From Vulcanimicrobium alpinum (lineage in GTDB: Bacteria > Vulcanimicrobiota > Vulcanimicrobiia > Vulcanimicrobiales > Vulcanimicrobiaceae), in contig NZ_AP025523.1 in assembly GCF_027923555.1 (NCBI RefSeq), positions 3,290,484 through 3,354,483 of the forward strand: a DNA stretch of 64,000 nt, written 5' to 3'. The first letter of the stretch is position 1. The number at the start of each line of letters is the position of its first letter. A program made the translations under genes and the position numbers. Of this stretch, positions 1-64,000 are shown in pieces. Under the pieces are notes generated by a model that ran no database searches, was not told where the DNA came from, and saw only the letters and a list, made by a program, of their open reading frames with translations.

Positions 1-246
1 GGCGTTCGAAAGGATCCCGACCGCCGCGATCGCAAGCCACTCGCTGCGCCCGCGCGGCCAGCGGACGCCGAGCGCGAACGACGCCGCCAGTGCGATCGCG
101 CCGGCGGTTGCGAAGCGCACGACGAGGAACCACAGCGGCGACGAGTCGAGGGCCCCAATCTTGCTGGGAACGAACGCCGACGCCCACAAGAAGATATAGA
201 AGAGCGCCGCGGCGACCCCGAGAGTCCGCTGGTTCACCGGGCCCAT
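1..246 (-). CDS. EamA/DMT-family transporter, N-terminal part
   Basis: The minus strand is open from an ATG at 246 to the window edge, giving the first 82 residues of a membrane protein; the C-terminus lies outside. The start reads MGPVNQRTLGVAAALFYIFL, followed by WASAFVPSKIG, the pattern of TM1 in drug/metabolite transporters of the EamA family. A second helix (FLVVRFATAGAIALAASFAL) and a basic loop before a third helix follow. EamA proteins are ten-helix inner-membrane exporters of metabolites or amino acids. The gene is divergent from the protease at 298 with a very short shared upstream region. Substrate cannot be inferred from this part. Confidence 0.72.
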   Translation of the reverse strand, partial: MGPVNQRTLGVAAALFYIFLWASAFVPSKIGALDSSPLWFLVVRFATAGAIALAASFALGVRWPRGRSEWLAIAAVGILSNA

Positions 247-297
247 GGTACGCCGGTGCAACCGCACAAGCATCTGCTTCGGTCACACCAACGCATC

Positions 298-1260
298 ATG
301 GCCCAGATTCTTCCGATCGCGGCACCGCCGGACATCCTCGACGGATATTCCGCGACCGTCACGTCCGTCGTCGAGCGGGTTGCGCCCTCGGTGGCCGGCA
401 TCGACGTGCGCGTCGACGGCCGCCGTGCCGGGAGCGGTTCCGGTTTCGTCGCGACGCCCGACGGCTTCATCATCACCAACTCGCACGTCGTTCACGGCGC
501 GCGCGAGATCGAGGTCGCGCTCCTCGACGGCCGCCGCTTCCGTGCGATGCCGATCGGCGATGATCCCGACAGCGACCTCGCCGTCGTCCGCATCGCCGCA
601 CCCGAATTGTTCCCCGCCGAGATCGGCGACTCCGCGAGCGTGCAGGTGGGCCAGCTCGCAATCGCGCTCGGGAATCCGTTCGGCCTGCAGTGCACGGTGA
701 CGGCCGGCGTCGTCTCGGCGCTCGGCCGCACGCTGCGCTCGCAGTCCGGCCATCTGATGGACAACATCATCCAGACTGACGCTGCGCTCAACCCGGGCAA
801 CAGCGGCGGCCCGCTCGTCGACGCGCGCGGCCGCGTCATCGGCGTCAACACCGCGATCGTCGCGGCCGGTCAGGGGATCTGCTTCGCGATCGCGGCGAAC
901 ACGGCGACGCGCCTCGCGGGCCTGCTGATCCGCGACGGGAAGGTGACGCGCGGTTACATCGGCATCGCCGGAACCGATGTCGACGTGCCGCGCTACTTGC
1001 AGCGGATGCACGCGCTGGCGCAAACGCGCGGGATCCTCGTCCAAGGCGTCGAGCCGCACAGCCCGGCCTCGCGCGCGGGGATCGAAGAAGGCGACGTCGT
1101 GATCGGTCTCGGCGACGGGGTCGTCGACGGTGTCGACACGCTCCACAAGGTGCTCACCGACCGGCACGTCGACGCGCCCACGAAGGTCGTGCTCCTGCGG
1201 AGGAACGCGCTCGTCTCGCGCACGATCATCCCGGGAGAAGCACAGCCTCGCTCGAACTAA
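298..1260 (+). CDS. Trypsin-like serine protease with PDZ domain (HtrA/DegP-like)
   Basis: A 320-residue S1C-type protease. The catalytic triad is visible: His63 in TNSHVVHG, Asp93 in DPDSDLAVVRI and Ser169 in NPGNSGGPLVD. A C-terminal PDZ domain (about residues 230-310) carries GILVQGVEPHSPASRAG and EEGDVVIGLGD. HtrA proteins degrade or remodel misfolded proteins, normally in the periplasm or outside the cell, but no signal peptide or membrane helix is visible, so this one may be cytoplasmic or use an unrecognised export route. I chose the ATG at 298; an in-frame GTG at 256 would add 14 residues rich in His and Arg and would almost abut the divergent transporter start. The cupin gene follows after 18 bp. 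Confidence 0.88.
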   Translation: MAQILPIAAPPDILDGYSATVTSVVERVAPSVAGIDVRVDGRRAGSGSGFVATPDGFIITNSHVVHGAREIEVALLDGRRFRAMPIGDDPDSDLAVVRIAAPELFPAEIGDSASVQVGQLAIALGNPFGLQCTVTAGVVSALGRTLRSQSGHLMDNIIQTDAALNPGNSGGPLVDARGRVIGVNTAIVAAGQGICFAIAANTATRLAGLLIRDGKVTRGYIGIAGTDVDVPRYLQRMHALAQTRGILVQGVEPHSPASRAGIEEGDVVIGLGDGVVDGVDTLHKVLTDRHVDAPTKVVLLRRNALVSRTIIPGEAQPRSN

Positions 1261-1278
1261 GACGAAAGGCGGCGACGC

Positions 1279-1668
1279 ATGAGCGCCCGCGAGCACCTGC
1301 CGACCGCGACCGTGTCGCACGCCCGCGACGCCGATTGGGACGCGGGTTTGCGCGCGTTCTTCGCCTACCGCGATCTCGGCGTCGCCACGGCGACCGGAGG
1401 CTGCGTCGGCGCGCACGTAATCCGCGCGCGCGGCGCATCGGAGACACCCGGCGAGCGGCACCACCATACGCTCGACTTCCAGTTCGTCTACGTGCTGCGC
1501 GGCTGGGTCGATTTCGAGTACGACGGGACGGGACGCGTGCGGCTCGAGGCGGGATCGTCGGTCGTCCAGCCGCCGGGGATCGGGCACATCGAGCTCGCCC
1601 ACAGCGACGACCTCGAAATGCTCGAGATCACCCTTCCGGCCGCGTTTGCGACGACGACCGCCACGTAA
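1279..1668 (+). CDS. Small cupin-domain protein
   Basis: A 129-residue single-domain cupin. The first cupin motif region has RHHHTLDFQFVYVLRGWVDF and the second has LEAGSSVVQPPGIGHIELAH, giving the usual His cluster for a metal site. Cupins of this size are often sugar or polyketide-like isomerases, dioxygenases or ligand sensors; nothing here picks one. The ATG at 1279 follows a purine-rich stretch (acgaaaggcggcgac) that can serve as ribosome binding site. It lies 18 bp behind the protease gene on the same strand and is probably co-transcribed. Confidence 0.8.
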   Translation: MSAREHLPTATVSHARDADWDAGLRAFFAYRDLGVATATGGCVGAHVIRARGASETPGERHHHTLDFQFVYVLRGWVDFEYDGTGRVRLEAGSSVVQPPGIGHIELAHSDDLEMLEITLPAAFATTTAT

Positions 1669-1791
1669 GGGATCGTCCGGTCATCGTAGACTTGCAATCA
1701 ATGTCGCAGGGAGCGAGACGGGGTGGCGCCAACGGCGCGGAACCCCAAGCGGCGACGGACGCCGCGCGGGTTCTTGCACAGGAGGCCACCC

Positions 1792-2756
1792 TTGGTTCAG
1801 GCACGTCTTTTCGCTCTTGCCGCGGCCGCGGCATTGCTGTCCGCATGCGGCGGCGAGGCACCTCGACGTCGCTGCCGGACGCGCAGCGCGCGAGTTCGTC
1901 AGCTCAGCGCGGGTTGACGATCCTCTCGACGTTCACGGCCCGCGATGAAGAAAGCGGCGCCATCGTGCGCATCTTCCCGACGGCCGACGTCGTCGCGTCG
2001 CTCGGCGGGATCCGCACGATCCAGCGGCATTCGGGCGGCGGCAGCACCAACCTCATCTACCACGGCGGCCCCGTGCAGACGGCGCCGAAACTCTATGTCG
2101 TGTTCTGGGGCTCCGCGTGGAACCTCGGCGGCGATCCGGACGGCGTCGCGACGCAGTTAAAGTCGTTCTACGGTGCGATCGGCGGCAGCCGTTGGCTTAA
2201 CAGCGTGACGCAGTACACGCAGTCCGACGGCTCGCACGTCGGCAACGGCGGCAGCATCTTCGGCGGTTCGTACTTCGACACGACGAGTTCACCGCCGAGT
2301 TCGCCGACGCAGTCGCAGATGGCCGCGGAAGCGGCGAAAGCCGCTGCGCATTACGGCGACTACTCCCCGAGCGCGAGCTACGTCGTCGCAATGCCGTCGG
2401 GGATCCGCCCGTCAGGCTTCGGCACGCAGTACTGCGCGTACCATTCGTCGACGTCTACCTCGAGCGGCACGATCGCGTGGACGAATCTGCCGTACATGCC
2501 CGATGCCGGCGCGTCGTGCGGCGCGAATTCGGTGAACAGCAACGGCACGCTCGACGGCGTCACGATCGTCGGCGGCCACGAACAGGGCGAGACCGAAACG
2601 GACCCGCAGCCCAACTCCGGCTGGCTCGACGGTTCGGGCGCCGAGAACGGCGACAAGTGCGCCTGGACGGGCCTCGAAAACAACCCCAACGCCGGCGGCT
2701 TTCCGACCCAGCCGCTGTGGAGCAACGCGACGTCGAGCTGCGTTCAGTCGTACTGA
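1792..2756 (+). CDS. Secreted lipoprotein with HExxE..TDP motif, apparent frameshift after the signal peptide
   Basis: A TTG at 1792, six bases after a strong AGGAGG, begins a lipoprotein signal: LVQARLFALAAAAALLSAC, with the lipobox Cys codon at 1846-1848. That frame closes at 1917, while the mature domain is open in another frame from well upstream to the stop at 2756. Joining them needs a one-base change between about 1849 and 1915, where the second frame gives a Ser/Thr/Ala-rich linker. The mature part contains APKLYVVFWGSAW, several GGS-rich segments and GGHEQGETETDP followed by GWLDGSGAENGDKCAW. An HE-x2-E-x2-TDP then GD.CAW layout is seen in secreted bacterial hypothetical proteins that look like metallopeptidases; activity is unproven. 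A strong terminator follows. Confidence 0.6.
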
Positions 2757-2783
2757 CGCAGCGCGCTCCACCGCGCGGAAACG

Positions 2784-2820
2784 GAACGGGACGGTCGCAC
2801 GACCGTCCCGTTCTTTTTTT
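2784..2820 (+). terminator. Intrinsic terminator after the lipoprotein gene
   Basis: A 14-bp perfect stem (2784-2797 pairs with 2800-2813, tip CA, so in practice a four-base loop) is followed directly by seven T residues at 2814-2820. It ends the plus-strand transcript before the convergent metalloprotease gene whose stop lies at 2836. Confidence 0.92.
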
Positions 2821-2835
2821 GTCAACGTTCGTCGA

Positions 2836-5502
2836 CTACGAGCTGATGACTCGCTGCGCGTGCAGTGCGCGTGATGCGTCCTCGTGCAGCGCTTCGAGGT
2901 GCGCCCGCGTGAGCAGATCGAGCCCGCGCGCGCCCAGCGCGGTCGCGGCGTCATGATCGAGCGCTGCGAGTTCGTGGCGTGCGAGCGCTTGCGCGTCGTA
3001 CGGCGTCCCCTTCGGCGGGTCGACGGCGAGCGTCCGCAGCATCACGGCGTACCGCCGCTGCAAGTTGCGCCGCACCTCGCCGGCTTGCGCGACCTTGCCG
3101 TTCGCGATGTCGCCGTAGATCGACGACTGCGTCCACGCGAACAGATCGGAGATCGTCATCGTGCTCCCGGGCGCCGCCTTCGACGGCATGTCGTCGAGGC
3201 GTGCGAGGACGAGCGGCGAGTAGAGATAGCCGAGCGCGCGCTGCTGGAAGCGCGCCGCCATGTCGGCGACCGAGAGGTCGTGGCGCGGCGCGGGCGCGTA
3301 GCCGAAGTTGCTGAACGGCGCGTACTCGGTATAGACGAGCCGCCGCAGCGTGCGGGCGTCATAGTGCCAGGCGTCGTTCGCGAACAGATACCGATCGAGC
3401 TGCGCGAACGCGCGCTTCTCGTCTCCGTAGGCGACCGGCGTGAGCGGCGCCTCGGCATGCGGATCGCCGCGCCGCGAACGCGAGAGATATTCGCCGCCGA
3501 TCCAGTGCGTTGCGTTGGTCGCGCAGCGCCCGTACTGTCCGACGAGCACCGCGAAGGCCTGGCGTTCTTCTTCATAAGGATGCTCGGTCTGCGGGAAGCG
3601 CGCGTCGAGCTTGCCGATGAGGTGCTGGGCGAGACCGAGCTGCGTTCCGCACCAGGACAGCGGGTCGTTGGTCAGCGTCCACTGGCTGACGCGCGGATCG
3701 ACGGCGTGACCGTTCCACGCGACGTCTTCATCGCTGGCGAAGCGATATCGCGGATCGGTCCAGTTCGATGCCCAGCGCCGCAGGGTCGGCAGTTCGTCGT
3801 ACGGTGACTTCGCGCCGGGGATCGCGGAATAGCCCCACTGGATCACGTGGTAGTCGTACGGGCCGAGCACCGACTGCTCGACGGTGCCGCTCGACATGCC
3901 GGCCGGCCAGACGTTGGCGGGGTTATACTCCATCACCGACGACGCAATCCCGTTGCGCGCGGTGAAGTCACGGCTGCGGATCTGCGCGGACGTGTACGCC
4001 ATGTGCCCGATGAAGTTGTGACCGAGCCCGAAGTCGTGGCCCACTTCGTGGAGCACGATCTCGTTAAGGAACTCCTGCGCTGAACGCTTGGCGATCGTCG
4101 CCGGGTCGCCGCCCTGCGCGATCGCCTGCGCGACCGCCGCGTACATGAGCTGCGCGTGCGCGCCCGGTCCGTCGTTGTGCGCGAAATGGTTGTGCGCCGC
4201 GACGCGTTCCTCGCGATCGGGGTCTTCGGAGCCGTCGGCGTCGATCCCGAGCACGCGATATTCGAGCGCGCCGAAGCGCACGAGGTCGCTGTCGATCATC
4301 ACGCCGCTGCGGAAGATCTGCCCGTCGCGCGGATCCCACGTGATCTGCGCCTCCGCGAAGCCGCCGCTGTTCGACTCGGTCAGCCAGCGGATCATGTTGT
4401 AGCGGATATCGTCGGGGTCGAAGTTCGGATCGTTCGGCTGGTCCTGCACCTGCACCGCGTCGGTGATGCCGATCTTCTCGAACGGCTTGTTCCAGGCGAG
4501 GATCGCGCGCCGGATCGGATCGCGAAACTCGAGCGGGATCGTGCTCGCGAGCGTGTAGACGATCGGGTGCTCCGCCCGCGAGACAGCCTTCGACGGATCG
4601 CTCTTCTTCATATTCCAGCGCAGCACGTAATGCACGCGGTTGTCCATCCGCTCGGTGTGATCGAACGAGATGTGCAGATCGTCCCAGTAGCCCACGCGGT
4701 CGTCGACCAGGCGCGGCATGTAGGCGCCCGCGTCGGGGAGTTCCGCGAAGTTGTACGCGACGCGCATCTGCACCGAACGCGGGTCGACGACGGTGTCGAC
4801 GACCGTCGGCTTGAGCGAGACGAACGCCTGATCGGCTTCGATCACCACGTTCTTTGGAAACGCTTTCGAGAGCCCGAAGTACGAACGCGTCGGATCGAGG
4901 TGGTACGACCCGGCCGGGTTCGTCGGCGAGACCAGGACGTCGTTGAACGTCGTCGTCAGATCCATCACGTCGCCGAGCAGCGGTGAGAGATCGATCACCA
5001 CCGCTTTGTCGCTGTCGCGCTGGGCGACGATCCCGGCGACGCCCAGCACGGAGTCGGCAGTCGACAGGCGCACCGCGTCGGCGAGCGGCGTGTTGGGATC
5101 GGCGAGGAACCGTGTGTGCGGCCACAGCATGATCACGCTCTTGCCGCTGCGCACGAAGCGGACGACGCGCGCTTCCTGCTGGAACACGTCGCCCGAGAGG
5201 ATGCCGTAGCCGCCCAGACCGTTCTTCGGCACCGCCGTCTGCAGATAGTCTTTGTCGAACTGATCGGCTTTGATCAGCATCGACACTTTGCCGTCCTTGC
5301 GGATCAATTGGAAAAGTCCGTCCTGCACGACGGCGTCCTTCACGTACGTGTCGTACGCGACAGGTTCGCCGGGCGCGGGCGCTTTGGCGGCGGCCGCCGC
5401 CGGGGAACTCGACGGCGACGCGGCGGGCTTCGCTTGTGCGAGCGCAGTCCCGGTCAGCGCGGCAAACGAAAGGGCGAAGACGGCAAACGGCCGGAGCGTC
5501 AC
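2836..5502 (-). CDS. Exported zinc-dependent metalloprotease (DUF5117/DUF4953-type)
   Basis: An 888-residue protein starting at GTG 5502, eight bases after GGGAGG. A signal peptide (TLRPFAVFALSFAALTGTALAQA) and a Pro/Ala/Ser linker lead into the large domain. The zinc motif HEVGHDFGLGH sits near residues 485-495, with a following Met-turn-like SSVMEYN. The N-terminal half fits the DUF5117/DUF5118 region usually paired with this peptidase domain, with paired segments such as YFGLSKAFPKNV. Members are large secreted or outer-membrane associated peptidases of unknown substrate. Longer in-frame starts up to 5634 exist but would put 44 charged residues before the signal peptide, so I reject them. 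The gene is followed on its own strand by nothing related; upstream lies the SDR gene at 5573. Confidence 0.86.
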   Translation of the reverse strand: MTLRPFAVFALSFAALTGTALAQAKPAASPSSSPAAAAAKAPAPGEPVAYDTYVKDAVVQDGLFQLIRKDGKVSMLIKADQFDKDYLQTAVPKNGLGGYGILSGDVFQQEARVVRFVRSGKSVIMLWPHTRFLADPNTPLADAVRLSTADSVLGVAGIVAQRDSDKAVVIDLSPLLGDVMDLTTTFNDVLVSPTNPAGSYHLDPTRSYFGLSKAFPKNVVIEADQAFVSLKPTVVDTVVDPRSVQMRVAYNFAELPDAGAYMPRLVDDRVGYWDDLHISFDHTERMDNRVHYVLRWNMKKSDPSKAVSRAEHPIVYTLASTIPLEFRDPIRRAILAWNKPFEKIGITDAVQVQDQPNDPNFDPDDIRYNMIRWLTESNSGGFAEAQITWDPRDGQIFRSGVMIDSDLVRFGALEYRVLGIDADGSEDPDREERVAAHNHFAHNDGPGAHAQLMYAAVAQAIAQGGDPATIAKRSAQEFLNEIVLHEVGHDFGLGHNFIGHMAYTSAQIRSRDFTARNGIASSVMEYNPANVWPAGMSSGTVEQSVLGPYDYHVIQWGYSAIPGAKSPYDELPTLRRWASNWTDPRYRFASDEDVAWNGHAVDPRVSQWTLTNDPLSWCGTQLGLAQHLIGKLDARFPQTEHPYEEERQAFAVLVGQYGRCATNATHWIGGEYLSRSRRGDPHAEAPLTPVAYGDEKRAFAQLDRYLFANDAWHYDARTLRRLVYTEYAPFSNFGYAPAPRHDLSVADMAARFQQRALGYLYSPLVLARLDDMPSKAAPGSTMTISDLFAWTQSSIYGDIANGKVAQAGEVRRNLQRRYAVMLRTLAVDPPKGTPYDAQALARHELAALDHDAATALGARGLDLLTRAHLEALHEDASRALHAQRVISS

Positions 5503-5572
5503 GGGCGAACCTCCCAGAGAATGCGGACCGTCCTCTTCGCCCGGCGCCGAGCGGCGCCTTGTCCCGGCCGGA

Positions 5573-6385
5573 TTATCCGGCGGACCTGGGTCGGTTCGCC
5601 GGCGCGGACGGCTTCTGCATGATGCCGGCGACACGCCGCGTCAGCCAGCGGGGGCTGATCCGCGCGGACTGCGCGAGCAGCGTGTTCGCGATCCCGTCGA
5701 CGATGACCACGCGCCCGCGGTCCAGGGCGCGCAGCGCGGTGCGCACGACCTGTTCGGGCGAGCGCGCGCGGCCGAGGCGCGCGTCGTCGATCCCGGTGAA
5801 GAACGGCGTCTCGGTCTGCCCAGGGCACAGCGCCAGCACGCGCACGCCGCTTCCGCGCACCTCTTCCGCGAGCGCCTCCGAAAACGAGAGCAGAAACGCT
5901 TTGGTCGCGCCGTAGGTCGCCATGTACGGGACCGGCTGGAACGCGGCGTTGGACGCGACGTTGACGATCGCGCCCGCGCGGCGCGCGAGCATCGCCGGCA
6001 GCAAGGCGCGCGTGAGCTGCTGCGGCGCGAGGACGTTGACCATGACCTCGTCGCGTTCGCGCTCGGGCGCAAGCGTCACGAGTTCGCCGTACGTCGCGAA
6101 GCCGGCGTTGTTGACGAGCGTCCCGATCTCGATCCCGCGCGCGGCCAGTTCGTCGAGGATCGCGTGCGGTGCCGCCTGATCGGCGAGATCGGCCGGGATG
6201 ACGTCGACCGTGACCCCATGTGCCGCGCGGAGCTCGGTCGCGAGCGCCTCGAGGGCAGGAACCGTGCGCGCGACCAGGACCAGATCGAGCCCGCGGGCGG
6301 CGAGCGCCCGTGCGAACGCGGCGCCGATCCCGGACGAGGCACCGGTGACGAGGGCGCGCCGGGCGCCGGAGGCTGCAGCGGTCAT
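5573..6385 (-). CDS. Short-chain dehydrogenase/reductase
   Basis: A 270-residue classical-like SDR. The cofactor loop TGASSGIG is at residues 14-21, NNAG at 92-95, the catalytic Ser145 in NVASNAA, and Tyr158/Lys162 in YGATK. An Arg after strand 2 (VLVART) suggests NADP(H) preference. Substrate unknown; the sequence resembles the short-chain reductases annotated as acting on lipids or ketones. It is transcribed away from the TetR regulator at 6474, and the 88 bp between them hold overlapping promoters and inverted repeats, so it is probably controlled by that regulator. The ATG at 6385 lies only six bases beyond the predicted -10 hexamer, hence a likely leaderless mRNA. Confidence 0.88.
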   Translation of the reverse strand: MTAAASGARRALVTGASSGIGAAFARALAARGLDLVLVARTVPALEALATELRAAHGVTVDVIPADLADQAAPHAILDELAARGIEIGTLVNNAGFATYGELVTLAPERERDEVMVNVLAPQQLTRALLPAMLARRAGAIVNVASNAAFQPVPYMATYGATKAFLLSFSEALAEEVRGSGVRVLALCPGQTETPFFTGIDDARLGRARSPEQVVRTALRALDRGRVVIVDGIANTLLAQSARISPRWLTRRVAGIMQKPSAPANRPRSAG

Positions 6386-6391
6386 GCGATC

Positions 6392-6467
6392 ATCTTACTG
6401 AACATTGTTTATTTTTGTCAACTATGTTCATAAATCGGTTGACTTTCAGTCGAGGCGGGCGTAGGAT
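6392..6467. promoter_or_regulatory. Overlapping divergent promoters with interleaved inverted repeats
   Basis: Plus direction: TTGACT (6439-6444), 17-bp spacer, TAGGAT (6462-6467), with the TetR ATG at 6474. Minus direction: TTGACA (on plus 6416-6421), 18-bp spacer, TAAGAT (on plus 6392-6397), with the SDR ATG at 6385. Both starts fall six bases beyond the -10, so both messages would be leaderless. Two inverted repeats overlay the hexamers: TGAACAT (6399-6405) with ATGTTCA (6424-6430), and GTCAAC (6417-6422) with GTTGAC (6438-6443). The AT-rich block stands out from the surrounding G+C. These are candidate operators for the adjacent TetR protein. Confidence 0.75.
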
Positions 6468-6473
6468 CGCGCC

Positions 6474-7124
6474 ATGGGCATCGCCGAGCGGAAGGAGCGG
6501 CAACGGGCGGAGCTGCGCGAGCAGATCCTCGCCGCGGCGCGCAAGATCGTGCTCGACGAGGGCTACGAACAGCTGACGATGCGCAAGATCGCCGACGCGA
6601 TCGAGTACTCGCCGGCCGCCATCTACCTGTACTTCGAGAATCGCGAGGCGATCGGCCGCCAATTGTGCGCGGAGTCGTTCGAGCATCTGATCGCGTACAT
6701 GGCGCCGGTCTCGGCGATCGCCGATCCGTTCGAACGCCTGCTTTCGATGGGACGCTGCTACGCGCGCTTCGGCCTCGAGAACCCGCGCGAGTACCGGCTC
6801 CTGTTCATGACCGACGCGGCGTACATGCAGGCGCTCTTCCCACCGGACCATCAGAAGGACGACCACCCCGGCGAGCGCGCCTTTCAGTTCGTCGTCGATA
6901 TCGTCACGTCGGCTCGGGACGCCGGCGCGATCGAGGCCGCCGATCCGATCGCCGTCGCGGAGATGCTGTGGACCGCCGTGCACGGCATCGTCTCGCTCGC
7001 GCTTACCTGCTCCGAGGCGATCGAAACCCCGCTCGAGACGCTCGTGGAGACGATGTGCGCGACGATCGGCCGCGGCCTCGCCACCCCGGCCGCCCGCGCC
7101 GCACACGTCGTCCCCGCCCGCTAG
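6474..7124 (+). CDS. TetR/AcrR-family transcriptional regulator of the RND operon
   Basis: A 216-residue regulator. The N-terminal helix-turn-helix is clear (about residues 20-65): ILAAARKIVLDEGYEQLTMR, then KIADAIEYSPAAIYLYFENR. The C-terminal half, with FERLLSMGRCYARFGLENPR and an Ala-rich helix near AEMLWTAVHGIVSLAL, fits the WHG-type ligand-binding domain. TetR proteins repress and are released by small ligands. The gene heads a plus-strand series: it is followed after 54 bp by the membrane fusion protein and pump genes, and faces the SDR gene. It most likely represses itself, the pump and the SDR from the shared region 6386-6473. Confidence 0.9.
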   Translation: MGIAERKERQRAELREQILAAARKIVLDEGYEQLTMRKIADAIEYSPAAIYLYFENREAIGRQLCAESFEHLIAYMAPVSAIADPFERLLSMGRCYARFGLENPREYRLLFMTDAAYMQALFPPDHQKDDHPGERAFQFVVDIVTSARDAGAIEAADPIAVAEMLWTAVHGIVSLALTCSEAIETPLETLVETMCATIGRGLATPAARAAHVVPAR

Positions 7125-7178
7125 ATCTCTTTTTTCTTCCCTACTGCTGAACGCCGTTCACCCACGGAGGCACGTTCG

Positions 7179-8441
7179 ATGTCGCGTACGACCCCACTCG
7201 CTCTCGCCGCGGCAGGCGCGCTCGTCCTCGGAGGATGCGCCGCCCGCGCCGCGAGCGTCAGCGAGCAGCCTCCGACGCCGGTGACCCTGGCGACGGCAGC
7301 GGCGCCCCCCGCGCAATCTGCCTACGACGGCCCGGGCACCGTCGTCCCCCGGCACGTCTATAAGATCGCGTTCGAGGTCCCCGGCCGCATCGCGACCGTG
7401 AACGCCGACGTCGGCGACCGCGTCGCCGCGGGAACGGTGCTCGCCGCGCTCGACGGCGGCGATTACGCGGCGCAGGCGCGCGGCGCCGACGCGCAGGCGG
7501 CCCAGGCCGCCGCGACCGCTGCGAAGGCGCGCAACGGCGCGCGCACGCAGGAGCGGCAGGCCGCCGCCGACGCGGTCGCCGCAGCGCTGGCGCAGCGCGA
7601 TCGCGCGCTCGCGGCGCAGCGGCTCGCGCTCGCGAACAAGGCGCGCTACGACGCGCTGTTCGCCGGCGGCGACGTCGCGGCGCAGCAGCACGATCAGACC
7701 CTCGCCGCCGCGCGCGACGCCGACGCCGCGGTGAACGCCGCGAACGCGCAGTACGAACAGGCGCGCGCCCAGCAGTCGCTGGTGCGCAGCGGGACGCGCG
7801 ACGAAGATCTGCGCGCCGCTGCAGCGGTGGCCGAGGCCGCGCGCGCGAGCGCCGACCTCGCCGGCGTGACGCTCGCGAAGACGCGCATCGTCGCGCCGGC
7901 CGACGCGTACGTCGAATCGCGAGCCATCGAACCGGGCAGCACCGCCCAGCCGGGTGCGACCGCGTTCGTTCTCGACGACGCGCGCGAGCCCGACATCGTC
8001 GTCGCCGTCCCCGAAGCGCGCATGGCGGGGATCGCGGCGGGAACGCCGGCGACGATCCGCGCGAACGGGGCAATCGCGCGCGGGCGCGTCGAGCGCGTCG
8101 AACCCGACGCCGATCCGGCGAGCCGGACCGCGCAGGTCCGCATCCGCACGAGCGGACTGCGCCTGCGCGACGGCGCGATCGTCGACGTCGCCCTCGGCAG
8201 CGAACGCACCGGAGGGACCGCTGCAGTGCCGCTCGGTGCGGTGGTCACCGACGCCGGCGGCGGAAGCCACGTGCTGCTGTATGATGCACGGACCAAGACG
8301 GCGGCGCTGCGCGCGGTGCGCGTCGTCGGCGGCGACGGCGAACGCGCGATCGTGCGCGGCGTCGCTCCGGGAACGCGCGTCGTACGCGGCGGCGCCGCGC
8401 TCGTCAAACCCGGCGCGCAGCTCGCGGTGGTGCCGGAATGA
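7179..8441 (+). CDS. RND efflux periplasmic adaptor (HlyD/AcrA-type lipoprotein)
   Basis: A 420-residue membrane fusion protein. The N-terminus is a lipoprotein signal (LALAAAGALVLGGCAARA) with a Cys near residue 22. Next come a lipoyl half (YKIAFEVPGRIATVNADVGD), a long Ala/Gln/Arg-rich alpha-helical hairpin (about residues 100-215), the second lipoyl half (IVAPADAYVESRAIEPGS) and beta-barrel and membrane-proximal domains to the C-terminus. It links the inner-membrane pump to an outer-membrane channel, which is not encoded here. The stop overlaps the pump start by four bases (ATGA), so the two are translationally coupled. Confidence 0.93.
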   Translation: MSRTTPLALAAAGALVLGGCAARAASVSEQPPTPVTLATAAAPPAQSAYDGPGTVVPRHVYKIAFEVPGRIATVNADVGDRVAAGTVLAALDGGDYAAQARGADAQAAQAAATAAKARNGARTQERQAAADAVAAALAQRDRALAAQRLALANKARYDALFAGGDVAAQQHDQTLAAARDADAAVNAANAQYEQARAQQSLVRSGTRDEDLRAAAAVAEAARASADLAGVTLAKTRIVAPADAYVESRAIEPGSTAQPGATAFVLDDAREPDIVVAVPEARMAGIAAGTPATIRANGAIARGRVERVEPDADPASRTAQVRIRTSGLRLRDGAIVDVALGSERTGGTAAVPLGAVVTDAGGGSHVLLYDARTKTAALRAVRVVGGDGERAIVRGVAPGTRVVRGGAALVKPGAQLAVVPE

Positions 8442-11400
8442 GCGGCCTGCCGGCGTTCGCACTGCGGCGCAAAAGCCTCGTCCTCGCGGGCCTCCTGCTC
8501 GCGATCTTCTGGTCGCTTTACGCCGGCGCAACGATGCAGCGGCGCGAGGATCCGGGAACGACCCAACGGCAGACCGCGATCGTCACCGTCTTCCCCGGCG
8601 CGACGACGCACGACGTCGAGCAGCTCGTCACCAAGAAAATCGCCGACGCGATGCGCGGCGTGACGCACGTGCTGCACGTCGAAGGGACGTCGCGGCCGGG
8701 AATCTCCGAAGTCGACGTCGTTTTCGACGACGTCATCAACGAAGCCGGACCGACGCTGCGCGACGTGCGCGACCGTCTCGGCGACGTCTCGCCGCAGCTG
8801 CCGCCCGGCGTCCAGCCGTCGATCGTCGACGACGTGTGGAAGACCTATCCGGTCGTCCTCGGCGTTCGCCAGGACGGCGCGACGCCGCGCGAGCTGCGCG
8901 ACGCGGCGAAACGCCTTGCCGATCGCATCTCGCGCCAGCGCGACGTCGGCTTCGTCAAACTCGTCGGCGAACAGGTGCAGCAGGTCAACGTCGATCTCGA
9001 CGTCGCCGGCCTGCAGCATTACGCGATCGGCGCCGCCGACGTGGTCAACGCGCTCGCCGCGCGCAACGGGTTCGTCCCCGCCGGTTTAGTCGCGGTCGAC
9101 GGACGGCTCGCGCAGGTCGACCCCTCCGACGCGCTGCGCGGCGTCGCCGACGTCGCGGCGACCAGCGTCGCGCCGGTGGGCGGACGCGCGGTGCGCGTGG
9201 GCGACCTCGCGCAGGTCGGCGCCGCCTATCCCGATCCGCCGAGCGAACTGGTGCGAGTCGACGGCGAGCCCGGCATCGCGATCGCGGTGCAGGCGAAGGA
9301 GACGTCGTCGCTCACCGATCTGGGGCCCGAGGTGAAGGACGCGATCGCGGCGGAGCGGTCGCGCTGGCCGGCCGGGACGCACGTCGCGTTCATCGCCGAT
9401 CAGCCGCGCTCCGTCGACGACCGCATCGCCGACTTCGGGCTCAACCTGCTGCTCGCGGTGGCGATCGTGACCGGTCTGGTCTCGCTGTTCATGGGACTGC
9501 GCAACGGGATCCTCGTCGGTATCACGGTCGTGCTCACGATCGCGCTCACGTTCGGCGCGATCAAACTGCTCTCGGTCGACATCAATCAGATCTCGGTCCT
9601 CGCGCTGATCATCTCGCTCGGCATCATCGTCGACGCGGGGATCGTCGCGATCGACAACATCGAACACCACCTGCGTCTGGGCGAAGACCGTGCGACCGCG
9701 TCGGCGCGCGGCGTCGCGACACTGTGGATGCCGCTGCTCACCTCGACGCTCGTCGCGATGTCGTCGTTCCTGCCGTTCCGCTTGATGGGCGGCGGGATCG
9801 GCGACTTCGTCCGCGATCTCGCGGTGGTGACCTGCGTCTCGCTCGCGATGTCGCTGGTGGTCGCGTACTTCGTCACGCCGATCCTCGGCGAGTGGTTCGC
9901 GGTGCCTTCGTCGCAGATCGGGCAGACGTCGATCTTCGACCGCTTCCTCGACGCCGTGCGCGCGCGCTACGTCCCGCTCGCGACGGCCTCGCTGCACCGC
10001 CCGTGGATCACCGTCGGCGCGGCGACCGGCGCGGTGGTGCTCGCGGTGCTGTGGCTCCCGCACCTGGGCGTGCAGTTCTTCCCCTCAGCTGACCGCGCGC
10101 AGTTCTTCATCGAAGTGAATGCGCCCGACGGGACCGATATCCGCTCGACCGCGCGGATCGCCGCAAACGTCGAGCGCGCGGTGCGCGCGCAGCCCGGCGT
10201 CACCGTCGTCGGCTCGTTCGTCGGCGCCGGCGCGCCGCGCTTCTATTACAACGTGCTGCAGCAGCAGCCCAAACCGTCGTACGCGCAGATCCTCGTCGAC
10301 ACGAGCGACATCGCAAGCGCGAACCGTCTCGTCGCGACGCTCGCACCGCACTTGCGTGCAGAAGTCCCCGGCGCGCGCATCGACGTGAAGAAACTCGAAC
10401 AGGGTCCGCCGGTCGGTGCGCCGATTCAACTGCGTCTGCAAGGCGACGATCCGGATGCGCTCGCGCGCTCGGCGGCGATCCTGCGCAGTACGCTCGCCGC
10501 GGTGCCGGGGACCGTCGCGGTGCGCGACTCGCTCGGTCAGCCGACGACGACGCTCGCCGCGCGCATCGACCCGCAGCGCGTCGCCGAAACCGGCCTTAAC
10601 GCTGCCGACGTGCAGCGGACCGTCGCGCTGGCGTTCGGCGGCACGACCGCCACGGCGATTCGCGAAGCCGACCGTCAAACGCCGGTCGTCGTGCGGCTTC
10701 CGCCCGCGCGGCGCGGCAACGCGTCGGCGTTCGGAAGCCTCGCGGTGCACGGCGTCCCGCTCGCCGAGGTCGCGACGCTGGCACCCGCGACGCAGACCAG
10801 CGTCGCGACCTACCGCGACGGTTCCCCGACGGTGACGGTGCTGGCCGACGTGGAGGGCCGCCTGGCGAGCGACGTGCTGGCGCAGTTCCGGCGCGCGGCG
10901 AACGGGATCCGCCTGCCCGACGGCGTGCGGCTCACGGTTGCGGGCGAGGACGAGCAGACGGCGACCTCGTTCCGAAACCTGCTCGTCGCCGTCATCGTAG
11001 GACTGTTGATCAACCAGATGATCCTGCTGTGGGAGTTCCGCACGCTGCGGCTCTCGCTGGTCGTGCTCTCCGCCGTCCCGCTCGGGCTCGCGGGCGCGAT
11101 CGCGGGGCTCGCGCTGACGGGTCAGCACTTCGGGTTCGTCGCATCGCTCGGCATCGCGAGCCTGGGCGGGATCGTCACCAATCACGCCATCGTGCTGTTC
11201 GAATACGCAAAGAGGGAAATGGAGGCCGGCGAACCCATGGAGCGCGCCTTGATCCTGGCCGGAACCACCCGGCTGCGGCCGATCATGCTGACCGTCCTCG
11301 CGTCGATCGCGGGGCTGCTCCCGCTCGCGTTCTCGGCGCAAACGCTGTGGCGGCCGTTCTGCTGGGCCGTGATCTTCGGCCTGGGCGGGTCGATGCTGAT

Positions 11401-11506
11401 GACCCTCGTCGCGATCCCCGCGATCTACCGGATCGTCGCCGGCCGCGGCTTTGCACCGGGCGCGCAGCGTCAGCCCTCCCGCGAACTGGCGGGTGCGGTG
11501 TCGTGA
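8438..11506 (+). CDS. RND efflux pump permease (AcrB/HAE1-like)
   Basis: A 1022-residue inner-membrane proton-driven efflux pump. The usual layout is seen: TM1 (SLVLAGLLLAIFWSLYAGAT), a first periplasmic domain, TM2-TM6 including SVLALIISLGIIVDAGIVAI, a second large periplasmic domain, and TM8-TM12 including LASLGGIVTNHAIVLFEYAK. In TM4 the two adjacent proton-relay aspartates of AcrB (VDDA) are reduced to one: here VDAG, with a further Asp five residues on (AIDN). It is translated from an ATG overlapping the adaptor stop and its own stop overlaps the next gene by GTGA. It probably exports lipophilic compounds; the specific substrate is unknown. Confidence 0.92.
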   Translation: MSGLPAFALRRKSLVLAGLLLAIFWSLYAGATMQRREDPGTTQRQTAIVTVFPGATTHDVEQLVTKKIADAMRGVTHVLHVEGTSRPGISEVDVVFDDVINEAGPTLRDVRDRLGDVSPQLPPGVQPSIVDDVWKTYPVVLGVRQDGATPRELRDAAKRLADRISRQRDVGFVKLVGEQVQQVNVDLDVAGLQHYAIGAADVVNALAARNGFVPAGLVAVDGRLAQVDPSDALRGVADVAATSVAPVGGRAVRVGDLAQVGAAYPDPPSELVRVDGEPGIAIAVQAKETSSLTDLGPEVKDAIAAERSRWPAGTHVAFIADQPRSVDDRIADFGLNLLLAVAIVTGLVSLFMGLRNGILVGITVVLTIALTFGAIKLLSVDINQISVLALIISLGIIVDAGIVAIDNIEHHLRLGEDRATASARGVATLWMPLLTSTLVAMSSFLPFRLMGGGIGDFVRDLAVVTCVSLAMSLVVAYFVTPILGEWFAVPSSQIGQTSIFDRFLDAVRARYVPLATASLHRPWITVGAATGAVVLAVLWLPHLGVQFFPSADRAQFFIEVNAPDGTDIRSTARIAANVERAVRAQPGVTVVGSFVGAGAPRFYYNVLQQQPKPSYAQILVDTSDIASANRLVATLAPHLRAEVPGARIDVKKLEQGPPVGAPIQLRLQGDDPDALARSAAILRSTLAAVPGTVAVRDSLGQPTTTLAARIDPQRVAETGLNAADVQRTVALAFGGTTATAIREADRQTPVVVRLPPARRGNASAFGSLAVHGVPLAEVATLAPATQTSVATYRDGSPTVTVLADVEGRLASDVLAQFRRAANGIRLPDGVRLTVAGEDEQTATSFRNLLVAVIVGLLINQMILLWEFRTLRLSLVVLSAVPLGLAGAIAGLALTGQHFGFVASLGIASLGGIVTNHAIVLFEYAKREMEAGEPMERALILAGTTRLRPIMLTVLASIAGLLPLAFSAQTLWRPFCWAVIFGLGGSMLMTLVAIPAIYRIVAGRGFAPGAQRQPSRELAGAVS

Positions 11507-11991
11507 CCGACGAGAGCCTCTTCTACCGCCGGTTCATCGAAGACGTGCGCCGCTGCGCGGCGGGGCGCGCGCCGGCGTCGGTGGCCGAGATCGACCTCCG
11601 CGTCCAAGCCGCGCTCGCCGCGCCGCCGCAGCAGCGCGAGAGCCGCTGGGCGCGCGTCGTCGCGGCCGTCGGGGATCTCCTGACCGCCTTCAACGGCCGC
11701 AGCGCGGCGGCGGGACGGCTGCGCGAGTTTCTGCGCGAGAACGCCGACCTCGAACGCCCGCGCGACGTCGCAATCACCGACTTCCGGTTCGTCCAGCGGG
11801 TGGACGGCGTTCTGCGGCTGCGCGACGGCCGCCGCGTCCTGATGTCCGCGCGCATCCCGCGGGCCGCGGACGCGTCGCTCGACGAAGTCGTCGCGGCGCC
11901 GGCGCGGCGCGCAGCGGAGTGGACGGTCTACGGGCTGTGCGGCGGCGCCGCTGCCGCCGCGCTGTGGTTCGCGTTCGTCGTGCCCGTGTGA
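11503..11991 (+). CDS. Small protein with C-terminal membrane anchor, RND operon
   Basis: A 162-residue protein I cannot assign to a family. It starts at a GTG overlapping the pump stop (GTGA), so it is coupled to the efflux operon. The bulk is soluble and charged, with a repeated RFIEDVRR / LREFLREN type of helical pattern and an FRFVQRVDGVLRLRDGRRVL segment that looks like a small beta unit. The last 25 residues (TVYGLCGGAAAAALWFAFVV) form a single hydrophobic helix ending in PV. It could be an accessory or assembly factor for the pump; this is inferred from position only. Confidence 0.72.
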   Translation: MTDESLFYRRFIEDVRRCAAGRAPASVAEIDLRVQAALAAPPQQRESRWARVVAAVGDLLTAFNGRSAAAGRLREFLRENADLERPRDVAITDFRFVQRVDGVLRLRDGRRVLMSARIPRAADASLDEVVAAPARRAAEWTVYGLCGGAAAAALWFAFVVPV

Positions 11992-12004
11992 CGGCGCGGA
12001 CGGC

Positions 12005-13213
12005 ATGAACCGCGCGACGCTGCTGCGGCTGCTGCCGATCCTCGGCATCACGTTCATCGACATCTTCGGCTTCAGCATGCTGTTGCCGCTGCTGCCGTTT
12101 TTCGTCAAGCATTTCGGCGCCGCCGACGTCGTCGTCGGCTGGGTTGCGGCGACGTACTCGATCTGTCAGCTGATCGCAGGCCCGCTGTGGGGAAATCTCA
12201 GCGACCGCATCGGGCGCAAAGCCGTGCTGATCGTCTCGCAGGTCGGCGCGACGATCGGCTGGGCGCTGCTGGGATTCGCGCCAACGATCGCGTGGGTCTT
12301 CGCGTCGCGCGCAATCGAAGGGCTCAGCGGCGGCAACCTCGGCGTCACCCAAGCGTACATCGGCGACTTGGTCGAGCCCGCGCAGCGCGGCCGCGCGTTC
12401 GCGCTCCTCGGCGCGGCGTTCAGCGCAGGGTTCGTCTTCGGACCCGCGCTCGCCGGCTGGCTCGCGAGCGCGTACGGGTTCTCGACGCCGTTCTTCGTCG
12501 CCGCCGGACTGCAGGCGCTTACGCTCGTGCTGACGATCGTGCTGCTTCCAGACTCGCGCGCCGGCGCGACCGAAGAGGCGAAGAACGTCGCGACCCCGCG
12601 CGACATTGTCGTCGCACTCGCCGACCGGCGCGTCGCGCCGGTGCTCTGGCTGCGGCTGGTGTTCGTGCTCGGCATGTACGGATGGTTCGGAGCGATGGCG
12701 CTCGTGCTGAACCGTCAATTGGGCTGGGGTGTGAGCGATACGAGCTTCGTCTTCGCGATCTTCGGCGTGTTCCAAGTCGTGCTGCAATTGACAGCGACCG
12801 GGAAGACGGTCGACGGAATGGGCAACCGCGCAGCGACGAATTTGGCGATCGCGATCCTGGCCGGCGCGTTCGCGCTGATATCGTTCGCGACGTCGCTCCC
12901 GCTCGCGATCGTCTTCATGATCCTCTTCGGCGTCGGCATGAGCTTGGCGAACTCCGCGTTCCCCGCGCTCGCCTCGGGGGTGGCGCCCGAAGACCGGCGC
13001 GGCACGGTGCTCGGCGTTTTCTCGGGGCTCGACAGCCTGGCGGGTTTTCTGATGCCGCCGCTCGTCACCGGCGTGCTGGGCGCGTACGGGGTGCGTCCGG
13101 CGGTGGCGATCGTCTTTGGCCTGCTCGTCACGGCGCTCGCGATCGGGCTCGCGCAGTCGCGCACCGTCACGCCGCGGCTCGTGCGCGTCGCCGAATCCGC
13201 GGCGCCGAAGTAA
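12005..13213 (+). CDS. MFS transporter, TetA-like exporter
   Basis: A 402-residue twelve-helix major facilitator. The first helix reads LLPILGITFIDIFGFSMLLP and motif A between TM2 and TM3 is GNLSDRIGRK, both typical of the TetA/drug:H+ antiporter 1 branch. RAIEGLSGGNLGVTQAYIGD in TM4 matches the antiporter motif region. It would expel a small drug-like molecule in exchange for protons. It lies 13 bp behind the anchored small protein and reads in the same direction as the RND genes, so it probably belongs to the same efflux transcription unit. No adjacent ribosome site stronger than GGACGGC is visible. Confidence 0.9.
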   Translation: MNRATLLRLLPILGITFIDIFGFSMLLPLLPFFVKHFGAADVVVGWVAATYSICQLIAGPLWGNLSDRIGRKAVLIVSQVGATIGWALLGFAPTIAWVFASRAIEGLSGGNLGVTQAYIGDLVEPAQRGRAFALLGAAFSAGFVFGPALAGWLASAYGFSTPFFVAAGLQALTLVLTIVLLPDSRAGATEEAKNVATPRDIVVALADRRVAPVLWLRLVFVLGMYGWFGAMALVLNRQLGWGVSDTSFVFAIFGVFQVVLQLTATGKTVDGMGNRAATNLAIAILAGAFALISFATSLPLAIVFMILFGVGMSLANSAFPALASGVAPEDRRGTVLGVFSGLDSLAGFLMPPLVTGVLGAYGVRPAVAIVFGLLVTALAIGLAQSRTVTPRLVRVAESAAPK

Positions 13214-13231
13214 CCCGGTCCGTCGCCGCGC

Positions 13232-13396
13232 TTGGAGTTTGCGCCGACGCGTCCGCACGGGCCATATCACGACGTACTCAGCGGCGGAAACGGCACGTAC
13301 GCCGCTGCGCCCGGCTCCGACTACACCACCGGCCTGGGCAGCGTCGACGTCGACGCACTGAACGCGATCGTCGGACACGAACTTCCGCCCCTCCGG
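13232..13396 (+). pseudogene. C-terminal remnant of a sedolisin (S53) peptidase
   Basis: A short frame reads YHDVLSGGNGTYAAAPGSDY then TTGLGSVDVDALN. This is the conserved C-terminal calcium-binding block of sedolisin/kumamolisin-type serine-carboxyl peptidases (pattern DI.SG.NG.Y.A..G.D..TG.GS), an acid-active secreted protease family. The rest of the enzyme, including the Glu/Asp pair and the Ser nucleophile, is missing: the upstream sequence is the MFS gene. The remnant carries no signal peptide and no obvious start besides a TTG at 13232, and it runs into a hairpin at 13406. I read it as the tail of a deleted gene. Confidence 0.68.
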
Positions 13397-13405
13397 CGAC
13401 TGCAG

Positions 13406-13433
13406 AGAGGGCGCCTCGCACGAGGCGCCCTCT
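13406..13433. terminator. Strong hairpin between convergent genes
   Basis: A perfect 13-bp inverted repeat (13406-13418 with 13421-13433, G+C-rich, CA tip) lies between the sedolisin remnant and the stop of the minus-strand gene at 13443. Only short T runs flank it, so it may act as a bidirectional terminator or mRNA 3' stabiliser rather than a canonical T-tract terminator. Confidence 0.6.
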
Positions 13434-13442
13434 TCTGCGTCG

Positions 13443-13910
13443 TCAGAGACCGAGGTCGCTCAGCCCGGGATGATCGTCGGGACGGCGCGCCCCCTCCCAA
13501 CGGAAGAGCCGCGCGCTCTCCGCGATCGGCACGTCGTTGATGCTCGCCTCGCGGCGCCGCATCAAGCCGTCGGGCGCGAACTCCCACTGCTCGTTGCCGT
13601 GGCTGCGGAACCACGCGCCGGCCTCGTCGTGCCATTCGTACGCGAAGCGCACGGCGATGCGGTTGCCGTGAAACGCCCAGACCTCTTTGATCAGCCGGTA
13701 GTCGCGCTCGCGCGACCACTTGCGCTCGAGAAACGCCGCAATCGCGTCGCGGCCGGAGAAGAACTCCGAGCGGTTGCGCCAGCGGCTGCCCTCGGAATAC
13801 GCGCCGGCGACGCGTTGCGGATCGCGGGAGTTCCACGCGTCTTCGGCGAGCCGCGCTTTCGTCGTCGCGGTCTCGGCGGTGAACGGCGGAAGCGGGGGGC
13901 GTTCGGTCAT
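13443..13910 (-). CDS. NTF2-like protein (DUF1348 family)
   Basis: A 155-residue nuclear-transport-factor-2-like cone. It shows the family signature: [47 protein letters not shown]-like [19 protein letters not shown] and [19 protein letters not shown]. Members of this DUF1348/SnoaL-like group are widespread soluble proteins without a settled reaction. It starts at ATG 13910, 31 bp behind the AhpD-like gene on the same strand, and probably shares its transcript and regulator. Full family length is present. Confidence 0.85.
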
Positions 13911-13941
13911 GCGGAGTTCGACGACGTCGCGGTGGCCGCTC

Positions 13942-14493
13942 TCACGCGCGGGACAATTCGGCGGCATGGACGACCGGGAAATCAATCTCGGTGCCGGCGA
14001 CGACGTTGAGGTAGTTGGTGAAGACGTTGAGCGCGACGTTGCCGACGATCTCGACGAGCTCGGCGTTGCTGATGCCGGCTGCCCGAGCCTGCACGACGGC
14101 CTCGGCGCCGACGTGTCCGCGTTCGCGCACGATCGCAACCGCGAGCCGGACGATTGCGTCGATCTTCGGCTCGGCGGCGTCACCCGAGCGCGCCCGGCGA
14201 ACGTCGTCGTCGTTCAGGCCGGCCTGTTTGCCGAGGTACGTGTGCGCCGAGAGACAGTAGTCGCAGCCGTTCGTCTGGGCGACGGCAAGCGCGATCTGTT
14301 CGCGAACGCGCGCGTTCAGCCGGCCCTTTGCGAGGGAGCCGCTGAGCTGAACGAGACCGTTGAGCGCGGCCGCCGAATTCGCGGCGACGCGGAACATGTT
14401 GGGCGTGACGCCGAGCTGTGCGTTGACGGCGGCGAGGATCCGTTTCGCGTCGTCCGGCGCGGTTGCGGGATCGACGGCGTTGAGACTGGACAT
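13942..14493 (-). CDS. Carboxymuconolactone decarboxylase / AhpD-like peroxidase
   Basis: A 183-residue all-helical AhpD-fold protein with the redox motif in [19 protein letters not shown]: CxxC followed by the conserved His. It matches the alkylhydroperoxidase-like core (peroxidase-related proteins) rather than true decarboxylase. Such proteins reduce peroxides or act as redox partners. The ATG at 14493 follows AGGAG with good spacing. It is divergent from the TetR gene at 14626 and the intergenic region carries a 14-bp perfect palindrome, so it is the likely repression target, together with the downstream NTF2-like gene. An in-frame upstream extension is possible but has no ribosome site. 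Confidence 0.87.
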
Positions 14494-14527
14494 GGGTGTG
14501 TGCTCCTGGAACGATCGGCGGTAGGGT

Positions 14528-14556
14528 TTGTTATTTAACCGAACGTTCGGTACAAT
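14528..14556 (+). promoter_or_regulatory. TetR promoter with palindromic operator in the spacer
   Basis: TTGTTA (14528-14533), a 17-bp spacer and TACAAT (14551-14556) form a promoter toward the TetR gene. The spacer is filled by the perfect palindrome ACCGAACGTTCGGT (14538-14551), which would place a bound TetR dimer across the polymerase site. The AT-rich composition contrasts with the flanks. The same palindrome would also cover the minus-strand promoter of the AhpD-like gene. Confidence 0.78.
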
Positions 14557-14625
14557 ACGGCACGAAGCCGCCGCTGTCAAGCCCCTTTCCGGAAACGACG
14601 GTCCGGACGCCGAAGGGCGAACCCG

Positions 14626-15192
14626 ATGCCTGCTGCCCTGGTCCCGCGTGACGAAGTCGTCGCGCGCCTTCAGAACGTGTTTCGCGAACGCGGATACGAC
14701 GGCGCGTCGCTGAGCGAACTCTCGCGCGCGACGGGGCTGGGGAAGAGCAGCCTCTACCACTACTTTCCCGGCGGTAAAGACGACATGGCGATCGCCGTCC
14801 TCGAACGCGTCGACGCCTGGATGCGCGACCGCGCCTTGCTCCCGCTGCGTGGGGAAGGGCCGCCGCCCAAGCGGCTGCGCGCGATGCTGCGCGCGCTCGA
14901 CACCTTCTACGGCGGCGGCCGCGACGCGTGCCTGCTCGGCACGCTTGTCCTCGGCGGCGGCCGCACGCGATTTCAGCAGTATCTCAAGGACGCGTTCAGC
15001 GGCTGGGTCGGCGCACTGCGCGATCTGGCAGTCGAGGCCGGCGTCCCGGCGCGCATCGCGCGCGACCGCGCCGAAGACGTCGTCGTCCGCATCGAGGGCG
15101 CGCTGATCCTCGCCGGTGCGCTCGACGATCCGGCGCCGTTTCGGCGCGCGCTGCGCGCGGCGGAACGCGATCTGCTCGAGGGCGCGGCGTGA
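14626..15192 (+). CDS. TetR-family regulator (LmrA/YxaF-like)
   Basis: A 188-residue TetR protein. The helix-turn-helix is LQNVFRERGYDGASLSELSR plus ATGLGKSSLYHYFPGGKDDM, and the C-terminal domain with GRDACLLGTLVLGGGRTRF fits the LmrA/YxaF type where a CLLG segment lines the ligand site. It sits divergent from the AhpD/NTF2-like genes and its GTGA overlap with the CoA-transferase couples the two. It probably binds the 14538-14551 palindrome and controls both directions; its inducer is unknown. Confidence 0.9.
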   Translation: MPAALVPRDEVVARLQNVFRERGYDGASLSELSRATGLGKSSLYHYFPGGKDDMAIAVLERVDAWMRDRALLPLRGEGPPPKRLRAMLRALDTFYGGGRDACLLGTLVLGGGRTRFQQYLKDAFSGWVGALRDLAVEAGVPARIARDRAEDVVVRIEGALILAGALDDPAPFRRALRAAERDLLEGAA

Positions 15193-16328
15193 CGGACGGC
15201 GGGGCGCCGCTCGCCGGCGTGCGCGTCGTCGATCTGACGACCGTGGTTGCAGGACCGTGGGCGACGCATCTGCTCGCCGGATACGGCGCCGACGTGATCA
15301 AAATCGAGCCGCCGGAAGGCGACATCATGCGCTACGCCCCGCCCGGACGTCATCCGACGATGGGGCCGGAGTTTTTGCACATGAACGCCGGGAAGCGCAG
15401 CGTCGCACTCGACTTGAAAACCGGTGCGGGACGCGAAGAGGCGCTCGCGCTGATCGCAGGCGCCGACGTCTTCCTCACCAACGTGCGGCCGGCGGCGATG
15501 GAGCGCCTCGGCCTCGCGTATGCGGACGCAAAGCGCGCGAATCCCGAGATCGTCTACGTCGGAATCGTCGGGTTCGACCAGCGCGGGCCGTACGCGGCCC
15601 GCCCGGCCTACGACGACCTCATCCAGGGCGGCTGCGGCCTGGCGTCGCTCTTCGCGCACACGGGCGGCGAACCGCGCTACATCCCGAGTCTGATCGCCGA
15701 CCGCATCACCGGGATCACGGCCGCGAACGCGGTGCTGGCGGCGCTCTTCGCGCGCGAGCGCGGCAACGGCGGTGCGTCGATCGAGATCCCGATGTTCGAG
15801 ACGATGGCGGAACTCGTGCTGGCCGATCATCTCGGCGGCCACACGTACGTTCCGCCCGCCGGCGACTACGGCTACCAGCGCATTCTTACGCCGCACCGCC
15901 GCCCGTACCGCACGAGCGACGGATACGTCTGCGTCCTGCTCTACACGCCGGCGCAGTGGCAGCGCTTCTTCACCGCCGCGGGCCGCGCCGAGCAGTACGC
16001 CGCCGAACCGCGGCTGAGCGACGATGCGATGCGGCGCGAACACTACGATTACGCGTACGCGGTGGTCGCCGATATCGTCGCGATGCGGACGTCGGCGGAA
16101 TGGCTCGTGCTGCTCGAATCGATCGATGTGCCGTTCATGCCGCTGCACGACGTCGCGAGCTTGCTCGACGATCCGCAGATCGCCGCGACCGGATTCGTCG
16201 AAGAGCGCGACCATCCGACCGAAGGCCGGATCCGCACCCTGCGCACGCCGATTCGCTGGGACGCGCTCGACGACGTCGACCTGCGCCCCGCCCCAAACCT
16301 CGGCGAACACAACCGCACGCAGCGCTGA
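15189..16328 (+). CDS. CaiB/BaiF family III CoA-transferase
   Basis: A 379-residue enzyme that moves CoA between carboxylic acids. It begins GAPLAGVRVVDLTTVVAGPW, the standard family III start, followed by LLAGYGADVIKIEPPEGD and HMNAGKRSVALDLKTGAGRE. The catalytic Asp is expected in the VRPAAMERLGLAY...GFDQRGPYAARPAYDDLIQG region (AYDDLIQ, the usual Asp after P-x-Y). It starts at a GTG overlapping the TetR stop. The gene converges on the SDR at 16332 with a three-base gap and no terminator. It fits acyl-CoA catabolism together with the minus-strand acyl-CoA dehydrogenase cluster nearby; its acid substrate is not evident. Confidence 0.9.
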   Translation: MTDGGAPLAGVRVVDLTTVVAGPWATHLLAGYGADVIKIEPPEGDIMRYAPPGRHPTMGPEFLHMNAGKRSVALDLKTGAGREEALALIAGADVFLTNVRPAAMERLGLAYADAKRANPEIVYVGIVGFDQRGPYAARPAYDDLIQGGCGLASLFAHTGGEPRYIPSLIADRITGITAANAVLAALFARERGNGGASIEIPMFETMAELVLADHLGGHTYVPPAGDYGYQRILTPHRRPYRTSDGYVCVLLYTPAQWQRFFTAAGRAEQYAAEPRLSDDAMRREHYDYAYAVVADIVAMRTSAEWLVLLESIDVPFMPLHDVASLLDDPQIAATGFVEERDHPTEGRIRTLRTPIRWDALDDVDLRPAPNLGEHNRTQR

Positions 16329-16331
16329 GCG

Positions 16332-17108
16332 CTACATGCCGGTGTCGATGGTGACGCCGCCGTCGATGACGATGGTTTGGCCGGTGACGAACGCTCCGGC
16401 GCGGGCGGCGAGGTAGATCGCGGCGCCGGCGATGTCGTCGGGATCGGCGAGGCGGCGCAGCGCGGTGCGGCGGATCGTCGGTTCGGCGATCTCCGGATTG
16501 TCCCAAAGCGCGCGCGCGAAGTCGGTCTTCACGATCCCCGGCGCGATGCAGTTGACGCGGATCCCGTGCGGGCCCCATTCCACCGCGAGGCTTCGCGCGA
16601 GTCCGATCAACGCGGTCTTGGAGACGGCGTACGCGCCGATGACGTTGGTGCCGCTGAGCCCGGCGATGCTCGAGAGGAAGAGCGCCGCACCGCCGCCGCG
16701 CTCGGCCATGCGCGGAAACGCCAGGTTCGCGAGCCACAGCGTGCTGCGCACGTTGCTGTTCATGATGCGGTCCCACGCGTCGTCGGTGATCCCCGCGAGC
16801 GGTCCGTAGTACGGGTTCACGGCGGCGTTCGCCACGAGGATGTCGATGCCGCCGAAGTGCGCGACGGTCTGCGCGACCAGCGCTTCGAGCTGGACGCGCT
16901 TGCCGACGTGCGCCGCGATCGCGACCGCGTCGCCGCCGGCGCCGCGCAGTTCCTGCGCGACCGTTTCGCACGAGGCGGCGTCGCGGCTCGAGATCACAAC
17001 GCGGGCGCCGCGCTGCGCGTACCGAGTCGCGATCGCACGACCGATCCCGCGTGACGAGCCGGTGACGATGGCGACCTTGCCGGCCAGATCGAAGAGATCG
17101 TCGCTCAT
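16332..17108 (-). CDS. SDR-family oxidoreductase, FabG-like
   Basis: A 258-residue classical SDR: TGSSRGIG at residues 16-23, NAA at 94-96, Ser147 in LSSIAG, Tyr160 and Lys164 in YAVSK, and a C-terminal GQTIVIDGGVTIDTGM as in FabG-like reductases. It probably acts on a hydroxyacyl or oxo-acyl intermediate. I use the ATG at 17108; a GTG three codons upstream is in frame. It lies 60 bp downstream of the APH-kinase gene on the same strand and may be the last gene of that operon. It converges with the CoA-transferase. Confidence 0.88.
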   Translation of the reverse strand: MSDDLFDLAGKVAIVTGSSRGIGRAIATRYAQRGARVVISSRDAASCETVAQELRGAGGDAVAIAAHVGKRVQLEALVAQTVAHFGGIDILVANAAVNPYYGPLAGITDDAWDRIMNSNVRSTLWLANLAFPRMAERGGGAALFLSSIAGLSGTNVIGAYAVSKTALIGLARSLAVEWGPHGIRVNCIAPGIVKTDFARALWDNPEIAEPTIRRTALRRLADPDDIAGAAIYLAARAGAFVTGQTIVIDGGVTIDTGM

Positions 17109-17168
17109 CCCGCGCACTTCCGCCGCCCCACGCGGAAGCCTCTCGTCACGCCCCGTCGCCGGGGGCCG

Positions 17169-18242
17169 TTAGATCGATCCCTGCTCGATGAGCGCGAGGC
17201 CGCGCTCGGTGAGCTGATTCACCGCGCTGCCGAAATTGCGGAACCGCTCGTCGTGCGTCTGTCCGCGCACGTAGCGGATATAGATCTGCTGCAGGATCAC
17301 CGCGTAGCGGAAGACGCTGAACACGACATACCAATGCAGGTCGTCGATTTCCGCACCGCTCGCGCGCGCATAGCGGTCGGCAGCTTCGCGCCGCGTCGGA
17401 AACCCGTCGAGCCAGGTCGGCATGCGGCCGTGAATCCAGCCGGGCGGATCGGTGTTCTCCGCCCACAGCGCGAGCAGATAGCCCAGATCCATCAGCGGTT
17501 CACCGCGCGTGCACATATCCCAATCGAGCACCGCGACCGTGCGCGCGGGATTCGCCGCGTCGCGCAGCGTGTTGTCGAGCTTGTAGTCGTTGTGCAGCAG
17601 CGCGACGCGGCGCTGACGCGGCATCGTCTGACGCAGCCAGCCGGTGAACGGTTCGGCCGGACCGACGTCGGCGGTGAGCGCCTTGTACCAGCGGTCGATC
17701 CAGCCGTTGAGCTGGCGCTCGACGAAGCCTTCGGGTTTGCCGAGCTCGCCCAGGCCGACGCTCGCGGGATCGACGGCGTGCAGCGCGGCAAGGTCGTCGA
17801 CGAGCGACTCGCCGATGCCCCGCAGCACGTCCGGGCGATGCGCCCAGGGTTCGGGGATCGTTTCGCGCAGGCCGATGCCGTGACGGCGCTCCATCACGAA
17901 AAAGTCCGCGCCGATGATCGCGTGATCGGTGCACAGCAGAAAGCTGCGCGGCGCGAGCGGGTAGCCGCGCCAGAGCGTCGAGAGCACGCGATGTTCACGC
18001 CGCATGTCGTGCGCGCCGGCCGGCACCGGTCCCAGCGGCGGCCGCCGCAGGACGAACTCGCGCTCGCCGAAGCGCATCAGATACGTCAGGTTGGCGTGGC
18101 CGCCGCCGAACTGGCGCACCGCGAGCGGCCCCTCGGCGCCCTCGAGATGCGCGCGCAGGTACGGTTCGAGCCGCGTCGTGTCGAGCTGCTCTTCGCTGCG
18201 GATCTCGATCGTTTCGGGATCGGCGGGGAGGCCCGCGCTCAT
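17169..18242 (-). CDS. Aminoglycoside-phosphotransferase-fold kinase (ACAD10/11 APH-like)
   Basis: A 357-residue APH-fold kinase. The ATP-binding start GGGHANLTYLMRFGEREFVL leads into the catalytic loop LLHNDYKLDN (near residue 217) and the metal-binding LDWDMCTRGEPLMDLGYLLA (near 240). The sequence type is that of the APH domain fused to acyl-CoA dehydrogenase in eukaryotic ACAD10/11 and of bacterial 4-hydroxyacyl-CoA kinases such as LvaA of levulinate catabolism. It would phosphorylate the 4-hydroxyl of an acyl-CoA. Its ATG overlaps the histidine phosphatase stop (ATGA) and the dehydrogenase lies just before that, which supports the pairing. Antibiotic resistance is unlikely. Confidence 0.85.
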   Translation of the reverse strand: MSAGLPADPETIEIRSEEQLDTTRLEPYLRAHLEGAEGPLAVRQFGGGHANLTYLMRFGEREFVLRRPPLGPVPAGAHDMRREHRVLSTLWRGYPLAPRSFLLCTDHAIIGADFFVMERRHGIGLRETIPEPWAHRPDVLRGIGESLVDDLAALHAVDPASVGLGELGKPEGFVERQLNGWIDRWYKALTADVGPAEPFTGWLRQTMPRQRRVALLHNDYKLDNTLRDAANPARTVAVLDWDMCTRGEPLMDLGYLLALWAENTDPPGWIHGRMPTWLDGFPTRREAADRYARASGAEIDDLHWYVVFSVFRYAVILQQIYIRYVRGQTHDERFRNFGSAVNQLTERGLALIEQGSI

Positions 18243-18922
18243 CGGCGGCCCCGCGACGCCACCGCGGTGAGATGACCGGTTTCGTTCGCGCTCATCAAGA
18301 GACGGCGGCCGCCGCCGATGCGCACGACGGAGACCGATGCGTTCGCAAGCGGGAAGACGAAGTCGTGCGCCGTCTCGGCGATCGCGCCGAGCGCGGCGTT
18401 GATCGCGCCCGCGTGCGAGACGACGGCGACGCGCTCGCCTGGATGACGCGCCGCGATTGCATCGAGCGCGCGCAGCATCCGGCCGCGCACTTCGTGCGAG
18501 GGTTCTGTGCCGGGGATCCCCGTCCACGAACCGTCGCGCATCGCGACGGTCGCGAGCCATTCGAGCCGCGCGCGCAGCGACATCGCGGTGCCGTTGTCGA
18601 CCTCGCCGATCGCGATCTCGCGCACCTCGGGCTCCTCGTGCACGGGGACGCCGGTGACCGCGGCGATCGCGTCGGCGGTCTGGCGCGCGCGCCGGATCGG
18701 GCTCGCGTACACGGCGCGCACGTCGAGATCGCCGAAACGCTCGGCGACCGCGGCCGCCTGCGCGCGCCCGCGTTCGCTCAACGGGTGCGCTTCGTAGTCG
18801 TCGTAGATCGCGAACGTCTCTTCGGATTCCGGAACCGCATCGGCGTGGCGGACGACGTGCAGTTCCGCGGCGCCGCGCTTCAGGCTCAAGCCGAGCGCGT
18901 CGAGCGGATCGCTGCGGCTCAC
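18239..18922 (-). CDS. Histidine phosphatase (phosphoglycerate mutase-like)
   Basis: A 227-residue branch 1 histidine phosphatase. The N-terminal catalytic His is in [13 protein letters not shown], followed by [11 protein letters not shown], the second Arg in [15 protein letters not shown], and the C-terminal His in [14 protein letters not shown]. Substrate cannot be told from sequence. It starts at a GTG overlapping the stop of the acyl-CoA dehydrogenase and ends overlapping the kinase start, so it is locked between the two halves of an ACAD10/11-like system. It might remove phosphate from a phosphoacyl-CoA or a released acid; this is inference from position. Confidence 0.85.
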
Positions 18923-20118
18923 CGCGTTCCTTTCTTCAGTTCGCCCTTGGCGATCGACGCGCGATGGACTTCGTCGGGCCCGTCGGCGAGCCGAAGCGTG
19001 CGGATCAGCGCGTACGCTTCCGCAAGGAACGTGTCGGCGCTGACGCCCGCCCCGCCGAACGCCTGAATCGCGCGGTCGATCACGCGCTGCGCGACGTTCG
19101 GCGCCACGACTTTCGCCATCGCGAGCTCGTGGCGCGCCGCTTTGTTGCCGTCGCGGTCGAGCCGCTCCGCCGCATCGTAGGTCAGCAGACGCGCCTGATT
19201 GATCTCGATGCGCGAGTCGGCGATCCACTCCATGATCACGCCCTGTTCGGCGAGCGGCTTGCCGAACGCGACGCGTTCCTTCACGCGTGCGACCATCATC
19301 TCGAGCGCGCGCTCGGCCATCCCGATCGATCGCAGGCAATGATGCAGCCGCCCCGGGCCCAGACGCCCCTGGCCGATCTCGAACCCGCGCCCCTCGCCGA
19401 GCAGCAGGTTCTCCGCCGGGACGCGCGCGTTCTCGAACGCGATCTCGCAGTGTCCGTGCGGCGCTTCGTCGTAGCCGAATACCGAGAGGTTGCGCACGAT
19501 GCGCACGCCCGGCGTGTCCATCGGGATGACGAGCATCGAGTGCTGCTGATGGCGCGGCGCATCGGGGTCGGAGCGGCCCAGGAAGATGAGGACCTTGCAG
19601 CGCGGATGCGCGGCCCCGGTCGTCCACCACTTGCGGCCGTTGACGACGTACGCGTCACCGTCGCGGCGGATCTCGGCGCTGATATTCGTTGCGTCCGACG
19701 AGGCGACGTCGGGCTCGGTCATCGCAAAACCCGAACGAATCTCGGCGTTGAGGAGCGGTCGCAGCCAGCGGTCCTGCAGTTCGCGCGACGCGTAGCGCGC
19801 GAAGACCTCCATGTTGCCCGTGTCGGGCGCGCTGCAGTTGAAGACCTCCGGCGCGATGAACGAGCGGCCCATCACCTCGCACAGCGGCGCGTAGTCGCGA
19901 TTCGACAATCCGGCGCCGTACTCGGCTTCCGGCAGGAACAGATTCCACAAGCCCTGCGCGCGCGCTTTTGTCTGCAGTTCGTCCATGATCGGCGGCTGCG
20001 CGAAGGGCGTCGCGCCGCTGCGCACTTGCGAATGGTAGACGTCCTCGTTCGGATAGACCTCGGCGGCCATGAAGGCTTCGAGGCGCTCGAGCAGCGACGC
20101 GGCGGCGGTGGTCGTCAT
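18919..20118 (-). CDS. Acyl-CoA dehydrogenase, ACAD10/11 type
   Basis: A 399-residue flavin acyl-CoA dehydrogenase with [40 protein letters not shown], and the C-terminal [20 protein letters not shown] then [17 protein letters not shown]. The usual catalytic YEGTSE is LADGPDE, as in the ACAD10/11 branch. In those enzymes phosphorylated 4-hydroxyacyl-CoA is turned into an enoyl-CoA with loss of phosphate, giving entry to beta-oxidation. It lies directly upstream of the phosphatase and APH-kinase genes and overlaps the decayed TetR stop by four bases. Confidence 0.87.
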
Positions 20119-20810
20119 GGTTCGTTCTTTCGCTCGACGTCGCCGAATACCGCGCGTTCGACCAGCTCGACGGCGGCCCGGATCCAAGCGTCGTCGAGCA
20201 CCGCGCCTTCGAGCACCGCCTCGCGGTAGAGGCCGTCGATCATCGCCAGAATCGTGCTCGCCGTCGCGTCGGCGTCGCGTACGGGCGAAGCCGAGCCGGG
20301 TGTCGCGCTCCAGCGCGGCGGCGAGGACGCGGACGAGATCGGCGCGCCGCTCGCGGCGCTGCGTCGCGAACGCCTCGTCGCGCAAGCCGAGCAGGTCGAA
20401 CGCGCGCATCAGTGCGGGATGCTCGGAGGGCGACCGCAAGACGGCCTCGACGAGCCCGCGCAACCGCGCCCGCGCCTCGGCCCGGTTTGCCGGCACGGCC
20501 ACGAACGCCGCCTTCGGCGGTTCTCGCGGACGCGCGCCAGGGCGGCATCGAGCGCAGCACGCTTGTCGCGGAAGGGGCGGTAAAACATTCCGTGCGCGCG
20601 CCCCGCTTCGGCAGCGATCGCGTCGGCCGTGACGGACGCGAAATCGCGATCCGCCAGCAAGCGCTCGAGCGCGGCGAGCAGGTGGCCTCGGGCATCGCCG
20701 GACCGGCGCGGGGCGGTGGACGCCGCCTTCGCGCGCTCGGAGGCGACCCGGCCGAGGTAGGTCCAGCGGCTGCGGCGTTTCCCGGTCTCCGGGTCGACAA
20801 CGCGTTCGAC
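20115..20810 (-). pseudogene. TetR-family regulator broken over three frames
   Basis: On the minus strand a TetR helix-turn-helix is readable ([20 protein letters not shown], then [20 protein letters not shown]), but this frame is lost near 20515. The C-terminal domain continues in a second frame ([37 protein letters not shown]) and, from about 20295, in a third ([20 protein letters not shown]) that ends with the TGA overlapping the acyl-CoA dehydrogenase start. Two indels are needed to restore it. The upstream end has no clear start codon. The gene was probably the local repressor of the dehydrogenase operon; either a pseudogene or two base-call errors. Confidence 0.7.
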
Positions 20811-21279
20811 CCGGTCTCGTCGCGCTGCGCCGCGCGCTCGACTGCCTCGTCGCGATGCCGCGCGTCGATCCGGCGCGCATCGCGTACGTCGGACATGATT
20901 TCGTCGCGATGGACGGCGCGCGGCTGCTCGCGGCCGACGACCGGGTGAAATACGCGGTGCTGATGACGCCGGCGCTCTCGTTCTGAGAGCGGTATCTGCT
21001 CGGCGAACGGCCGGCCGACCGCGCCGCGTACGTCGCGCAGATGAGCGCATTCGATCTGCCGGGCTGGCTCGCACGAGGCACGCAGCAGGCCACGCTGCCG
21101 CAGTTCGCGCGTCGCGATACGTGCGTCGCGACGGCGACGGCGAGCGCGCTGCGCAACGCCGTGCGGATCGCGACCGCACCCTGAAGTTCCACGACGCCGG
21201 ACACGACCTCGACGTCGCCGCCGCCCACAACGACCGCCGCGCCTGGATCCTCGCGCATCTCGGGCCGGCGTCACGCTAG
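20804..21279 (+). pseudogene. Decayed alpha/beta-hydrolase
   Basis: The plus strand reads [40 protein letters not shown] then VLMTPALSF, the nucleophile-elbow region of a dienelactone-hydrolase-like alpha/beta-hydrolase. A TGA interrupts it at 20984-20986. The same frame continues [28 protein letters not shown] and closes at 21182; the final block with the catalytic His ([20 protein letters not shown]) is in another frame, ending at 21277-21279. The N-terminal half of the enzyme is absent, replaced by the antisense TetR remnant. It is a truncated, stop- and frameshift-bearing relic. Confidence 0.72.
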
Positions 21280-21322
21280 CCGCCGCTGCGAGGCGCGTGA
21301 TAGACTGGCGTGAGCCTTCACG

Positions 21323-21874
21323 ATGATCGTTCCCGCGCATCCGCTCGACAACGACGACCTCGCCGCGCTGAGCGCCGCGAACCCCGGCTGGCGCGTCGAA
21401 CGCGAAGCGGACGGGTCGCTTGCGGTGAGTCCTACGTCTTATCGCAACGCGATTCGCGCGTTCGAAGCCGCCCGCCAGTTGAACGCGTGGGGTGAAGGGC
21501 GCGGCTTCGCCGCCGCGTCCGACGGCGGCATCACCCTTCCCGACACCGCGGTTCGCGCACCGGACGCGTCATGGGTTTCGTTCGACCGATGGTACGCGCT
21601 CGGCGACGCGCAGGACGACACCTTTCCGGGCGTCGTCCCCGACGTCGTGGTCGAGATCGTCTCGCGTTACGACGCCTATGCGCGTCAGCGTCAGAAAATC
21701 GCGCGCTACGTGGAGCTCGGCGCGCGGTATGCGGTGCTGATCGATCCGGAGAGGCGACGCGTCGAGGAGTTCGGATCGCCGCCGGAGGATCTGCGCCTCG
21801 ACATCACCCGCATCATCGATGCGGGTGCGCCTTCGACGGATGCCGACGACGCGGCCGACACGAACGACGCCTAG
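21323..21874 (+). CDS. Uma2-family endonuclease-fold protein (DUF820)
   Basis: A 183-residue protein of the Uma2 family, a PD-(D/E)xK nuclease fold common in cyanobacteria and other environmental bacteria. Conserved parts are the LRPDASWV-like VRAPDASWVSFDRWYAL, PDVVVEIVSRYD with the Asp and Glu of the active site, RQKIARYVELGARYAVLIDP with the catalytic Lys, and a C-terminal strand. The C-terminal 20 residues are acidic. The role of the family is not settled; members are often linked to mobile or accessory genes. It stands alone between the decayed hydrolase and the convergent nitrile hydratase-like genes. Confidence 0.85.
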   Translation: MIVPAHPLDNDDLAALSAANPGWRVEREADGSLAVSPTSYRNAIRAFEAARQLNAWGEGRGFAAASDGGITLPDTAVRAPDASWVSFDRWYALGDAQDDTFPGVVPDVVVEIVSRYDAYARQRQKIARYVELGARYAVLIDPERRRVEEFGSPPEDLRLDITRIIDAGAPSTDADDAADTNDA

Positions 21875-21876
21875 CG

Positions 21877-22470
21877 TTAGCCGGGAGCCGTCGCGACTGC
21901 GACGCCGATGAGCGCGTCGCGCGAGACCAGCGCTGCCAACGCGTCTTCGTCGAGGCCCTCGGTGCCGGCCGGCCGCTGCGGCACGACCAGATAGCGGAGC
22001 TCGGCGGTGCTGTCCCACACCCGCACTTCGACGTGCGGTTCGAGCCGCAGGCCGAACTCCGCGAGCACGGCACGCGGCTCCCGCACGACGCGCGACCGGT
22101 AAGCTTCGCTCTTGTACCAGTACGGCGACGGGCCGAGGAGCGCCAGCGGATAGCACGAGCAGAGCGTGCACACGATGACGTTGTGGACGTCGGCGGTGTT
22201 TTCGACGGCGACGAGCTTGACCGAAACCCAATGTCCCGTCTCGAGCCCGACCGCGTCGATCGCCGCGTTCGCATCGTCGAGCAGCAGCGCTTTGAACGCC
22301 GGATCGCGCCACGCCCGCGCCACCAGACGCGCGCCGTTCTGCGGCCCCGCGCCCGCCAGGAAGCGCTCGACGATCGCCGTCAGCTCGGCATCGGAGGTGA
22401 TGCCGCGGTCTTCGAGCTGCGCGACGAGCGCGTCGACGCGGCGCGCCGTCGGCGCATCATCGTGCGACAA
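21877..22470 (-). CDS. Nitrile hydratase alpha / thiocyanate hydrolase gamma-like subunit, Co-type
   Basis: A 197-residue metal subunit. The signature VIVCTLCSCYPLALLGPSP is present: the C-T-L-C-S-C claw that binds a low-spin metal through Cys and backbone amides, with Thr as in cobalt enzymes. WYKSEAYRSRVVREPR follows as in all family members. These enzymes hydrate nitriles to amides, or thiocyanate to ammonia and carbonyl sulfide. The start is TTG at 22470, overlapping the previous stop by 14 bp; no in-frame ATG/GTG is better placed. The two preceding genes encode the split beta subunit, so this is the last gene of a three-subunit enzyme. Confidence 0.85.
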   Translation of the reverse strand: MSHDDAPTARRVDALVAQLEDRGITSDAELTAIVERFLAGAGPQNGARLVARAWRDPAFKALLLDDANAAIDAVGLETGHWVSVKLVAVENTADVHNVIVCTLCSCYPLALLGPSPYWYKSEAYRSRVVREPRAVLAEFGLRLEPHVEVRVWDSTAELRYLVVPQRPAGTEGLDEDALAALVSRDALIGVAVATAPG

Positions 22471-22729
22471 GATACGACTCCCAAAGATCGGCCTGCACCG
22501 TCGCGTTCGGCTCGGCGTCGCGGCCCCAGAGCTCGCGCGCGTCGAAGCGCACGGTATAGAGCATCTCCGGCGACGGTTGTTCGCCGCGAGCGCGCAGGTC
22601 GGCCAGCGGAAACGCGCCGCGCCGCGCGATCACGACGCCCGGCTTCCCGCGCAGATAGCGGGGCAGCCGGTTGTGGCCGCTCGGATTCGCCGTGCTGGTG
22701 ACGATCGCGTCGCCGGGAGCGAAGCTCAC
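22457..22729 (-). CDS. Nitrile hydratase beta, C-terminal half as a separate subunit
   Basis: A 90-residue protein equivalent to the C-terminal SH3-like barrel of nitrile hydratase beta. It begins VSFAPGDAIVTSTANPSGHN and continues RLPRYLRGKPGVVIARRGAF, the characteristic P-G-H-x-R-x-P-x-Y-x-R-G-x-x-G block, and ends with WGRDAEPNATVQADLWESYL. It starts at a GTG overlapping the stop of the N-terminal half (GTGA). In ordinary nitrile hydratases both halves are one chain; separate chains occur in thiocyanate hydrolase and the toyocamycin-type enzyme. Confidence 0.84.
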   Translation of the reverse strand: MSFAPGDAIVTSTANPSGHNRLPRYLRGKPGVVIARRGAFPLADLRARGEQPSPEMLYTVRFDARELWGRDAEPNATVQADLWESYLVAR

Positions 22730-22989
22730 CGGATCACGCCCTTCTCGTGCAGCAGCATCTCGATCCCCGCGAACCAGCGCTCGTAGTACGAGAGGCCGTA
22801 GTAGACCGCCGGATCGATCCGTTCGACGGCATCGCGAAACTCGTCGAGGTTGTAGAGCCCGCGCTGCATCAGCGCGCGGTTGAGCGCGAAGACGCGCGCC
22901 TCCCATTCGTGATGAAATCCCGGCTCGTCGCCGTCGCGCACGATCTCGCCAAACGCGTGCATCCCGCCGACGTCGTTGAGCCGGCTCAT
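22726..22989 (-). CDS. Nitrile hydratase beta, N-terminal half as a separate subunit
   Basis: An 87-residue protein matching the N-terminal part of nitrile hydratase beta: LNDVGGMHAFGEIVRDGDEP, then FHHEWEARVFALNRAL and VYYGLSYYERWFAGIEMLLH. DVGGMHGFG is the family's opening motif. The ATG at 22989 is four bases beyond the Ku stop, so the subunit is translated from the NHEJ message. Gene order (beta-N, beta-C, alpha) is the same as that of the thiocyanate hydrolase operon. No activator/cobalt chaperone gene is seen nearby. Confidence 0.84.
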   Translation of the reverse strand: MSRLNDVGGMHAFGEIVRDGDEPGFHHEWEARVFALNRALMQRGLYNLDEFRDAVERIDPAVYYGLSYYERWFAGIEMLLHEKGVIR

Positions 22990-22993
22990 CGCG

Positions 22994-23911
22994 TTACGCC
23001 GCCGACTTCTTTCGCTTCGCCTTCGGCTTGGCGGCGTTCGCCGATTTCTTGCGCGCGGTCGCGGTCTTCTTCGCAGGCCGCTCTTCCTCGGCATCGTCCT
23101 CCGCGGCGGCGCTGCCGCCGCTCGCCCGTCGTGCTTTGGATTGTTCGAGCGAACGCTGCAGCACGTCCATCAGGTTGACGACGTTGGTCGCCGCCGGCTT
23201 GTGGATCTCCGGCGCTTCGACCGACTCGCCGGCGGCTCGCGCTTCGATCATCGCCAGCACGTCTTCGCGGTACTTGTCGTGGAACTGCTCGGGATCGAAC
23301 GCCTCGATGCTCATCGTGTCGATGAGCATCTTGGCGACCTTCTTCTCGGCCTCGGCGACGTGTTCGCTCAGGGCGGGGAAATCGAAGCTGCCCTGCGAGA
23401 CCATCTCGTCGGCGAAGTGCATCAGTTCGAGGACGAGCGCTTCGCCGTTGGGCTTCACCGCGGCGAGGTGCTCGCGCGAGCGGATCACGACCGAGGCGAT
23501 CGCGACTTTGCCGGCGTCCTTGAGCGCGTCGCGCAGGAGCGCGTAGGCGTGACGGCCCTTCTTCTCCGGCTCGAGATAGTAGGGCGTGTCGAAGTACATC
23601 GGGTTGATCTGATCGAGCTCGACGAACTGCACGATCTGCACCGACTGCGTCGCCTCGGGGCGGACGGCTTTGAGGTCGTCGTCGGTGATCGTGACGTAGC
23701 GGCCTTTCTCGTATTCGTAGCCGCGCACGAGATCCGCGTACTCGACCTTCTCACCGCACACGGTGCAGTGGCGCTCGTTGAAGATGCGCCCGTCGTCTTT
23801 CTTGTGCAGAAAGTTGAAGCGCAGATCGTTGGTGCGCACGGCCGTATAGAGCTTGACCGGGATCGTGACGAGTCCGAAGTTGATCGCGCCGGACCAGATC
23901 GCGTGAGCCAA
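22994..23911 (-). CDS. ku: Ku DNA-end-binding protein
   Basis: A 305-residue bacterial Ku. The N-terminal core MAHAIWSGAINFGLVTIPVK (translated from TTG 23911, behind AGGGGG) and the zinc-site region HCTVCGEKVEYADLVRGYEY are typical. The core beta-barrel continues to PEQFHDKYREDVLAMIEARA. The tail is Lys/Ala-rich (RKKSANAAKPKAKRKKS), like the DNA-binding tails of other soil Ku proteins. It forms a ring on broken ends and recruits LigD for non-homologous end joining. It follows the LigD polymerase gene after 82 bp and directly precedes the nitrile hydratase-like genes. Confidence 0.95.
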   Translation of the reverse strand: MAHAIWSGAINFGLVTIPVKLYTAVRTNDLRFNFLHKKDDGRIFNERHCTVCGEKVEYADLVRGYEYEKGRYVTITDDDLKAVRPEATQSVQIVQFVELDQINPMYFDTPYYLEPEKKGRHAYALLRDALKDAGKVAIASVVIRSREHLAAVKPNGEALVLELMHFADEMVSQGSFDFPALSEHVAEAEKKVAKMLIDTMSIEAFDPEQFHDKYREDVLAMIEARAAGESVEAPEIHKPAATNVVNLMDVLQRSLEQSKARRASGGSAAAEDDAEEERPAKKTATARKKSANAAKPKAKRKKSAA

Positions 23912-23993
23912 AACCGGATACCCCCTAGAGCAGGCGAGCCCGCCGGACGCGCTTCGAGCGCCCGGCGCCCCCATCCCTGGTGCTACCCGGCTC

Positions 23994-24976
23994 TCAGTGT
24001 TCCCAGACCGCGCGGGCGCGTTTAAGCGGGCTCTCCAGCGTCTGCCGCTTCCATCCCTCGGCGAGCCACGGATCCCCGTGCTCGGCGACGAGACCCGGGA
24101 CATTGCGGATCGTCCAGCGCTTCATCTCAGCGGTGGTCTCCTTCGAGCGCTTGCGCCGCATCGCGTCCACGGCATCCCATCCAAGCGGCATCGAGACCGG
24201 TGCGCCGTCGCGGGCGCGGACGCTGAACGGCGCGACGTACGTCTTCCCCTTGCCCACCTGGACCCAGTCGAGGTAGACGCGGTCGTCGGGGCGGCGGGCG
24301 ATCGCCCGTTCGAGCGTCGTGTCGTCCGGCAGCACGCGGCTCAAGCGATGCGCGACCAGTTCGGCGACGCCTTTGGCGACGTCGTAGTCGTACTTCGGCG
24401 CGAGCGGGACGACGACGTGCATCCCCATCCCGCCCGTCGTCTTCACGTAGGCGCGCAGGCCGATCTCCGCGAGCTCGTCGCGAAACGCGAGCGCGACCCG
24501 CGCGAGCCGCGCGAGCGGACAGCGCTCGCCGGGATCGAGATCGAACAGGATCACGTCGGGGACGTCGAGGGTCGGGACGTGCGAGTACCAGATGTGCAGG
24601 GTGATCGCGGCGAGGTTCGCGACCCAGGTCAGCGCGGCTTCGTCGTCGACGATCAGATACGTGACGTCGCGCGGCTGGCCGGTCGACGGCGGGATCGTCA
24701 CGCGACGAATCCAGTCCGGCGTGTAGCGAGGACGCTGCTTCTCCCAGATGCCGCGCGCGACGGCGATTCCGTCGGGGAAACGTTCCATCGTGAGCGGATT
24801 GTCCTGCAGATACGGGATGAGGACCGGCGCGCCGCGCGATAGTACGCGACCAGATCGCCTTCCGTGTAGCCGTCGCTCGGGAAGAGCACTTTGCTCTGAT
24901 TCGTCAGCGCGACGGTGCGGCCGTCGACGACCACCGAGGTCGGCGCTTCCTTCGTGCGCGCCCGCGCGGCGCTCAT
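23994..24976 (-). CDS. LigD polymerase/primase domain protein, frameshifted
   Basis: This encodes the stand-alone polymerase (AEP primase) part of LigD, which fills gaps during end joining. The N-terminus (TSVVVDGRTVALTNQSKVLF, GYTEGDLVAYY) starts at ATG 24976, overlapping the ligase stop by ATGA. Near 24838 the frame breaks; the rest (PYLQDNPLTMERFPDGIA, PDVILFDLDPGERCPLARLA with the metal-binding FDLDP, TTGGMGMHVVVPLAPKYDYD) is open in another frame to 23994. Inserting one base in the GC repeat gcgcggcgcgcc restores a full-length protein of about 327 residues. A sequencing or assembly deletion is as likely as true decay. Confidence 0.82.
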
Positions 24977-26694
24977 CGCGCGCGCCGCGTTGCAGGCGTG
25001 ATGTGCTGTTCGACCTCGCGCACAACGCTCTTCGCATCTTTATCGATGCGCAGCCCGAGATAGACCGGCTGCCGGAGGATCCCTTCGCGCGTCCACTCCG
25101 CGAACGTCACCTCCGCGACGAGCTTCGGCGCGACCCAGTGCGCCGGCGTGTTCGTCTTCGGCGGCGTGTTGGAGAAGGGCGACGTCTTGCGTTCCAGCGG
25201 CTCGAGCTTCGCGGTGAGCGCCTTGAGCGAATCTTCATTGTATCCGGTCCCGACGTGACCGGCGTAGAGCAGGTCGTCGCCGTCGTAATACCCGACGAGC
25301 AGCGCGCCGAAGCCCTTGCGCGAACCGCGCGGTTCGGTGTAGCCGCCGATCACGAACTCCTGGCGCTTCTTGGCTTTGACCTTCACCCACTCGCGCGACC
25401 GGGTCGAGCGGTACGGCGAACTGCGCTGCTTCCCGACGATCCCTTCGAGTCCGCCGCGCTCGGCGAGCGCGAAAAGCTCCTTGCCGTGCCCGATCACGTG
25501 CTTCGAATACATCACGACGTGATCCGGAACGATCAGCTGCTCGAGCAGGCGTTTCCGCTCTTCGAGCGGCCGCGTGCGCAAGTCGCGGCCGTCGGCGTAG
25601 AGGCAATCGAAGACGACGAACGTCACGGGAGATGGCTTGTGACGCTTCATTCCCGGGACGGGCTTGTCGCGCGACTGCAGGGCTTGAAAATCCGGCTTCC
25701 CGTTCGCGTCGAGCACACACAGTTCGCCGTCGACGACGATCGGCACGGAACGAAACGCGTGCACCAGCTCGCGCATCTCGCCGAACTGGTGCAGCAGATC
25801 TTTCCCGGTGCGCGAACGCAGGGTCACGCCGTCGCGTTCGATCGTCGCGATCGCGCGGTAGCCGTCCCACTTGAGTTCGAAGAGCCAGTCGTCGTCGTCG
25901 AACGGCGCGTCGACCGGCGTCGCCAGCATCGGCGTCGCGTCGCGCGGGATCGGATCCGCGTGCGCGGACTTCGCGCGCGCGGCGCGCTTGACCGCGGTGC
26001 CGTCGGGCGCGGCGGCGCGGTTGCTGCGCCAGATCGGCGCGTCCTTGCGCGACGCCTGCAGTTCCGCCAGCGTCTTGCCGCTCTTCACGCTCTCGGCGTG
26101 CTCTTCGACCTTCCACGCCGGATCTTCGTACGCGTCGTGATCCTTGAAGAGCAGCCACGGTTCGCCGTGCTCGCCCTCGCGCGGCTTGATCTTCACCAGC
26201 GAGAAGAGCCCTTTGAGTTTCGTGCCGTTGAGCACGAACTTGAGCTTCCCTTTGGCGATCTCGGCGATCGGATCGTCGCCTTCGGCGAGCGCGTAGGTAC
26301 CGTTGTCCCACACGATCACCTCGCCCGCGCCATAATTGCCCTCGGGGATCACGCCCTCGAACGTCTGATAGTCGAGCGGGTGATCCTCGGTCTTCATCGC
26401 GAGCCGTTTCTCGAGCGGCACCAGCGTGGGTCCCTTCGCGACGGCCCACGACGGCATCACGCCGCCGGCTTCGAGCCGGAAATCCCAGTGCAGGCGGGTC
26501 GCGCGATGCTCCTGCACGACGAAGCGGAGCTGCTTGGAAGCGCTCCGCTTGCGTCCTTTCGGTTCCGGGGTCGCCGCGAAGTCGCGCTTGCGCGCATACT
26601 CCGCGAGCGGCTCGGCCGCCTTAGCGGCCTTTTTCCTTCCCGGTGGCTTCGCGCCAGAGCTCTTTCGATTCACCGCCCACCTTTTTCGCGTCAT
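24973..26694 (-). CDS. ligD: LigD: 3'-phosphoesterase plus ATP-dependent DNA ligase
   Basis: A 573-residue two-domain LigD. The 3'-phosphoesterase (about residues 35-190) shows HRATRLHWDFRLEAGGVMPS and EGVIPEGNYGAGEVIVWDNG. The ligase (about 270-570) has the AMP-Lys motif ELKWDGYRA, VVDGELCVLD, GLEGIVGK and WVKVK. It processes and seals Ku-bound ends. The polymerase is a separate gene downstream (ATGA overlap), so LigD is split in PE-Lig and Pol. The ATG at 26694 lies inside the preceding small His-rich gene; a GTG at 26673 is the alternative. Neither has a clear ribosome site, which suggests coupling to the upstream gene. Confidence 0.92.
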   Translation of the reverse strand: MTRKRWAVNRKSSGAKPPGRKKAAKAAEPLAEYARKRDFAATPEPKGRKRSASKQLRFVVQEHRATRLHWDFRLEAGGVMPSWAVAKGPTLVPLEKRLAMKTEDHPLDYQTFEGVIPEGNYGAGEVIVWDNGTYALAEGDDPIAEIAKGKLKFVLNGTKLKGLFSLVKIKPREGEHGEPWLLFKDHDAYEDPAWKVEEHAESVKSGKTLAELQASRKDAPIWRSNRAAAPDGTAVKRAARAKSAHADPIPRDATPMLATPVDAPFDDDDWLFELKWDGYRAIATIERDGVTLRSRTGKDLLHQFGEMRELVHAFRSVPIVVDGELCVLDANGKPDFQALQSRDKPVPGMKRHKPSPVTFVVFDCLYADGRDLRTRPLEERKRLLEQLIVPDHVVMYSKHVIGHGKELFALAERGGLEGIVGKQRSSPYRSTRSREWVKVKAKKRQEFVIGGYTEPRGSRKGFGALLVGYYDGDDLLYAGHVGTGYNEDSLKALTAKLEPLERKTSPFSNTPPKTNTPAHWVAPKLVAEVTFAEWTREGILRQPVYLGLRIDKDAKSVVREVEQHITPATRRAR

Positions 26695-26875
26695 CCGAGA
26701 AGAGGTGCCCGTCGGTCGGCGCCTTCGCCGTCCCGTCGTCGACATGCTTCTGATGGGCGTTCTTGTCGTGGTGGTGATCGTGGTCGTGGTCGTGATCGCG
26801 CGCGCGTTCCCGCTCGTCGACGACGTCGTCGCGGACGGTATCGATGCGCTCGTCACGGATGTCGCGGCGATCCAT
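26621..26875 (-). CDS. Small His/Asp-rich hydrophilic protein in the NHEJ operon
   Basis: An 84-residue, very charged protein I do not recognise. It opens MDRRDIRDERIDTVRDDVVD, has a metal-ligand-like run HDHDHDHHHDKNAHQKH and closes with KKVGGESKELWREATGKEKG. No hydrophobic segment is seen, so it is cytoplasmic and probably disordered. The His/Asp run could bind metal. It starts two bases after the stop of the previous small gene and overlaps the LigD start by about 70 bp. The overlap in a different frame could mean one of the two starts is wrong, but the protein-like composition argues for a real gene. Confidence 0.6.
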   Translation of the reverse strand: MDRRDIRDERIDTVRDDVVDERERARDHDHDHDHHHDKNAHQKHVDDGTAKAPTDGHLFSDDAKKVGGESKELWREATGKEKGR

Positions 26876-26877
26876 CG

Positions 26878-27120
26878 CTACACGTCATCCTCGTGACGGA
26901 CGTCGCGCGAAGCGCGATCGGCGTCCGCCGCGATGTCGTGGCCGGCTTCCTTGACATGCGAGACGATGCGGTCGCCGAGCGGCATGCGATCGCCCTCGAC
27001 GGCGCGTTTCATCTTCTCGCCGCCGGCGGCGACGCGGTGCTTCGCTTCATCGATCGCGTCGCGCATGTCGCCCTTGATCGTGTTGACGGCGTCGTCGCGA
27101 TCCGTATCGTTACGATCCAT
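26878..27120 (-). CDS. Small charged helical protein in the NHEJ operon
   Basis: An 80-residue hydrophilic protein, mostly predicted helix: DDAVNTIKGDMRDAIDEAKH then RVAAGGEKMKRAVEGDRMPL and SHVKEAGHDIAADADRASRD. The layout recalls small stress proteins of the CsbD or YtxH kind, but no family motif is certain. The ATG (27118-27120) shares a base with the preceding TAA (TAATG), so translation is coupled to the membrane protein gene. Both its neighbours and the downstream repair genes suggest a role in stress or desiccation tolerance; this is inference. Confidence 0.62.
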   Translation of the reverse strand: MDRNDTDRDDAVNTIKGDMRDAIDEAKHRVAAGGEKMKRAVEGDRMPLGDRIVSHVKEAGHDIAADADRASRDVRHEDDV

Positions 27121-27377
27121 TAGTGCGTACTCCCACCGCTGCTGCTGCCGCTGGTGCCCGAGCCCGACGACGTCGAGCCGCTGTTGCTCGCGCCGCTGGA
27201 GCCGCCCGGCTGCGTGATCGTCGTGTTGGTGCTGTTGGAGCGCGTCGTGCTCGACTGATTCCACGGCTGCCACACGAAGAGCGCGATCAGTGCGACCACG
27301 ACGACGACGGCGACCAAACTAAAGGCAGCGAGCGAGCCCCCGTTATCGCGGTCGACCGTGACGTTGCGTTCTTCCAT
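27120..27377 (-). CDS. Small single-pass membrane protein, first gene of the NHEJ operon
   Basis: An 85-residue protein: charged N-terminus (MEERNVTVDRDNGG), one membrane helix (LAAFSLVAVVVVVALIALFV), then WQPWNQSS and a low-complexity Ser/Gly/Thr tail to the end. The ATG at 27377 follows GGAGG by ten bases; a TTG one codon upstream is less likely. The tail would lie outside the cytoplasm. No domain is recognised. It heads the run of minus-strand genes through LigD, Ku and the nitrile hydratase-like subunits. Confidence 0.68.
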   Translation of the reverse strand: MEERNVTVDRDNGGSLAAFSLVAVVVVVALIALFVWQPWNQSSTTRSNSTNTTITQPGGSSGASNSGSTSSGSGTSGSSSGGSTH

Positions 27378-27458
27378 CAATTTCGAACCTCCGGGTATTT
27401 GTGCAGTGCGCTCCCATCTACCCAGGAAACGCGCGATACTACACCGACGGGATGCCGG

Positions 27459-28652
27459 TCACAGATTGCCGGGCCGCAGGAACGTATTCCAGTACCAGCA
27501 GCCCCACACGCCGGCCGCCGCGCTCCACGCGATGAGGACCCGCCAGCCGGCCGCGAGCCCGTCGCGCGCGGCGAGGCCCATCAGGGCGAGGAGAAACGGC
27601 TCGAAATCAAGCGCGTGCCGCATCCCGAATTGCGCCCCGCCGTTCGCATAGTAGAGCAGTGACGGCAACGCGACCAGGAGCGTCGCGCACCACAATGCGA
27701 GCACCAGCAGCCGCGGCGTGCGCGCGACGAGCGCGAGCAGCAGCGCCGGACTCGTGAACCACAGCGCCGTCCCCGACGTGAGCGGTTCGAGATACGGCGC
27801 CTGCGCGTGCCACAGCGGCCACGCGACGAAAAACGACCACAGTTCGACGGGCACGTTGCCGATGCCGAAGGGCGAGCCGGCCGGCGAGCCCATGAACGGG
27901 TCCTGATGATAGAAGATCGTGTGGCCGGCGTCCCACGGGACGTGCCAGCGCGCCTCGTTGTACGCGATCCACAGCATGAAGAACGGGACGAGCGTCAGCG
28001 CGAACGCATTCAGCGCGCGCGGCCGGCGTTCGCGTGCGAGAAATCCGTCCCATACCCACCAGGCGATCACCGGGAGCGCCATCACCAGCGTGAAACGCGA
28101 GCCGAGCGCGAGGGCGAAGAACACCGCGACGAGCAGTCCGCGCCGTGCACCGGCGAGTTCGCACAGCGCGAGCAGGGTGAACGCGACCGCCGACGTCTGC
28201 GCGACGAACCACACGTCGCCGAGCATCGAGCACCACAGCAGGTCCGTCCCGGCCAACAGGAAGACGATCAGCCAGATCGCGACGCGGCTCGTGACGCCCA
28301 GACGCTCCAGGAGCGCCCACGCGGCGCCCGTCGCGACGCCGCAGAGCAGGCACGCCAGCAGCGTTTCGTTGGCGCGCGTGCCGACCAGCGCGACGAGCGG
28401 CAAGATCAGCAGCGCAGGCACCGGATCGTTGACGATGTAGCGATGGCCGTCGGCGAGGACGGCGTCGATCTGCGGGCCCGGCCACTGCGGATCGATCCAC
28501 AGCCGCCCGTGCAGCATCGCATCGGCGAGGAGCACGTAGTTGTCGTACGGCGTGAGGCGGCCGTGCGAGAAGAGCAGCGCCGCGATCGCGCCGAGCATCC
28601 CCGCGAGCGCGGCGTTGAACCGAGCTTCGGGGCGCGCCGCGTCAGCGAACAC
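27459..28652 (-). CDS. Polytopic membrane protein, possible GT-C glycosyltransferase
   Basis: A 397-residue integral membrane protein with about ten helices. Near the N-terminus is SHGRLTPYDNYVLLADAMLH then GRLWIDPQWPGPQIDAVL, an exposed loop with acidic residues of the sort seen in lipid-linked sugar glycosyltransferases of the GT-C/PMT type. Other loops include GSRFTLVMALP and YNEARWHVPWDAGHTIFYHQ. No family signature is certain. It starts at GTG 28652, overlapping the stop of the DUF2723 gene by 11 bp; the pair probably acts together on cell-surface glycans or protein glycosylation. Confidence 0.72.
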   Translation of the reverse strand: MFADAARPEARFNAALAGMLGAIAALLFSHGRLTPYDNYVLLADAMLHGRLWIDPQWPGPQIDAVLADGHRYIVNDPVPALLILPLVALVGTRANETLLACLLCGVATGAAWALLERLGVTSRVAIWLIVFLLAGTDLLWCSMLGDVWFVAQTSAVAFTLLALCELAGARRGLLVAVFFALALGSRFTLVMALPVIAWWVWDGFLARERRPRALNAFALTLVPFFMLWIAYNEARWHVPWDAGHTIFYHQDPFMGSPAGSPFGIGNVPVELWSFFVAWPLWHAQAPYLEPLTSGTALWFTSPALLLALVARTPRLLVLALWCATLLVALPSLLYYANGGAQFGMRHALDFEPFLLALMGLAARDGLAAGWRVLIAWSAAAGVWGCWYWNTFLRPGNL

Positions 28653-30141
28653 GCACGAGCTCGAAGACGAACGGGTCGCCGTCGTGGAGCAGCCGCGTGC
28701 GGAATCCCGGGACGATCGGCAGCGACTTTCCGACGACGGCGATCTGATGCGCGCCGCTCCAGCGCGCGTAGTCGTCGCGGTAATCTTCGACGAAGCCGCA
28801 CACGACGACGCGGTTCCCGAACGCGTGTTCCACGTAGGCGCGGTACGCGAGCGGGGTCGCGTAATCCCACGGCACGACGACGATCGCGCCGTCGGCGGTG
28901 CTGCGCACGACGTCGGCGCCGAACTGCGCGGCGGAGCGGTCGTCGCGATACCAGCGCAGATCGTCTGCGCGCAGCATCTCGCGGCCGATCGCAACCACCA
29001 GAACGCCGGCGGCGACGGCGCGCGCCGCGATCGCAAAGTCCGCGCGCACCGCCCTCACCATGCGCGACACGAACACCGCGATGCCGAGCGCCGCGACCGC
29101 GTAAAGCGTGAACGCATAGCGCTGGGGATCCGCTTCGGGCGGGTACGACGCGCCGAAGAGCGCCGGCACGATCGCCGCAAGGACGAGCCCGAGTACGATC
29201 ACCGGCTCGGCCGCGGCCGCGAACGTCAGGCCCAGCAGGGCGATCGCCGCCAGACCCGGATGGAGATCGTCGCGCAGCTCCGGCAGAAAGCGGCGCGCGG
29301 CCTTGACCGCCGCCGCCGGCGAGACGAGGCGTCCGGCGGCCGATTCCGCGCCCCAATCCGTCCCGGCGACCAGCGCGAGAAAGCCGGCGCGCGTCGCGGG
29401 ATGATGATCGTCCCAGAACGGGCGGCCGGGCGCGACGCCCAGCGCGAGCGTCGGATCCAGGCGCGCCGCGGTGACCTGCGCGCTGCGCAGCGGCAGGTAC
29501 GCGTACGAGGCGGCGACGATCCCGCACGCGACGGCGAGCGCAAGCGCGGTCGCGCGCAGCGGCGGCCGGCGGCCGGCGGCGACGACGAGCGCGCCGGGGA
29601 TCAGCAGGACGGTCGTGTTGTCGAGCCCGAGCGCGACGCCGCCGGTGAGGATCGCCGCCGCGAGCGCGCGCGCGTCGCCGCGCCGCGCCCACCGGACCGC
29701 CAGGACGATCGCGGCGAACGCGACGGCGAACCCGACCGGGTGCGCATCGGCATAGGTCGCGCGATACCACACCGTGTGCGCGAAGGCGAACAGGAAGCCG
29801 CCGAGCAGCGCGAAGTCCGCCGCGACGTCGAGGAGCAGTGCGGCGGCGCACACGGCTGCGCTGCCCGCCGCGATCGCGATCGCCGAGAGCGCGTTGACGC
29901 GCATCGCGACCGACGCAAGTGGTAGCGCGTGCGTCCACGTCCAGGCCAGGATAACGTACAGCGGATATCCCGTCGGGTACGGAATGCCGGCGATCCAGGC
30001 AACGGTCTGCAGATCGCCCGTGTCCCAATAGCCGACCGACGTCCGCACCGTTGCGAGCAGCACGACGAGCGGGAGTGCGAATGCGCACGCGACGGCGAGC
30101 ATTCCACCCGGGCGCGGCGCCCGAACCAGGCGAAGGACCAA
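28642..30141 (-). CDS. DUF2723 membrane protein (O-mannosyltransferase-like)
   Basis: A 499-residue multi-pass protein. The DUF2723 signature is clear: VGYWDTGDLQTVAWIAGIPY then PTGYPLYVILAWTWTHALPL and VNALSAIAIA. The C-terminal part is a soluble region ending LLHDGDPFVFELVRVR. The family includes TMEM260, an O-mannosyltransferase, and bacterial members are thought to be GT-C enzymes with the acidic Asp in the first loop. The start could be TTG 30141 or ATG 30102 (MLAVACAFALP); neither has a convincing ribosome site. It is divergent from serA and overlaps the next membrane gene. Confidence 0.85.
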   Translation of the reverse strand: MVLRLVRAPRPGGMLAVACAFALPLVVLLATVRTSVGYWDTGDLQTVAWIAGIPYPTGYPLYVILAWTWTHALPLASVAMRVNALSAIAIAAGSAAVCAAALLLDVAADFALLGGFLFAFAHTVWYRATYADAHPVGFAVAFAAIVLAVRWARRGDARALAAAILTGGVALGLDNTTVLLIPGALVVAAGRRPPLRATALALAVACGIVAASYAYLPLRSAQVTAARLDPTLALGVAPGRPFWDDHHPATRAGFLALVAGTDWGAESAAGRLVSPAAAVKAARRFLPELRDDLHPGLAAIALLGLTFAAAAEPVIVLGLVLAAIVPALFGASYPPEADPQRYAFTLYAVAALGIAVFVSRMVRAVRADFAIAARAVAAGVLVVAIGREMLRADDLRWYRDDRSAAQFGADVVRSTADGAIVVVPWDYATPLAYRAYVEHAFGNRVVVCGFVEDYRDDYARWSGAHQIAVVGKSLPIVPGFRTRLLHDGDPFVFELVRVR

Positions 30142-30160
30142 GCGCGTGCAATTACGCCCG

Positions 30161-31762
30161 ATGACTCAGAGCGGCCTCTCTCGGCCCCGCGTCGTCGTGG
30201 CCGAACCGTTCGCCGAGCACGGTCTCGCCGTACTGCGCGACGCCGGGATCGACGTCGATTCGCAAGTCGGGCGCTCGCGCGCCGAGCTCACCGCGGCGCT
30301 CGCGGACGCCGACGGCCTCATCGTCCGCTCCGAGACGCGCGTCGACCGCGAACTCCTCGCCGCCGGGCCGAAGCTGACCGTCGTGGCGCGGGCGGGCGTC
30401 GGCGTCGACGCGATCGACGTCGATGCCGCCACCGACGCCGGGATCATCGTTCTCAACACCCCCGGCGCCAACACGATCGCGGCGACCGAGCAGACCTTCG
30501 CGCTGATGCTCGCGCTCGCACGCCGCACGCCGGAGGCGGTGCAGCTGCTGCGGCAAGGCGTGTGGGACCGCAAGAAGCTCATCGGCACCGAACTGTTCGG
30601 CAAAACGCTCGGGATCGTCGGACTCGGCCGCATCGGCGGGAACGTCGCGCAGCGGGCCCGCGCGTTCGGGATGACCGTCATCGCGCACGATCCGTACATC
30701 ACCGCCGCGCGCGCCGACGCGTTCGACGTGACGCTGGTCGATCTCGACACGCTGCTGCGCCGCAGCGACATCGTCACGCTGCACGTCCCGCTCACGCCGC
30801 AGACGACGGGGATGATCGGCGCCGCGCAGCTCGCGCTGCTGCAGCCGCACGCCTATCTGATCAACTGCGCGCGCGGCGGCGTGATCGTGGAGCGCGATCT
30901 GCTCGAGGCGCTCGATGCGAACGTGCTCGCCGGCGCGGGGATCGACGTCGTCGCGATCGAGCCGCCGCCGCCCGAGGGCACCGGCGCGGCGCTGCACAGC
31001 CACCCGAAGGTCTTCTCGACGCCGCACCTCGGCGGATCGACGCACGAAGCGCTGGCGCGGATCGCGACGGAACTGGCGCAGGACGTCGCGCGCGTCCTGC
31101 TCGGCGCGCCGGCGAACGCTGCGGTGAACGCGCCGGTCCCCGACGGACCGGAAGCGGAGCGCGTCTTTCCGTTCCTCGACGTGGCGTACCGGCTGGGGCG
31201 GTTCTATCCGCAGTACGCGCGCAGCGAACGGCTCCCGCAGTTCACGCTCGTCCTCGGCGGCGCGCTCGCCGACGTCCCGAGCGAAGCGCTCGTTCGCGCG
31301 TTTCTGAGCGGCCTGCTGCAGGCGACCACCGACCGCCGCGTTTCCGTGGTGAACGCCGAAGCGATCGCGCGGGAACTCGGGATCACCGTCGACGCGCGCG
31401 GCGACGCGCGCGAGTCATCGTACGCGGCGTCGCTCAAACTGATCGGCGGCGACGTCGCGATCGCCGGCACGTCGGTCGGCGGCTCGCCCCGCATCGTCGA
31501 ACTCGACGGCTACGAGATCGACGCGACGCCGGTCGGCGCGATGCTCATCACGCGCCACCAAGACGTCCCCGGGATGATCGGCCGCGTCGGCACGATCCTC
31601 GGCGACGCCGGCGTGAACATCTCGACGATGCAGGTCTCACGCAACACCGTCAGCGGCGACGCGATCATGGTGCTTTCCACCGACCGGCCCGCGGCCGAGG
31701 CCGAAGTGGCGGCGCTGCGCGCGATTGCCGGGATCACGTCGGTGCGGGTGCTGGATGTGTAG
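30161..31762 (+). CDS. serA: D-3-phosphoglycerate dehydrogenase
   Basis: A 533-residue long-form SerA, first enzyme of serine synthesis (3-phosphoglycerate to 3-phosphohydroxypyruvate, NAD-linked). The substrate-binding part has VVARAGVGVDAIDVDAATDA, the Rossmann motif is LGIVGLGRIGGNVA, the catalytic Arg is in NCARGGVIVE and the His in HLGGSTHEAL. An intervening (ASB) domain and a C-terminal ACT domain (LITRHQDVPGMIGRVGTILG, TMQVSRNTVSGDAIMVLST) follow, so serine feedback is likely. ATG 30161 is preferred to the in-frame GTG at 30146. It is divergent from the DUF2723 gene and convergent with phosphoribulokinase. Confidence 0.95.
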   Translation: MTQSGLSRPRVVVAEPFAEHGLAVLRDAGIDVDSQVGRSRAELTAALADADGLIVRSETRVDRELLAAGPKLTVVARAGVGVDAIDVDAATDAGIIVLNTPGANTIAATEQTFALMLALARRTPEAVQLLRQGVWDRKKLIGTELFGKTLGIVGLGRIGGNVAQRARAFGMTVIAHDPYITAARADAFDVTLVDLDTLLRRSDIVTLHVPLTPQTTGMIGAAQLALLQPHAYLINCARGGVIVERDLLEALDANVLAGAGIDVVAIEPPPPEGTGAALHSHPKVFSTPHLGGSTHEALARIATELAQDVARVLLGAPANAAVNAPVPDGPEAERVFPFLDVAYRLGRFYPQYARSERLPQFTLVLGGALADVPSEALVRAFLSGLLQATTDRRVSVVNAEAIARELGITVDARGDARESSYAASLKLIGGDVAIAGTSVGGSPRIVELDGYEIDATPVGAMLITRHQDVPGMIGRVGTILGDAGVNISTMQVSRNTVSGDAIMVLSTDRPAAEAEVAALRAIAGITSVRVLDV

Positions 31763-31772
31763 GCCGGGGCTG

Positions 31773-31795
31773 CGCTTCGACGAGCTCAGCGTGAC
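31773..31795. repeat. REP-like repeat (single half)
   Basis: CGCTTCGACGAGCTCAGCGT plus GAC, one mismatch from the consensus found at 53001, 54176 and 59594. It lies between the convergent serA and phosphoribulokinase stops, abutting the latter at 31796. Confidence 0.75.
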
Positions 31796-32668
31796 TTAGG
31801 TGGCTTTCTTTTTGCGTTCCAGCAGCTGCCAGATGAGCGGGGTGAAGATGAGCTGCATGGCGAGATCCATTTTGCCGCCGGGACAGACGATCGTGTTGGC
31901 GCGCGACATGAACGAGTCGTGGAGCATCGAGAGCAGGTAGGGGAAATCGATGCCGTGCGCGTCGCGGAAGCGGATCACCAGCATGCTTTCGTCGAGCGTC
32001 GGGATCGTGCGGCTGATGAACGGGTTGGACGTGTCGACGATCGGGACGCGCTGAAAGTTGATGTGCGTGCGCGAGAACTGCGGGACGATGTAGTTCACGT
32101 AGTCGGGCATGCGGCGCAGGATCGTATCGACGATCGCCTCGTGGGAGTGGCCGCGCGCGGTCTTGTCGCGGTGAAGCTTTTGAATCCACTCGAGGTTGAT
32201 CGTCGGGACGACGCCGACCAGCAAATCGGCGTGCTGCGCGACATCGACGCGATCGGTCGCGATCCCGCCGTGCAGTCCCTCGTAGAACAGCACGTCGTTG
32301 CCGGCCGGGAGCTCTTCCCATCCCGTGAATGTCCCCGGCGGCTGGCCGTACGGCGCCGCTTCCGCGTCGTCATGCAGGTACTTGCGGTACCGCCCCGTGC
32401 CCGTCTCACCGTAGCTGCGGAAGAGCTGTTCGAGCTCCTCGAAGAGGTTGCCGTCGGGGCCGAAGTGGCTGAGCGAGCGGCCCTCGCGTTGCGCGGCCGC
32501 GAGCATCTCGCGCATCTCGCTGCGGTCGAAGCGATGAAACGCATCGCCCTCCACCACCGCAGCGGTGACGTGTTCGCGCCGGAAGATCTGCTCGAACGTC
32601 CCTTTCACCGTCGTCGTCCCCGCCCCCGACGACCCCGTGATCGAGATGATCGGGTGCTTCGCCGACAT
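31796..32668 (-). CDS. cbbP: Phosphoribulokinase, proteobacterial type
   Basis: A 290-residue kinase making ribulose 1,5-bisphosphate, the CO2 acceptor of the Calvin cycle. The P-loop is ITGSSGAGTTTVKGTF, the catalytic Asp lies in VVEGDAFHRFDR, and HSHEAIVDTILRRMPDYVNY plus FYEGLHGGI are typical of the octameric bacterial class (about 290 residues), different from the cyanobacterial/plant form. Its ATG overlaps the transketolase stop by one base (TGATG), so the pair is coupled. RuBisCO is not in this window; the enzyme implies it elsewhere. Confidence 0.93.
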   Translation of the reverse strand: MSAKHPIISITGSSGAGTTTVKGTFEQIFRREHVTAAVVEGDAFHRFDRSEMREMLAAAQREGRSLSHFGPDGNLFEELEQLFRSYGETGTGRYRKYLHDDAEAAPYGQPPGTFTGWEELPAGNDVLFYEGLHGGIATDRVDVAQHADLLVGVVPTINLEWIQKLHRDKTARGHSHEAIVDTILRRMPDYVNYIVPQFSRTHINFQRVPIVDTSNPFISRTIPTLDESMLVIRFRDAHGIDFPYLLSMLHDSFMSRANTIVCPGGKMDLAMQLIFTPLIWQLLERKKKAT

Positions 32669-34740
32669 CAGGCGGGTTCGGGTTCGGGTTCGCGCCGCGC
32701 GCGCAGCATCGTGCGCGCGCTGAAGAGCGGCGAGATCTGCGGCCGCGTCCCTGCGGCGCGCTGCGATCCGAGCAGCCGCTGCGCGACCTCGACGATGCGT
32801 TCGGGCGTGAAGCCGAAGTGCGCCGCAAGATCGCTCCCGGGCGCCGATGCGCCGAAGCCGTCGATCCCGATCGCGATCCCGCCGTCGCCGAGATAGCGCT
32901 GCCAGCCGATCGTCGCACCCGCCTCGATCGAGATCCGGGCGCGCACCCCGGCGGGGAGCACTGCACTGCGATACGTCGCGTCCTGCGCGTCGAAGAGTTC
33001 CCACGATGGCATCGAGACGACGCGCGCCTTGACGTCGCGCGCGTCGAGCAGCTTCGCAGCCGCGATCGCGAGCGCAACCTCCGTCCCGGTCGCGATCAGC
33101 ACGAGATCCAGCGCACCGCGCGGTTCGTGGACGATGTACGCGCCACGCGCGACCTGCGCGCTGCGTTCGCCGAGGAACGGCGTCTTCTGACGCGAGAGCA
33201 CGAGCGCCCACGGTCCGCTGCGCGGCTGGATCGCGAGCTTCCACGCTTCGAGCGTCTCCAGGGCATCGGCGGGGCGCACGACGGTGAGCCCCGGCATCGC
33301 ACGGAGCATCGCGAGCTGTTCGATCGGCTGATGCGTCGGCCCGTCTTCGCCGACGAACACCGAATCGTGCGTGAAGACGAACACGCCGCGCAAGCGGTTG
33401 AGCGCGGCCAGCCGCAGCGCCGGCTTCAGGTAGTCCGAGAACGTGAAGAACGTCGCGCCGAACGGCAGGAGGCCGCCGTGGAGCGCGATTCCGTTCATCG
33501 CGGCCGCCATCGCATGCTCGCGGACGCCGAAGTGCACGTTGCGGCCGGCGTACGAACCGGGCGCGAACTCGCCCTGACCGTTCAGGTATGTTTTCGTCGA
33601 GGGATCGAGATCGGCCGACCCGCCGATCAGCTCGGGGAACGCCGGGGCGATCGCGTTCATCACCGCGCCGCCGGCTTCGCGCGTGGCGCCGTCCCCGTTC
33701 TCCGCGGTGAAGTTCGGCCACGGCAGCGCGTCGGGGAGCGTCCCCGCGCGCGCGCGCTCGAACTGCGCCGCGAGCGCCGGGTGCGACGCACGCCAGCGCG
33801 CGTATCGCTCGTTCCACGCGCGGCGCATGCCCGCGTTCGCGGTCGCCCTTTTTCGCCAAAATGCGTAGACGTCGTGGGGGACGGTGAACGGCGGATACTC
33901 CCACCCGAGCGCCGCGCGCGTCTGCGCGAGCTTCGCTTCACCGAGCGGCTCGCCGTGCGTCTTGAACGTCCCCGCCTCGGGCGAGCCGAAGCCGATCGTC
34001 GTGCGGATGGAGATGAGCGTCGGACGCCGCGTCTCCGCTTTCGCCGACGCGATCGCGCGGTCGAGCGTGTCGACGTCGTTCGCGTCGTCCGGCCCGACCG
34101 CAATCGTTTGCCAGCCGTACGCCGCGAAGCGCGCCGCGACATCTTCGGTGAACGCGACGCTGGTCGGGCCCGCCAGCGAAACGGCGTTGTCGTCGTAGAG
34201 TACGATCAATTTGCCGAGCGCGAGATGTCCCGCGAGCGACGCGGCTTCGGCGCTCACGCCTTCCATCAGATCGCCGTCGCCCGCGAGCACGTACGTGAAG
34301 TGATCGACGATCGCTTCTTCGCGATTGTACGTCGCCGCCAGATGCGCTTCGGCGATCGCCATCCCGACCGCGTTCGCGAAGCCCTGGCCGAGCGGACCCG
34401 TCGTCGCCTCGACGCCCGGCGTATGCCTCGCTTCCGGGTGGCCCGGCGTTCTGCTGCCGAGTTGCCGGAACCGGCGCAGATCGTCGAGCGTCAGGCCGCA
34501 GCCCGCGAGATGGAGCAGCGCATAAAGCAGCATCGATCCGTGTCCTGCGCTCAGCACGAAACGGTCGCGATCGCACCACTGCGGATCGGCTGCGTCGAAT
34601 CGCAGGTGCCGCGACCAGAGCGCGTGCGCCGCGGCGGCGGCGCCGAGCGGAAGCCCCGGATGGCCGGAATTGGCTCGCTGCACCGCGTCGGCGGCGAGAA
34701 AGCGGATCGCATTGACGCAGCGCGCCTGCAGGTCGACCAT
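32668..34740 (-). CDS. tkt: Transketolase
   Basis: A 690-residue thiamine-diphosphate enzyme that exchanges two-carbon units in the pentose-phosphate and Calvin cycles. The N-terminal domain has [40 protein letters not shown] and the ThDP motif [20 protein letters not shown]. The middle domain has [20 protein letters not shown] and [20 protein letters not shown], and the C-terminal domain ends after [20 protein letters not shown]. The ATG at 34740 is divergent from the aldolase gene; the phosphoribulokinase follows by overlap. Confidence 0.95.
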
Positions 34741-34906
34741 CTGACGAACGCCTCTCGGGCAGCGAAGTACGGAGTCCTATCTTACCACGTCGAGGCCACG
34801 AGGGCCGCGGCCGGCCGCGAAAGGCGCAGAACGCCCCACGAGTGGCGGGCAATCGGCCGCGAACGGTCGCATAATCGCCGCGTTATCGATACGCAGCGGA
34901 TTTGTA

Positions 34907-34936
34907 TTGGACGCGCCACCCCTGCTCTGCCATACT
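34907..34936 (+). promoter_or_regulatory. Likely aldolase promoter, near-leaderless
   Basis: TTGGAC (34907-34912), an 18-bp spacer and CATACT (34931-34936) precede the aldolase ATG at 34945 by eight bases, so the transcript would have almost no 5' leader and no room for a ribosome site. The hexamers are only fair matches. Confidence 0.45.
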
Positions 34937-34944
34937 CTACTACC

Positions 34945-35979
34945 ATGCAGAGCGCCGGTTTGCCGGAGACGGCACGAGCACTGGTCCGCGCGGGGCGCGG
35001 GATCCTCGCGATCGACGAGTCCGTCGGCACGTGCAACGCACGCTTCGCGAAGCTGGAGATCGACGAGAGCGTCGAGGCGCGGCGCGCCTATCGCGAACTG
35101 CTGATCGCCGCGCCGGGGATCGAAGCGTCGGTCAGCGGGATGATTCTGTACGACGAGACGATCCGGCAGCACACCGCCGCGGGCGTTCCGTTCGTCGACG
35201 CGCTGCGCAGCCGCGGGATGCACGCGGGGATCAAGGTCGATACGGGGACGAAGCGTCTGCCGTTCACCGACGCCGAGACGATCACCGAGGGTCTCGACGG
35301 ATTGCGCGATCGGCTCGACGCGTATCGCGCGATGGGCGCGACCTTCGCGAAGTGGCGCGCGGTCTTCCGGATCACGGCCGGTACGCCGTCACCGCGCGCG
35401 ATCCGCACCAACGCGCACGCGCTCGCGCGCTACGCCGCGCTCTGCCAGGAATGTGGGATCGTTCCCATCGTTGAGCCCGAAGTGCTCGGCGAGGGCGACC
35501 ACGATCTCGCGACGTCGGAAGACGTCACCCGCCGCATCCTCGCGGCAGTGTTCGACGAACTCGCGCTGCAGGGCGTTGTGTTCGAGGCGATGATCCTCAA
35601 GCCGAACATGGTGCTTCCCGGGAGTTCCGCGCGACCGATCTCGCTGGACGAAATCGTCGCCGCCAATCTGCGCGTGCTGCGCGACACCGTCCCGGCCGCG
35701 GTGCCCGGGATCGCATTTCTTTCCGGGGGTCAAGACGATCGCGCGGCCACCGAACGCCTCAACGCCTTCAACGCGCTCGGCGGCGAGCCGCGTCCGTGGG
35801 TGCTGACGTTCTCGTTCGGCCGCGCGATCCAGCAGCCCGCGTTGGAACGCTGGCGCGGCCGCCCCGAGAATGTCGCGGCCGCGCAAGAGATCCTCGTGCG
35901 CCGGGCGCTCTGCAACGCACGCGCCGCCGAAGGCCGTTACGACGCGAGCTTCGAGCAGTCGCTGTCGGCGGTTTCCTGA
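34945..35979 (+). CDS. Class I fructose-bisphosphate aldolase
   Basis: A 344-residue Schiff-base aldolase of the animal/plant-like class I type. RAGRGILAIDESVGTCNARF carries the family's early Asp, and the active Lys is in FEAMILKPNMVLPGS. The C-terminal half has FLSGGQDDRAATERLNAFNA and PRPWVLTFSFGRAIQQPALE, with the phosphate-binding Gly-Gly/Gln segment. It cleaves or forms fructose 1,6-bisphosphate in glycolysis, gluconeogenesis and the Calvin cycle. It is divergent from transketolase-phosphoribulokinase, which suggests a common carbon-fixation or sugar-phosphate locus. Confidence 0.94.
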   Translation: MQSAGLPETARALVRAGRGILAIDESVGTCNARFAKLEIDESVEARRAYRELLIAAPGIEASVSGMILYDETIRQHTAAGVPFVDALRSRGMHAGIKVDTGTKRLPFTDAETITEGLDGLRDRLDAYRAMGATFAKWRAVFRITAGTPSPRAIRTNAHALARYAALCQECGIVPIVEPEVLGEGDHDLATSEDVTRRILAAVFDELALQGVVFEAMILKPNMVLPGSSARPISLDEIVAANLRVLRDTVPAAVPGIAFLSGGQDDRAATERLNAFNALGGEPRPWVLTFSFGRAIQQPALERWRGRPENVAAAQEILVRRALCNARAAEGRYDASFEQSLSAVS

Positions 35980-36011
35980 TGCGCGCGCCGTTCCTCGAAC
36001 GGAGCGGCGTT

Positions 36012-37421
36012 TCAGCGCGTCAGCGTCGAGAGTCTCAACACGGTGCGGGCGCGCGCGCCGAGGGTGTCCACGGCAAGAACCAGCACGATCGCCACCAGCA
36101 CGTAGGTGAGCAGCGGACGGTAGAACATCAGCTGCTGCGACTCGAAGATTGCTTGCCCCAAACCGCCGGCGCCGATCATGCCGAGCACCGTCGACGCGCG
36201 GACGTTCCACTCGAAACGGTACAGCGCGTGCGTCAGCATCGCCGGCAGCGCGCTGGGGATCAGCGCGACGCCGATCGCGCTTGCGGCGGTTGCACCGGTC
36301 GCCGCCAGCGCGATCGCCGGACCGCGCTCGGCGACCTCCAAACTTTCGGCGAGCAGCTTTCCGAGGACTCCGGCGGTGTGGATCGCGAGCGCGAAGATCC
36401 CCGCTTTCGGGCCTAAGCCGACGAAGGTCAATCCGATCAGGCCCAGCGCGATCGGCGGCGTCGCGCGCGCAACGGCGAGCGTGCCGCGGGCGGGGATCTC
36501 CGGGAGCCACGACCACGGGCGCCAGCCGGTCCCGCGCATCCAGCCGCGTGCGACCGGCGTCGCGCTCGCCAGCGCGAACGGCATCGCCAGGAGGACGCCG
36601 AGCGCGGTGCCGGCCAGCGCGACGCCGATGCTCACGAGCACGCCGTTCGCCGCCCGCACGAGCACTCCGCCCGAGAGATCCGGCGGCAGCGCACCGGCGG
36701 CGAACGCGGCGAGATGCGCGGGCGCGCCGGCGACCACGTTCCATTGGAACGCGTCGCCGTACATCAGCGAAACCGCCGCAACCGCGACGATTGCGGCGAA
36801 CGCGGGCACGATCGCTCGCGGCGAGACGCCGGCGCGCAGCCGCGTCGAGAGCGCATCGACGCCGACGACGAGTCCGACCAGCGCGAGCAAGAGCAGCGAA
36901 AACGTCCGGTAATCCGCTAAGTTGAGCGCCTGGATGAGATCGGAGCCGAGGCCGCCCGCGCCGACGACGCCGACGATCACCGCGGCGCGTACGATGCTCT
37001 CGAACGCGTAGGCGCCGAAGCCGACCAGACCCGGCCAAGCCGGAGGAACCAGCGCCACCAAATACGCCGCCGCCGACGTCGCGCCGGTCGCGCGCAGCGC
37101 TTCCGCCGGTTCCCGGCGCACCGAGTGCAGCAATTCGGCGGTCAGCTTCGCGACCACCGCCGCATAGTGCGCGCCGAGCGCGACGATCCCGGCGAGCGGT
37201 CCCAATCCCACCGCGACGACCGCCACGATCGCCAGCACGAGTTCCGGGATCGCGCGCACCACCGCGACGAACGCGGAAAGCCCGCGCGCAAGCCGGTCCT
37301 CGCGCGCGATCAAAATGCCGAGCGGCAAGCCCGCGAGCAACGCGACCAGAAACGAGACGCAGGTGATCCCGATCGTCTGCAGCACCGCATCGCGCACGTA
37401 CGCGAACGCGGCGGCGCTCAC
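36012..37421 (-). CDS. ABC permease with two fused PhnE-like domains
   Basis: A 469-residue inner-membrane permease containing two binding-protein-dependent transport domains in one chain. Each has the EAA-type loop: EALRATGATSAAAYLVALVP in the first (around residue 130) and AIALAATGATAASAIGVALI in the second (around 390). It matches the PhnE family. A fused permease makes a self-contained channel. It starts at a GTG overlapping the ATPase stop and is the last gene of the sulfite reductase operon; the cargo could therefore be a sulfur compound rather than a phosphonate. Confidence 0.86.
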   Translation of the reverse strand: MSAAAFAYVRDAVLQTIGITCVSFLVALLAGLPLGILIAREDRLARGLSAFVAVVRAIPELVLAIVAVVAVGLGPLAGIVALGAHYAAVVAKLTAELLHSVRREPAEALRATGATSAAAYLVALVPPAWPGLVGFGAYAFESIVRAAVIVGVVGAGGLGSDLIQALNLADYRTFSLLLLALVGLVVGVDALSTRLRAGVSPRAIVPAFAAIVAVAAVSLMYGDAFQWNVVAGAPAHLAAFAAGALPPDLSGGVLVRAANGVLVSIGVALAGTALGVLLAMPFALASATPVARGWMRGTGWRPWSWLPEIPARGTLAVARATPPIALGLIGLTFVGLGPKAGIFALAIHTAGVLGKLLAESLEVAERGPAIALAATGATAASAIGVALIPSALPAMLTHALYRFEWNVRASTVLGMIGAGGLGQAIFESQQLMFYRPLLTYVLVAIVLVLAVDTLGARARTVLRLSTLTR

Positions 37422-38119
37422 GCGGCCCCCGCCACCGCGTCGCGGACGATTCGCCCGGCTTCGAGCGTGATGACGCGGTCGAAGCTGCGTGCGAGTTCGG
37501 GCTGGTGCAGCGTGCACACCAGGGCGGCGCCGCGCTCGCGCGCGTCGGCCGTCAGCAGGTCGACGATCTCGCGCGCGAGCGACGGATCGAGCGATGCTGC
37601 CGGCTCGTCAGCAAGGACGAGTTCGGCGCGCGCCGCGATCGCGCGCGCGACGGCGATGCGCTGGCGCTGGCCTCCGGAGAGGTGATAAGCGCGTTCGCGC
37701 ACCCGGTCGCCGAGACCGACCCGTGCGAGCGCATCGTGCGCGAGCCGGCGCTCGAGCGCGCTCGGACGCAACACCGAACGTATCGCGCCGAGCGTCGTGC
37801 GCCGCCCGAACGTTCCGGCGAGCACGTTCGCCTCGACCGAGAGCTCGTCGATGAGCTCGTGCGCCTGAAACACGACGCCGATCCGCGCGCGCACCTGCCG
37901 CAGTGCCGCACCGTGCACGCCGCGCAGATCGACGCCCCCGACGCGAACCGTCCCTTCATCGGGATCGAAGGCGCCGTACGCGAGCCGGAAGAGCGTCGTC
38001 TTCCCCGCACCGCTCTGCCCGAGGAGCGCGACGCATTCGCCCGCGCGTACCGAGAATGTGCAGCCGTCGAGGACGACGCGCTCGCCGAACGCGTGGCGCA
38101 CGTTCTCGTAGGAGAGCAC
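37418..38119 (-). CDS. ABC transporter ATP-binding protein (PhnC-like)
   Basis: A 233-residue ATPase: Walker A GQSGAGKTTLFRLAYG, Q-loop VVFQAHELIDELS, signature LSGGQRQRIAVARAI, Walker B AELVLADEPAASLDP and the switch His in LHQPE. The order and the FQ.H.LI.E.S segment fit PhnC. It powers the fused permease encoded next. The GTG start at 38117-38119 shares a base with the TAG of the binding-protein gene (TAGTG), so translation is coupled. Confidence 0.9.
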   Translation of the reverse strand: MLSYENVRHAFGERVVLDGCTFSVRAGECVALLGQSGAGKTTLFRLAYGAFDPDEGTVRVGGVDLRGVHGAALRQVRARIGVVFQAHELIDELSVEANVLAGTFGRRTTLGAIRSVLRPSALERRLAHDALARVGLGDRVRERAYHLSGGQRQRIAVARAIAARAELVLADEPAASLDPSLAREIVDLLTADARERGAALVCTLHQPELARSFDRVITLEAGRIVRDAVAGAA

Positions 38120-38961
38120 TACAACAGGCCGAGGCGCTTCGCGACGACGCGGTCGGCGTCGTATTCCTTGTCGTTGGCGGCGACGAAGCCGGTCGCTCGC
38201 ACGACCGCGAGCACTTTGGGATCTTTCAGGTCGAGGAATGCGCGCGTCACCGCGTCGACGGTCGCCGCGTCGAGGTCTTTGCGCGCCGCCCACACGTAGT
38301 CGATGAACTCGTGGCTGGTGACGAACACGCGCGCCTTGGCGGGATCGATCGTCTTGTCGTCGACGAGCTTGCGGTAGACGGTCTCGTCGAGCGCTCCGGC
38401 GGCGACCTGCCCGGACGCCACGGCGATCGCGGTGTTGGTGTGGTTTCCGGAGAAGCGCGCGGTGAGATCTTTGTCGGGATCGATGCCGGCCGCGATCAGC
38501 TCCTGCGCGGGGATCAAGTGGCCCGAGGTCGAGTTGACGTCGCCGAACGCGAACGTCTTGCCCTTGAGATCCTTGAGCGTCGCGATCTTCGGATCGCCGG
38601 TGATGAACAGCGAGTGGAAGTGCCGGTCCTCGTTGCGCTGCACGAGCGGCTTGGCGCCGTAGCGCGCCTGCGCTTTGAGATAGGTGAGCGCGCCGAAGTT
38701 GGCGACGTCGAGCGAGCCGTTCCCGAGCGCTTCGACGGTCGCCGCGTAGTTCGTGGGGATGATCAGCTTGACGTTGCGTTTGAGCCGCTGCTGCAGGTAG
38801 TCGACCCACGGCTGTTTCGCCGCGATCGACTCCGGCGTCGTCGCGACTTCGGGGATGAATCCGATGCGCAGGTCTTCGGCCGCCATGGCGCGGCGCCCGA
38901 GCGCGACCGTGAGCGCTGCGGCGCCGCCGGCGGAGAGGAACGAACGGCGAGATGCGGTCAC
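38119..38961 (-). CDS. Periplasmic substrate-binding protein (PhnD/PtxB-like), Tat signal
   Basis: A 280-residue binding protein. The N-terminus SRRSFLSAGGAAALTVALG is a twin-arginine signal. The mature part follows the phosphate/phosphite/phosphonate-binding family: LRIGFIPEVATTPESIAAKQ, ANFGALTYLKAQARYGAKPL, GKTFAFGDVNSTSGHLIPAQ (the anion-contact loop) and SHEFIDYVWAARKDLDAATV. Members bind tetrahedral oxyanions. Because it is coupled by GTGA to sulfite reductase, the ligand may be a sulfonate, sulfite or sulfate-like anion; that is inference. The GTG start is at 38961. Confidence 0.88.
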   Translation of the reverse strand: MTASRRSFLSAGGAAALTVALGRRAMAAEDLRIGFIPEVATTPESIAAKQPWVDYLQQRLKRNVKLIIPTNYAATVEALGNGSLDVANFGALTYLKAQARYGAKPLVQRNEDRHFHSLFITGDPKIATLKDLKGKTFAFGDVNSTSGHLIPAQELIAAGIDPDKDLTARFSGNHTNTAIAVASGQVAAGALDETVYRKLVDDKTIDPAKARVFVTSHEFIDYVWAARKDLDAATVDAVTRAFLDLKDPKVLAVVRATGFVAANDKEYDADRVVAKRLGLL

Positions 38962-40619
38962 AAAACTACCTCAGCGAGAACGTCGCGCGCCGCCCAGTCC
39001 CCGAACGATTCGCCCACACGGCGATCGTTGCGGAACGCGACGAACAGGGGTGCCAGAAGCGGCGCGATCTCCCACGATCGCACTTTCTCTCGCCAGGGTT
39101 TCGCCAAGCGCGTCGAGGCCGGGCTCCCCCCGAGATAGAGCTGGTAGCGATCGGCGCTCTGGCCGACGATCCCGATCTCCGCCATGTACGGCCGGGTGCA
39201 GCCGTTGGGGCAGCCGGTCATGCGGATCGCGATCGTCTCGCCCGGAAGTCCCGCCGCCGCGAGTTCCGCTTCGATTGCGGCGAGGATCGCGGGGAGCGCC
39301 CGCTCCGACTCGGCCAGGGCGAGGCCGCAGGTCGGCAGCGCCGGGCATGCCAGCGCTCGGGTGCGCAGCGCCGGCACCGAGAGCGGCGGCTCGACGCCGT
39401 GCTCCTGCAGCAGCGCGTCGATCGTCTCGCGCTCGCCGGCCGGGACGTCGACGACGAGCACTTGCTGTCCGGGCGTCGCGACCAAATCGTAGCCGCGATC
39501 GGCGATCGCGCGCAGCGCCGACTTCAACCGGCGTTCACCCTCGTCTTTGATCCGTCCGCTCGCGACGTACAGGCCGAGAAACCAGCCGCCCTCGCCTTGC
39601 GCGTGCCAGCCGAACTTCGCCGGATCGTCCCACGCGGGGAGTTCGCGCCACGGCTGCAGCGCGAACCCCGCTTCGCGCTCGACCTCGGAGCGAAACCAGC
39701 CCAGCCCGCGATCGGCGATGAGATACTTGAGCCGTGCGTGCTTGCGATCGGTGCGGTCGCCGTAGTCGCGCTGCACGACGACGATCGCGCGCACCGCGTC
39801 GAGCAGACGCTCCGGCGCCACCAATCCGAGATGATCGGCGAGCCGCGGAAACGTCGTCGTCTTGCCGTGCGTCATCCCGAGGCCGCCGCCGGCGGCGAGG
39901 TTGTACGCGACGAGCGTACCGTCGTCGGCGAAGACCGGAACGACGCCGACGTCGTTGGTGTACAGGTCGACGCTGTTGTCGCCGGGGACGGTGACGGCGA
40001 TCTTGAACTTGCGCGGCAGGTACGTTGCGCCGTAGATCGGCTCGTCCTCGCCGCCCGCCTCGTGCACGGCTTGGCCGTCCTGCCAGATCTCGAGATATGC
40101 GCCGGTGCGCGGCGCGAACTCCGCAGAGATCGCCGCCGCCGCGTCGCGCGCGGCGGCGTAGGCGGGATGCGCGTACGGCCAGGCCGGCGCGACGACGTTG
40201 CGCACGACGTCGCCGCACGTCGCGAGCGTCGAGCCGAGGTTTGCGACGATGTCGGCGATGACCGGCTTGAGGTCGGGTTTGCGCACGCCGTGTAGCTGCA
40301 GACCTTGGCGAGTGGTCACGCGGATCGTCCCGTTGCCGTGCCGTTCGGCGAGGTCGTCGACCGCGCTCCACAGCGGTGCCGGCACGCGGCCGCCGGTCGC
40401 TTTCACGCGCACCATGAACGACCACGGTTTCTCAGCGCCCCCGTCGCGCGCGGCTTTGCGCTCGTCGCGATCCTCTTGCTGGTACGTGCCGTGAAACTTC
40501 AGCAGCGCGGCGGATTCGTCGCTGACGCGCGCGGAGGCGGGATCGTCGAGCTCCGGCGCGATGCTGCCGCGCAAGCCGCGGCTCTGCGCCTTGAGCGCTT
40601 CGACGTTGACCTTGCTCAC
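38958..40619 (-). CDS. sir: Assimilatory sulfite reductase (siroheme/4Fe-4S hemoprotein)
   Basis: A 553-residue one-chain sulfite/nitrite reductase that reduces sulfite to sulfide, probably with ferredoxin. The cluster and siroheme ligands are present as C-x5-C (Cys425 and Cys431 in ACPALPTCGLA) and C-x3-C (Cys470 and Cys474 in GCPNGCTRP). Other signatures are TIRVTTRQGLQLHGVRK and YNLAAGGGLGMTHGK. The sequence fits sulfite rather than nitrite reductase, and the cysteine leader peptide upstream agrees. It starts at GTG 40619, shortly after a hairpin terminator, and its stop overlaps the binding-protein start. The four genes form one operon. Confidence 0.9.
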   Translation of the reverse strand: MSKVNVEALKAQSRGLRGSIAPELDDPASARVSDESAALLKFHGTYQQEDRDERKAARDGGAEKPWSFMVRVKATGGRVPAPLWSAVDDLAERHGNGTIRVTTRQGLQLHGVRKPDLKPVIADIVANLGSTLATCGDVVRNVVAPAWPYAHPAYAAARDAAAAISAEFAPRTGAYLEIWQDGQAVHEAGGEDEPIYGATYLPRKFKIAVTVPGDNSVDLYTNDVGVVPVFADDGTLVAYNLAAGGGLGMTHGKTTTFPRLADHLGLVAPERLLDAVRAIVVVQRDYGDRTDRKHARLKYLIADRGLGWFRSEVEREAGFALQPWRELPAWDDPAKFGWHAQGEGGWFLGLYVASGRIKDEGERRLKSALRAIADRGYDLVATPGQQVLVVDVPAGERETIDALLQEHGVEPPLSVPALRTRALACPALPTCGLALAESERALPAILAAIEAELAAAGLPGETIAIRMTGCPNGCTRPYMAEIGIVGQSADRYQLYLGGSPASTRLAKPWREKVRSWEIAPLLAPLFVAFRNDRRVGESFGDWAARDVLAEVVL

Positions 40620-40636
40620 GAGAAGGGTGCTCCCGG

Positions 40637-40671
40637 AAAAAGAAAAGAGCCCCGCCGGTCGGCGGAGGCTC
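40637..40671 (-). terminator. Attenuator terminator upstream of sulfite reductase
   Basis: Read on the minus strand, GAGCC..GGCTC (40647-40671) folds into a ten-pair stem with one bulged base and a four-base loop, followed by TTTTCTTTTT (40646-40637). It lies between the leader peptide stop (40700) and the sulfite reductase start (40619), so it acts inside the operon leader, not at its end. An eight-base segment of the leader (CGGTCGGC, plus 40710-40717) is complementary to the terminator's inner arm and loop (plus 40656-40663), giving a possible antiterminator. Confidence 0.85.
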
Positions 40672-40699
40672 TCGGAGACTTGCGGACCGTGCCGTTATC

Positions 40700-40768
40700 T
40701 CACGATGAAGCCGACCGCCGAGCGACGCTCGCGGGACAGGCCATCAGGAGACAGCAGCAGAGAAGCAT
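40700..40768 (-). CDS. Polycysteine leader peptide
   Basis: A 22-codon frame starts at ATG 40768 and reads MLLCCCLLMACP before an Arg/Ser end, stopping at 40700. Three adjacent Cys codons (TGC TGC TGT) at positions 4-6 and a fourth at 11 are far beyond chance. It begins nine bases after a good -10 hexamer, so it is translated from a nearly leaderless transcript. A ribosome that stalls at the Cys codons when charged Cys-tRNA is scarce would change the folding of the terminator downstream. Polycysteine leaderless short frames are known in mycobacteria as cysteine-responsive attenuators. Confidence 0.82.
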   Translation of the reverse strand: MLLCCCLLMACPASVARRSASS

Positions 40769-40777
40769 GTGGGCCGG

Positions 40778-40807
40778 ACGATACCACGACCGCAGGCGAA
40801 GCGTCAA
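40778..40807 (-). promoter_or_regulatory. Promoter of the cysteine leader / sulfite reductase operon
   Basis: On the minus strand TTGACG (40807-40802), an 18-bp spacer and TATCGT (40783-40778) precede the leader ATG (40768) by nine bases. The -35 is just beyond the livF stop at 40820. Confidence 0.75.
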
Positions 40808-40819
40808 CCCGGCGGTGCG

Positions 40820-41530
40820 TCACACGCCGAGATAGCGATCGTGCAGTGCGGGGTCGTCGGCAAGCGCGAGCGTCGCGCCGGTCCATGCGACGCGACCTTT
40901 CTCGATCACGATGGCGCGCGGCGCGACGCCGGCGAGTGCGTGCAGATATTTGTCGACGACGAGCACCGCGAGCCCCCGCGCGCGCAAACCGCGCAGCGCC
41001 GCCCAAATCTCCTCGCGCACCACCGGCGCGAGCCCCTCGGTTGCCTCGTCGAGGACGAGCAGACGCGGACCGAGCAGCAGCGCGCGCGCGATCGCGAGCA
41101 TCTGCTGTTCGCCGCCCGAGAGCCGGCTGCCGAGCTGGCGCATGCGATCGCCGAGCCGCGGAAACAGCGTCGTCACGTCGGCCAGATTCCACGGATGCGC
41201 GAGGACGCCGTAGTTCGCGGCGGTCGCGAGCAGATTCTCGCGCACGGTGAGTTCCGCGAAGATCCGCCTGCCTTCAGGGACGAGCCCGACGCCGAGCCGC
41301 GCGATGCGGTGCGGCGCGGCGCGCGTGACGTCGCGCCCTGCGACGCGCACCGTGCCGCGCGTCGCGCGGCACAAGCCGAGGATCGTGCGGATCGTCGTCG
41401 TCTTGCCCATCCCGTTGCGGCCGACGAGCGCAACGCCTTCACCCTCGCCGACCTGCAGCGAGAGCCCTTCGATCACGCGCGTGCGGCCGTATCCCGCGTC
41501 GACCGCATCGACGTCGACGAACGCGCTCAC
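40820..41530 (-). CDS. livF: Branched-chain-type ABC transporter ATPase LivF
   Basis: A 236-residue ATPase with Walker A GRNGMGKTTTIRTILGL, signature LSGGEQQMLAIARALLL and Walker B PRLLVLDEATEGLAP; the phrase LVPEGRRIFAELTVRENLLA is typical of LivF. The switch His position is unusual: VVDKYLHALAGVAPRA has Lys-Tyr-Leu-His rather than EQN-type residues. It is the last gene of livKHMGF and starts at a GTG overlapping the livG stop. Being divergent from the aromatic-CoA operon, the system probably imports an aromatic acid rather than leucine. Confidence 0.92.
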   Translation of the reverse strand: MSAFVDVDAVDAGYGRTRVIEGLSLQVGEGEGVALVGRNGMGKTTTIRTILGLCRATRGTVRVAGRDVTRAAPHRIARLGVGLVPEGRRIFAELTVRENLLATAANYGVLAHPWNLADVTTLFPRLGDRMRQLGSRLSGGEQQMLAIARALLLGPRLLVLDEATEGLAPVVREEIWAALRGLRARGLAVLVVDKYLHALAGVAPRAIVIEKGRVAWTGATLALADDPALHDRYLGV

Positions 41531-42279
41531 GTGTCACCCAGATACGCGGCACGCACGCGCGGATCGGAACGGATCGCATCGAACGCGCCGCTTGCGATCA
41601 CGTGCCCGCCGACGAGGACGGTGACGACGTCGGCGAGCTGTGCGACGGCGTCCATGTCGTGCTCGACCAGCACGATCGGGATTCCAAGGTCCGCTTTCAC
41701 CTGCTGCAGCAGGGCGATCGTCGTGCGGCTCTCCGTACGTCCGAGCCCGGCGAGCGGTTCGTCCAGCAGCAGCAGCGACGGCGCGGTGACCAGCGCGAGC
41801 GCGATCTCGAGCTGCTTGCGTTCGCCGTGCGAGAGCGACGCGACGCGGCGCACGGCCGAGCCGTCGAAACCGGCGCCGGCGAGGGCGGTCTGCGCGGTTT
41901 CGCGCAGGCGCGCATCGCGGAAGGCTGCGAACGCGACCCCGCGGCGCAAGCCCGGGCGCGCGGCGGCGGCGAACATCGCATGCTCCTCGACGGTGAAGTC
42001 GTCGACGAGCTGCGGGACCTGAAACGTGCGCGCGATGCCGAGCCGGGCTCGAGCGTCGACGGTCGCCGACGTGACGTCGCGCCCGCGCAGCGCGATCGTA
42101 CCGGCGTCGGGGTGCACCTCGCCGGCGATCTGCGCGAGCAGGGTCGTCTTCCCGGCGCCGTTGGGACCGATCACCGCGTGCAGCACGCCGCCGTCGACGT
42201 GCAGGTCCACATCGTCGGTGACGACGAGCGCGCCGAATGCCTTGCGCAGGCCGTGGATCGCGAGCATCGGCTCAGCCAT
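41527..42279 (-). CDS. livG: Branched-chain-type ABC transporter ATPase LivG
   Basis: A 250-residue ATPase: Walker A IGPNGAGKTTLLAQIAG, ARTFQVPQLVDDFTVEEHAM as the Q-loop region, signature LSHGERKQLEIALAL, Walker B PSLLLLDEPLAGLGR and the switch VLVEHDMDAVAQLAD. This is the usual LivG pattern with the long insert. It overlaps livM at its start by eight bases and livF at its end (GTGA). It pairs with LivF to power the permease. Confidence 0.93.
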   Translation of the reverse strand: MAEPMLAIHGLRKAFGALVVTDDVDLHVDGGVLHAVIGPNGAGKTTLLAQIAGEVHPDAGTIALRGRDVTSATVDARARLGIARTFQVPQLVDDFTVEEHAMFAAAARPGLRRGVAFAAFRDARLRETAQTALAGAGFDGSAVRRVASLSHGERKQLEIALALVTAPSLLLLDEPLAGLGRTESRTTIALLQQVKADLGIPIVLVEHDMDAVAQLADVVTVLVGGHVIASGAFDAIRSDPRVRAAYLGDT

Positions 42280-43114
42280 CGGACGAGCCCGCGAGCCAGC
42301 CGTAGAGCCCACGCTTCGCGAAGAGCACCACGACCAGCAGGATCGCGCCGAGCGCGATCATCCAATGTTCAGTGACGCCGGCCAGCAGCGATTCGAGTTC
42401 GAGCAGCACCGTCGAGCCGAAGATCGCGCCGGCGAGTGTTCCCGTGCCGCCCAGAATCGCGACGATCAGAAACTCGCCCGAACGCGTCCACGATCCCATG
42501 TCGGGGCTGACGAACCGCGCGTACTCGGCCCACAGCGCACCAGCGAGCCCCGCGATCGCACCCGCGATCGCGAACGCCGCCAGCTTCGTGCGGAACACGG
42601 AGAACCCGAGCGCGCGCACGCGCCGCTCGTTGCCGCGGCACGCGCGCAGGGCGACGCCGAATCGCGAATCGATCAGTACGCCGGCGAGCGCAAGCGCCCC
42701 GAACAGCATCACGAGCGTCACCGCGTAGAGGACGCGCGGATCGCGCAGATCGATCCCCGGCACGACGCTGCGCGCGGCGAGCGACATCCCGTCGGCGCCG
42801 CCGAACGCCTTCACCGCGATCGTCGCGTAGTAGATCATCTGCGCGAACGCCAGGGTGATCATGATGAAAAAGATCCCGCTGGTGCGCAGCGAGAGCGCGC
42901 CGACGGCGGCGGCGAACGCGGCGGCGACGAGGATCGCGGCGGGCCACGAGATCAGCGCCGCATCGACGCCGTTCGCAGCGAGGATCGCGACCGTGTAGCC
43001 GCCCAGCGCGAAGTACGCGGCGTGCCCGAAGCTGACCATCCCGCCGTAGCCGAGGATCAGATCGAGACCGAGCGCCGCGATCGCGTAGATGACGATCCGC
43101 GTCGCGGCGTTCAC
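42272..43114 (-). CDS. livM: Branched-chain-type ABC permease LivM, N-terminus uncertain
   Basis: A 280-residue permease from the GTG at 43114 (VNAATRIVIYAIAALGLDLI), with GYGGMVSFGHAAYFALGGYT and the later EAA-like loop FRTKLAAFAIAGAIAGLAGA. The family's first membrane helix is encoded further upstream: the frame reads RRRIVLALTLLALVAVLPLS directly before it, but no ATG, GTG or TTG precedes that stretch back to the stop at 43247. A CTG at 43213 or 43222, or an ATC at 43189, would fit a 305-315-residue protein. Either a non-standard start is used, or a base error hides it. Confidence 0.85.
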   Translation of the reverse strand: MNAATRIVIYAIAALGLDLILGYGGMVSFGHAAYFALGGYTVAILAANGVDAALISWPAAILVAAAFAAAVGALSLRTSGIFFIMITLAFAQMIYYATIAVKAFGGADGMSLAARSVVPGIDLRDPRVLYAVTLVMLFGALALAGVLIDSRFGVALRACRGNERRVRALGFSVFRTKLAAFAIAGAIAGLAGALWAEYARFVSPDMGSWTRSGEFLIVAILGGTGTLAGAIFGSTVLLELESLLAGVTEHWMIALGAILLVVVLFAKRGLYGWLAGSSDG

Positions 43115-43205
43115 CCAGAACGGCTGGCCGGCGAGCGCGGAGAGCGGCAGGACCGCAACGAGCGCGAGCAGCGTCAGCGCAAGGACGATGCGCCGGCGCG
43201 GCGTG

Positions 43206-44120
43206 CTAACCAGAGCCGACAGGGAACAGACCTCGCGGCTTCCAGATCAGCACGATCGCCATCAGCACGTAGATCGCGACCGCCGCGAGACCGTTGCCGA
43301 GCGAGTCCGCGACGTCGGGACCGGCGACCGCGTGAAAGACCGACGGGAGATACGCGCGTCCCAGCGTGTCGACGAGGCCGACCAGCAGCGCGCCGACGAA
43401 CGCGCCGCGGATCGAGCCGAGCCCGCCGAGGACGATCGCCACGAACGTCAGGATCAGAATCTGTTCGCCCATCCCGATCTGCACCGCGAGGATCGGGCCC
43501 AGCAGCGCGCCCGCGAGCCCGGCGAGCAGAGCACCGAGGACGAACACCGTCGTGCTGATCCGCGCAACGTCGGCGCCGAGCGCGCCGAGGATCTCGCGAT
43601 CGGTCGCTCCGGCGCGCATCAGCATCCCCAGGCGCGTTCGCTGAACGATCAGGTAAAGGCCGACGGCAACCGCGATCCCCGCGCCGATCAGCACCAGCCG
43701 GTACGACGGATACGTCAGCGGGCCGAGCGCGAGCGAACCGCCGAGCGCCGGCGGCGTCGACATCAAGAGCGGCGTTTTCCCCCAGACGATCGAGACGCCG
43801 TCGTTGGCGATGAGGATCAGCGCGAACGTCGCAAGCACCTGATCGAGGTGATCGCGCCCGTACAGGCGCCGGATCACCACCACCTCGACGACGAGTCCGG
43901 CGAGCGCCGCGCCGAGCGCGCCCGCGACGACCGCGGCCGCGAACGGGAGCCCGCGCGCTTCGCTCGCGGCCGCGACGTACGCGCCGAGCATGTAGATCGA
44001 ACCGTGCGCGAGATTGATGACGCGCATGATCCCGAACACGAGCGTCAGCCCCGCCGCGAGCAGAAAGATCATCACGCCGAACTGCAGGCCGTTGAGGACC
44101 TGCTCCAGCGCGAGCGTCAT
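43206..44120 (-). CDS. livH: Branched-chain-type ABC permease LivH
   Basis: A 304-residue permease with eight helices: VLNGLQFGVMIFLLAAGLTL then GIMRVINLAHGSIYMLGAYV, the classical LivH start, and the EAA-like region MLMRAGATDREILGALGADV. FVAIVLGGLGSIRGAFVGAL is also conserved. It starts at ATG 44120, 12 bases behind livK, and forms the channel with LivM. Its TAG stop sits at 43206. Confidence 0.94.
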   Translation of the reverse strand: MTLALEQVLNGLQFGVMIFLLAAGLTLVFGIMRVINLAHGSIYMLGAYVAAASEARGLPFAAAVVAGALGAALAGLVVEVVVIRRLYGRDHLDQVLATFALILIANDGVSIVWGKTPLLMSTPPALGGSLALGPLTYPSYRLVLIGAGIAVAVGLYLIVQRTRLGMLMRAGATDREILGALGADVARISTTVFVLGALLAGLAGALLGPILAVQIGMGEQILILTFVAIVLGGLGSIRGAFVGALLVGLVDTLGRAYLPSVFHAVAGPDVADSLGNGLAAVAIYVLMAIVLIWKPRGLFPVGSG

Positions 44121-44132
44121 CCCGCCGTTTCC

Positions 44133-45308
44133 CTAGAGTTTGCACTGCGACGCGTAGACGTCGCCGGTGTCGCGGAGAATCTTCCCGAACCCGCGGATGA
44201 CGAGCTTCCCGTTCTTGCCGCGGACGACGCGCGCGCTGTACCAGTCCTGGATCGGGTGCTGGTTCGGCCCGAATTTGAACGCTCCGCGGGTCGATTTGAA
44301 GTCGGCCTTGCGCAGCGCGTCGCGGAACGCGTCGGCTTTGGAGACGTCGCCGCCGACCGCGCGCAGGGCGCCGGCCAGCAGCTTCGCCGTGTCGTAGCCC
44401 TGGCTCGCGTACGGCGTCGGATCGCGATGGTACTTCGCGGTGTACGCCTTCACGAACGCGACGTTGGCCGGGTACGGCAGGTCGGCCAGCCAGTGGCCCG
44501 TGCCGTAGAGCCCCAGCGCGTCGTCGCCGATCGCCGAGACGACGTGGCTTTCCAGCGAAAACTCCGGGAGCACGACCTTCATCGACTTGCGCAGACCCGC
44601 TTGCGTGAACTGCTTGATGAAGTTGATCCCCAGGCCGCCGGGGAGGAAATAGAAGATCCCGTCGGCTTTCGCGTCGCGGATCTTCGCGATCTCGGCGGAG
44701 TAGTCGGTCTGATCGAGCGCCGTGTAGTACTCGCCGGCGATCTCGCCGTGGTAGAAGCGCTTGAAGCCGGCGATCGCATCTTTCCCGGCGGGATAGTTCG
44801 GCGCCACGACGACCATCTTCGGAATGTGCAGGTAGTCGGCGTACGCGCCCGTCGCCTCGTGCGGCGTGTCGTTCTGCCACGACACGACGAAGTAGTTCTT
44901 GTTGCAGCCCTTTCCGGCGAGCTGCGACGGACCGGCGTTGGGGCTCAGGTAGAACGCGCCGTCTTCGACCAGCGACGGAACGACGGCGAGCGCGACGTTC
45001 GAGTAGATGATCCCGGTGAAGATCTGCACTTTGTCCTGGAGGCGGTATTTGTCAGCGATCTGCTTGCCGCTCGCGGGTTTGAGTCCGTCGTCTTCGACCA
45101 GCAACTGCACCGGAACGCCGCCGAGCTTTCCGTGCTCCTCGTCGATCGCGAGCTGAAAGCCGTCACGGACGTCTTCGCCGAGATACCCGCCGGCGGTGGA
45201 GAGCGTGGTGATCATCCCGATCTTCACCGGCTCCGCGGCTCGTGCCGCGCCCCCGCCCAGCAAAAGCACCAACAGCGCGGCCAATGACGCGCGAGCAATC
45301 TTGTGCAT
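44133..45308 (-). CDS. livK: Periplasmic binding protein of the Liv-type importer
   Basis: A 391-residue binding protein with a Sec signal ([20 protein letters not shown]). The mature domain is the amino-acid/aromatic-acid binding type: [60 protein letters not shown] and [20 protein letters not shown]. It would capture the substrate of the divergent catabolic operon; homologues of this kind carry benzoate- or aminobenzoate-type acids. The ATG at 45308 follows GGGAGG. Promoter: TTGCGG, 17 bp, TAAACT on the minus strand (plus 45372-45344). Confidence 0.9.
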
Positions 45309-45330
45309 CGGGATCCTCCCTACGGGCGGG

Positions 45331-45383
45331 TTGACAGGATTGAAGTTTAAACGTAAATTGTTGAAACCGCAAGCATTGCTTGC
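45331..45383. promoter_or_regulatory. Divergent promoters and operator-like repeats between livK and the aromatic-CoA operon
   Basis: Plus: TTGACA (45331-45336), 17-bp spacer, TAAATT (45354-45359) toward the monooxygenase. Minus: TTGCGG (plus 45372-45367), 17 bp, TAAACT (plus 45349-45344) toward livK. Between and beyond them lie GTTTAAAC (45345-45352) and GCAAGC-ATT-GCTTGC (45369-45383). The second repeat covers the start of the plus transcript and the -35 of the minus one, a good site for the MarR regulator encoded in the operon. Confidence 0.75.
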
Positions 45384-45396
45384 CCTGGAGAGTGTC

Positions 45397-47670
45397 GTGC
45401 GGATCGTCTGCATCGGCGGTGGACCGGCGGGGCTGTTCTTCTCGATCGTGATGAAGACCGCGCGACCCGGCGCCGCGATCACCGTCTTCGAACGCAATCG
45501 CCCGAACGACACGTTCGGCTGGGGCGTCGTGTTCTCGGATCAGACGCTGGGAAATATCGCCGCGGCCGATCCGATCACCTACGAGCGGATCGTCGCCGAG
45601 TTCGTCCATTGGGACGACATCGACATCCATTACCGCGGGCGCACCATCCGCGCCGGCGGTCAGGGCTTCGCGGGGATCGCGCGCAAGAAACTGCTGCAGA
45701 TCCTGCAAGAGCGCGCGCGCGAGCTCGGCGTCGACCTGCGCTTCGAGACGGAGGCGACGGAGGCCGACAAGGCGGGCGCCGACGTCGCGGTGATCGCCGA
45801 CGGCGCCAACAGCGCGATCCGGCGCGCGCACGCGCAAACGTTCGGGACGACGCTCCAGCACGGCCGCAACCGCTACATCTGGCTGGGCACGCACCAGCGC
45901 TTCGACGCCTTCACCTTCGCCTTCGAACGCACCGAACACGGCTGGTTCCAGGTGCACGCGTACCAGTTCGACGCCGACACCGGGACGGTGATCGTCGAGT
46001 GCCGCGAGGAGACGTGGCGGGCGGCCGGGCTCGACGCCGCGAGCGTCGACGAGTCGCTGGCGTTCTGCGAGCGTCTCTTCGCGCCGTATCTCGGCGGCCA
46101 CGGCCTGATGAGCAACGCACGACATCTCGCCAACCCCTGGATCGGGTTCGTGCTGGTCGACAACGCCCGCTGGTACGACGGCAACCGCGTGCTGATCGGC
46201 GACGCCGCGCACACCGCGCACTTCTCGATCGGATCCGGAACGAAGCTCGCGCTCGAAGACGCGATCGGGCTGGCGCGCGCGCTCGACCGCAATCCCGAAC
46301 GCGAGCGCGCCTTCGCCGAATACGAGGCGGAGCGTCGCATCGAGGTCCTGCGCCTGCAAAACGCGGCCCGCAACTCGACCGAGTGGTTCGAGAACGTCGC
46401 GCGCTACGCGAGCCTCGAACCCGAACAGTTCGCCTACAGCCTGCTGACCCGCAGCCAGCGGCTCGGGCACGACAATCTCCGGCTGCGCGACCGCGCGTAC
46501 GTCGACTCGCTCGAAGCGTGGCTCGCGCGGAGCGCCGGCGCCGAGAGGCCCGTGCCGCCGATGTTCACGCCGCTTCGCCTGCGCGCGCTCGAACTGCGCA
46601 ACCGCGTCGTCGTCTCGCCGATGGCGATGTACTCGTGCGTCGACGGGACGCCCAACGACTTCTACCTCGTCCACCTCGGCGCGCGCGCGCAGGGCGGCGC
46701 GGGACTCGTGTTCACCGAGATGACCTGCGTCGCGCCGGACGCGCGCATTTCTCCGGGCTGCGCCGGAATGTACCGTGCCGAGCACGTGGCGGGATGGACG
46801 CGGATCGTCGATTTCGTGCACGCGTACACCGACGCGAAGATCGCGCTGCAGCTCGGGCATGCCGGACCGAAAGGCTCGACCCAGCGCGGCTGGGAGGAGC
46901 CCGACGAACCGCTCCGCGACGGCAACTGGCCGCTGCTCGGACCGTCCCCGATCGCGTTCGGCGAGCGCAATCAGATCCCGCGCGCGATGACGCGGGACGA
47001 CATGGATCGCGTCAAAGCGCAGTTCGTGCGCGCCGCGGAGATGGGCGCGGCGTGCGGCTTCGATCTGCTCGAACTGCACTGCGCGCACGGCTACTTGCTC
47101 TCGAGCTTCATCACCCCGCTGACGAACCAGCGCACCGATGCGTACGGCGGCACGCTCGAGAACTGTCTGCGCTATCCGCTCGAGGTCTTCGCGGCGCTGC
47201 GCGCGGTGTGGCCCGCGCATCTCCCGATGTCGGTGCGGATTTCGGCGACGGACTGGGTGCCGGGCGGGATCACGCCCGACGACGCGCTCGTCGTCGCACG
47301 CGCGTTCCACGACGCCGGCGCCGACCTGATCGACGTCTCCGCCGGGCAGACGTCGCGGGCGGCGCGGCCGGTCTACGGCCGCATGTTCCAAACGCCGTTC
47401 TCCGACGCGATCCGCAACGAGCTCGGGATCGCGACGATGGCGGTCGGCAACATCACCGACGCCGACATGGTGAACGGGATCATCGCGTCGGGCCGCGCCG
47501 ATTTGGTTGCGCTGGCGCGTCCGCACCTCGCCGACCCGTACTTCACACTGCACGCCGCGGCGCAGCTCGGCTACGACGAGCAGCGTTGGCCGAATCCGTA
47601 TCTTCCGGGGCGCGAACAGCTGCTGCGCACGCTGCGACGGACCGCCGCGCTCGCGGAGGTGACGCAGTGA
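45397..47670 (+). CDS. Bifunctional aryl-CoA (salicylyl-/2-aminobenzoyl-CoA) monooxygenase-reductase
   Basis: A 757-residue two-domain flavoprotein. Residues 1-380 form an FAD monooxygenase: [20 protein letters not shown] and [20 protein letters not shown]. Residues about 388-757 form an old-yellow-enzyme reductase: [20 protein letters not shown] and [19 protein letters not shown]. This fusion is that of bifunctional salicylyl-CoA 5-hydroxylase/oxidoreductase and of 2-aminobenzoyl-CoA monooxygenase/reductase of aerobic anthranilate degradation, where the ring is hydroxylated and then reduced. The GTG at 45397 follows GGAG by seven bases. The aminobenzoate-type ligase and RidA in the operon favour 2-aminobenzoyl-CoA. 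Confidence 0.9.
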
Positions 47671-48446
47671 ACGCACCGCTGGCCGGGCTGCACGCGCTCG
47701 TCACCGGCGCGGGGACCGGAATCGGCGCCGCGATCGCCACCGCGCTCGCCGCCAACGGCGCGCGGATCACGCTGCTGGGCCGTCATCGCGATGCGCTTGA
47801 GGCGCACGCAGCGACGCTCCCCGCGAGCGCCGAAGCGCTGGTCGTGCTCGCCGACGTCGCCGACGAGCCCGCCGTGGCGACCGCGTTCGCCGCGGCGCGC
47901 GAACGTCACGGGGAACTCGCGATCCTGGTCAACAACGCCGGCGCGTCGATCTCCAAGCCGCTGGCCGCGCTCGACCGCGAGACGTGGGACGAGATCCTGC
48001 GCGTGAACCTCACCGGCAGTTACGTCTGCGCGCGCGCGGCGATCCCGGCGATGGCGGCGGCGCAGAACGGCCGGGTGGTGAACATCGCGAGCACCGCCGG
48101 ACTCGTCGGCGGCCCGTACATCGCCGCATACGCGGCAGCGAAACACGGCGTCGTCGGCCTCACCCGCGCGCTCGCCGCCGAGTTCGGCAAGAAGGGCGTG
48201 ACGGTGAACGCGGTGTGTCCCGGCTTCACCGAGACTTCGATGCTCGATCGCACGCTCGACCGCATCGAACGCACGACGGGACGCACCGAAGAACAGGCCG
48301 CGCAGGCGCTGCTGGCGCGCAATCCGCTTGGGCGCTTCGTCCGTCCCGCCGAGGTCGCGAGCGTAGTAGCGTGGCTCTGCCGCGCGGAGTCGGCAGCGAT
48401 CAACGGTCAGGCGATCGTGGTCGACGGCGGCGAGGTCGCCCGATGA
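47667..48446 (+). CDS. SDR dehydrogenase of the aromatic-CoA operon
   Basis: A 259-residue classical SDR: GAGTGIG at residues 14-20, NNAG at 89-92, Ser142 in NIASTAGL, Tyr155 and Lys159 in YAAAKHG. It ends with [15 protein letters not shown]. In the aromatic-CoA setting it probably oxidises a 3-hydroxyacyl-CoA or a cyclic alcohol formed after ring reduction. GTG start overlaps the monooxygenase stop (GTGA) and the gene overlaps the MarR start by ATGA. Confidence 0.9.
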
Positions 48447-48934
48447 TCGAGGACCTGCTCGACACCGAGTCGCGCGCGACCGACGCGGACCATCTTTCGA
48501 TCCGGCTGTGGCTGCGCATGCTCGCCTGCACCAACACGATCGAAGGCCGCGTCGCGGGGAATCTGCGCGCGTCGTTCGACACCACGCTCCCGCGGTTCGA
48601 CTTTCTCTCGCAGCTCGAGCGCGCGCCGCACGGCCTGCGGATGACCGAGATCTCGCAGCGGATGATGGTGACCGGCGGCAACATCACGCGCATCGCCGAT
48701 CAGCTCGCCGCCGAAGGGCTGATCGCGCGCACGACGCCGGCGGGCGACCGGCGCGCATCGATCGTACGGCTGACCGCGGCCGGCCGGCGCGCCTTCGCCG
48801 AGATGGCCCGGCGCCACGAACGCTGGATCGTCGCGATGTTCGCCGGGCTGCGCGAGCCGGAGCGCGCGCAGCTCTTCGCGCTGCTCGCGAAGCTCAAACG
48901 CCATCTCAACACCGTCGAGGGCGACGCCGAATGA
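48443..48934 (+). CDS. MarR-family regulator of the aromatic-CoA operon
   Basis: A 163-residue winged helix regulator. [40 protein letters not shown] and [20 protein letters not shown] then [20 protein letters not shown] give the MarR dimer layout, with the DR-R wing. It resembles regulators of aminobenzoyl-CoA and phenylpropanoid-CoA operons that respond to aryl-CoA thioesters. It lies inside the operon it probably controls, coupled by ATGA on both sides, and the inverted repeats at 45345-45383 are the natural target. Confidence 0.9.
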
Positions 48935-49752
48935 ACCGCACCGCAGCGTATGCCGAGTATCGGGCCGAACACTTCGCCTGGTCGTGCGACGCCGGCGTCG
49001 CGACGCTCACGCTCAACCGCCCCGAACGCAAGAACCCGCTGACGTTCGCGTCGTACGCCGAATTGCGCGACCTGTTCCGCGGGCTCGCCTATGCCGGCGA
49101 CGTCGATGCGGTCGTGCTCACCGGCGCGGGCGGCAACTTCTGTTCGGGCGGCGACGTGCACGAGATCATCGGGCCGCTCACGCGGATGACGATGCCCGAA
49201 CTGCTGGCGTTCACCCGCATGACCGGCGATGTCGTCAAGGCGATGCGCGCCTGCCCGCAGCCGATCGTCGCGGCGGTCGACGGCGTGTGCGCGGGCGCCG
49301 GCGCGATGCTCGCGCTGGCATCGGATCTGCGGTTCGGCACCGCCGCGGCGCGAATCGCGTTCCTGTTCACGCGCGTCGGGCTCGCCGGCGCCGACATGGG
49401 CGCGTGCAGCCTCCTGCCGCGTGTGATCGGCCACGGGCGCGCGGCGGAACTCCTGTTCAGCGGCCGCGCGATCGACGGCGACGAGGCGCTGACATGGGGC
49501 TTCTTCAACCGGCTGTGCGCGACGGGTGACGTGCTCTCGCAAGCGCAGGCGTTCGCGCGCACGCTCGCGGATGGTCCGACCTTCGGACACGCGATGACCA
49601 AGGCGATGCTGCACGCCGAGTGGGCGATGGGACTAGACGAGGCGATCGACGCCGAGGCGCAGGCCCAGGCGATCTGCATGCAGACCGGCGACTTTCGCCG
49701 CGCGTACGAAGCGTTCGCGGCGAAGCGCGCGCCGGCGTTCGAGGGCGACTGA
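48931..49752 (+). CDS. Enoyl-CoA hydratase/isomerase
   Basis: A 273-residue crotonase-fold enzyme. [20 protein letters not shown] opens the fold, the oxyanion hole lies in [17 protein letters not shown], and [20 protein letters not shown] is the second Gly-rich segment. The usual first catalytic Glu position falls in [19 protein letters not shown], where an Asp/Ala is seen. It would hydrate or open an unsaturated CoA thioester of the ring-reduced intermediate. ATG start overlaps the MarR stop and the TGATG junction couples it to the dehydrogenase. Confidence 0.9.
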
Positions 49753-50912
49753 TGCCGGACACGTCGTTCCTCGACTGGCCGTTCTTCGACGATCGTCACC
49801 GCGCGCTCGCGCGCGACCTCGAAGCATGGGCGACGACGGCGCTGGGAAACGGCGCGCACGATGACGGGAACGTCGACGCAGCGTGCCGCGCGCTGGTCGC
49901 CTCGCTCGGCGCGGGCGGCTGGCTGCGCTACGCGGTCCCGGCGGCATTCGGCGGCGCGCTCGCCGAGGTCGACTCTCGCGCGGTCTGTCTGATCCGCGAG
50001 ACGCTCGCGCGTCACGATGCGCTCGCCGATTTCGCGTTCGCGATGCAGGGGCTGGGCAGCGCGCCGATCTTGCTCGCAGGTGACGAGGCGCTGCAGCGCC
50101 GCTATCTCCCGCGCGTGTGCGAAGGCGCGGCGATCGCGGCGTTCGCCCTCTCCGAACCGGAGGCCGGCTCCGATGCCGCCGCGCTCGCGACGACCGCGCG
50201 CCGCGACGGCTCCGACTGGGTTCTCGACGGCACGAAGACCTGGATCTCCAACGGCGGGATCGCCGACTTCTCCATCGTCTTCGCGCGCACGGGCGAGGCG
50301 CCGGGGAGCCGCGGGATCAGTGCGTTCGTCGTCGACGCCGAGACGCCGGGATCGCGCATCGCGGAGCGCATCGAGCTCGTCGCGGCACACCCGCTGGCGA
50401 CGCTCGCCTTCGAGAATTGCCGCATCCCCGCGTCGCACCGGCTGGGTGAAGGCGGCGACGGCTTCGCGATTGCGATGCGTTCGCTCGACATCTTCCGCGC
50501 CAGTGTCGCGGCCGCGGCGCTCGGGATGGCGCGCCGCGCGCTCGACGAATCGCTCGCGCGCGCCGCAGAACGCGTGCTGTTCGGCAAGCGGCTCGCGGAG
50601 TTTCAGCTCACCCAAGCGTCGATCGCGGAGATGGCGACCGGGATCGACGCGAGCGCGCTGCTGACGTACCGCGCCGCTTGGGTGCGCGACGTGCAGGGCG
50701 CGCGCACGACGCGCGAGGCGGCGATGGCGAAGTGGAACGCGACCGAGACGGCGCAACGGATCGTCGACCGCGCCGTGCAGATTCACGGTGCGCTCGGGGT
50801 GACCCGCGGGCATGTCGTCGAGCGGCTGTATCGCGAGATCCGCGCGCTGCGTATCTACGAGGGGACAAGCGAAGTGCAGCAACTGATCATCGCCCGGGAA
50901 ACACTGGGATGA
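49752..50912 (+). CDS. Acyl-CoA dehydrogenase of the aromatic-CoA operon
   Basis: A 386-residue flavin dehydrogenase. [20 protein letters not shown] and [20 protein letters not shown] contact the FAD, and the catalytic Glu is in [39 protein letters not shown] is also typical. It oxidises an acyl-CoA to the 2,3-enoyl-CoA. Starts at ATG 49752 sharing bases with the hydratase stop, and its own stop overlaps the ligase start by ATGA. Confidence 0.93.
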
Positions 50913-52522
50913 GCGCGCACGTCGATACGTTCGCGCGCGACCATCTCCCGCCGCGCGAGGAATGGCCGGAGTTTCTGTTCACCCTGCCGGAGCTGCAGTA
51001 TCCCGCGACGCTCAACGCCGCGGCCGAACTGCTCGACGCGATGGTCGCCCGAGGGTTCGGCGAGCGGCCCGCGATCGTGGCGGCGGAACGAACCCTCACC
51101 TACGCGCAACTGCTCGACGAAGCGAACCGGATCGCGCACGTCCTGCGGGACGATCTCGGCGTCATCCCTGGGAATCGCGTCCTGCTGCGCGGGTTCAACA
51201 ACGACGTGACGGCGGCGTGCTGGCTGGGCGTGGTGAAGGCCGGAGCGATCGCCGTCACCACGATCCCGATGCTGCGCGCGAAAGAACTCACCGCGGTGAT
51301 CACCGCCGCCGAGATCGGCGTCGCGCTGTGCGACCGGCGGCTCGCGGAGGATCTGCGGGCGGCGTTGCCGTCATGCCCGTCGCTGCACACGATCCTGTGG
51401 ACGCACGACGCTGCCGGCGATGCGCTGGCCGCGCGCATGGTACGGCGTCCCGCGACGTTCGCAAACGTCGCGACCGCGAGCGACGATGTCTGCATGATCG
51501 CGTTTACGTCGGGGACGACGGGCAAGCCGAAGGGAACGATGCATTTCCATCGTGACGTGCTCGCCGTCTGCGACACGTTTCCGCCGTCGTCGTTCGCGCC
51601 CGAGCCCCGCGACGTGTTCATCGGGACGCCGCCGCTCGCGTTCACCTACGGCCTGGGCGGTGCGCTGCTCTTTCCGCTGCGGGCGGGGGCGTCGACGGTG
51701 CTGCTCGAGCGGCTCACCCCCGAGACGCTGCTCGCCGCGATCGATGCGTACGGCGCGACGATCTGCTTCAGCGCCCCGACGTCGTACCGCGCGATGGCAC
51801 CGCTCGCCGGGGCGCACCGGCTCACGTCGCTGCGCGCGTGCGTCTCCGCGGGCGAGACACTCCCGGTCGCGACGCGCACCCTGTGGGAAGGCGCGACCGG
51901 CGTGCGCATCATCGACGGGATCGGCTCGACGGAGCTGCTGCACATTTTCATCGCATCGAGCGGGGACGCAATTCGTCCCGGCGCGACCGGCACGCCCGTC
52001 CCCGGCTATGTCGCCTGCATCCTCGACGACGACGGCGCACCGCTCCCGCCCAACACCGTCGGACGGCTGGCGGTGAAAGGCCCCACAGGATGCCGCTATC
52101 TCGCCGACCCGCGCCAGCGCGACTACGTTCAGCACGGCTGGAACCTCACCGGCGACGCGTACCTGATGGACGACGACGGCTACTTCTGGTATCAGGCGCG
52201 CACCGACGACATGATCATCGCGTCGGGCTACAACATCGCCGGACCGGAAGTGGAAGGTGCGCTGCTGGAGCACGATCGCGTCGCCGAGTGCGCGGTCGTC
52301 GGCGCACCCGACCCCCAGCGCGGGACGATCGTAAAGGCGTTCGTCGTCCTGCGCGACGGCGACGGCGACGCCGCGCTCGTCACCGAACTGCAGGAGTTCG
52401 TGAAAGCACGCATCGCGCCGTACAAGTATCCGCGCGCGATCGAGTTCGTGCGCGAACTCCCGCGGACGCAGACCGGCAAACTCCAGCGCTACCGCCTGCG
52501 CTCGAACGAGGTCAACGTATGA
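50909..52522 (+). CDS. abmG: 2-Aminobenzoate/benzoate-CoA ligase
   Basis: A 537-residue AMP-forming acyl-CoA ligase. The N-terminus [20 protein letters not shown] then [20 protein letters not shown] is characteristic of 2-aminobenzoate-CoA ligases. P-loop-like [31 protein letters not shown] and [20 protein letters not shown] follow, and the C-terminal Lys is in [10 protein letters not shown]. It activates anthranilate (or a close analogue) to its CoA thioester, the first step of the pathway. Start ATG 50909 overlaps the dehydrogenase stop. Benzoate or salicylate as substrate cannot be excluded. Confidence 0.88.
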
Positions 52523-52920
52523 CGCTGCTGCAGCCGCCGGGCTGGCCGCGCCCGAAAGGGTACGCCGCAGGCGTGCGCGCCGAAGGGACCCTAATCTTCG
52601 TGAGCGGCCAGATCGGCTGGAACGAAACCGGCCGTTTCGCCGGCGGCAACATCGCGGCGCAAGTCCGGCAGGCGTTGCGCAACGTCGTGGCGGTCGTCGC
52701 GGAAGCGGGCGGCTCCGCGGACAACATCGCACGCCTCACCTGGTACATCGTCGACAAAGCCGAATATCTCGACGCGCAGCACGCGATCGGCGAAGCCTAC
52801 CGTGACGTCATGGGACGCCACTTCCCGGCAATGTCCGTCGTCGAGGTCGCAGGTTTGATCGAAGACGCCGCCCGCGTCGAAATCGAAGCGACTGCCGTCC
52901 TGCCCAAGTCGTCACGCTGA
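52519..52920 (+). CDS. ridA: RidA/YjgF-family imine deaminase
   Basis: A 133-residue trimeric-fold RidA protein: EGTLIFVSGQIGWNETGRFA, ALRNVVAVVAEAGGSADNIA with the family's acidic segment, RLTWYIVDKAEYL, and FPAMSVVEVAGLIEDAARVE with the usual Arg replaced by other residues near the E at the end. RidA proteins hydrolyse reactive imines; in the aminobenzoyl-CoA pathway an imine forms after ring reduction, so a pathway role is likely. ATG overlaps the ligase stop. Its TGA lies within a REP-like repeat. Confidence 0.88.
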   Translation: MTLLQPPGWPRPKGYAAGVRAEGTLIFVSGQIGWNETGRFAGGNIAAQVRQALRNVVAVVAEAGGSADNIARLTWYIVDKAEYLDAQHAIGEAYRDVMGRHFPAMSVVEVAGLIEDAARVEIEATAVLPKSSR

Positions 52921-53023
52921 GCGCCTCGTCACGCTGAGCTTGTCGAAGCGCAGCCGCGCACCGGCACGAACGGAGATCCCTGCGTATACGATCGTGGCGA
53001 CGCTTCGACAAGCTCAGCGTGAC
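52911..53023. repeat. Inverted pair of REP-like repeats downstream of ridA
   Basis: A partial copy (GTCACGCTGAGC, 52911-52922), a full copy (52928-52950, ending CTTGTCGAAGCG) and an inverted copy (53001-53023, starting CGCTTCGACAAGCTCAGCGT) flank 50 bp. The full and inverted copies can form a long stem-loop, as in paired REP/BIME units. The ridA stop codon lies inside the partial copy. Confidence 0.85.
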
Positions 53024-53093
53024 GATGTCGTCGCTTTTGTGAAGGCATGCAACATGGAAGGTTCATCGCGGCGCGCGCGCCAAACCGCGGCGG

Positions 53094-53720
53094 ATGCGCG
53101 TGTATGTCGCCCGGCACGGCGAGACGACGTGGAACCTCGAGGGGCGCTATCAGGGACGACGTGAGTCGGCGCTGACGTCGCTCGGGATGCGGCAGGCGTT
53201 CGCGCTCGCCGACGCGATGGACGCCGCCGGCGTAATGCGCGTCATCGCGTCGCCGCTGCTGCGCTGCACCGCGACGGCGAAACCGTCCGCCGACCGGCTC
53301 AACCTCCGCATCGAACTCGACGACCGGCTCATCGAGATCGCGCACGGAACGTGGGAAGGGCGTCTGCGCGACGAGATCGCCGCCAACGACGGCGCACGGT
53401 ACCGCGCCTGGCGCACCGATCCCGCAAATGTCGTCTTCGACGGCGGAGAGACGCCGGAACAAGTGATGCGCCGCTGGCGGGACTTTGCGCAGAGCCTCGC
53501 GCCGGGAGTGCCGACGCTCGTCGTCACGCACGACGCGGTCGTGCGGATCGCGCTGCTCGTCGCCGAGAAGCGCGCCCTCTCCGCGTTCTGGGACACGTCC
53601 GTGGAAAACGGGGCGTTCGCCACCTTCGAAGTCGAAGGCGACGAGTGGCGGATCGTTGAGGAACGCAGTTCCGGGCATCTCGCAGGGATCCGCGCCGACG
53701 TCGAAGGTCAGGCCCTCTAA
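53094..53720 (+). CDS. Histidine phosphatase (GpmB/CobC-like)
   Basis: A 208-residue branch 1 histidine phosphatase: VYVARHGETTWNLEGRYQGR with the catalytic His, SALTSLGMRQAFALADAM, IASPLLRCTATAKPSADRLN, DDRLIEIAHGTWEGRLRDEI and the second His in LVVTHDAVVRIALLVAEK. The YQGR and E.HGxWEG motifs suggest a phosphoglycerate-mutase-like or alpha-ribazole-phosphatase-like activity, not distinguishable here. ATG 53094 has no strong ribosome site. It stands alone between the REP-like pair and the convergent anti-sigma gene. Confidence 0.9.
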   Translation: MRVYVARHGETTWNLEGRYQGRRESALTSLGMRQAFALADAMDAAGVMRVIASPLLRCTATAKPSADRLNLRIELDDRLIEIAHGTWEGRLRDEIAANDGARYRAWRTDPANVVFDGGETPEQVMRRWRDFAQSLAPGVPTLVVTHDAVVRIALLVAEKRALSAFWDTSVENGAFATFEVEGDEWRIVEERSSGHLAGIRADVEGQAL

Positions 53721-53736
53721 CGCGCCTGTATGCGGT

Positions 53737-54375
53737 TCAGTAGCTCGGCGCGCCGTGTGCCAGCACGGTGCCGTGCGCGTCGACGATCGCGACGTCGTCG
53801 ACGCGTCCTGGACGGCGCGTGAACAGCGTTGCCGGTGCCGCGCCGGAAAGCGCGCCCAATTCGCCCGTGCGTCCGCCGCGACGGACGACGACGCGCGCAC
53901 CCGCGGGGACGCCGCCGGCGACGATGAAGCACCACGCCCCGTCGCGCGCGTACAGCGCCTTCGCCGATACCGCGGGCGCCGACGCGAGCGTGACGTGCGC
54001 GAAATGCGACGATGCGAGCGCGGTCAGCGCTACGTCGGTGCGCGCGAGCTGCGCGGACGCGCCGCGTTCGCCGATCCCTTCGATCACCGACGTCGCCGCG
54101 AACACGAGCGCCGCGGCCGACGCGAGGCCGAAGCCGAGCCGCAGGCGGCGTGGGGCACCGGTGGCTTGCGGCTGGGCTTCGACAAGCTCAGCGTGACGTG
54201 GCAATGGGCGGAGCGCTGCGGCGAGCGACGCCGCAGCGGCTTCGGCATCCGCGACACGTGCGCGGCAGGCGTCGCACGACGCGAGGTGCGCTTCGATCGC
54301 TCCACGCTGCTCCGGCTCGGTCATTCCGAGCGCATACAGCTCCGCGTCGTCGCCGAGATGCCGATCGTTCACCAT
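53737..54375 (-). CDS. Anti-sigma factor with zinc-finger and RskA-like domain
   Basis: A 212-residue protein. The N-terminal zinc anti-sigma motif is HLASCDACRARV (H-x3-C-x2-C) near residue 30, the sigma-binding module. A short linker (PRHAELVEAQPQATGAP) comes from an inserted REP-like repeat. A membrane helix follows (LGFGLASAAALVFAATSVIE), then a periplasmic RskA-like beta domain with WCFIVAGGVPAGARVVVR. It holds the sigma factor inactive at the membrane until a signal triggers release. The start overlaps the sigma gene end by seven bases, the usual arrangement. Confidence 0.88.
   Translation of the reverse strand: MVNDRHLGDDAELYALGMTEPEQRGAIEAHLASCDACRARVADAEAAAASLAAALRPLPRHAELVEAQPQATGAPRRLRLGFGLASAAALVFAATSVIEGIGERGASAQLARTDVALTALASSHFAHVTLASAPAVSAKALYARDGAWCFIVAGGVPAGARVVVRRGGRTGELGALSGAAPATLFTRRPGRVDDVAIVDAHGTVLAHGAPSY
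54176..54197. repeat. REP-like repeat inside the anti-sigma coding sequence
   Basis: GCTTCGACAAGCTCAGCGTG plus AC, identical to the core of copies at 53001 and 59594, lies inside the anti-sigma gene and is translated as HAELVEAQ in the linker before the membrane helix. The frame is kept. Confidence 0.85.
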
Positions 54376-54872
54376 GGACCTCCTTGTGCCAGCGCGCCGT
54401 GCAGACGCCGCAGCGCCCCGGCGAGCCGGCTTTTCACCGTTCCGAGCGGGACGCCGCCCGCGAGTGCGATCTCCGCCAGCGTGCGGCCGCCGTAGTACGC
54501 CTGCACGATGACGTCGCGCTGCGCCGCAGGCAGCGCGTCGAGCGCGCGATGCAGACGCTGCGTTTCGACCGGATCGATCGCGGCTGCCGCATCGGGGAGC
54601 TCCGCCGCCGGCGCCGCGCGATATTCGCGTGCAGATCGACGGCGCGCGCCGCGCGCCTGATCGAGCGCTTCGCGCCGGACGCAGGCGATCAGATACGGGA
54701 GCAGCGCACCGCGCTCGGCGCGGTACGCGCCCGAACTCCACACGCGTACCAGCGCGGCATGCACGGCGTCCTCCGCCGCGTCGCGGTCGCCGAGCACGTG
54801 ATAGGCCACCGCACGCAGGCGCGCGGCGTGCGTGCGGTAGGCGAGTTCGAACCCCTCCCCGTCGAACGCCAT
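54369..54872 (-). CDS. ECF-type RNA polymerase sigma factor
   Basis: A 167-residue ECF sigma factor. Region 2 is seen in FELAYRTHAARLRAVAYHVL then GDRDAAEDAVHAALVRVW, and region 4 in LDALPAAQRDVIVQAYYGGR, TLAEIALAGGVPLGTVKSRL, the helix-turn-helix. No zinc-finger or tail extension is present. It overlaps the anti-sigma gene, its partner. The start is ATG 54872; an upstream in-frame start at 54923 would add a segment without sigma character. It lies 20 bp after the phosphoesterase, so all four genes are probably one regulon responding to an envelope signal. Confidence 0.9.
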   Translation of the reverse strand: MAFDGEGFELAYRTHAARLRAVAYHVLGDRDAAEDAVHAALVRVWSSGAYRAERGALLPYLIACVRREALDQARGARRRSAREYRAAPAAELPDAAAAIDPVETQRLHRALDALPAAQRDVIVQAYYGGRTLAEIALAGGVPLGTVKSRLAGALRRLHGALAQGGPW

Positions 54873-54892
54873 GGCGGGGGCTTCGACGCAGG

Positions 54893-55780
54893 TCAGGCGC
54901 GTGCCAGCGAGACGTCCCGCCACGAGGCGGCCGCTTCCACGTCGACGGTGCGGTAGCCGAGCACGTGCAAAAGCGATCCCTGCGAGACGGCGAGCGGTCC
55001 CGGTTTCGCGCCCGGCGTTCCGGGCGCAGCCTGCGGAAACGCCGTCGCGCGCGCCGTCGCGAAGCGGATCGCGCCGTCGGTGTGCTCGACGATCTGGTGA
55101 ATGTGCCCGTTAAGCACCGTAACGGCCGCGAAGCGGCGCAGCATCGCGATCGCCTTCACGCCGTCGGTCGTCGTCCAGCCCCACTCCGGCGCAACTGCGA
55201 ACAGCGGGACGTGACCGAAAACCACGATCGGCGTGTCGCTCTTGCGCGCGGCGAGATCCTTCCCCAGCCACGTCAACTGCTCGTCGCCCAGCACGCCCAT
55301 CGTCTCGCCTTCGCCGACGTTGATCAGCGCGACGAAGTGCACGCCGCCGTCGTCCCACGACGACCACCCGCGTCCCACCGCATCTTTGCGCGCGAACGAT
55401 GCCGCGAAGCGCTTCGGGCCTTCGGCCCCGATCACGTCGTGTTCGCCGGGCAGCGTGATCAGCGGCGCGCGCAGACCGCTGAGGATCGCGCGCGCGTCTT
55501 CGAACTCCGAGGCCTTGCTGAGGTGCGTGACGTCGCCGGTATGGATGACGAACGACGGCTGTGTCGGCAAGGCGTTGATCGACGCGACGGCACGCTCGAG
55601 CGTGCCGTGCACGCTCTCGTTTGCGGGACCCGTGTAGCCGATGTGACTGTCGCTCACCTGCACGAACGACAACACGCGCGGTGCTGCGTCCGCGGCGCGG
55701 ACGATCCCGTCCGGGCCGAGCGCGTACACGATCCCTGCGCCGGTCCAGGCGACGTGGTTGATGAAACTGCCGCGTTTCAT
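54893..55780 (-). CDS. Exported metallophosphoesterase (calcineurin-like)
   Basis: A 295-residue calcineurin-fold phosphoesterase. The metal ligands are visible: VSDSHIGYTG (D-x-H), VIHTGDVTHLSK (G-D), LPGEHDVIGAE (G-x-H-D variant of GNHD, here GEHD), VVFGHVPLF and VLNGHIHQIV. The N-terminal MKRGSFINHVAWTGAGIVYA acts as a Tat-like or membrane signal. It would hydrolyse phosphate esters outside the cytoplasm. It is coupled by ATGA to the cupredoxin gene and precedes the sigma factor. Confidence 0.88.
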   Translation of the reverse strand: MKRGSFINHVAWTGAGIVYALGPDGIVRAADAAPRVLSFVQVSDSHIGYTGPANESVHGTLERAVASINALPTQPSFVIHTGDVTHLSKASEFEDARAILSGLRAPLITLPGEHDVIGAEGPKRFAASFARKDAVGRGWSSWDDGGVHFVALINVGEGETMGVLGDEQLTWLGKDLAARKSDTPIVVFGHVPLFAVAPEWGWTTTDGVKAIAMLRRFAAVTVLNGHIHQIVEHTDGAIRFATARATAFPQAAPGTPGAKPGPLAVSQGSLLHVLGYRTVDVEAAASWRDVSLARA

Positions 55781-56109
55781 TTCGCCGCGCTGCCCACGAC
55801 GATCGTGCCGTGCATGAACGGGTGCACGGTGCAGTGGTATGCCACGGTCCCCGCCTTGGCGAACGCGCGCGTCCACAACTGGCGCTGGTTGAGGCCTTCG
55901 GAATCCCACGAGCCGTCGTCGGCGGTCACGGTGTGCGCATCGTCGTCGTCGTTGACGAAGGTGACCGTCGCACCGGGCTTCACCGTCAGCGTCTTCGGAA
56001 CGAACGCGTCGTCCTTGATGTGCACGGTGGTCGTCGCCGGTGCCGTGCCGGCCGTGACCGGCACGGGAAGGAGCGCCGCGCCGAGCGCGGCTGCCAGGAG
56101 CACTCTCAT
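55777..56109 (-). CDS. Small exported cupredoxin (plastocyanin/amicyanin-like)
   Basis: A 110-residue protein with a Sec signal (VLLAAALGAALLPVPVTAG) and a single cupredoxin domain: VHIKDDAFVPKTLTVKPGAT, VTFVNDDDDAHTVTADDGSW, and the copper loop YHCTVHPFMHGTIVV. Type I copper ligands are the His in DAHT and the C-x2-H-x3-M loop. It is an electron carrier or a copper-binding partner at the membrane surface. Its gene is the first of the phosphoesterase / sigma / anti-sigma series. Confidence 0.9.
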   Translation of the reverse strand: MRVLLAAALGAALLPVPVTAGTAPATTTVHIKDDAFVPKTLTVKPGATVTFVNDDDDAHTVTADDGSWDSEGLNQRQLWTRAFAKAGTVAYHCTVHPFMHGTIVVGSAAK

Positions 56110-56150
56110 GCCCCGAGTACGCCGCCGCGACCACCGCGGTTCGGACGAAT

Positions 56151-56837
56151 TCAGCCCTTGACGGGCGGCGCCGGCAAGGGGCGCGCGATCGCGAACGTCG
56201 ACGGCGGCAGTGACGCCGGGAAGCGCCAGTGCGAAAACGTCAGGCGCTCTTCCGCCTTTCCGCCTTGCACGCGAGCGGACGCGCTCGCGCCGCTCGCCAC
56301 CCAAAACGAACCGCTCTTCGCAAACGTGATCGTCCCGCTGCCTTGGTTCTGGCGGATCCGGAACGCGATCGCCGCCGGCAGAAACGTCACGCCGTCGATG
56401 GTGAGTTCGGTGACGGTGTATCCGTTCCCGGACCCATTTGGCGTCAGCCGGAAGACGTAGTCGGCGTGATGCCCGTCTTTGCGCGACCCGAGGTACTCGA
56501 AGTCGTACGCTTCGGGTTTCGGCGCCAACGCGGCGACCCGGTAACGATACGGGCGTCCGCGGAAGATGCGCACCTGCGGCCGCGTCGCGCGGGTGCCGTT
56601 GACGGCGATGATCTCGTCGCGTTCGTCGTTGCCGTGGCGAAAGATGCGATGCGTCTGCTCGAGCGTGCGCGTCCCGGTCTGCTCGAGCGTGTACTCGACG
56701 GTGAACGTGCGCGGTTCGACGAGCCGCGCGAGGGACTCGCTGTAGCGCGCGACGATCGCGTCCGGCGCGTACGGCGTCGGCGCCTGAGCGACCGGCGCGG
56801 CGTGCAGCGCGCCGGCCGCGACGAGGACGGCGATCAC
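56151..56837 (-). CDS. Exported protein of unknown function, coupled to alaS
   Basis: A 228-residue protein with a short signal sequence (VLVAAGALHAAPVAQA). The mature part is a beta-rich domain: TFTVEYTLEQTGTRTLEQTH then RIFRHGNDERDEIIAVNGTR and FRIRQNQGSGTITFAKSGSF. The shape recalls LolA-like or outer-membrane-lipoprotein-sorting folds used for lipid handling, but I do not recognise a family. It starts at a GTG overlapping the alaS stop (GTGA), so it is translated with alanyl-tRNA synthetase. A 41-bp gap separates it from the cupredoxin gene. Confidence 0.65.
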   Translation of the reverse strand: MIAVLVAAGALHAAPVAQAPTPYAPDAIVARYSESLARLVEPRTFTVEYTLEQTGTRTLEQTHRIFRHGNDERDEIIAVNGTRATRPQVRIFRGRPYRYRVAALAPKPEAYDFEYLGSRKDGHHADYVFRLTPNGSGNGYTVTELTIDGVTFLPAAIAFRIRQNQGSGTITFAKSGSFWVASGASASARVQGGKAEERLTFSHWRFPASLPPSTFAIARPLPAPPVKG

Positions 56838-59458
56838 GCCGCGCCGTTGACGCCGTGCAGCGCGGCTCGCATCGCCGCAAGCGCCGCCTCGGCGCCGCCG
56901 GGATCTTTGCCGCCGCCTTGCGCCTGCGCGGGCGCACCGCCGCCCTTGCCGCCGACCAGCGGCGCGGCGAGCTTCACCAGATTGCCGGCGTGGACGCCGG
57001 CCTTCACCGCGTCGTCGCTGGCGCTCACGAACAGCGACGCCGTCCCGTCGTCGACGCCGACGAGCGCGACGACGCCGGAGCGTAGCCGCGCGCGAATCGC
57101 GTTGCCGAGCGAGCGCAGCGCCTCGGCGTTCGCCTCGCGCACGACCGAGGCGACGACGTTCACGCCGTGCACGACTTCGGCAGCGTCGACGTACGACGCG
57201 GCGTCGGCCGCCGCGAGCCGCGATTTGATCTCGGCGAGCGCGCGCTGCAGATCGCGCACGTCGCCCTGCAGACGCTCGACGCGCTCGACGATCTCGTCGG
57301 GCTTGGCGGCGAGCGACTCGCTCAGCGTCGCGATCGTCTCCTGCTGCTGCTCGACGTAGCGTTCCGCAGCCTTCGAGACCACCGCTTCGATGCGGCGCAC
57401 GCCGCTCCCGATCGAGCTCTCGCTGACGATCACGAACATCCCCAGTTCGCCGGTCGTGTGCGCGTGGGTTCCGCCGCAGAACTCGACGGACGGGCCGAAC
57501 TGCACCACGCGCACGCGGTCACCGTATTTCTCGCCCGCCATCATGATCGCGCCGGTCTGCTTCGCCTCGTCGAACGGCAGCTCGCGCATGTGCTGGTGGA
57601 GGTCGTCGCGGATCAGTTCGTTGACGCGCTGCGTCACCGCACGTTTCTGATGCGGGGTGAGCGCGCCGGACGAGCTGCGGAAATCGAACCGCATGCGGTC
57701 GATCCCCACCCACGAGCCGGCCTGCATGACGTCCTCGCCGAGCACGTCCTTGAGCGCGCGCTGAAGGAGATGCGCCGAGGTGTGGTGGCGGCGGATCTCT
57801 TCGCGCCACTCCGGGTAGACACTGGTGCTCACGGGATCGCCGACCGCGAGCGTTCCGCGCACGAGCCGTCCGTGATGCGCGATCGCTTCGCCGACGTACT
57901 GCGTGTCGGACACCTCGAAGACCGCATCGCCGTGCGTGATGCGGCCGCGGTCGCCGACCTGACCGCCCTTCTCCGCGTAGAACGCGGTGCGGTCGAGCAG
58001 CAGTTGGGCTTCGGTTTCGGGCTCGATCGCTTCGACGGGTGCACCGCCGACGAGGATCGCGCGAATCTCGCCCTCGGCTTCCAAACCGCCGTAGCCCTCG
58101 AATGCCGACGAGAGCGTCGGCACGTCGGTCACCGTCACCATCGCGCGCTTCGCGGCGGCGTCGGCGCGCGCGCGTTCGCGCTGTTCGGTCATCTTCTGCT
58201 CGAAGGCGACCGCGTCGACCGCGACGCCGCGTTCGCTGGCGATCTCGCGCGTCAGTTCGTACGGGAAGCCGTAGGTGTCGTGCAGCACGAACGCGTCGGC
58301 GCCGGAGATCGCCTGCGTCCCGCTCGCCAAGGCGTCGTCGATCTCGCGTTCGAGGAGCTCGCTGCCGCGGTCGAGCGTGCGGAGAAAGCCCGCCTCTTCG
58401 GTGCGCAGCGCGTTCTGCACGTCGACCAAGCGCGCGCGCAATTCCGGATAGCCGCTCTCAAGCGACGCGACCACGGCGGCGGCGAGATCGGCAAGAAATT
58501 CTCGCGGATAGCCGAGCAGACGTCCGTTGCGGATCGCGCGGCGGATCAGGAAGCGCAGGACGAAACCGCGCTCGGTGTTCGAGGGATAGACGCCGTCGGC
58601 GATCAGAAACGTCGCGGCCCGCGCGTGGTCGGCGATGATGCGGCGGCGCACGAGCTGTTCGGCGGGCGCGAGGGACGTCGCACCGACCGCAGGCTGCGCG
58701 GCGATGAGATCGGTGAAGAGGTCGGTCTCGTACATCGAGACCTTGCCGTTGGCGACGGCGAGCATCCGCTCGAAGCCCGCGCCGGTATCGATCGCCTTGC
58801 GCGGGAGGTCGCTGAGCTTGCCGTCCGCGCCGCGATTGTACTGTTGAAAAACGACGTTCCAGATCTCGACGAAGCGGTTGCCCTTGTTGGGACCGTCGTC
58901 GTCAGGGCCGAGCGCGTTCCCCGCGCCGGTGTCGTAGAAGATCTCGCTGCACGGACCGCATGGACCGGTCGGGCCCATCGTCCAGAAGTTGTCTTCGTCC
59001 CAGCGCGAGATGCGCGCGGGATCGAGGCCGACTTCGTTCTCCCACAAGCGCTGCGCCTCGTCGTCCGAGGTGTGGACGGTGACGTACAGCTTCGCCGGAT
59101 CGAGCGTGAGGACGCCGGTGAGAAACTCCCACGCGAAGCGGATCGCTTCGGATTTGTAGTAGTCGCCGAACGAGAAGTTCCCGAGCATCTCGAGGAACGT
59201 GCCGTGACGCCCGGTCCGGCCGACGTTCTCGATATCCGACTTGGCGCCCGCGACTCGCAGGCAACGCTGCACCGTGACCGCGCGCGGCGCCGGCGCCGGC
59301 GCGTCCCCGAGAAAGACCGGAACGAACTGCTCCATCCCCGCGATCGTGAAGAGCGTGGTGCTCATCTCGTCGGGGATCAGCGACGCGGAGGGCAGATACG
59401 CGTGACCGTTGCGGACGAAGTAGTCGATGAACGCTTGACGGAGTTCTTGGGAAGTCAT
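56834..59458 (-). CDS. alaS: Alanyl-tRNA synthetase
   Basis: An 874-residue class II synthetase, full family length. The aminoacylation domain opens TSQELRQAFIDYFVRNGHAY and has RCLRVAGAKSDIENVGRTGR, GNFSFGDYYKSEAIRFAWEF and DTGAGFERML. The editing domain shows the zinc motifs HHTSAHLLQ (residues 558-563) and CGGTHAHTTGE (near 660). A helical and Gly-rich C-Ala domain ends at VGGKGGGAPAQAQGGGKDPG. It charges tRNA-Ala and clears mischarged Ser/Gly. ATG 59458 is used; a GTG at 59488 is possible. Confidence 0.96.
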   Translation of the reverse strand: MTSQELRQAFIDYFVRNGHAYLPSASLIPDEMSTTLFTIAGMEQFVPVFLGDAPAPAPRAVTVQRCLRVAGAKSDIENVGRTGRHGTFLEMLGNFSFGDYYKSEAIRFAWEFLTGVLTLDPAKLYVTVHTSDDEAQRLWENEVGLDPARISRWDEDNFWTMGPTGPCGPCSEIFYDTGAGNALGPDDDGPNKGNRFVEIWNVVFQQYNRGADGKLSDLPRKAIDTGAGFERMLAVANGKVSMYETDLFTDLIAAQPAVGATSLAPAEQLVRRRIIADHARAATFLIADGVYPSNTERGFVLRFLIRRAIRNGRLLGYPREFLADLAAAVVASLESGYPELRARLVDVQNALRTEEAGFLRTLDRGSELLEREIDDALASGTQAISGADAFVLHDTYGFPYELTREIASERGVAVDAVAFEQKMTEQRERARADAAAKRAMVTVTDVPTLSSAFEGYGGLEAEGEIRAILVGGAPVEAIEPETEAQLLLDRTAFYAEKGGQVGDRGRITHGDAVFEVSDTQYVGEAIAHHGRLVRGTLAVGDPVSTSVYPEWREEIRRHHTSAHLLQRALKDVLGEDVMQAGSWVGIDRMRFDFRSSSGALTPHQKRAVTQRVNELIRDDLHQHMRELPFDEAKQTGAIMMAGEKYGDRVRVVQFGPSVEFCGGTHAHTTGELGMFVIVSESSIGSGVRRIEAVVSKAAERYVEQQQETIATLSESLAAKPDEIVERVERLQGDVRDLQRALAEIKSRLAAADAASYVDAAEVVHGVNVVASVVREANAEALRSLGNAIRARLRSGVVALVGVDDGTASLFVSASDDAVKAGVHAGNLVKLAAPLVGGKGGGAPAQAQGGGKDPGGAEAALAAMRAALHGVNGAA

Positions 59459-59516
59459 GGCCGACCAGTGGGGTTCGCGCGCCGGCACGACTCATCCGCC
59501 CTCGGTCACGCACCCC

Positions 59517-59610
59517 GTCACGCTGAGCCTGTCGAAGCGCCGCCCCACGTACGCGGCCGCCGGGCGGAGCGAGCGGCCGCACGTGGGCGGCCGCGCTTCG
59601 ACAAGCTCAG
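59517..59610. repeat. REP-like inverted pair, right copy cut by IS110
   Basis: A copy at 59517-59539 (GTCACGCTGAGCCTGTCGAA plus GCG) faces an inverted copy at 59594-59610 that stops at CAAGCTCAG. Between them CCCCACGT..ACGTGGGC extends the stem. The missing part of the right copy (CGTGAC) is found at 62121-62126, on the far side of the IS110 element. Confidence 0.85.
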
Positions 59611-59625
59611 ATTCCGTGTCCGCCG

Positions 59626-60579
59626 TCATGCCGATACGGGTTGATAGGGCCGCTGATTCTTGAGTAGCGAGTAAGCCAGGCGCACGAGCTTGTGCATCAC
59701 CGCCAGGATGATTTGCTTGCCGCTCTTACCGCGCGCTTCGAGGCGATCGGCGAGCTCCTTGAAGGCCGGGACTTTGCGCTTTGCCGTCAGGGCAGCCATG
59801 TAGAGTGCCCGCCGGAGCTTCGCGTTGCCTGTCTTGCAAATGCGCGGCTTGCCTTTCACCGAGGTCCCGGACTGCCGCTCTGCCGGCGTAAGGCCGGCAT
59901 ACGCCGCTGCGGCTTTGGCACTATGGAGCCGATGCACCGGCAACTCCGCAAGCACGTTTGCCGCTGTCAAGGACGCGACGCCTGGTATGGTCTGAAGAAG
60001 CTGCGCGTTCCGGCTTAGCGTGACATCCGAGCAAAGAACACCTTGGATCTGCGACTCGATCTGCTTGACCATCTCCGCGATACCGACCAGATGCGTTTCG
60101 TTCATTTTGAGCAGCGTTGCTCCGACGGCGACGGATTGCACGATCTGCGTAAGGGCAATACGCTGCGCGATGAGCTGGTCGCGATACGCCAGCAAACCGC
60201 GCAGGGACAGGATTTCGTCGCTATCAGGCTCCCAGAGCGCGGGGCGCTCGGAGGCGCAGAATTGGGCCAGCATTCGAGCGTCGACCGCATCGGTCTTGGT
60301 CCGCAGCAAACGGCTCTTCGCAAAATATGCCGTACGCGTCGGGTTCACCACGCTCACCCGGATTTTCGCTTTGTGCAAGTTCGCCGCTAAGTTGCGCCAA
60401 TACGGCCCGGTTGACTCCATGCACACATGAACCTCGTGGGCGCGATGCGTGCGCAACCAACTGCGAAGCTTTCTGAAGCCGGTTCGCGTGTTCTCAAAAC
60501 TCGCCTCACTGCGCTTCTCGCCGCGTTGCAAGCAGCAGTGGAACGTGTCCTTAGAGATATCGACGCCCAACATGCTCAT
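59626..60579 (-). CDS. IS110-family DEDD/serine recombinase
   Basis: A 317-residue transposase. The N-terminal RuvC-like domain has LGVDISKDTFHCCLQ (first Asp), VHVCMESTGPYWRNLA (Glu), RLLRTKTDAVDARMLAQFCA (the two Asp). The C-terminal Tnp_20 domain has LLQTIPGVASLTAANVLAEL with the conserved Ser, AYAGLTPAERQSGTSVKGK and NAKLRRALYMAALTA. Both domains are full length. In IS110 elements it works with a bridge RNA that pairs with target and donor. The start is at ATG 60579. Its original upstream region has been interrupted 15 bp before the start by the IS5-type element. Confidence 0.92.
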   Translation of the reverse strand: MSMLGVDISKDTFHCCLQRGEKRSEASFENTRTGFRKLRSWLRTHRAHEVHVCMESTGPYWRNLAANLHKAKIRVSVVNPTRTAYFAKSRLLRTKTDAVDARMLAQFCASERPALWEPDSDEILSLRGLLAYRDQLIAQRIALTQIVQSVAVGATLLKMNETHLVGIAEMVKQIESQIQGVLCSDVTLSRNAQLLQTIPGVASLTAANVLAELPVHRLHSAKAAAAYAGLTPAERQSGTSVKGKPRICKTGNAKLRRALYMAALTAKRKVPAFKELADRLEARGKSGKQIILAVMHKLVRLAYSLLKNQRPYQPVSA

Positions 60580-60597
60580 CGCAGGATTTCCCTCTAG

Positions 60598-61914
60598 CAG
60601 GCCGATGAAAAATCGGCCGAGTTGATGTTGGCGTGACGGCGTTTTTCGCGTATTATAAGAGCAAGTCTCCTCATACCTTGGTGAGGTTGCGGCCGATGCG
60701 GACTCATGATGAGCAGCGTGCATCCGTTTGGACGACGTTGCAGCCGGAAGACACCGTGCCCGGCGATCATCCGTTGCGCCCGATGCGCGTGATGGTCAAC
60801 GAAATTCTGCGCGAACTCTCGCCGGAGTTTTCCAAGCTCTACTCCCGACGGGGCCGGCCATCGATCGCGCCGGAGAAGCTGCTGCGAGCCTTGCTGTTGC
60901 AAATGTTCTACTCGATCCGCAGCGAGCCGATGCTGCTGGAGCAGTTGCGTTACAATTTGCTCTTTCGTTGGTTCGTGGGCTTGAGCATGGACGACAAGAT
61001 CTGGGACCCCTCGACGTTCAGCAAGAACCGCGATCGGTTCTTGAATGGCGAAATCTCCGAGCGGTTCTTCGCCGCCGTGGTCGAGCGGGCGCGTGCCGAC
61101 GAACTGCTCTCGAACGAGCATTTCACCGTCGATGGGACGCTAATCGAGGCGTGGGCCAGCCACAAGAGCTTTCGGCCCAAGTCGGACGACGAACCGCCGA
61201 CCTCGAGCGGCGGTCGCAACGAGGGCGTGAACTTTCGTGGCCGGCCGCGCAGCAACGAGACGCACGTCTCGAGTACCGATCCGGACGCGCGGTTGTACCG
61301 CAAGAGCAGCGGCGCGCCGGCGATTCTCGGCTATCTCGGACATGCTCTGATGGAGAATCGCAACGGCTTGATCGTCGGCGTAAAGACCACTCGCGCGACC
61401 GGGATCGCCGAACGCGAAGCAGCGCTGGAATTGATTCGCGGGGTCAGCGGAAGCAACCGAATCACGCTCGGCGCCGACAAGGCGTACGATACCAAAGACT
61501 TTGTCGAGGCGTTGCGAGCGCTCAACGTGACGCCGCACGTTGCTCAAAATACGACCCGTCGCCGCAGCGCGATCGACCGCCGAACCGTCCGCCATCCGGG
61601 CTACACGGTGAGTCAACGCAGGCGCAAGTTGATCGAGGAGAGCTTCGGGTGGGGCAAGACGATCGGCCGATTGCGCAAGGTGCATTTCCGCGGGCTTGAT
61701 CTGGTCGGCGACATTGTGCGCTGGACGGCCGCGGCGTACAACTTGATCAGGATACGCAATCTGAGGGCCGCGACATGATGCGAAGTGATGCTGACCCGAG
61801 GGGCGTTTTCGAGATGAACCGCTCGGCAACGGGCTTCGAGAGGTCCGCCGACCTCCCGAAAACCGTGCTGAACGGGCAGTTCGCGAACCACGCGCCGATT
61901 TTTTCACGGGGCTG
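60598..61914 (+). mobile_element. IS5-type element inserted in the IS110 element
   Basis: Element of 1317 bp flanked by a 4-bp direct repeat CTAG (60594-60597 and 61915-61918), the target duplication typical of IS5-group elements (YTAR). Its ends are imperfect inverted repeats: CAGGCCGATGAAAAATCGGC at the left, and CAGCCCCGTGAAAAAATCGG read inward from the right. One transposase gene fills the centre; 136 bp lie after its stop. It splits the IS110 recombinase gene from its bridge RNA region. Confidence 0.85.
60696..61778 (+). CDS. IS5-family DDE transposase
   Basis: A 360-residue transposase. The N-terminal DUF772 part reads ILRELSPEFSKLYSRRGRPS then IAPEKLLRALLLQMFYSIRS and FRWFVGLSMDDKIWDPSTFS. 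The DDE triad is seen in FTVDGTLIEAWAS, TLGADKAYDTKDF and KLIEESFGWGKTIGR. A loop with PKSDDEPPTSSGGRNEGVNF is normal for the branch. The ATG at 60696 follows TGAGG; longer starts (from 60633) would include part of the terminal repeat. No frameshift or stop is seen, so the element may be active. Confidence 0.92.
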   Translation: MRTHDEQRASVWTTLQPEDTVPGDHPLRPMRVMVNEILRELSPEFSKLYSRRGRPSIAPEKLLRALLLQMFYSIRSEPMLLEQLRYNLLFRWFVGLSMDDKIWDPSTFSKNRDRFLNGEISERFFAAVVERARADELLSNEHFTVDGTLIEAWASHKSFRPKSDDEPPTSSGGRNEGVNFRGRPRSNETHVSSTDPDARLYRKSSGAPAILGYLGHALMENRNGLIVGVKTTRATGIAEREAALELIRGVSGSNRITLGADKAYDTKDFVEALRALNVTPHVAQNTTRRRSAIDRRTVRHPGYTVSQRRRKLIEESFGWGKTIGRLRKVHFRGLDLVGDIVRWTAAAYNLIRIRNLRAAT

Positions 61915-61928
61915 CTAGGTTCCGGCGT

Positions 61929-62107
61929 AGCGATCATCTTACCAGGCTCATGCATACGGGCTCGTCGCAGACGGCCCACGATTCCGTTCGGCTGATCGCT
62001 TGGAGGTTGGTGCGAGCGCCAATCTGAGCTACGGGCTCTTGGGCCCAGGCGTGACGACGGCGCTCGACACCGCGTAGGGGGATGATTCGTTCGAGTCATC
62101 CCCCTAC
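61929..62107 (-). ncRNA. IS110 bridge RNA (predicted)
   Basis: On the minus strand three folds follow each other. (1) A perfect 12-bp stem-loop: 62107-62096 with 62085-62074. (2) A target loop closed by GAGCGCC (62065-62059) and GGCGCTC (62020-62014); its left side holds GTCACGC (plus 62055-62049) and its right side AGCTCAG (plus 62030-62024), with a GGGC/GCCC hairpin between. (3) A donor loop closed by AGCGATCA (62000-61993) and TGATCGCT (61936-61929), with ACGGAATC (61987-61980) and ATGAG (61951-61947) as the two sides and another GGGC/GCCC hairpin. Together about 179 nt, close to the known IS621 bridge RNA size. Confidence 0.82.
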
Positions 62108-62159
62108 CCCATCATATGAGCGTGACGGTGCTCAGAGCGCAGCTTGGACGATACGCGCC

Positions 62160-62393
62160 TCAGACGGACGGTGCTGCGTCAGCGCGGCGCAGCCAGGCTG
62201 CCAGACGCGACCACGTCCCGCAGGCCGGGGACTGCGCGCTGGGCTCTTCCGTGCGCAGTGACGGGTAGAGCCGGTCGATGTCGAGCGCGCCGCCTCGGCG
62301 GACGGGCTCGTCGTCGCGACGGGCCGGCGAGAACGATGAGGGCCGCAGGCCGAAACGGACGGACGCGGCGACGGGGTCGGTCGAGTAGATCAT
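62160..62393 (-). CDS. Small hypothetical protein
   Basis: A 77-residue basic protein: STDPVAASVRFGLRPSSFSP, ARRDDEPVRRGGALDIDRLY and AWLRRADAAPSV. No family recognised and no membrane segment. The ATG at 62393 is preceded by GAGGAG with eight bases spacing, the strongest ribosome site in this part, which supports a real gene. It is divergent from the STAND-ATPase at 62528 and its stop lies 40 bp from the IS110 edge, so its downstream part might once have been longer. Confidence 0.5.
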   Translation of the reverse strand: MIYSTDPVAASVRFGLRPSSFSPARRDDEPVRRGGALDIDRLYPSLRTEEPSAQSPACGTWSRLAAWLRRADAAPSV

Positions 62394-62527
62394 CGCAGGT
62401 GCTCCTCGGTGTGCGGGGGTGATGCGAGAAGCGTAGGGACGCGCCGCGCGCCGGGGATGCGGGCTACCACCTATATTCGCGATCGGCGGTACCTTGGTCG
62501 GCGGCGGCGAACGAGCGATGCGGCGAC

Positions 62528-64000
62528 ATGATTGATGCGCGTGGCGCCCTGGTCGGCCGGGACGCCCTCCTTAACCGCCTCGGCGGAACGCTGCACGAGG
62601 CCGCGCTTGGACGGTGCTCTCATCGTGCTCACCGGCGAAGCCGGGGTCGGCAAGACATCGATCGCGGAAGCCTGCGCGACCGACGGTGCCGCGCGCGGCT
62701 TCCATGTCCTCAGCGTCGCGAACTACCACTCGGCGCGGGCGCCCTTCGGCCCGTTCTTAGAGGTGATGCGGATGCTCGCGCGCGAGCGGCCCGAGGCGGT
62801 CCCGGCGGCCGCTGGCGATCGGCTCGTGTTCGAACGCTTCATCGGGACCGCGCCCGTAGCCGGATCCGAACAGCCGCTCGATAAGCGCCGCTTCTTCGTC
62901 GTCGCCGCCGAGGTGCTCGAACGCTCCGCCGCGGTCACGCCGCTGCTCGCGATCGTCGAAGACGCCCATTGGTCCGATCCGGAGAGCCTGGAGTTCCTGC
63001 GCTTTTTCGCGCCGCGTCTCGCAACGGCACCGATCGTCGTGATCGTGACGCTTCGTACCGACGCCGACGATGACGCCCTCGCCGTGCAGATCGACGCGCT
63101 CTCGCGCCTGCCCGTCACGCAGCGCCACACGGTGACGCCGCTCGACGATCGCTCGCTGCTCACGATCATCACGCTCTCCGCGCCGAACGTCTCTCTCGAC
63201 GCCGAGAACGCCGCGGCCCTATGCCGGCGCGCGGAGGGCAATCCGCTCATCGCACTCGAGCTCGCGCGCGACGCCGCTTCGGGCGCCCCGCTGCCGTCGT
63301 CGTTCGTCACCGCGATCGGTGCGCGTTTGCGCAACCTGCAGCCCTCGGAACGAACCGCGATCGAAGCGGCGTCGGTCGTCGGGAGAACGTTCGCGTTCAG
63401 CGACCTCCAAGCGCTGCTGAACCTGCCGCGAACGACGCTGATCTCGGCGATTCGCGGCGCGCGTGACGCCGGGATCGTCGAAGAGACGGCGATCGGGTTT
63501 GCGTTTCGACACGAACGCCTGCGCGAAGCGGTCGAGACCCGCATGCTCGCGGTCGAGCGTTCCGATCTTCACCGTCGACGCGCGCTCGCGCTCGAGGCGC
63601 TCGGCGGCGACGCGGCGCTGCTGGCGATGCATTGGGCGGCTGCCAACGAACCGGCGCGCGCCGCGCCGTTTGCCGAACGCGCCGGCGACGAAGCGATGGC
63701 GCGCGATGCCTTCGCGACCGCACGCGCACGCTATCGCGAGGCGCTCGCGGGATCGGACGACGACGCGGCCGTGCGCCTCGAACCAAAGCTCGCGCGCGCG
63801 TCGGAATCGCTCGGCGACGCAGCGGGCGCGGCGCGCTGGTACGATGCGGCGGCGCAACGCGCCCGCGCGGCCGGCACGGACGACGGGCGATGGCGACTGC
63901 GCGCTGCGGATTCGCAGTACCGCGCCGGGCACCGCGACGAAGCGATGGCGGCGGTGCGGCTGCTGCTCGCGGAGACGGCCGACGCGTCACTACAGTTCGA
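62528..64000 (+). CDS. STAND/AAA ATPase regulator (LuxR/MalT-like), partial and frameshifted
   Basis: The 5' part of a large ATPase regulator that continues beyond the window. An ATG at 62528 begins IDARGALVGRDALLNRLGGT, the usual entry of such proteins, but the P-loop is in the next frame: IVLTGEAGVGKTSIAEACA, from about 62607 and open to the window end. A one-base error near 62606 separates them; a TTG at 62607 would lose the entry motif. Walker B is LLAIVEDAHWSDPESLEFL. Then come a winged-helix-like domain and a helical repeat region (LHRRRALALEALGGDAALLA and later TPR-like hairpins). These proteins act as signal-gated transcription regulators, usually ending in a LuxR helix-turn-helix outside this window. 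Confidence 0.78.

Follow-up and report, generated by a model that had tools for sequence, protein, structure and literature searches.

A putative leaderless cysteine attenuator in front of the sulfite reductase gene of Vulcanimicrobium alpinum and its counterparts in one family of Eremiobacterota

In the trp and his attenuators of Escherichia coli, the leader RNA is able to form 1:2, 2:3 and 3:4 pairings, and a ribosome standing at the stop codon of the leader peptide covers region 2. Attenuators of this type carry a 5′ untranslated leader with a Shine-Dalgarno sequence. The leader described here, located in front of the assimilatory sulfite reductase gene of Vulcanimicrobium alpinum, appears to follow the same pairing logic, however apparently without a 5′ untranslated leader or a Shine-Dalgarno sequence.

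For some attenuators and leader peptides, such an arrangement has been reported. In the transcription attenuator trpL from Sinorhizobium meliloti, the ATG of the leader frame forms the 5′ end of the transcript (PMC7298713), but this system senses tryptophan and its sequence is unrelated to that of the V. alpinum leader. Leader peptides that are leaderless and contain amino-acid-specific codons have been described for Streptomyces lividans, and some of these (trpL1, leuL2, ilvL) are followed by Rho-independent terminators (PMC8079986). Here, the peptide MetL (MSTTSDRTPATEATTTPGARCMCRRMCAF) precedes metNIQ, encoding a methionine importer, and contains Met as well as Cys codons, while the presence of a terminator is unclear (PMC8079986). 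No Cys-type leader is listed in this set (PMC8079986) and, unlike it, the leaders of homoserine dehydrogenase (hom) and homocysteine synthase (metY) genes presented below combine Met and Cys codons with terminators.

For cysteine, leader peptides have been predicted in Mycobacterium, Propionibacterium and Bifidobacterium, all of them without terminators (PMC1262725; Seliverstov et al., 2005). The polycysteine leaderless short ORFs of mycobacteria (Canestrari et al., 2020) are described as translational attenuators (as cited in PMC13236596). The leader of V. alpinum shares with these short ORFs the consecutive Cys codons in a short frame in front of cysteine or sulfur genes and, as predicted here, the leaderless start. 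In contrast to the mycobacterial leaders, which lack a recognisable terminator (PMC1262725), it is found in another phylum and possesses an intrinsic terminator with a co-adapted antiterminator. The uORFC-8-2 motif in front of cysS in Rhodobacterales is predicted to be an attenuator and combines an intrinsic terminator with Cys codons in tandem (PMC8632094). Both systems have in common the prediction of ribosome-mediated attenuation, the Cys codons and the intrinsic terminator; unlike the alphaproteobacterial cysS motif, the leaders reported here belong to sulfate assimilation and homocysteine synthesis in Eremiobacterota, and their ATG lies at the predicted 5′ end.

V. alpinum WC8-2 is the first cultivated member of the Eremiobacterota and has a single chromosome of 3,508,363 bases (PMC9758169). 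The window, that is the whole stretch of 64 kb analysed here, carries the leader device on the minus strand, between an ABC transporter operon, whose last gene ends at 40820, and the assimilatory sulfite reductase gene (Table 1). The original prediction had described a frame of 22 codons located nine bases from a -10 box; this frame is indeed present, and the strand, which had not been given, is now added. Its promoter has the layout TTGACG-18-TATCGT (40807-40778) and is one of two sigma-70-like sites within 10 kb, where 0.4 were expected. Since the leader ATG at 40768 follows the -10 hexamer at a distance of 9 nt, the transcript is predicted to start at this ATG or within about 2 nt of it, which would make it apparently leaderless or nearly so.

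Table 1. Positions of the leader elements and of the downstream genes in the window.
Feature	Position	Strand	Basis or remark
-35 hexamer TTGACG	40802-40807	-	sequence; TTGAC kept in the leaders of relatives
-10 hexamer TATCGT, preceded by TGG (extended -10)	40778-40783	-	sequence; TAnnnT kept in the leaders of relatives
Leader frame MLLCCCLLMACPASVARRSASS, 22 codons and TGA (stop codon 40702-40700)	40700-40768	-	homologous frames in 5 genus relatives
Putative regulatory Cys codons 4-6 (TGC TGC TGT)	40751-40759	-	codon 6 TGT invariant in the genus
Putative regulatory Cys codon 11 (TGT)	40736-40738	-	invariant in the genus
Predicted antiterminator 5′ strand (region 2)	40697-40721	-	covers the last leader codons and the stop codon
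Predicted antiterminator 3′ strand (region 3)	40659-40679	-	takes in the terminator 5′ arm
Predicted intrinsic terminator hairpin GAGCCTCCGCCGACCGGCGGGGCTC, -19.0 kcal/mol	40647-40671	-	equivalent hairpin in 47/47 leaders
U-tract TTTTCTTTTT	40637-40646	-	directly after the terminator hairpin
Assimilatory sulfite reductase hemoprotein, GTG start at 40619	38958-40619	-	NF010029, 715 bits (cutoff 457)
PhnD-type periplasmic substrate-binding protein	38119-38961	-	TIGR01098 over cutoff; 4-nt overlap with the sulfite reductase stop codon
PhnC-type ABC ATPase	37418-38118	-	ATPase domain at residues 232-459 of ORF 37418-38809
PhnE-type permease	36012-37517	-	two BPD_transp_1 domains

Several features of a trp/his-type attenuator are found at this locus. 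The short frame in front of sulfite reductase contains Cys at codons 4, 5, 6 and 11; with a background of 1.25% Cys, at least four Cys among 21 residues would occur by chance with p ~1e-4. Between the frame and the first gene lies an intrinsic terminator (40671-40637), that is the U-tract terminator just before sulfite reductase which had been pointed out before. Furthermore, mutually exclusive antiterminator and protector pairings are indicated by the swap tests and masked folds described below. A scan of both strands of the 64 kb for a short frame with at least two Cys codons, a -10 element and a terminator returned a single place, the sulfite reductase leader. Rfam covariance models (T-box, SAM and other regulatory RNAs) gave no match in the window at gathering scores, and with relaxed thresholds two sub-threshold hits at chance level, neither of them credible, were obtained in the leader.

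Taken together, the leader is very probably a ribosome-mediated attenuator of transcription that responds to cysteine and whose leader peptide is leaderless. Here, start site, ribosome stalling, termination and the response to cysteine are deduced from sequence. The RNA would start no more than about 2 nt from the leader ATG, with a ribosome initiating on the 5′-terminal AUG. If Cys-tRNA is plentiful, the ribosome would reach the TGA and, since region 2 spans the last codons together with the stop codon, a ribosome terminating there would cover region 2, so that the terminator would form before sulfite reductase. A shortage of Cys-tRNA would stall the ribosome at Cys codons 4-6 or 11, leaving region 2 to pair with region 3 and allowing RNA polymerase to read into sulfite reductase and, probably, the importer encoded behind it. 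Without any ribosome, region 1, containing the Cys codons, would pair with region 2 and the terminator would form. The same design is proposed to act before CysH and, with Met and Cys codons, before MetY in V. alpinum.

The anatomy of the leader, its conservation, its regulon context and its co-adapted alternative pairings are direct observations on the genomes compared. Homologous leaders precede sulfite reductase in five relatives of the genus (MLLCCCLTMVCCPGPRSRWLLTS, MSRARCLMMVCPTGFRSRRSFTS, MSFTCCLSMMQCSTGLRTRRSATS, MSLFCCRMMVCPTGFLIRR and MLLARCLTMVCTHGSPVRRSVTS), with a terminator before the gene in all five, and the leader is thus conserved in every one of the six members of the genus in which it is readable. 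Of the Cys codons, Cys6 and Cys11 (each TGT) are the only ones kept in all five relatives. Therefore, the three consecutive Cys codons emphasised in the original prediction exist in the window (codons 4-6), but the run as such and its remaining codons are not conserved in the genus. The relatives were also compared for terminators retained despite a loss of the Cys codons, and no such case occurs upstream of the sulfite reductase genes of the genus.

This conservation bears on the simplest alternative, a chance constellation in a GC-rich intergenic region, in which the Cys-rich frame would be spurious and the terminator would belong to the preceding ABC operon. Terminator-like hairpins are indeed not rare (8 in 10 kb versus 5.0 expected) and this operon ends close upstream. 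However, a place of this kind is found only once in the window, and the maintenance of the leader in all six readable genus members and in further genera contradicts chance, which is scarcely conceivable as an explanation.

Two further loci are of separate interest. Upstream of sulfite reductase at locus L012 (genome G059), the promoter has been kept without a leader or a terminator, and the sequence jumps from TTAG to TTAGGAG, which is either a natural deletion with constitutive expression or an assembly artefact. At locus L023 (genome G045), which holds a second copy of sulfite reductase, an apparent truncated cysH remnant lies in front of this copy and is itself still preceded by a leader and a terminator.

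In genera of the family that are more distant, the leaders are built alike but encode unrelated peptides, for example MLARACCCPGCPPARSIGTG, MIYRCCRYACGTCAFAAHGRVVI and MIASICCPCRVWVAGVLPERADFG. Between genera the peptide sequences diverge strongly, whereas the Cys and Met codons, their spacing, the alternative pairings and the sulfur-gene context persist. This argues against the frame being a functional small protein or small RNA whose transcript is ended by the terminator, with sulfite reductase being expressed by leaky termination or from another promoter. Such a role would fit the frame having its own promoter and terminator, and some attenuator leaders act in trans as well, like rnTrpL/peTrpL from S. 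meliloti (PMC7298713). A simple scan from the leader to the gene, however, gave no further promoter-like site, and this explanation appears highly improbable, although an additional trans role of the leader peptide or RNA is possible alongside attenuation.

Cysteine attenuation would not be restricted to a single gene. The V. alpinum genome has at least three sulfur leaders, belonging to sulfite reductase, cysH and metY. A pattern search of this genome identified the second leader, MNRRSLAMMMCCCSPRGTV, on the minus strand with its start codon at G000:C1:2681768; the gene behind it encodes the homocysteine synthase MetY (NF006096, 736 bits, cutoff 726). The third leader, MISLAVRACASCLRIDPDTA, has its start codon near G000:C1:51129 and is followed by the terminator GGAAGCCTCGCCGAACGGCGGGGCTTTTTTTTG before cysH (NF002537). 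Taken by itself, the combination of -10, ATG and TGYTGY lacks specificity, as a reversed control gave about equal numbers of hits in the own genome and in the phylum; therefore, terminator and gene context are needed in addition.

In total, 47 comparable leaders from 34 genomes of one Eremiobacterota family were compiled, which precede sulfite reductase, cysH, metY, or hom followed by metY, with the gene identity checked on examples. Promoters are readable in 45 of them, with TTGAC in 42 and TAnnnT, located 6-10 nt before the start codon, in 44. All 47 have a terminator-like hairpin 16-42 nt past the stop codon (median 28) and, in the non-redundant set, Cys and Met account for 15.9% and 4.9% of the residues in the Cys-type leaders of sulfate-reduction genes and for 10.5% and 15.7% in the hom/metY leaders, against a background of 1.25% and 1.1% in sulfite reductase proteins; the Cys enrichment and the complete set of terminators are partly selected, since the search used in part Cys-rich frames with terminators. 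The pairing tests described below are free of this effect.

Among 75 sulfite reductase loci, mostly from other phyla, a single one has such a leader and it resides on an Eremiobacterota contig. For metY outside of the family, no leader was detected within the fetched flanks, although leaders may lie further upstream, and some metY loci inside the family likewise show none within their flanks. The second metY paralogue (59% identity) is without such a leader in the further regions examined and serves as a specificity control. We lean toward the view that the main sulfur operons of the family (sulfite reductase, CysH, hom/metY) are under a set of leaderless, ribosome-mediated transcription attenuators, where the codons would set the signal: Cys for sulfate reduction, and interleaved Met and Cys, reading both supplies, for homocysteine synthesis.

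The rationale of the swap test is that the antiterminator region 2 of a leader should fit its own terminator arm better than the arms of other genomes. Across 36 non-redundant leaders, the own pairing of region 2 with the terminator was 2.0 kcal/mol better than predicted from row and column means (z -5.1, p < 5e-5), and none of 20,000 permutations was as good. No comparable fit is seen for the control regions, namely the 5′ part of the frame (z 0.03), the promoter (z 1.4) and the gap after the stop codon. For this gap, pairing with the terminator arm of the same leader is even poorer than expected (z +3.0), which looks like an avoidance of competing pairings. Furthermore, the 1:2 protector pairing, in which the Cys-codon region binds region 2, shows co-adaptation (z -3.9, p 1e-4). 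Together with the terminators, these results support the presence of the three alternative pairings of a classical attenuator. The folds of the window leader confirm that, as proposed, one of its segments can pair with the terminator arm, and the swap tests indicate that the function of this pairing is conserved in the relatives.

Simple duplexes compared with dinucleotide shuffles gave a mean z of -1.3, with p < 0.05 in 15 of the 47 leaders. For the window leader alone this duplex test was not significant (z -0.8), and therefore full folds were also examined, in which it reached z -2.7. Here, stalled ribosomes were simulated by masking. Without a ribosome, the fold of the window leader contains a pairing between the Cys-codon and stop-codon regions together with the terminator, and with the ribosome at the stop codon the terminator alone remains (-19.2). 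A stall at Cys codon 5, 6 or 11 removes the terminator from the minimum-energy fold in favour of a long antiterminator (40721-40697 with 40679-40659), which takes the 5′ arm of the terminator. At codon 4, the outcome varies with the RNA cut point, and the terminator is kept in one analysis and lost in another; it was defined by its 18-nt core in the folds of all leaders and as the full 25-nt hairpin in the window folds, where it survives this stall. In 12 of the 47 leaders, a stall at one or more of the Cys codons eliminates the terminator from the minimum-free-energy fold, compared with 0.7 leaders expected on the basis of shuffled sequences, and a ribosome at the stop codon leaves the terminator in place in all 47. 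The mean z of -3.16 for the folds of all leaders is somewhat inflated, since the best-pairing stall position was picked before shuffling. The other 35 leaders do not switch at minimum free energy, and the model requires that in these the hairpin formed first is kinetically favoured.

These data also allow a translational mechanism to be weighed, similar to that of mycobacteria, in which a stall at the Cys codons would free a downstream Shine-Dalgarno sequence or start codon, while the hairpin would have no role in transcription. This is the mode reported for leaderless polycysteine frames before mycobacterial cysteine genes (Canestrari et al., 2020, as cited in PMC13236596). However, the conserved hairpin, placed between leader and first gene, has a T-rich tract at its end. 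In the window, it stops 28 nt short of the sulfite reductase start codon, which it does not include, and region 2 and the 5′ arm of the terminator show co-adaptation. Translational attenuation is therefore considered improbable. The idea put forward in the original prediction, a counterpart of the mycobacterial polycysteine leader that acts in the classical way by terminating transcription, is instead supported by the recurrent leaders and terminators, the co-adapted pairings and the simulated stalls.

Behind sulfite reductase, the attached importer which had been predicted holds up solely as a co-directional ABC cluster of PhnD/C/E type overlapping the sulfite reductase stop codon (Table 1). 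Within this cluster, the start of the mechanically called ORF for the PhnC-type ATPase was set too early. The binding protein of the importer (36012-38961) scores below the cutoff for the 'putative selenate' family TIGR04553, and a sulfur oxyanion is a possible substrate. The gene following sulfite reductase is cysH in several relatives of the genus, where it takes the place of the PhnD/PhnC/PhnE importer.

Leaderless frames might be used more widely. In the region of G000:C1:2602759 (L233, L261), an apparently leaderless short frame, MASRYAFPVFSLTVGICPPAGSSFA, and a GC-rich hairpin behind it precede a gene resembling branched-chain aminotransferases. The counterpart of this frame in genome G087 (L268), MASRSYVLPVSIVIVELRSPAGSSFA, is rich in Val, Ile and Leu, and leaderless attenuation may therefore extend to branched-chain amino acids. 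A divergent pair of promoter-like sites is located in the window at 6383-6476 (G000:C1:3296866-3296959), one for a short-chain dehydrogenase (minus strand) and one for a TetR-like regulator (plus strand), and in both cases the -10 element is followed by the start codon at a distance of 6-10 nt. This suggests leaderless mRNAs for full-length genes as well.

Each component of the proposed attenuator is already known separately, and the combination, the phylum and the leaders with both Met and Cys codons appear to be new. The combination, its use in sulfate assimilation and homocysteine synthesis, and its occurrence in this phylum were not found in the open-licence literature, a scope which makes this absence weak evidence.

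Ribosome-mediated transcription attenuation would thereby be extended to a phylum for which the searched literature contains no report. Here, a 5′-terminal AUG without a Shine-Dalgarno sequence is apparently coupled to an intrinsic terminator for cysteine and, if this is true, the ribosome would have to load on the first few nucleotides of the nascent RNA. The mixed leaders with Met and Cys codons would represent a two-amino-acid sensor. Since V. alpinum WC8-2 is in culture, the prediction is directly testable, and for these largely uncultured bacteria the leaders would provide a codon-based rule for predicting the regulation of sulfur metabolism.
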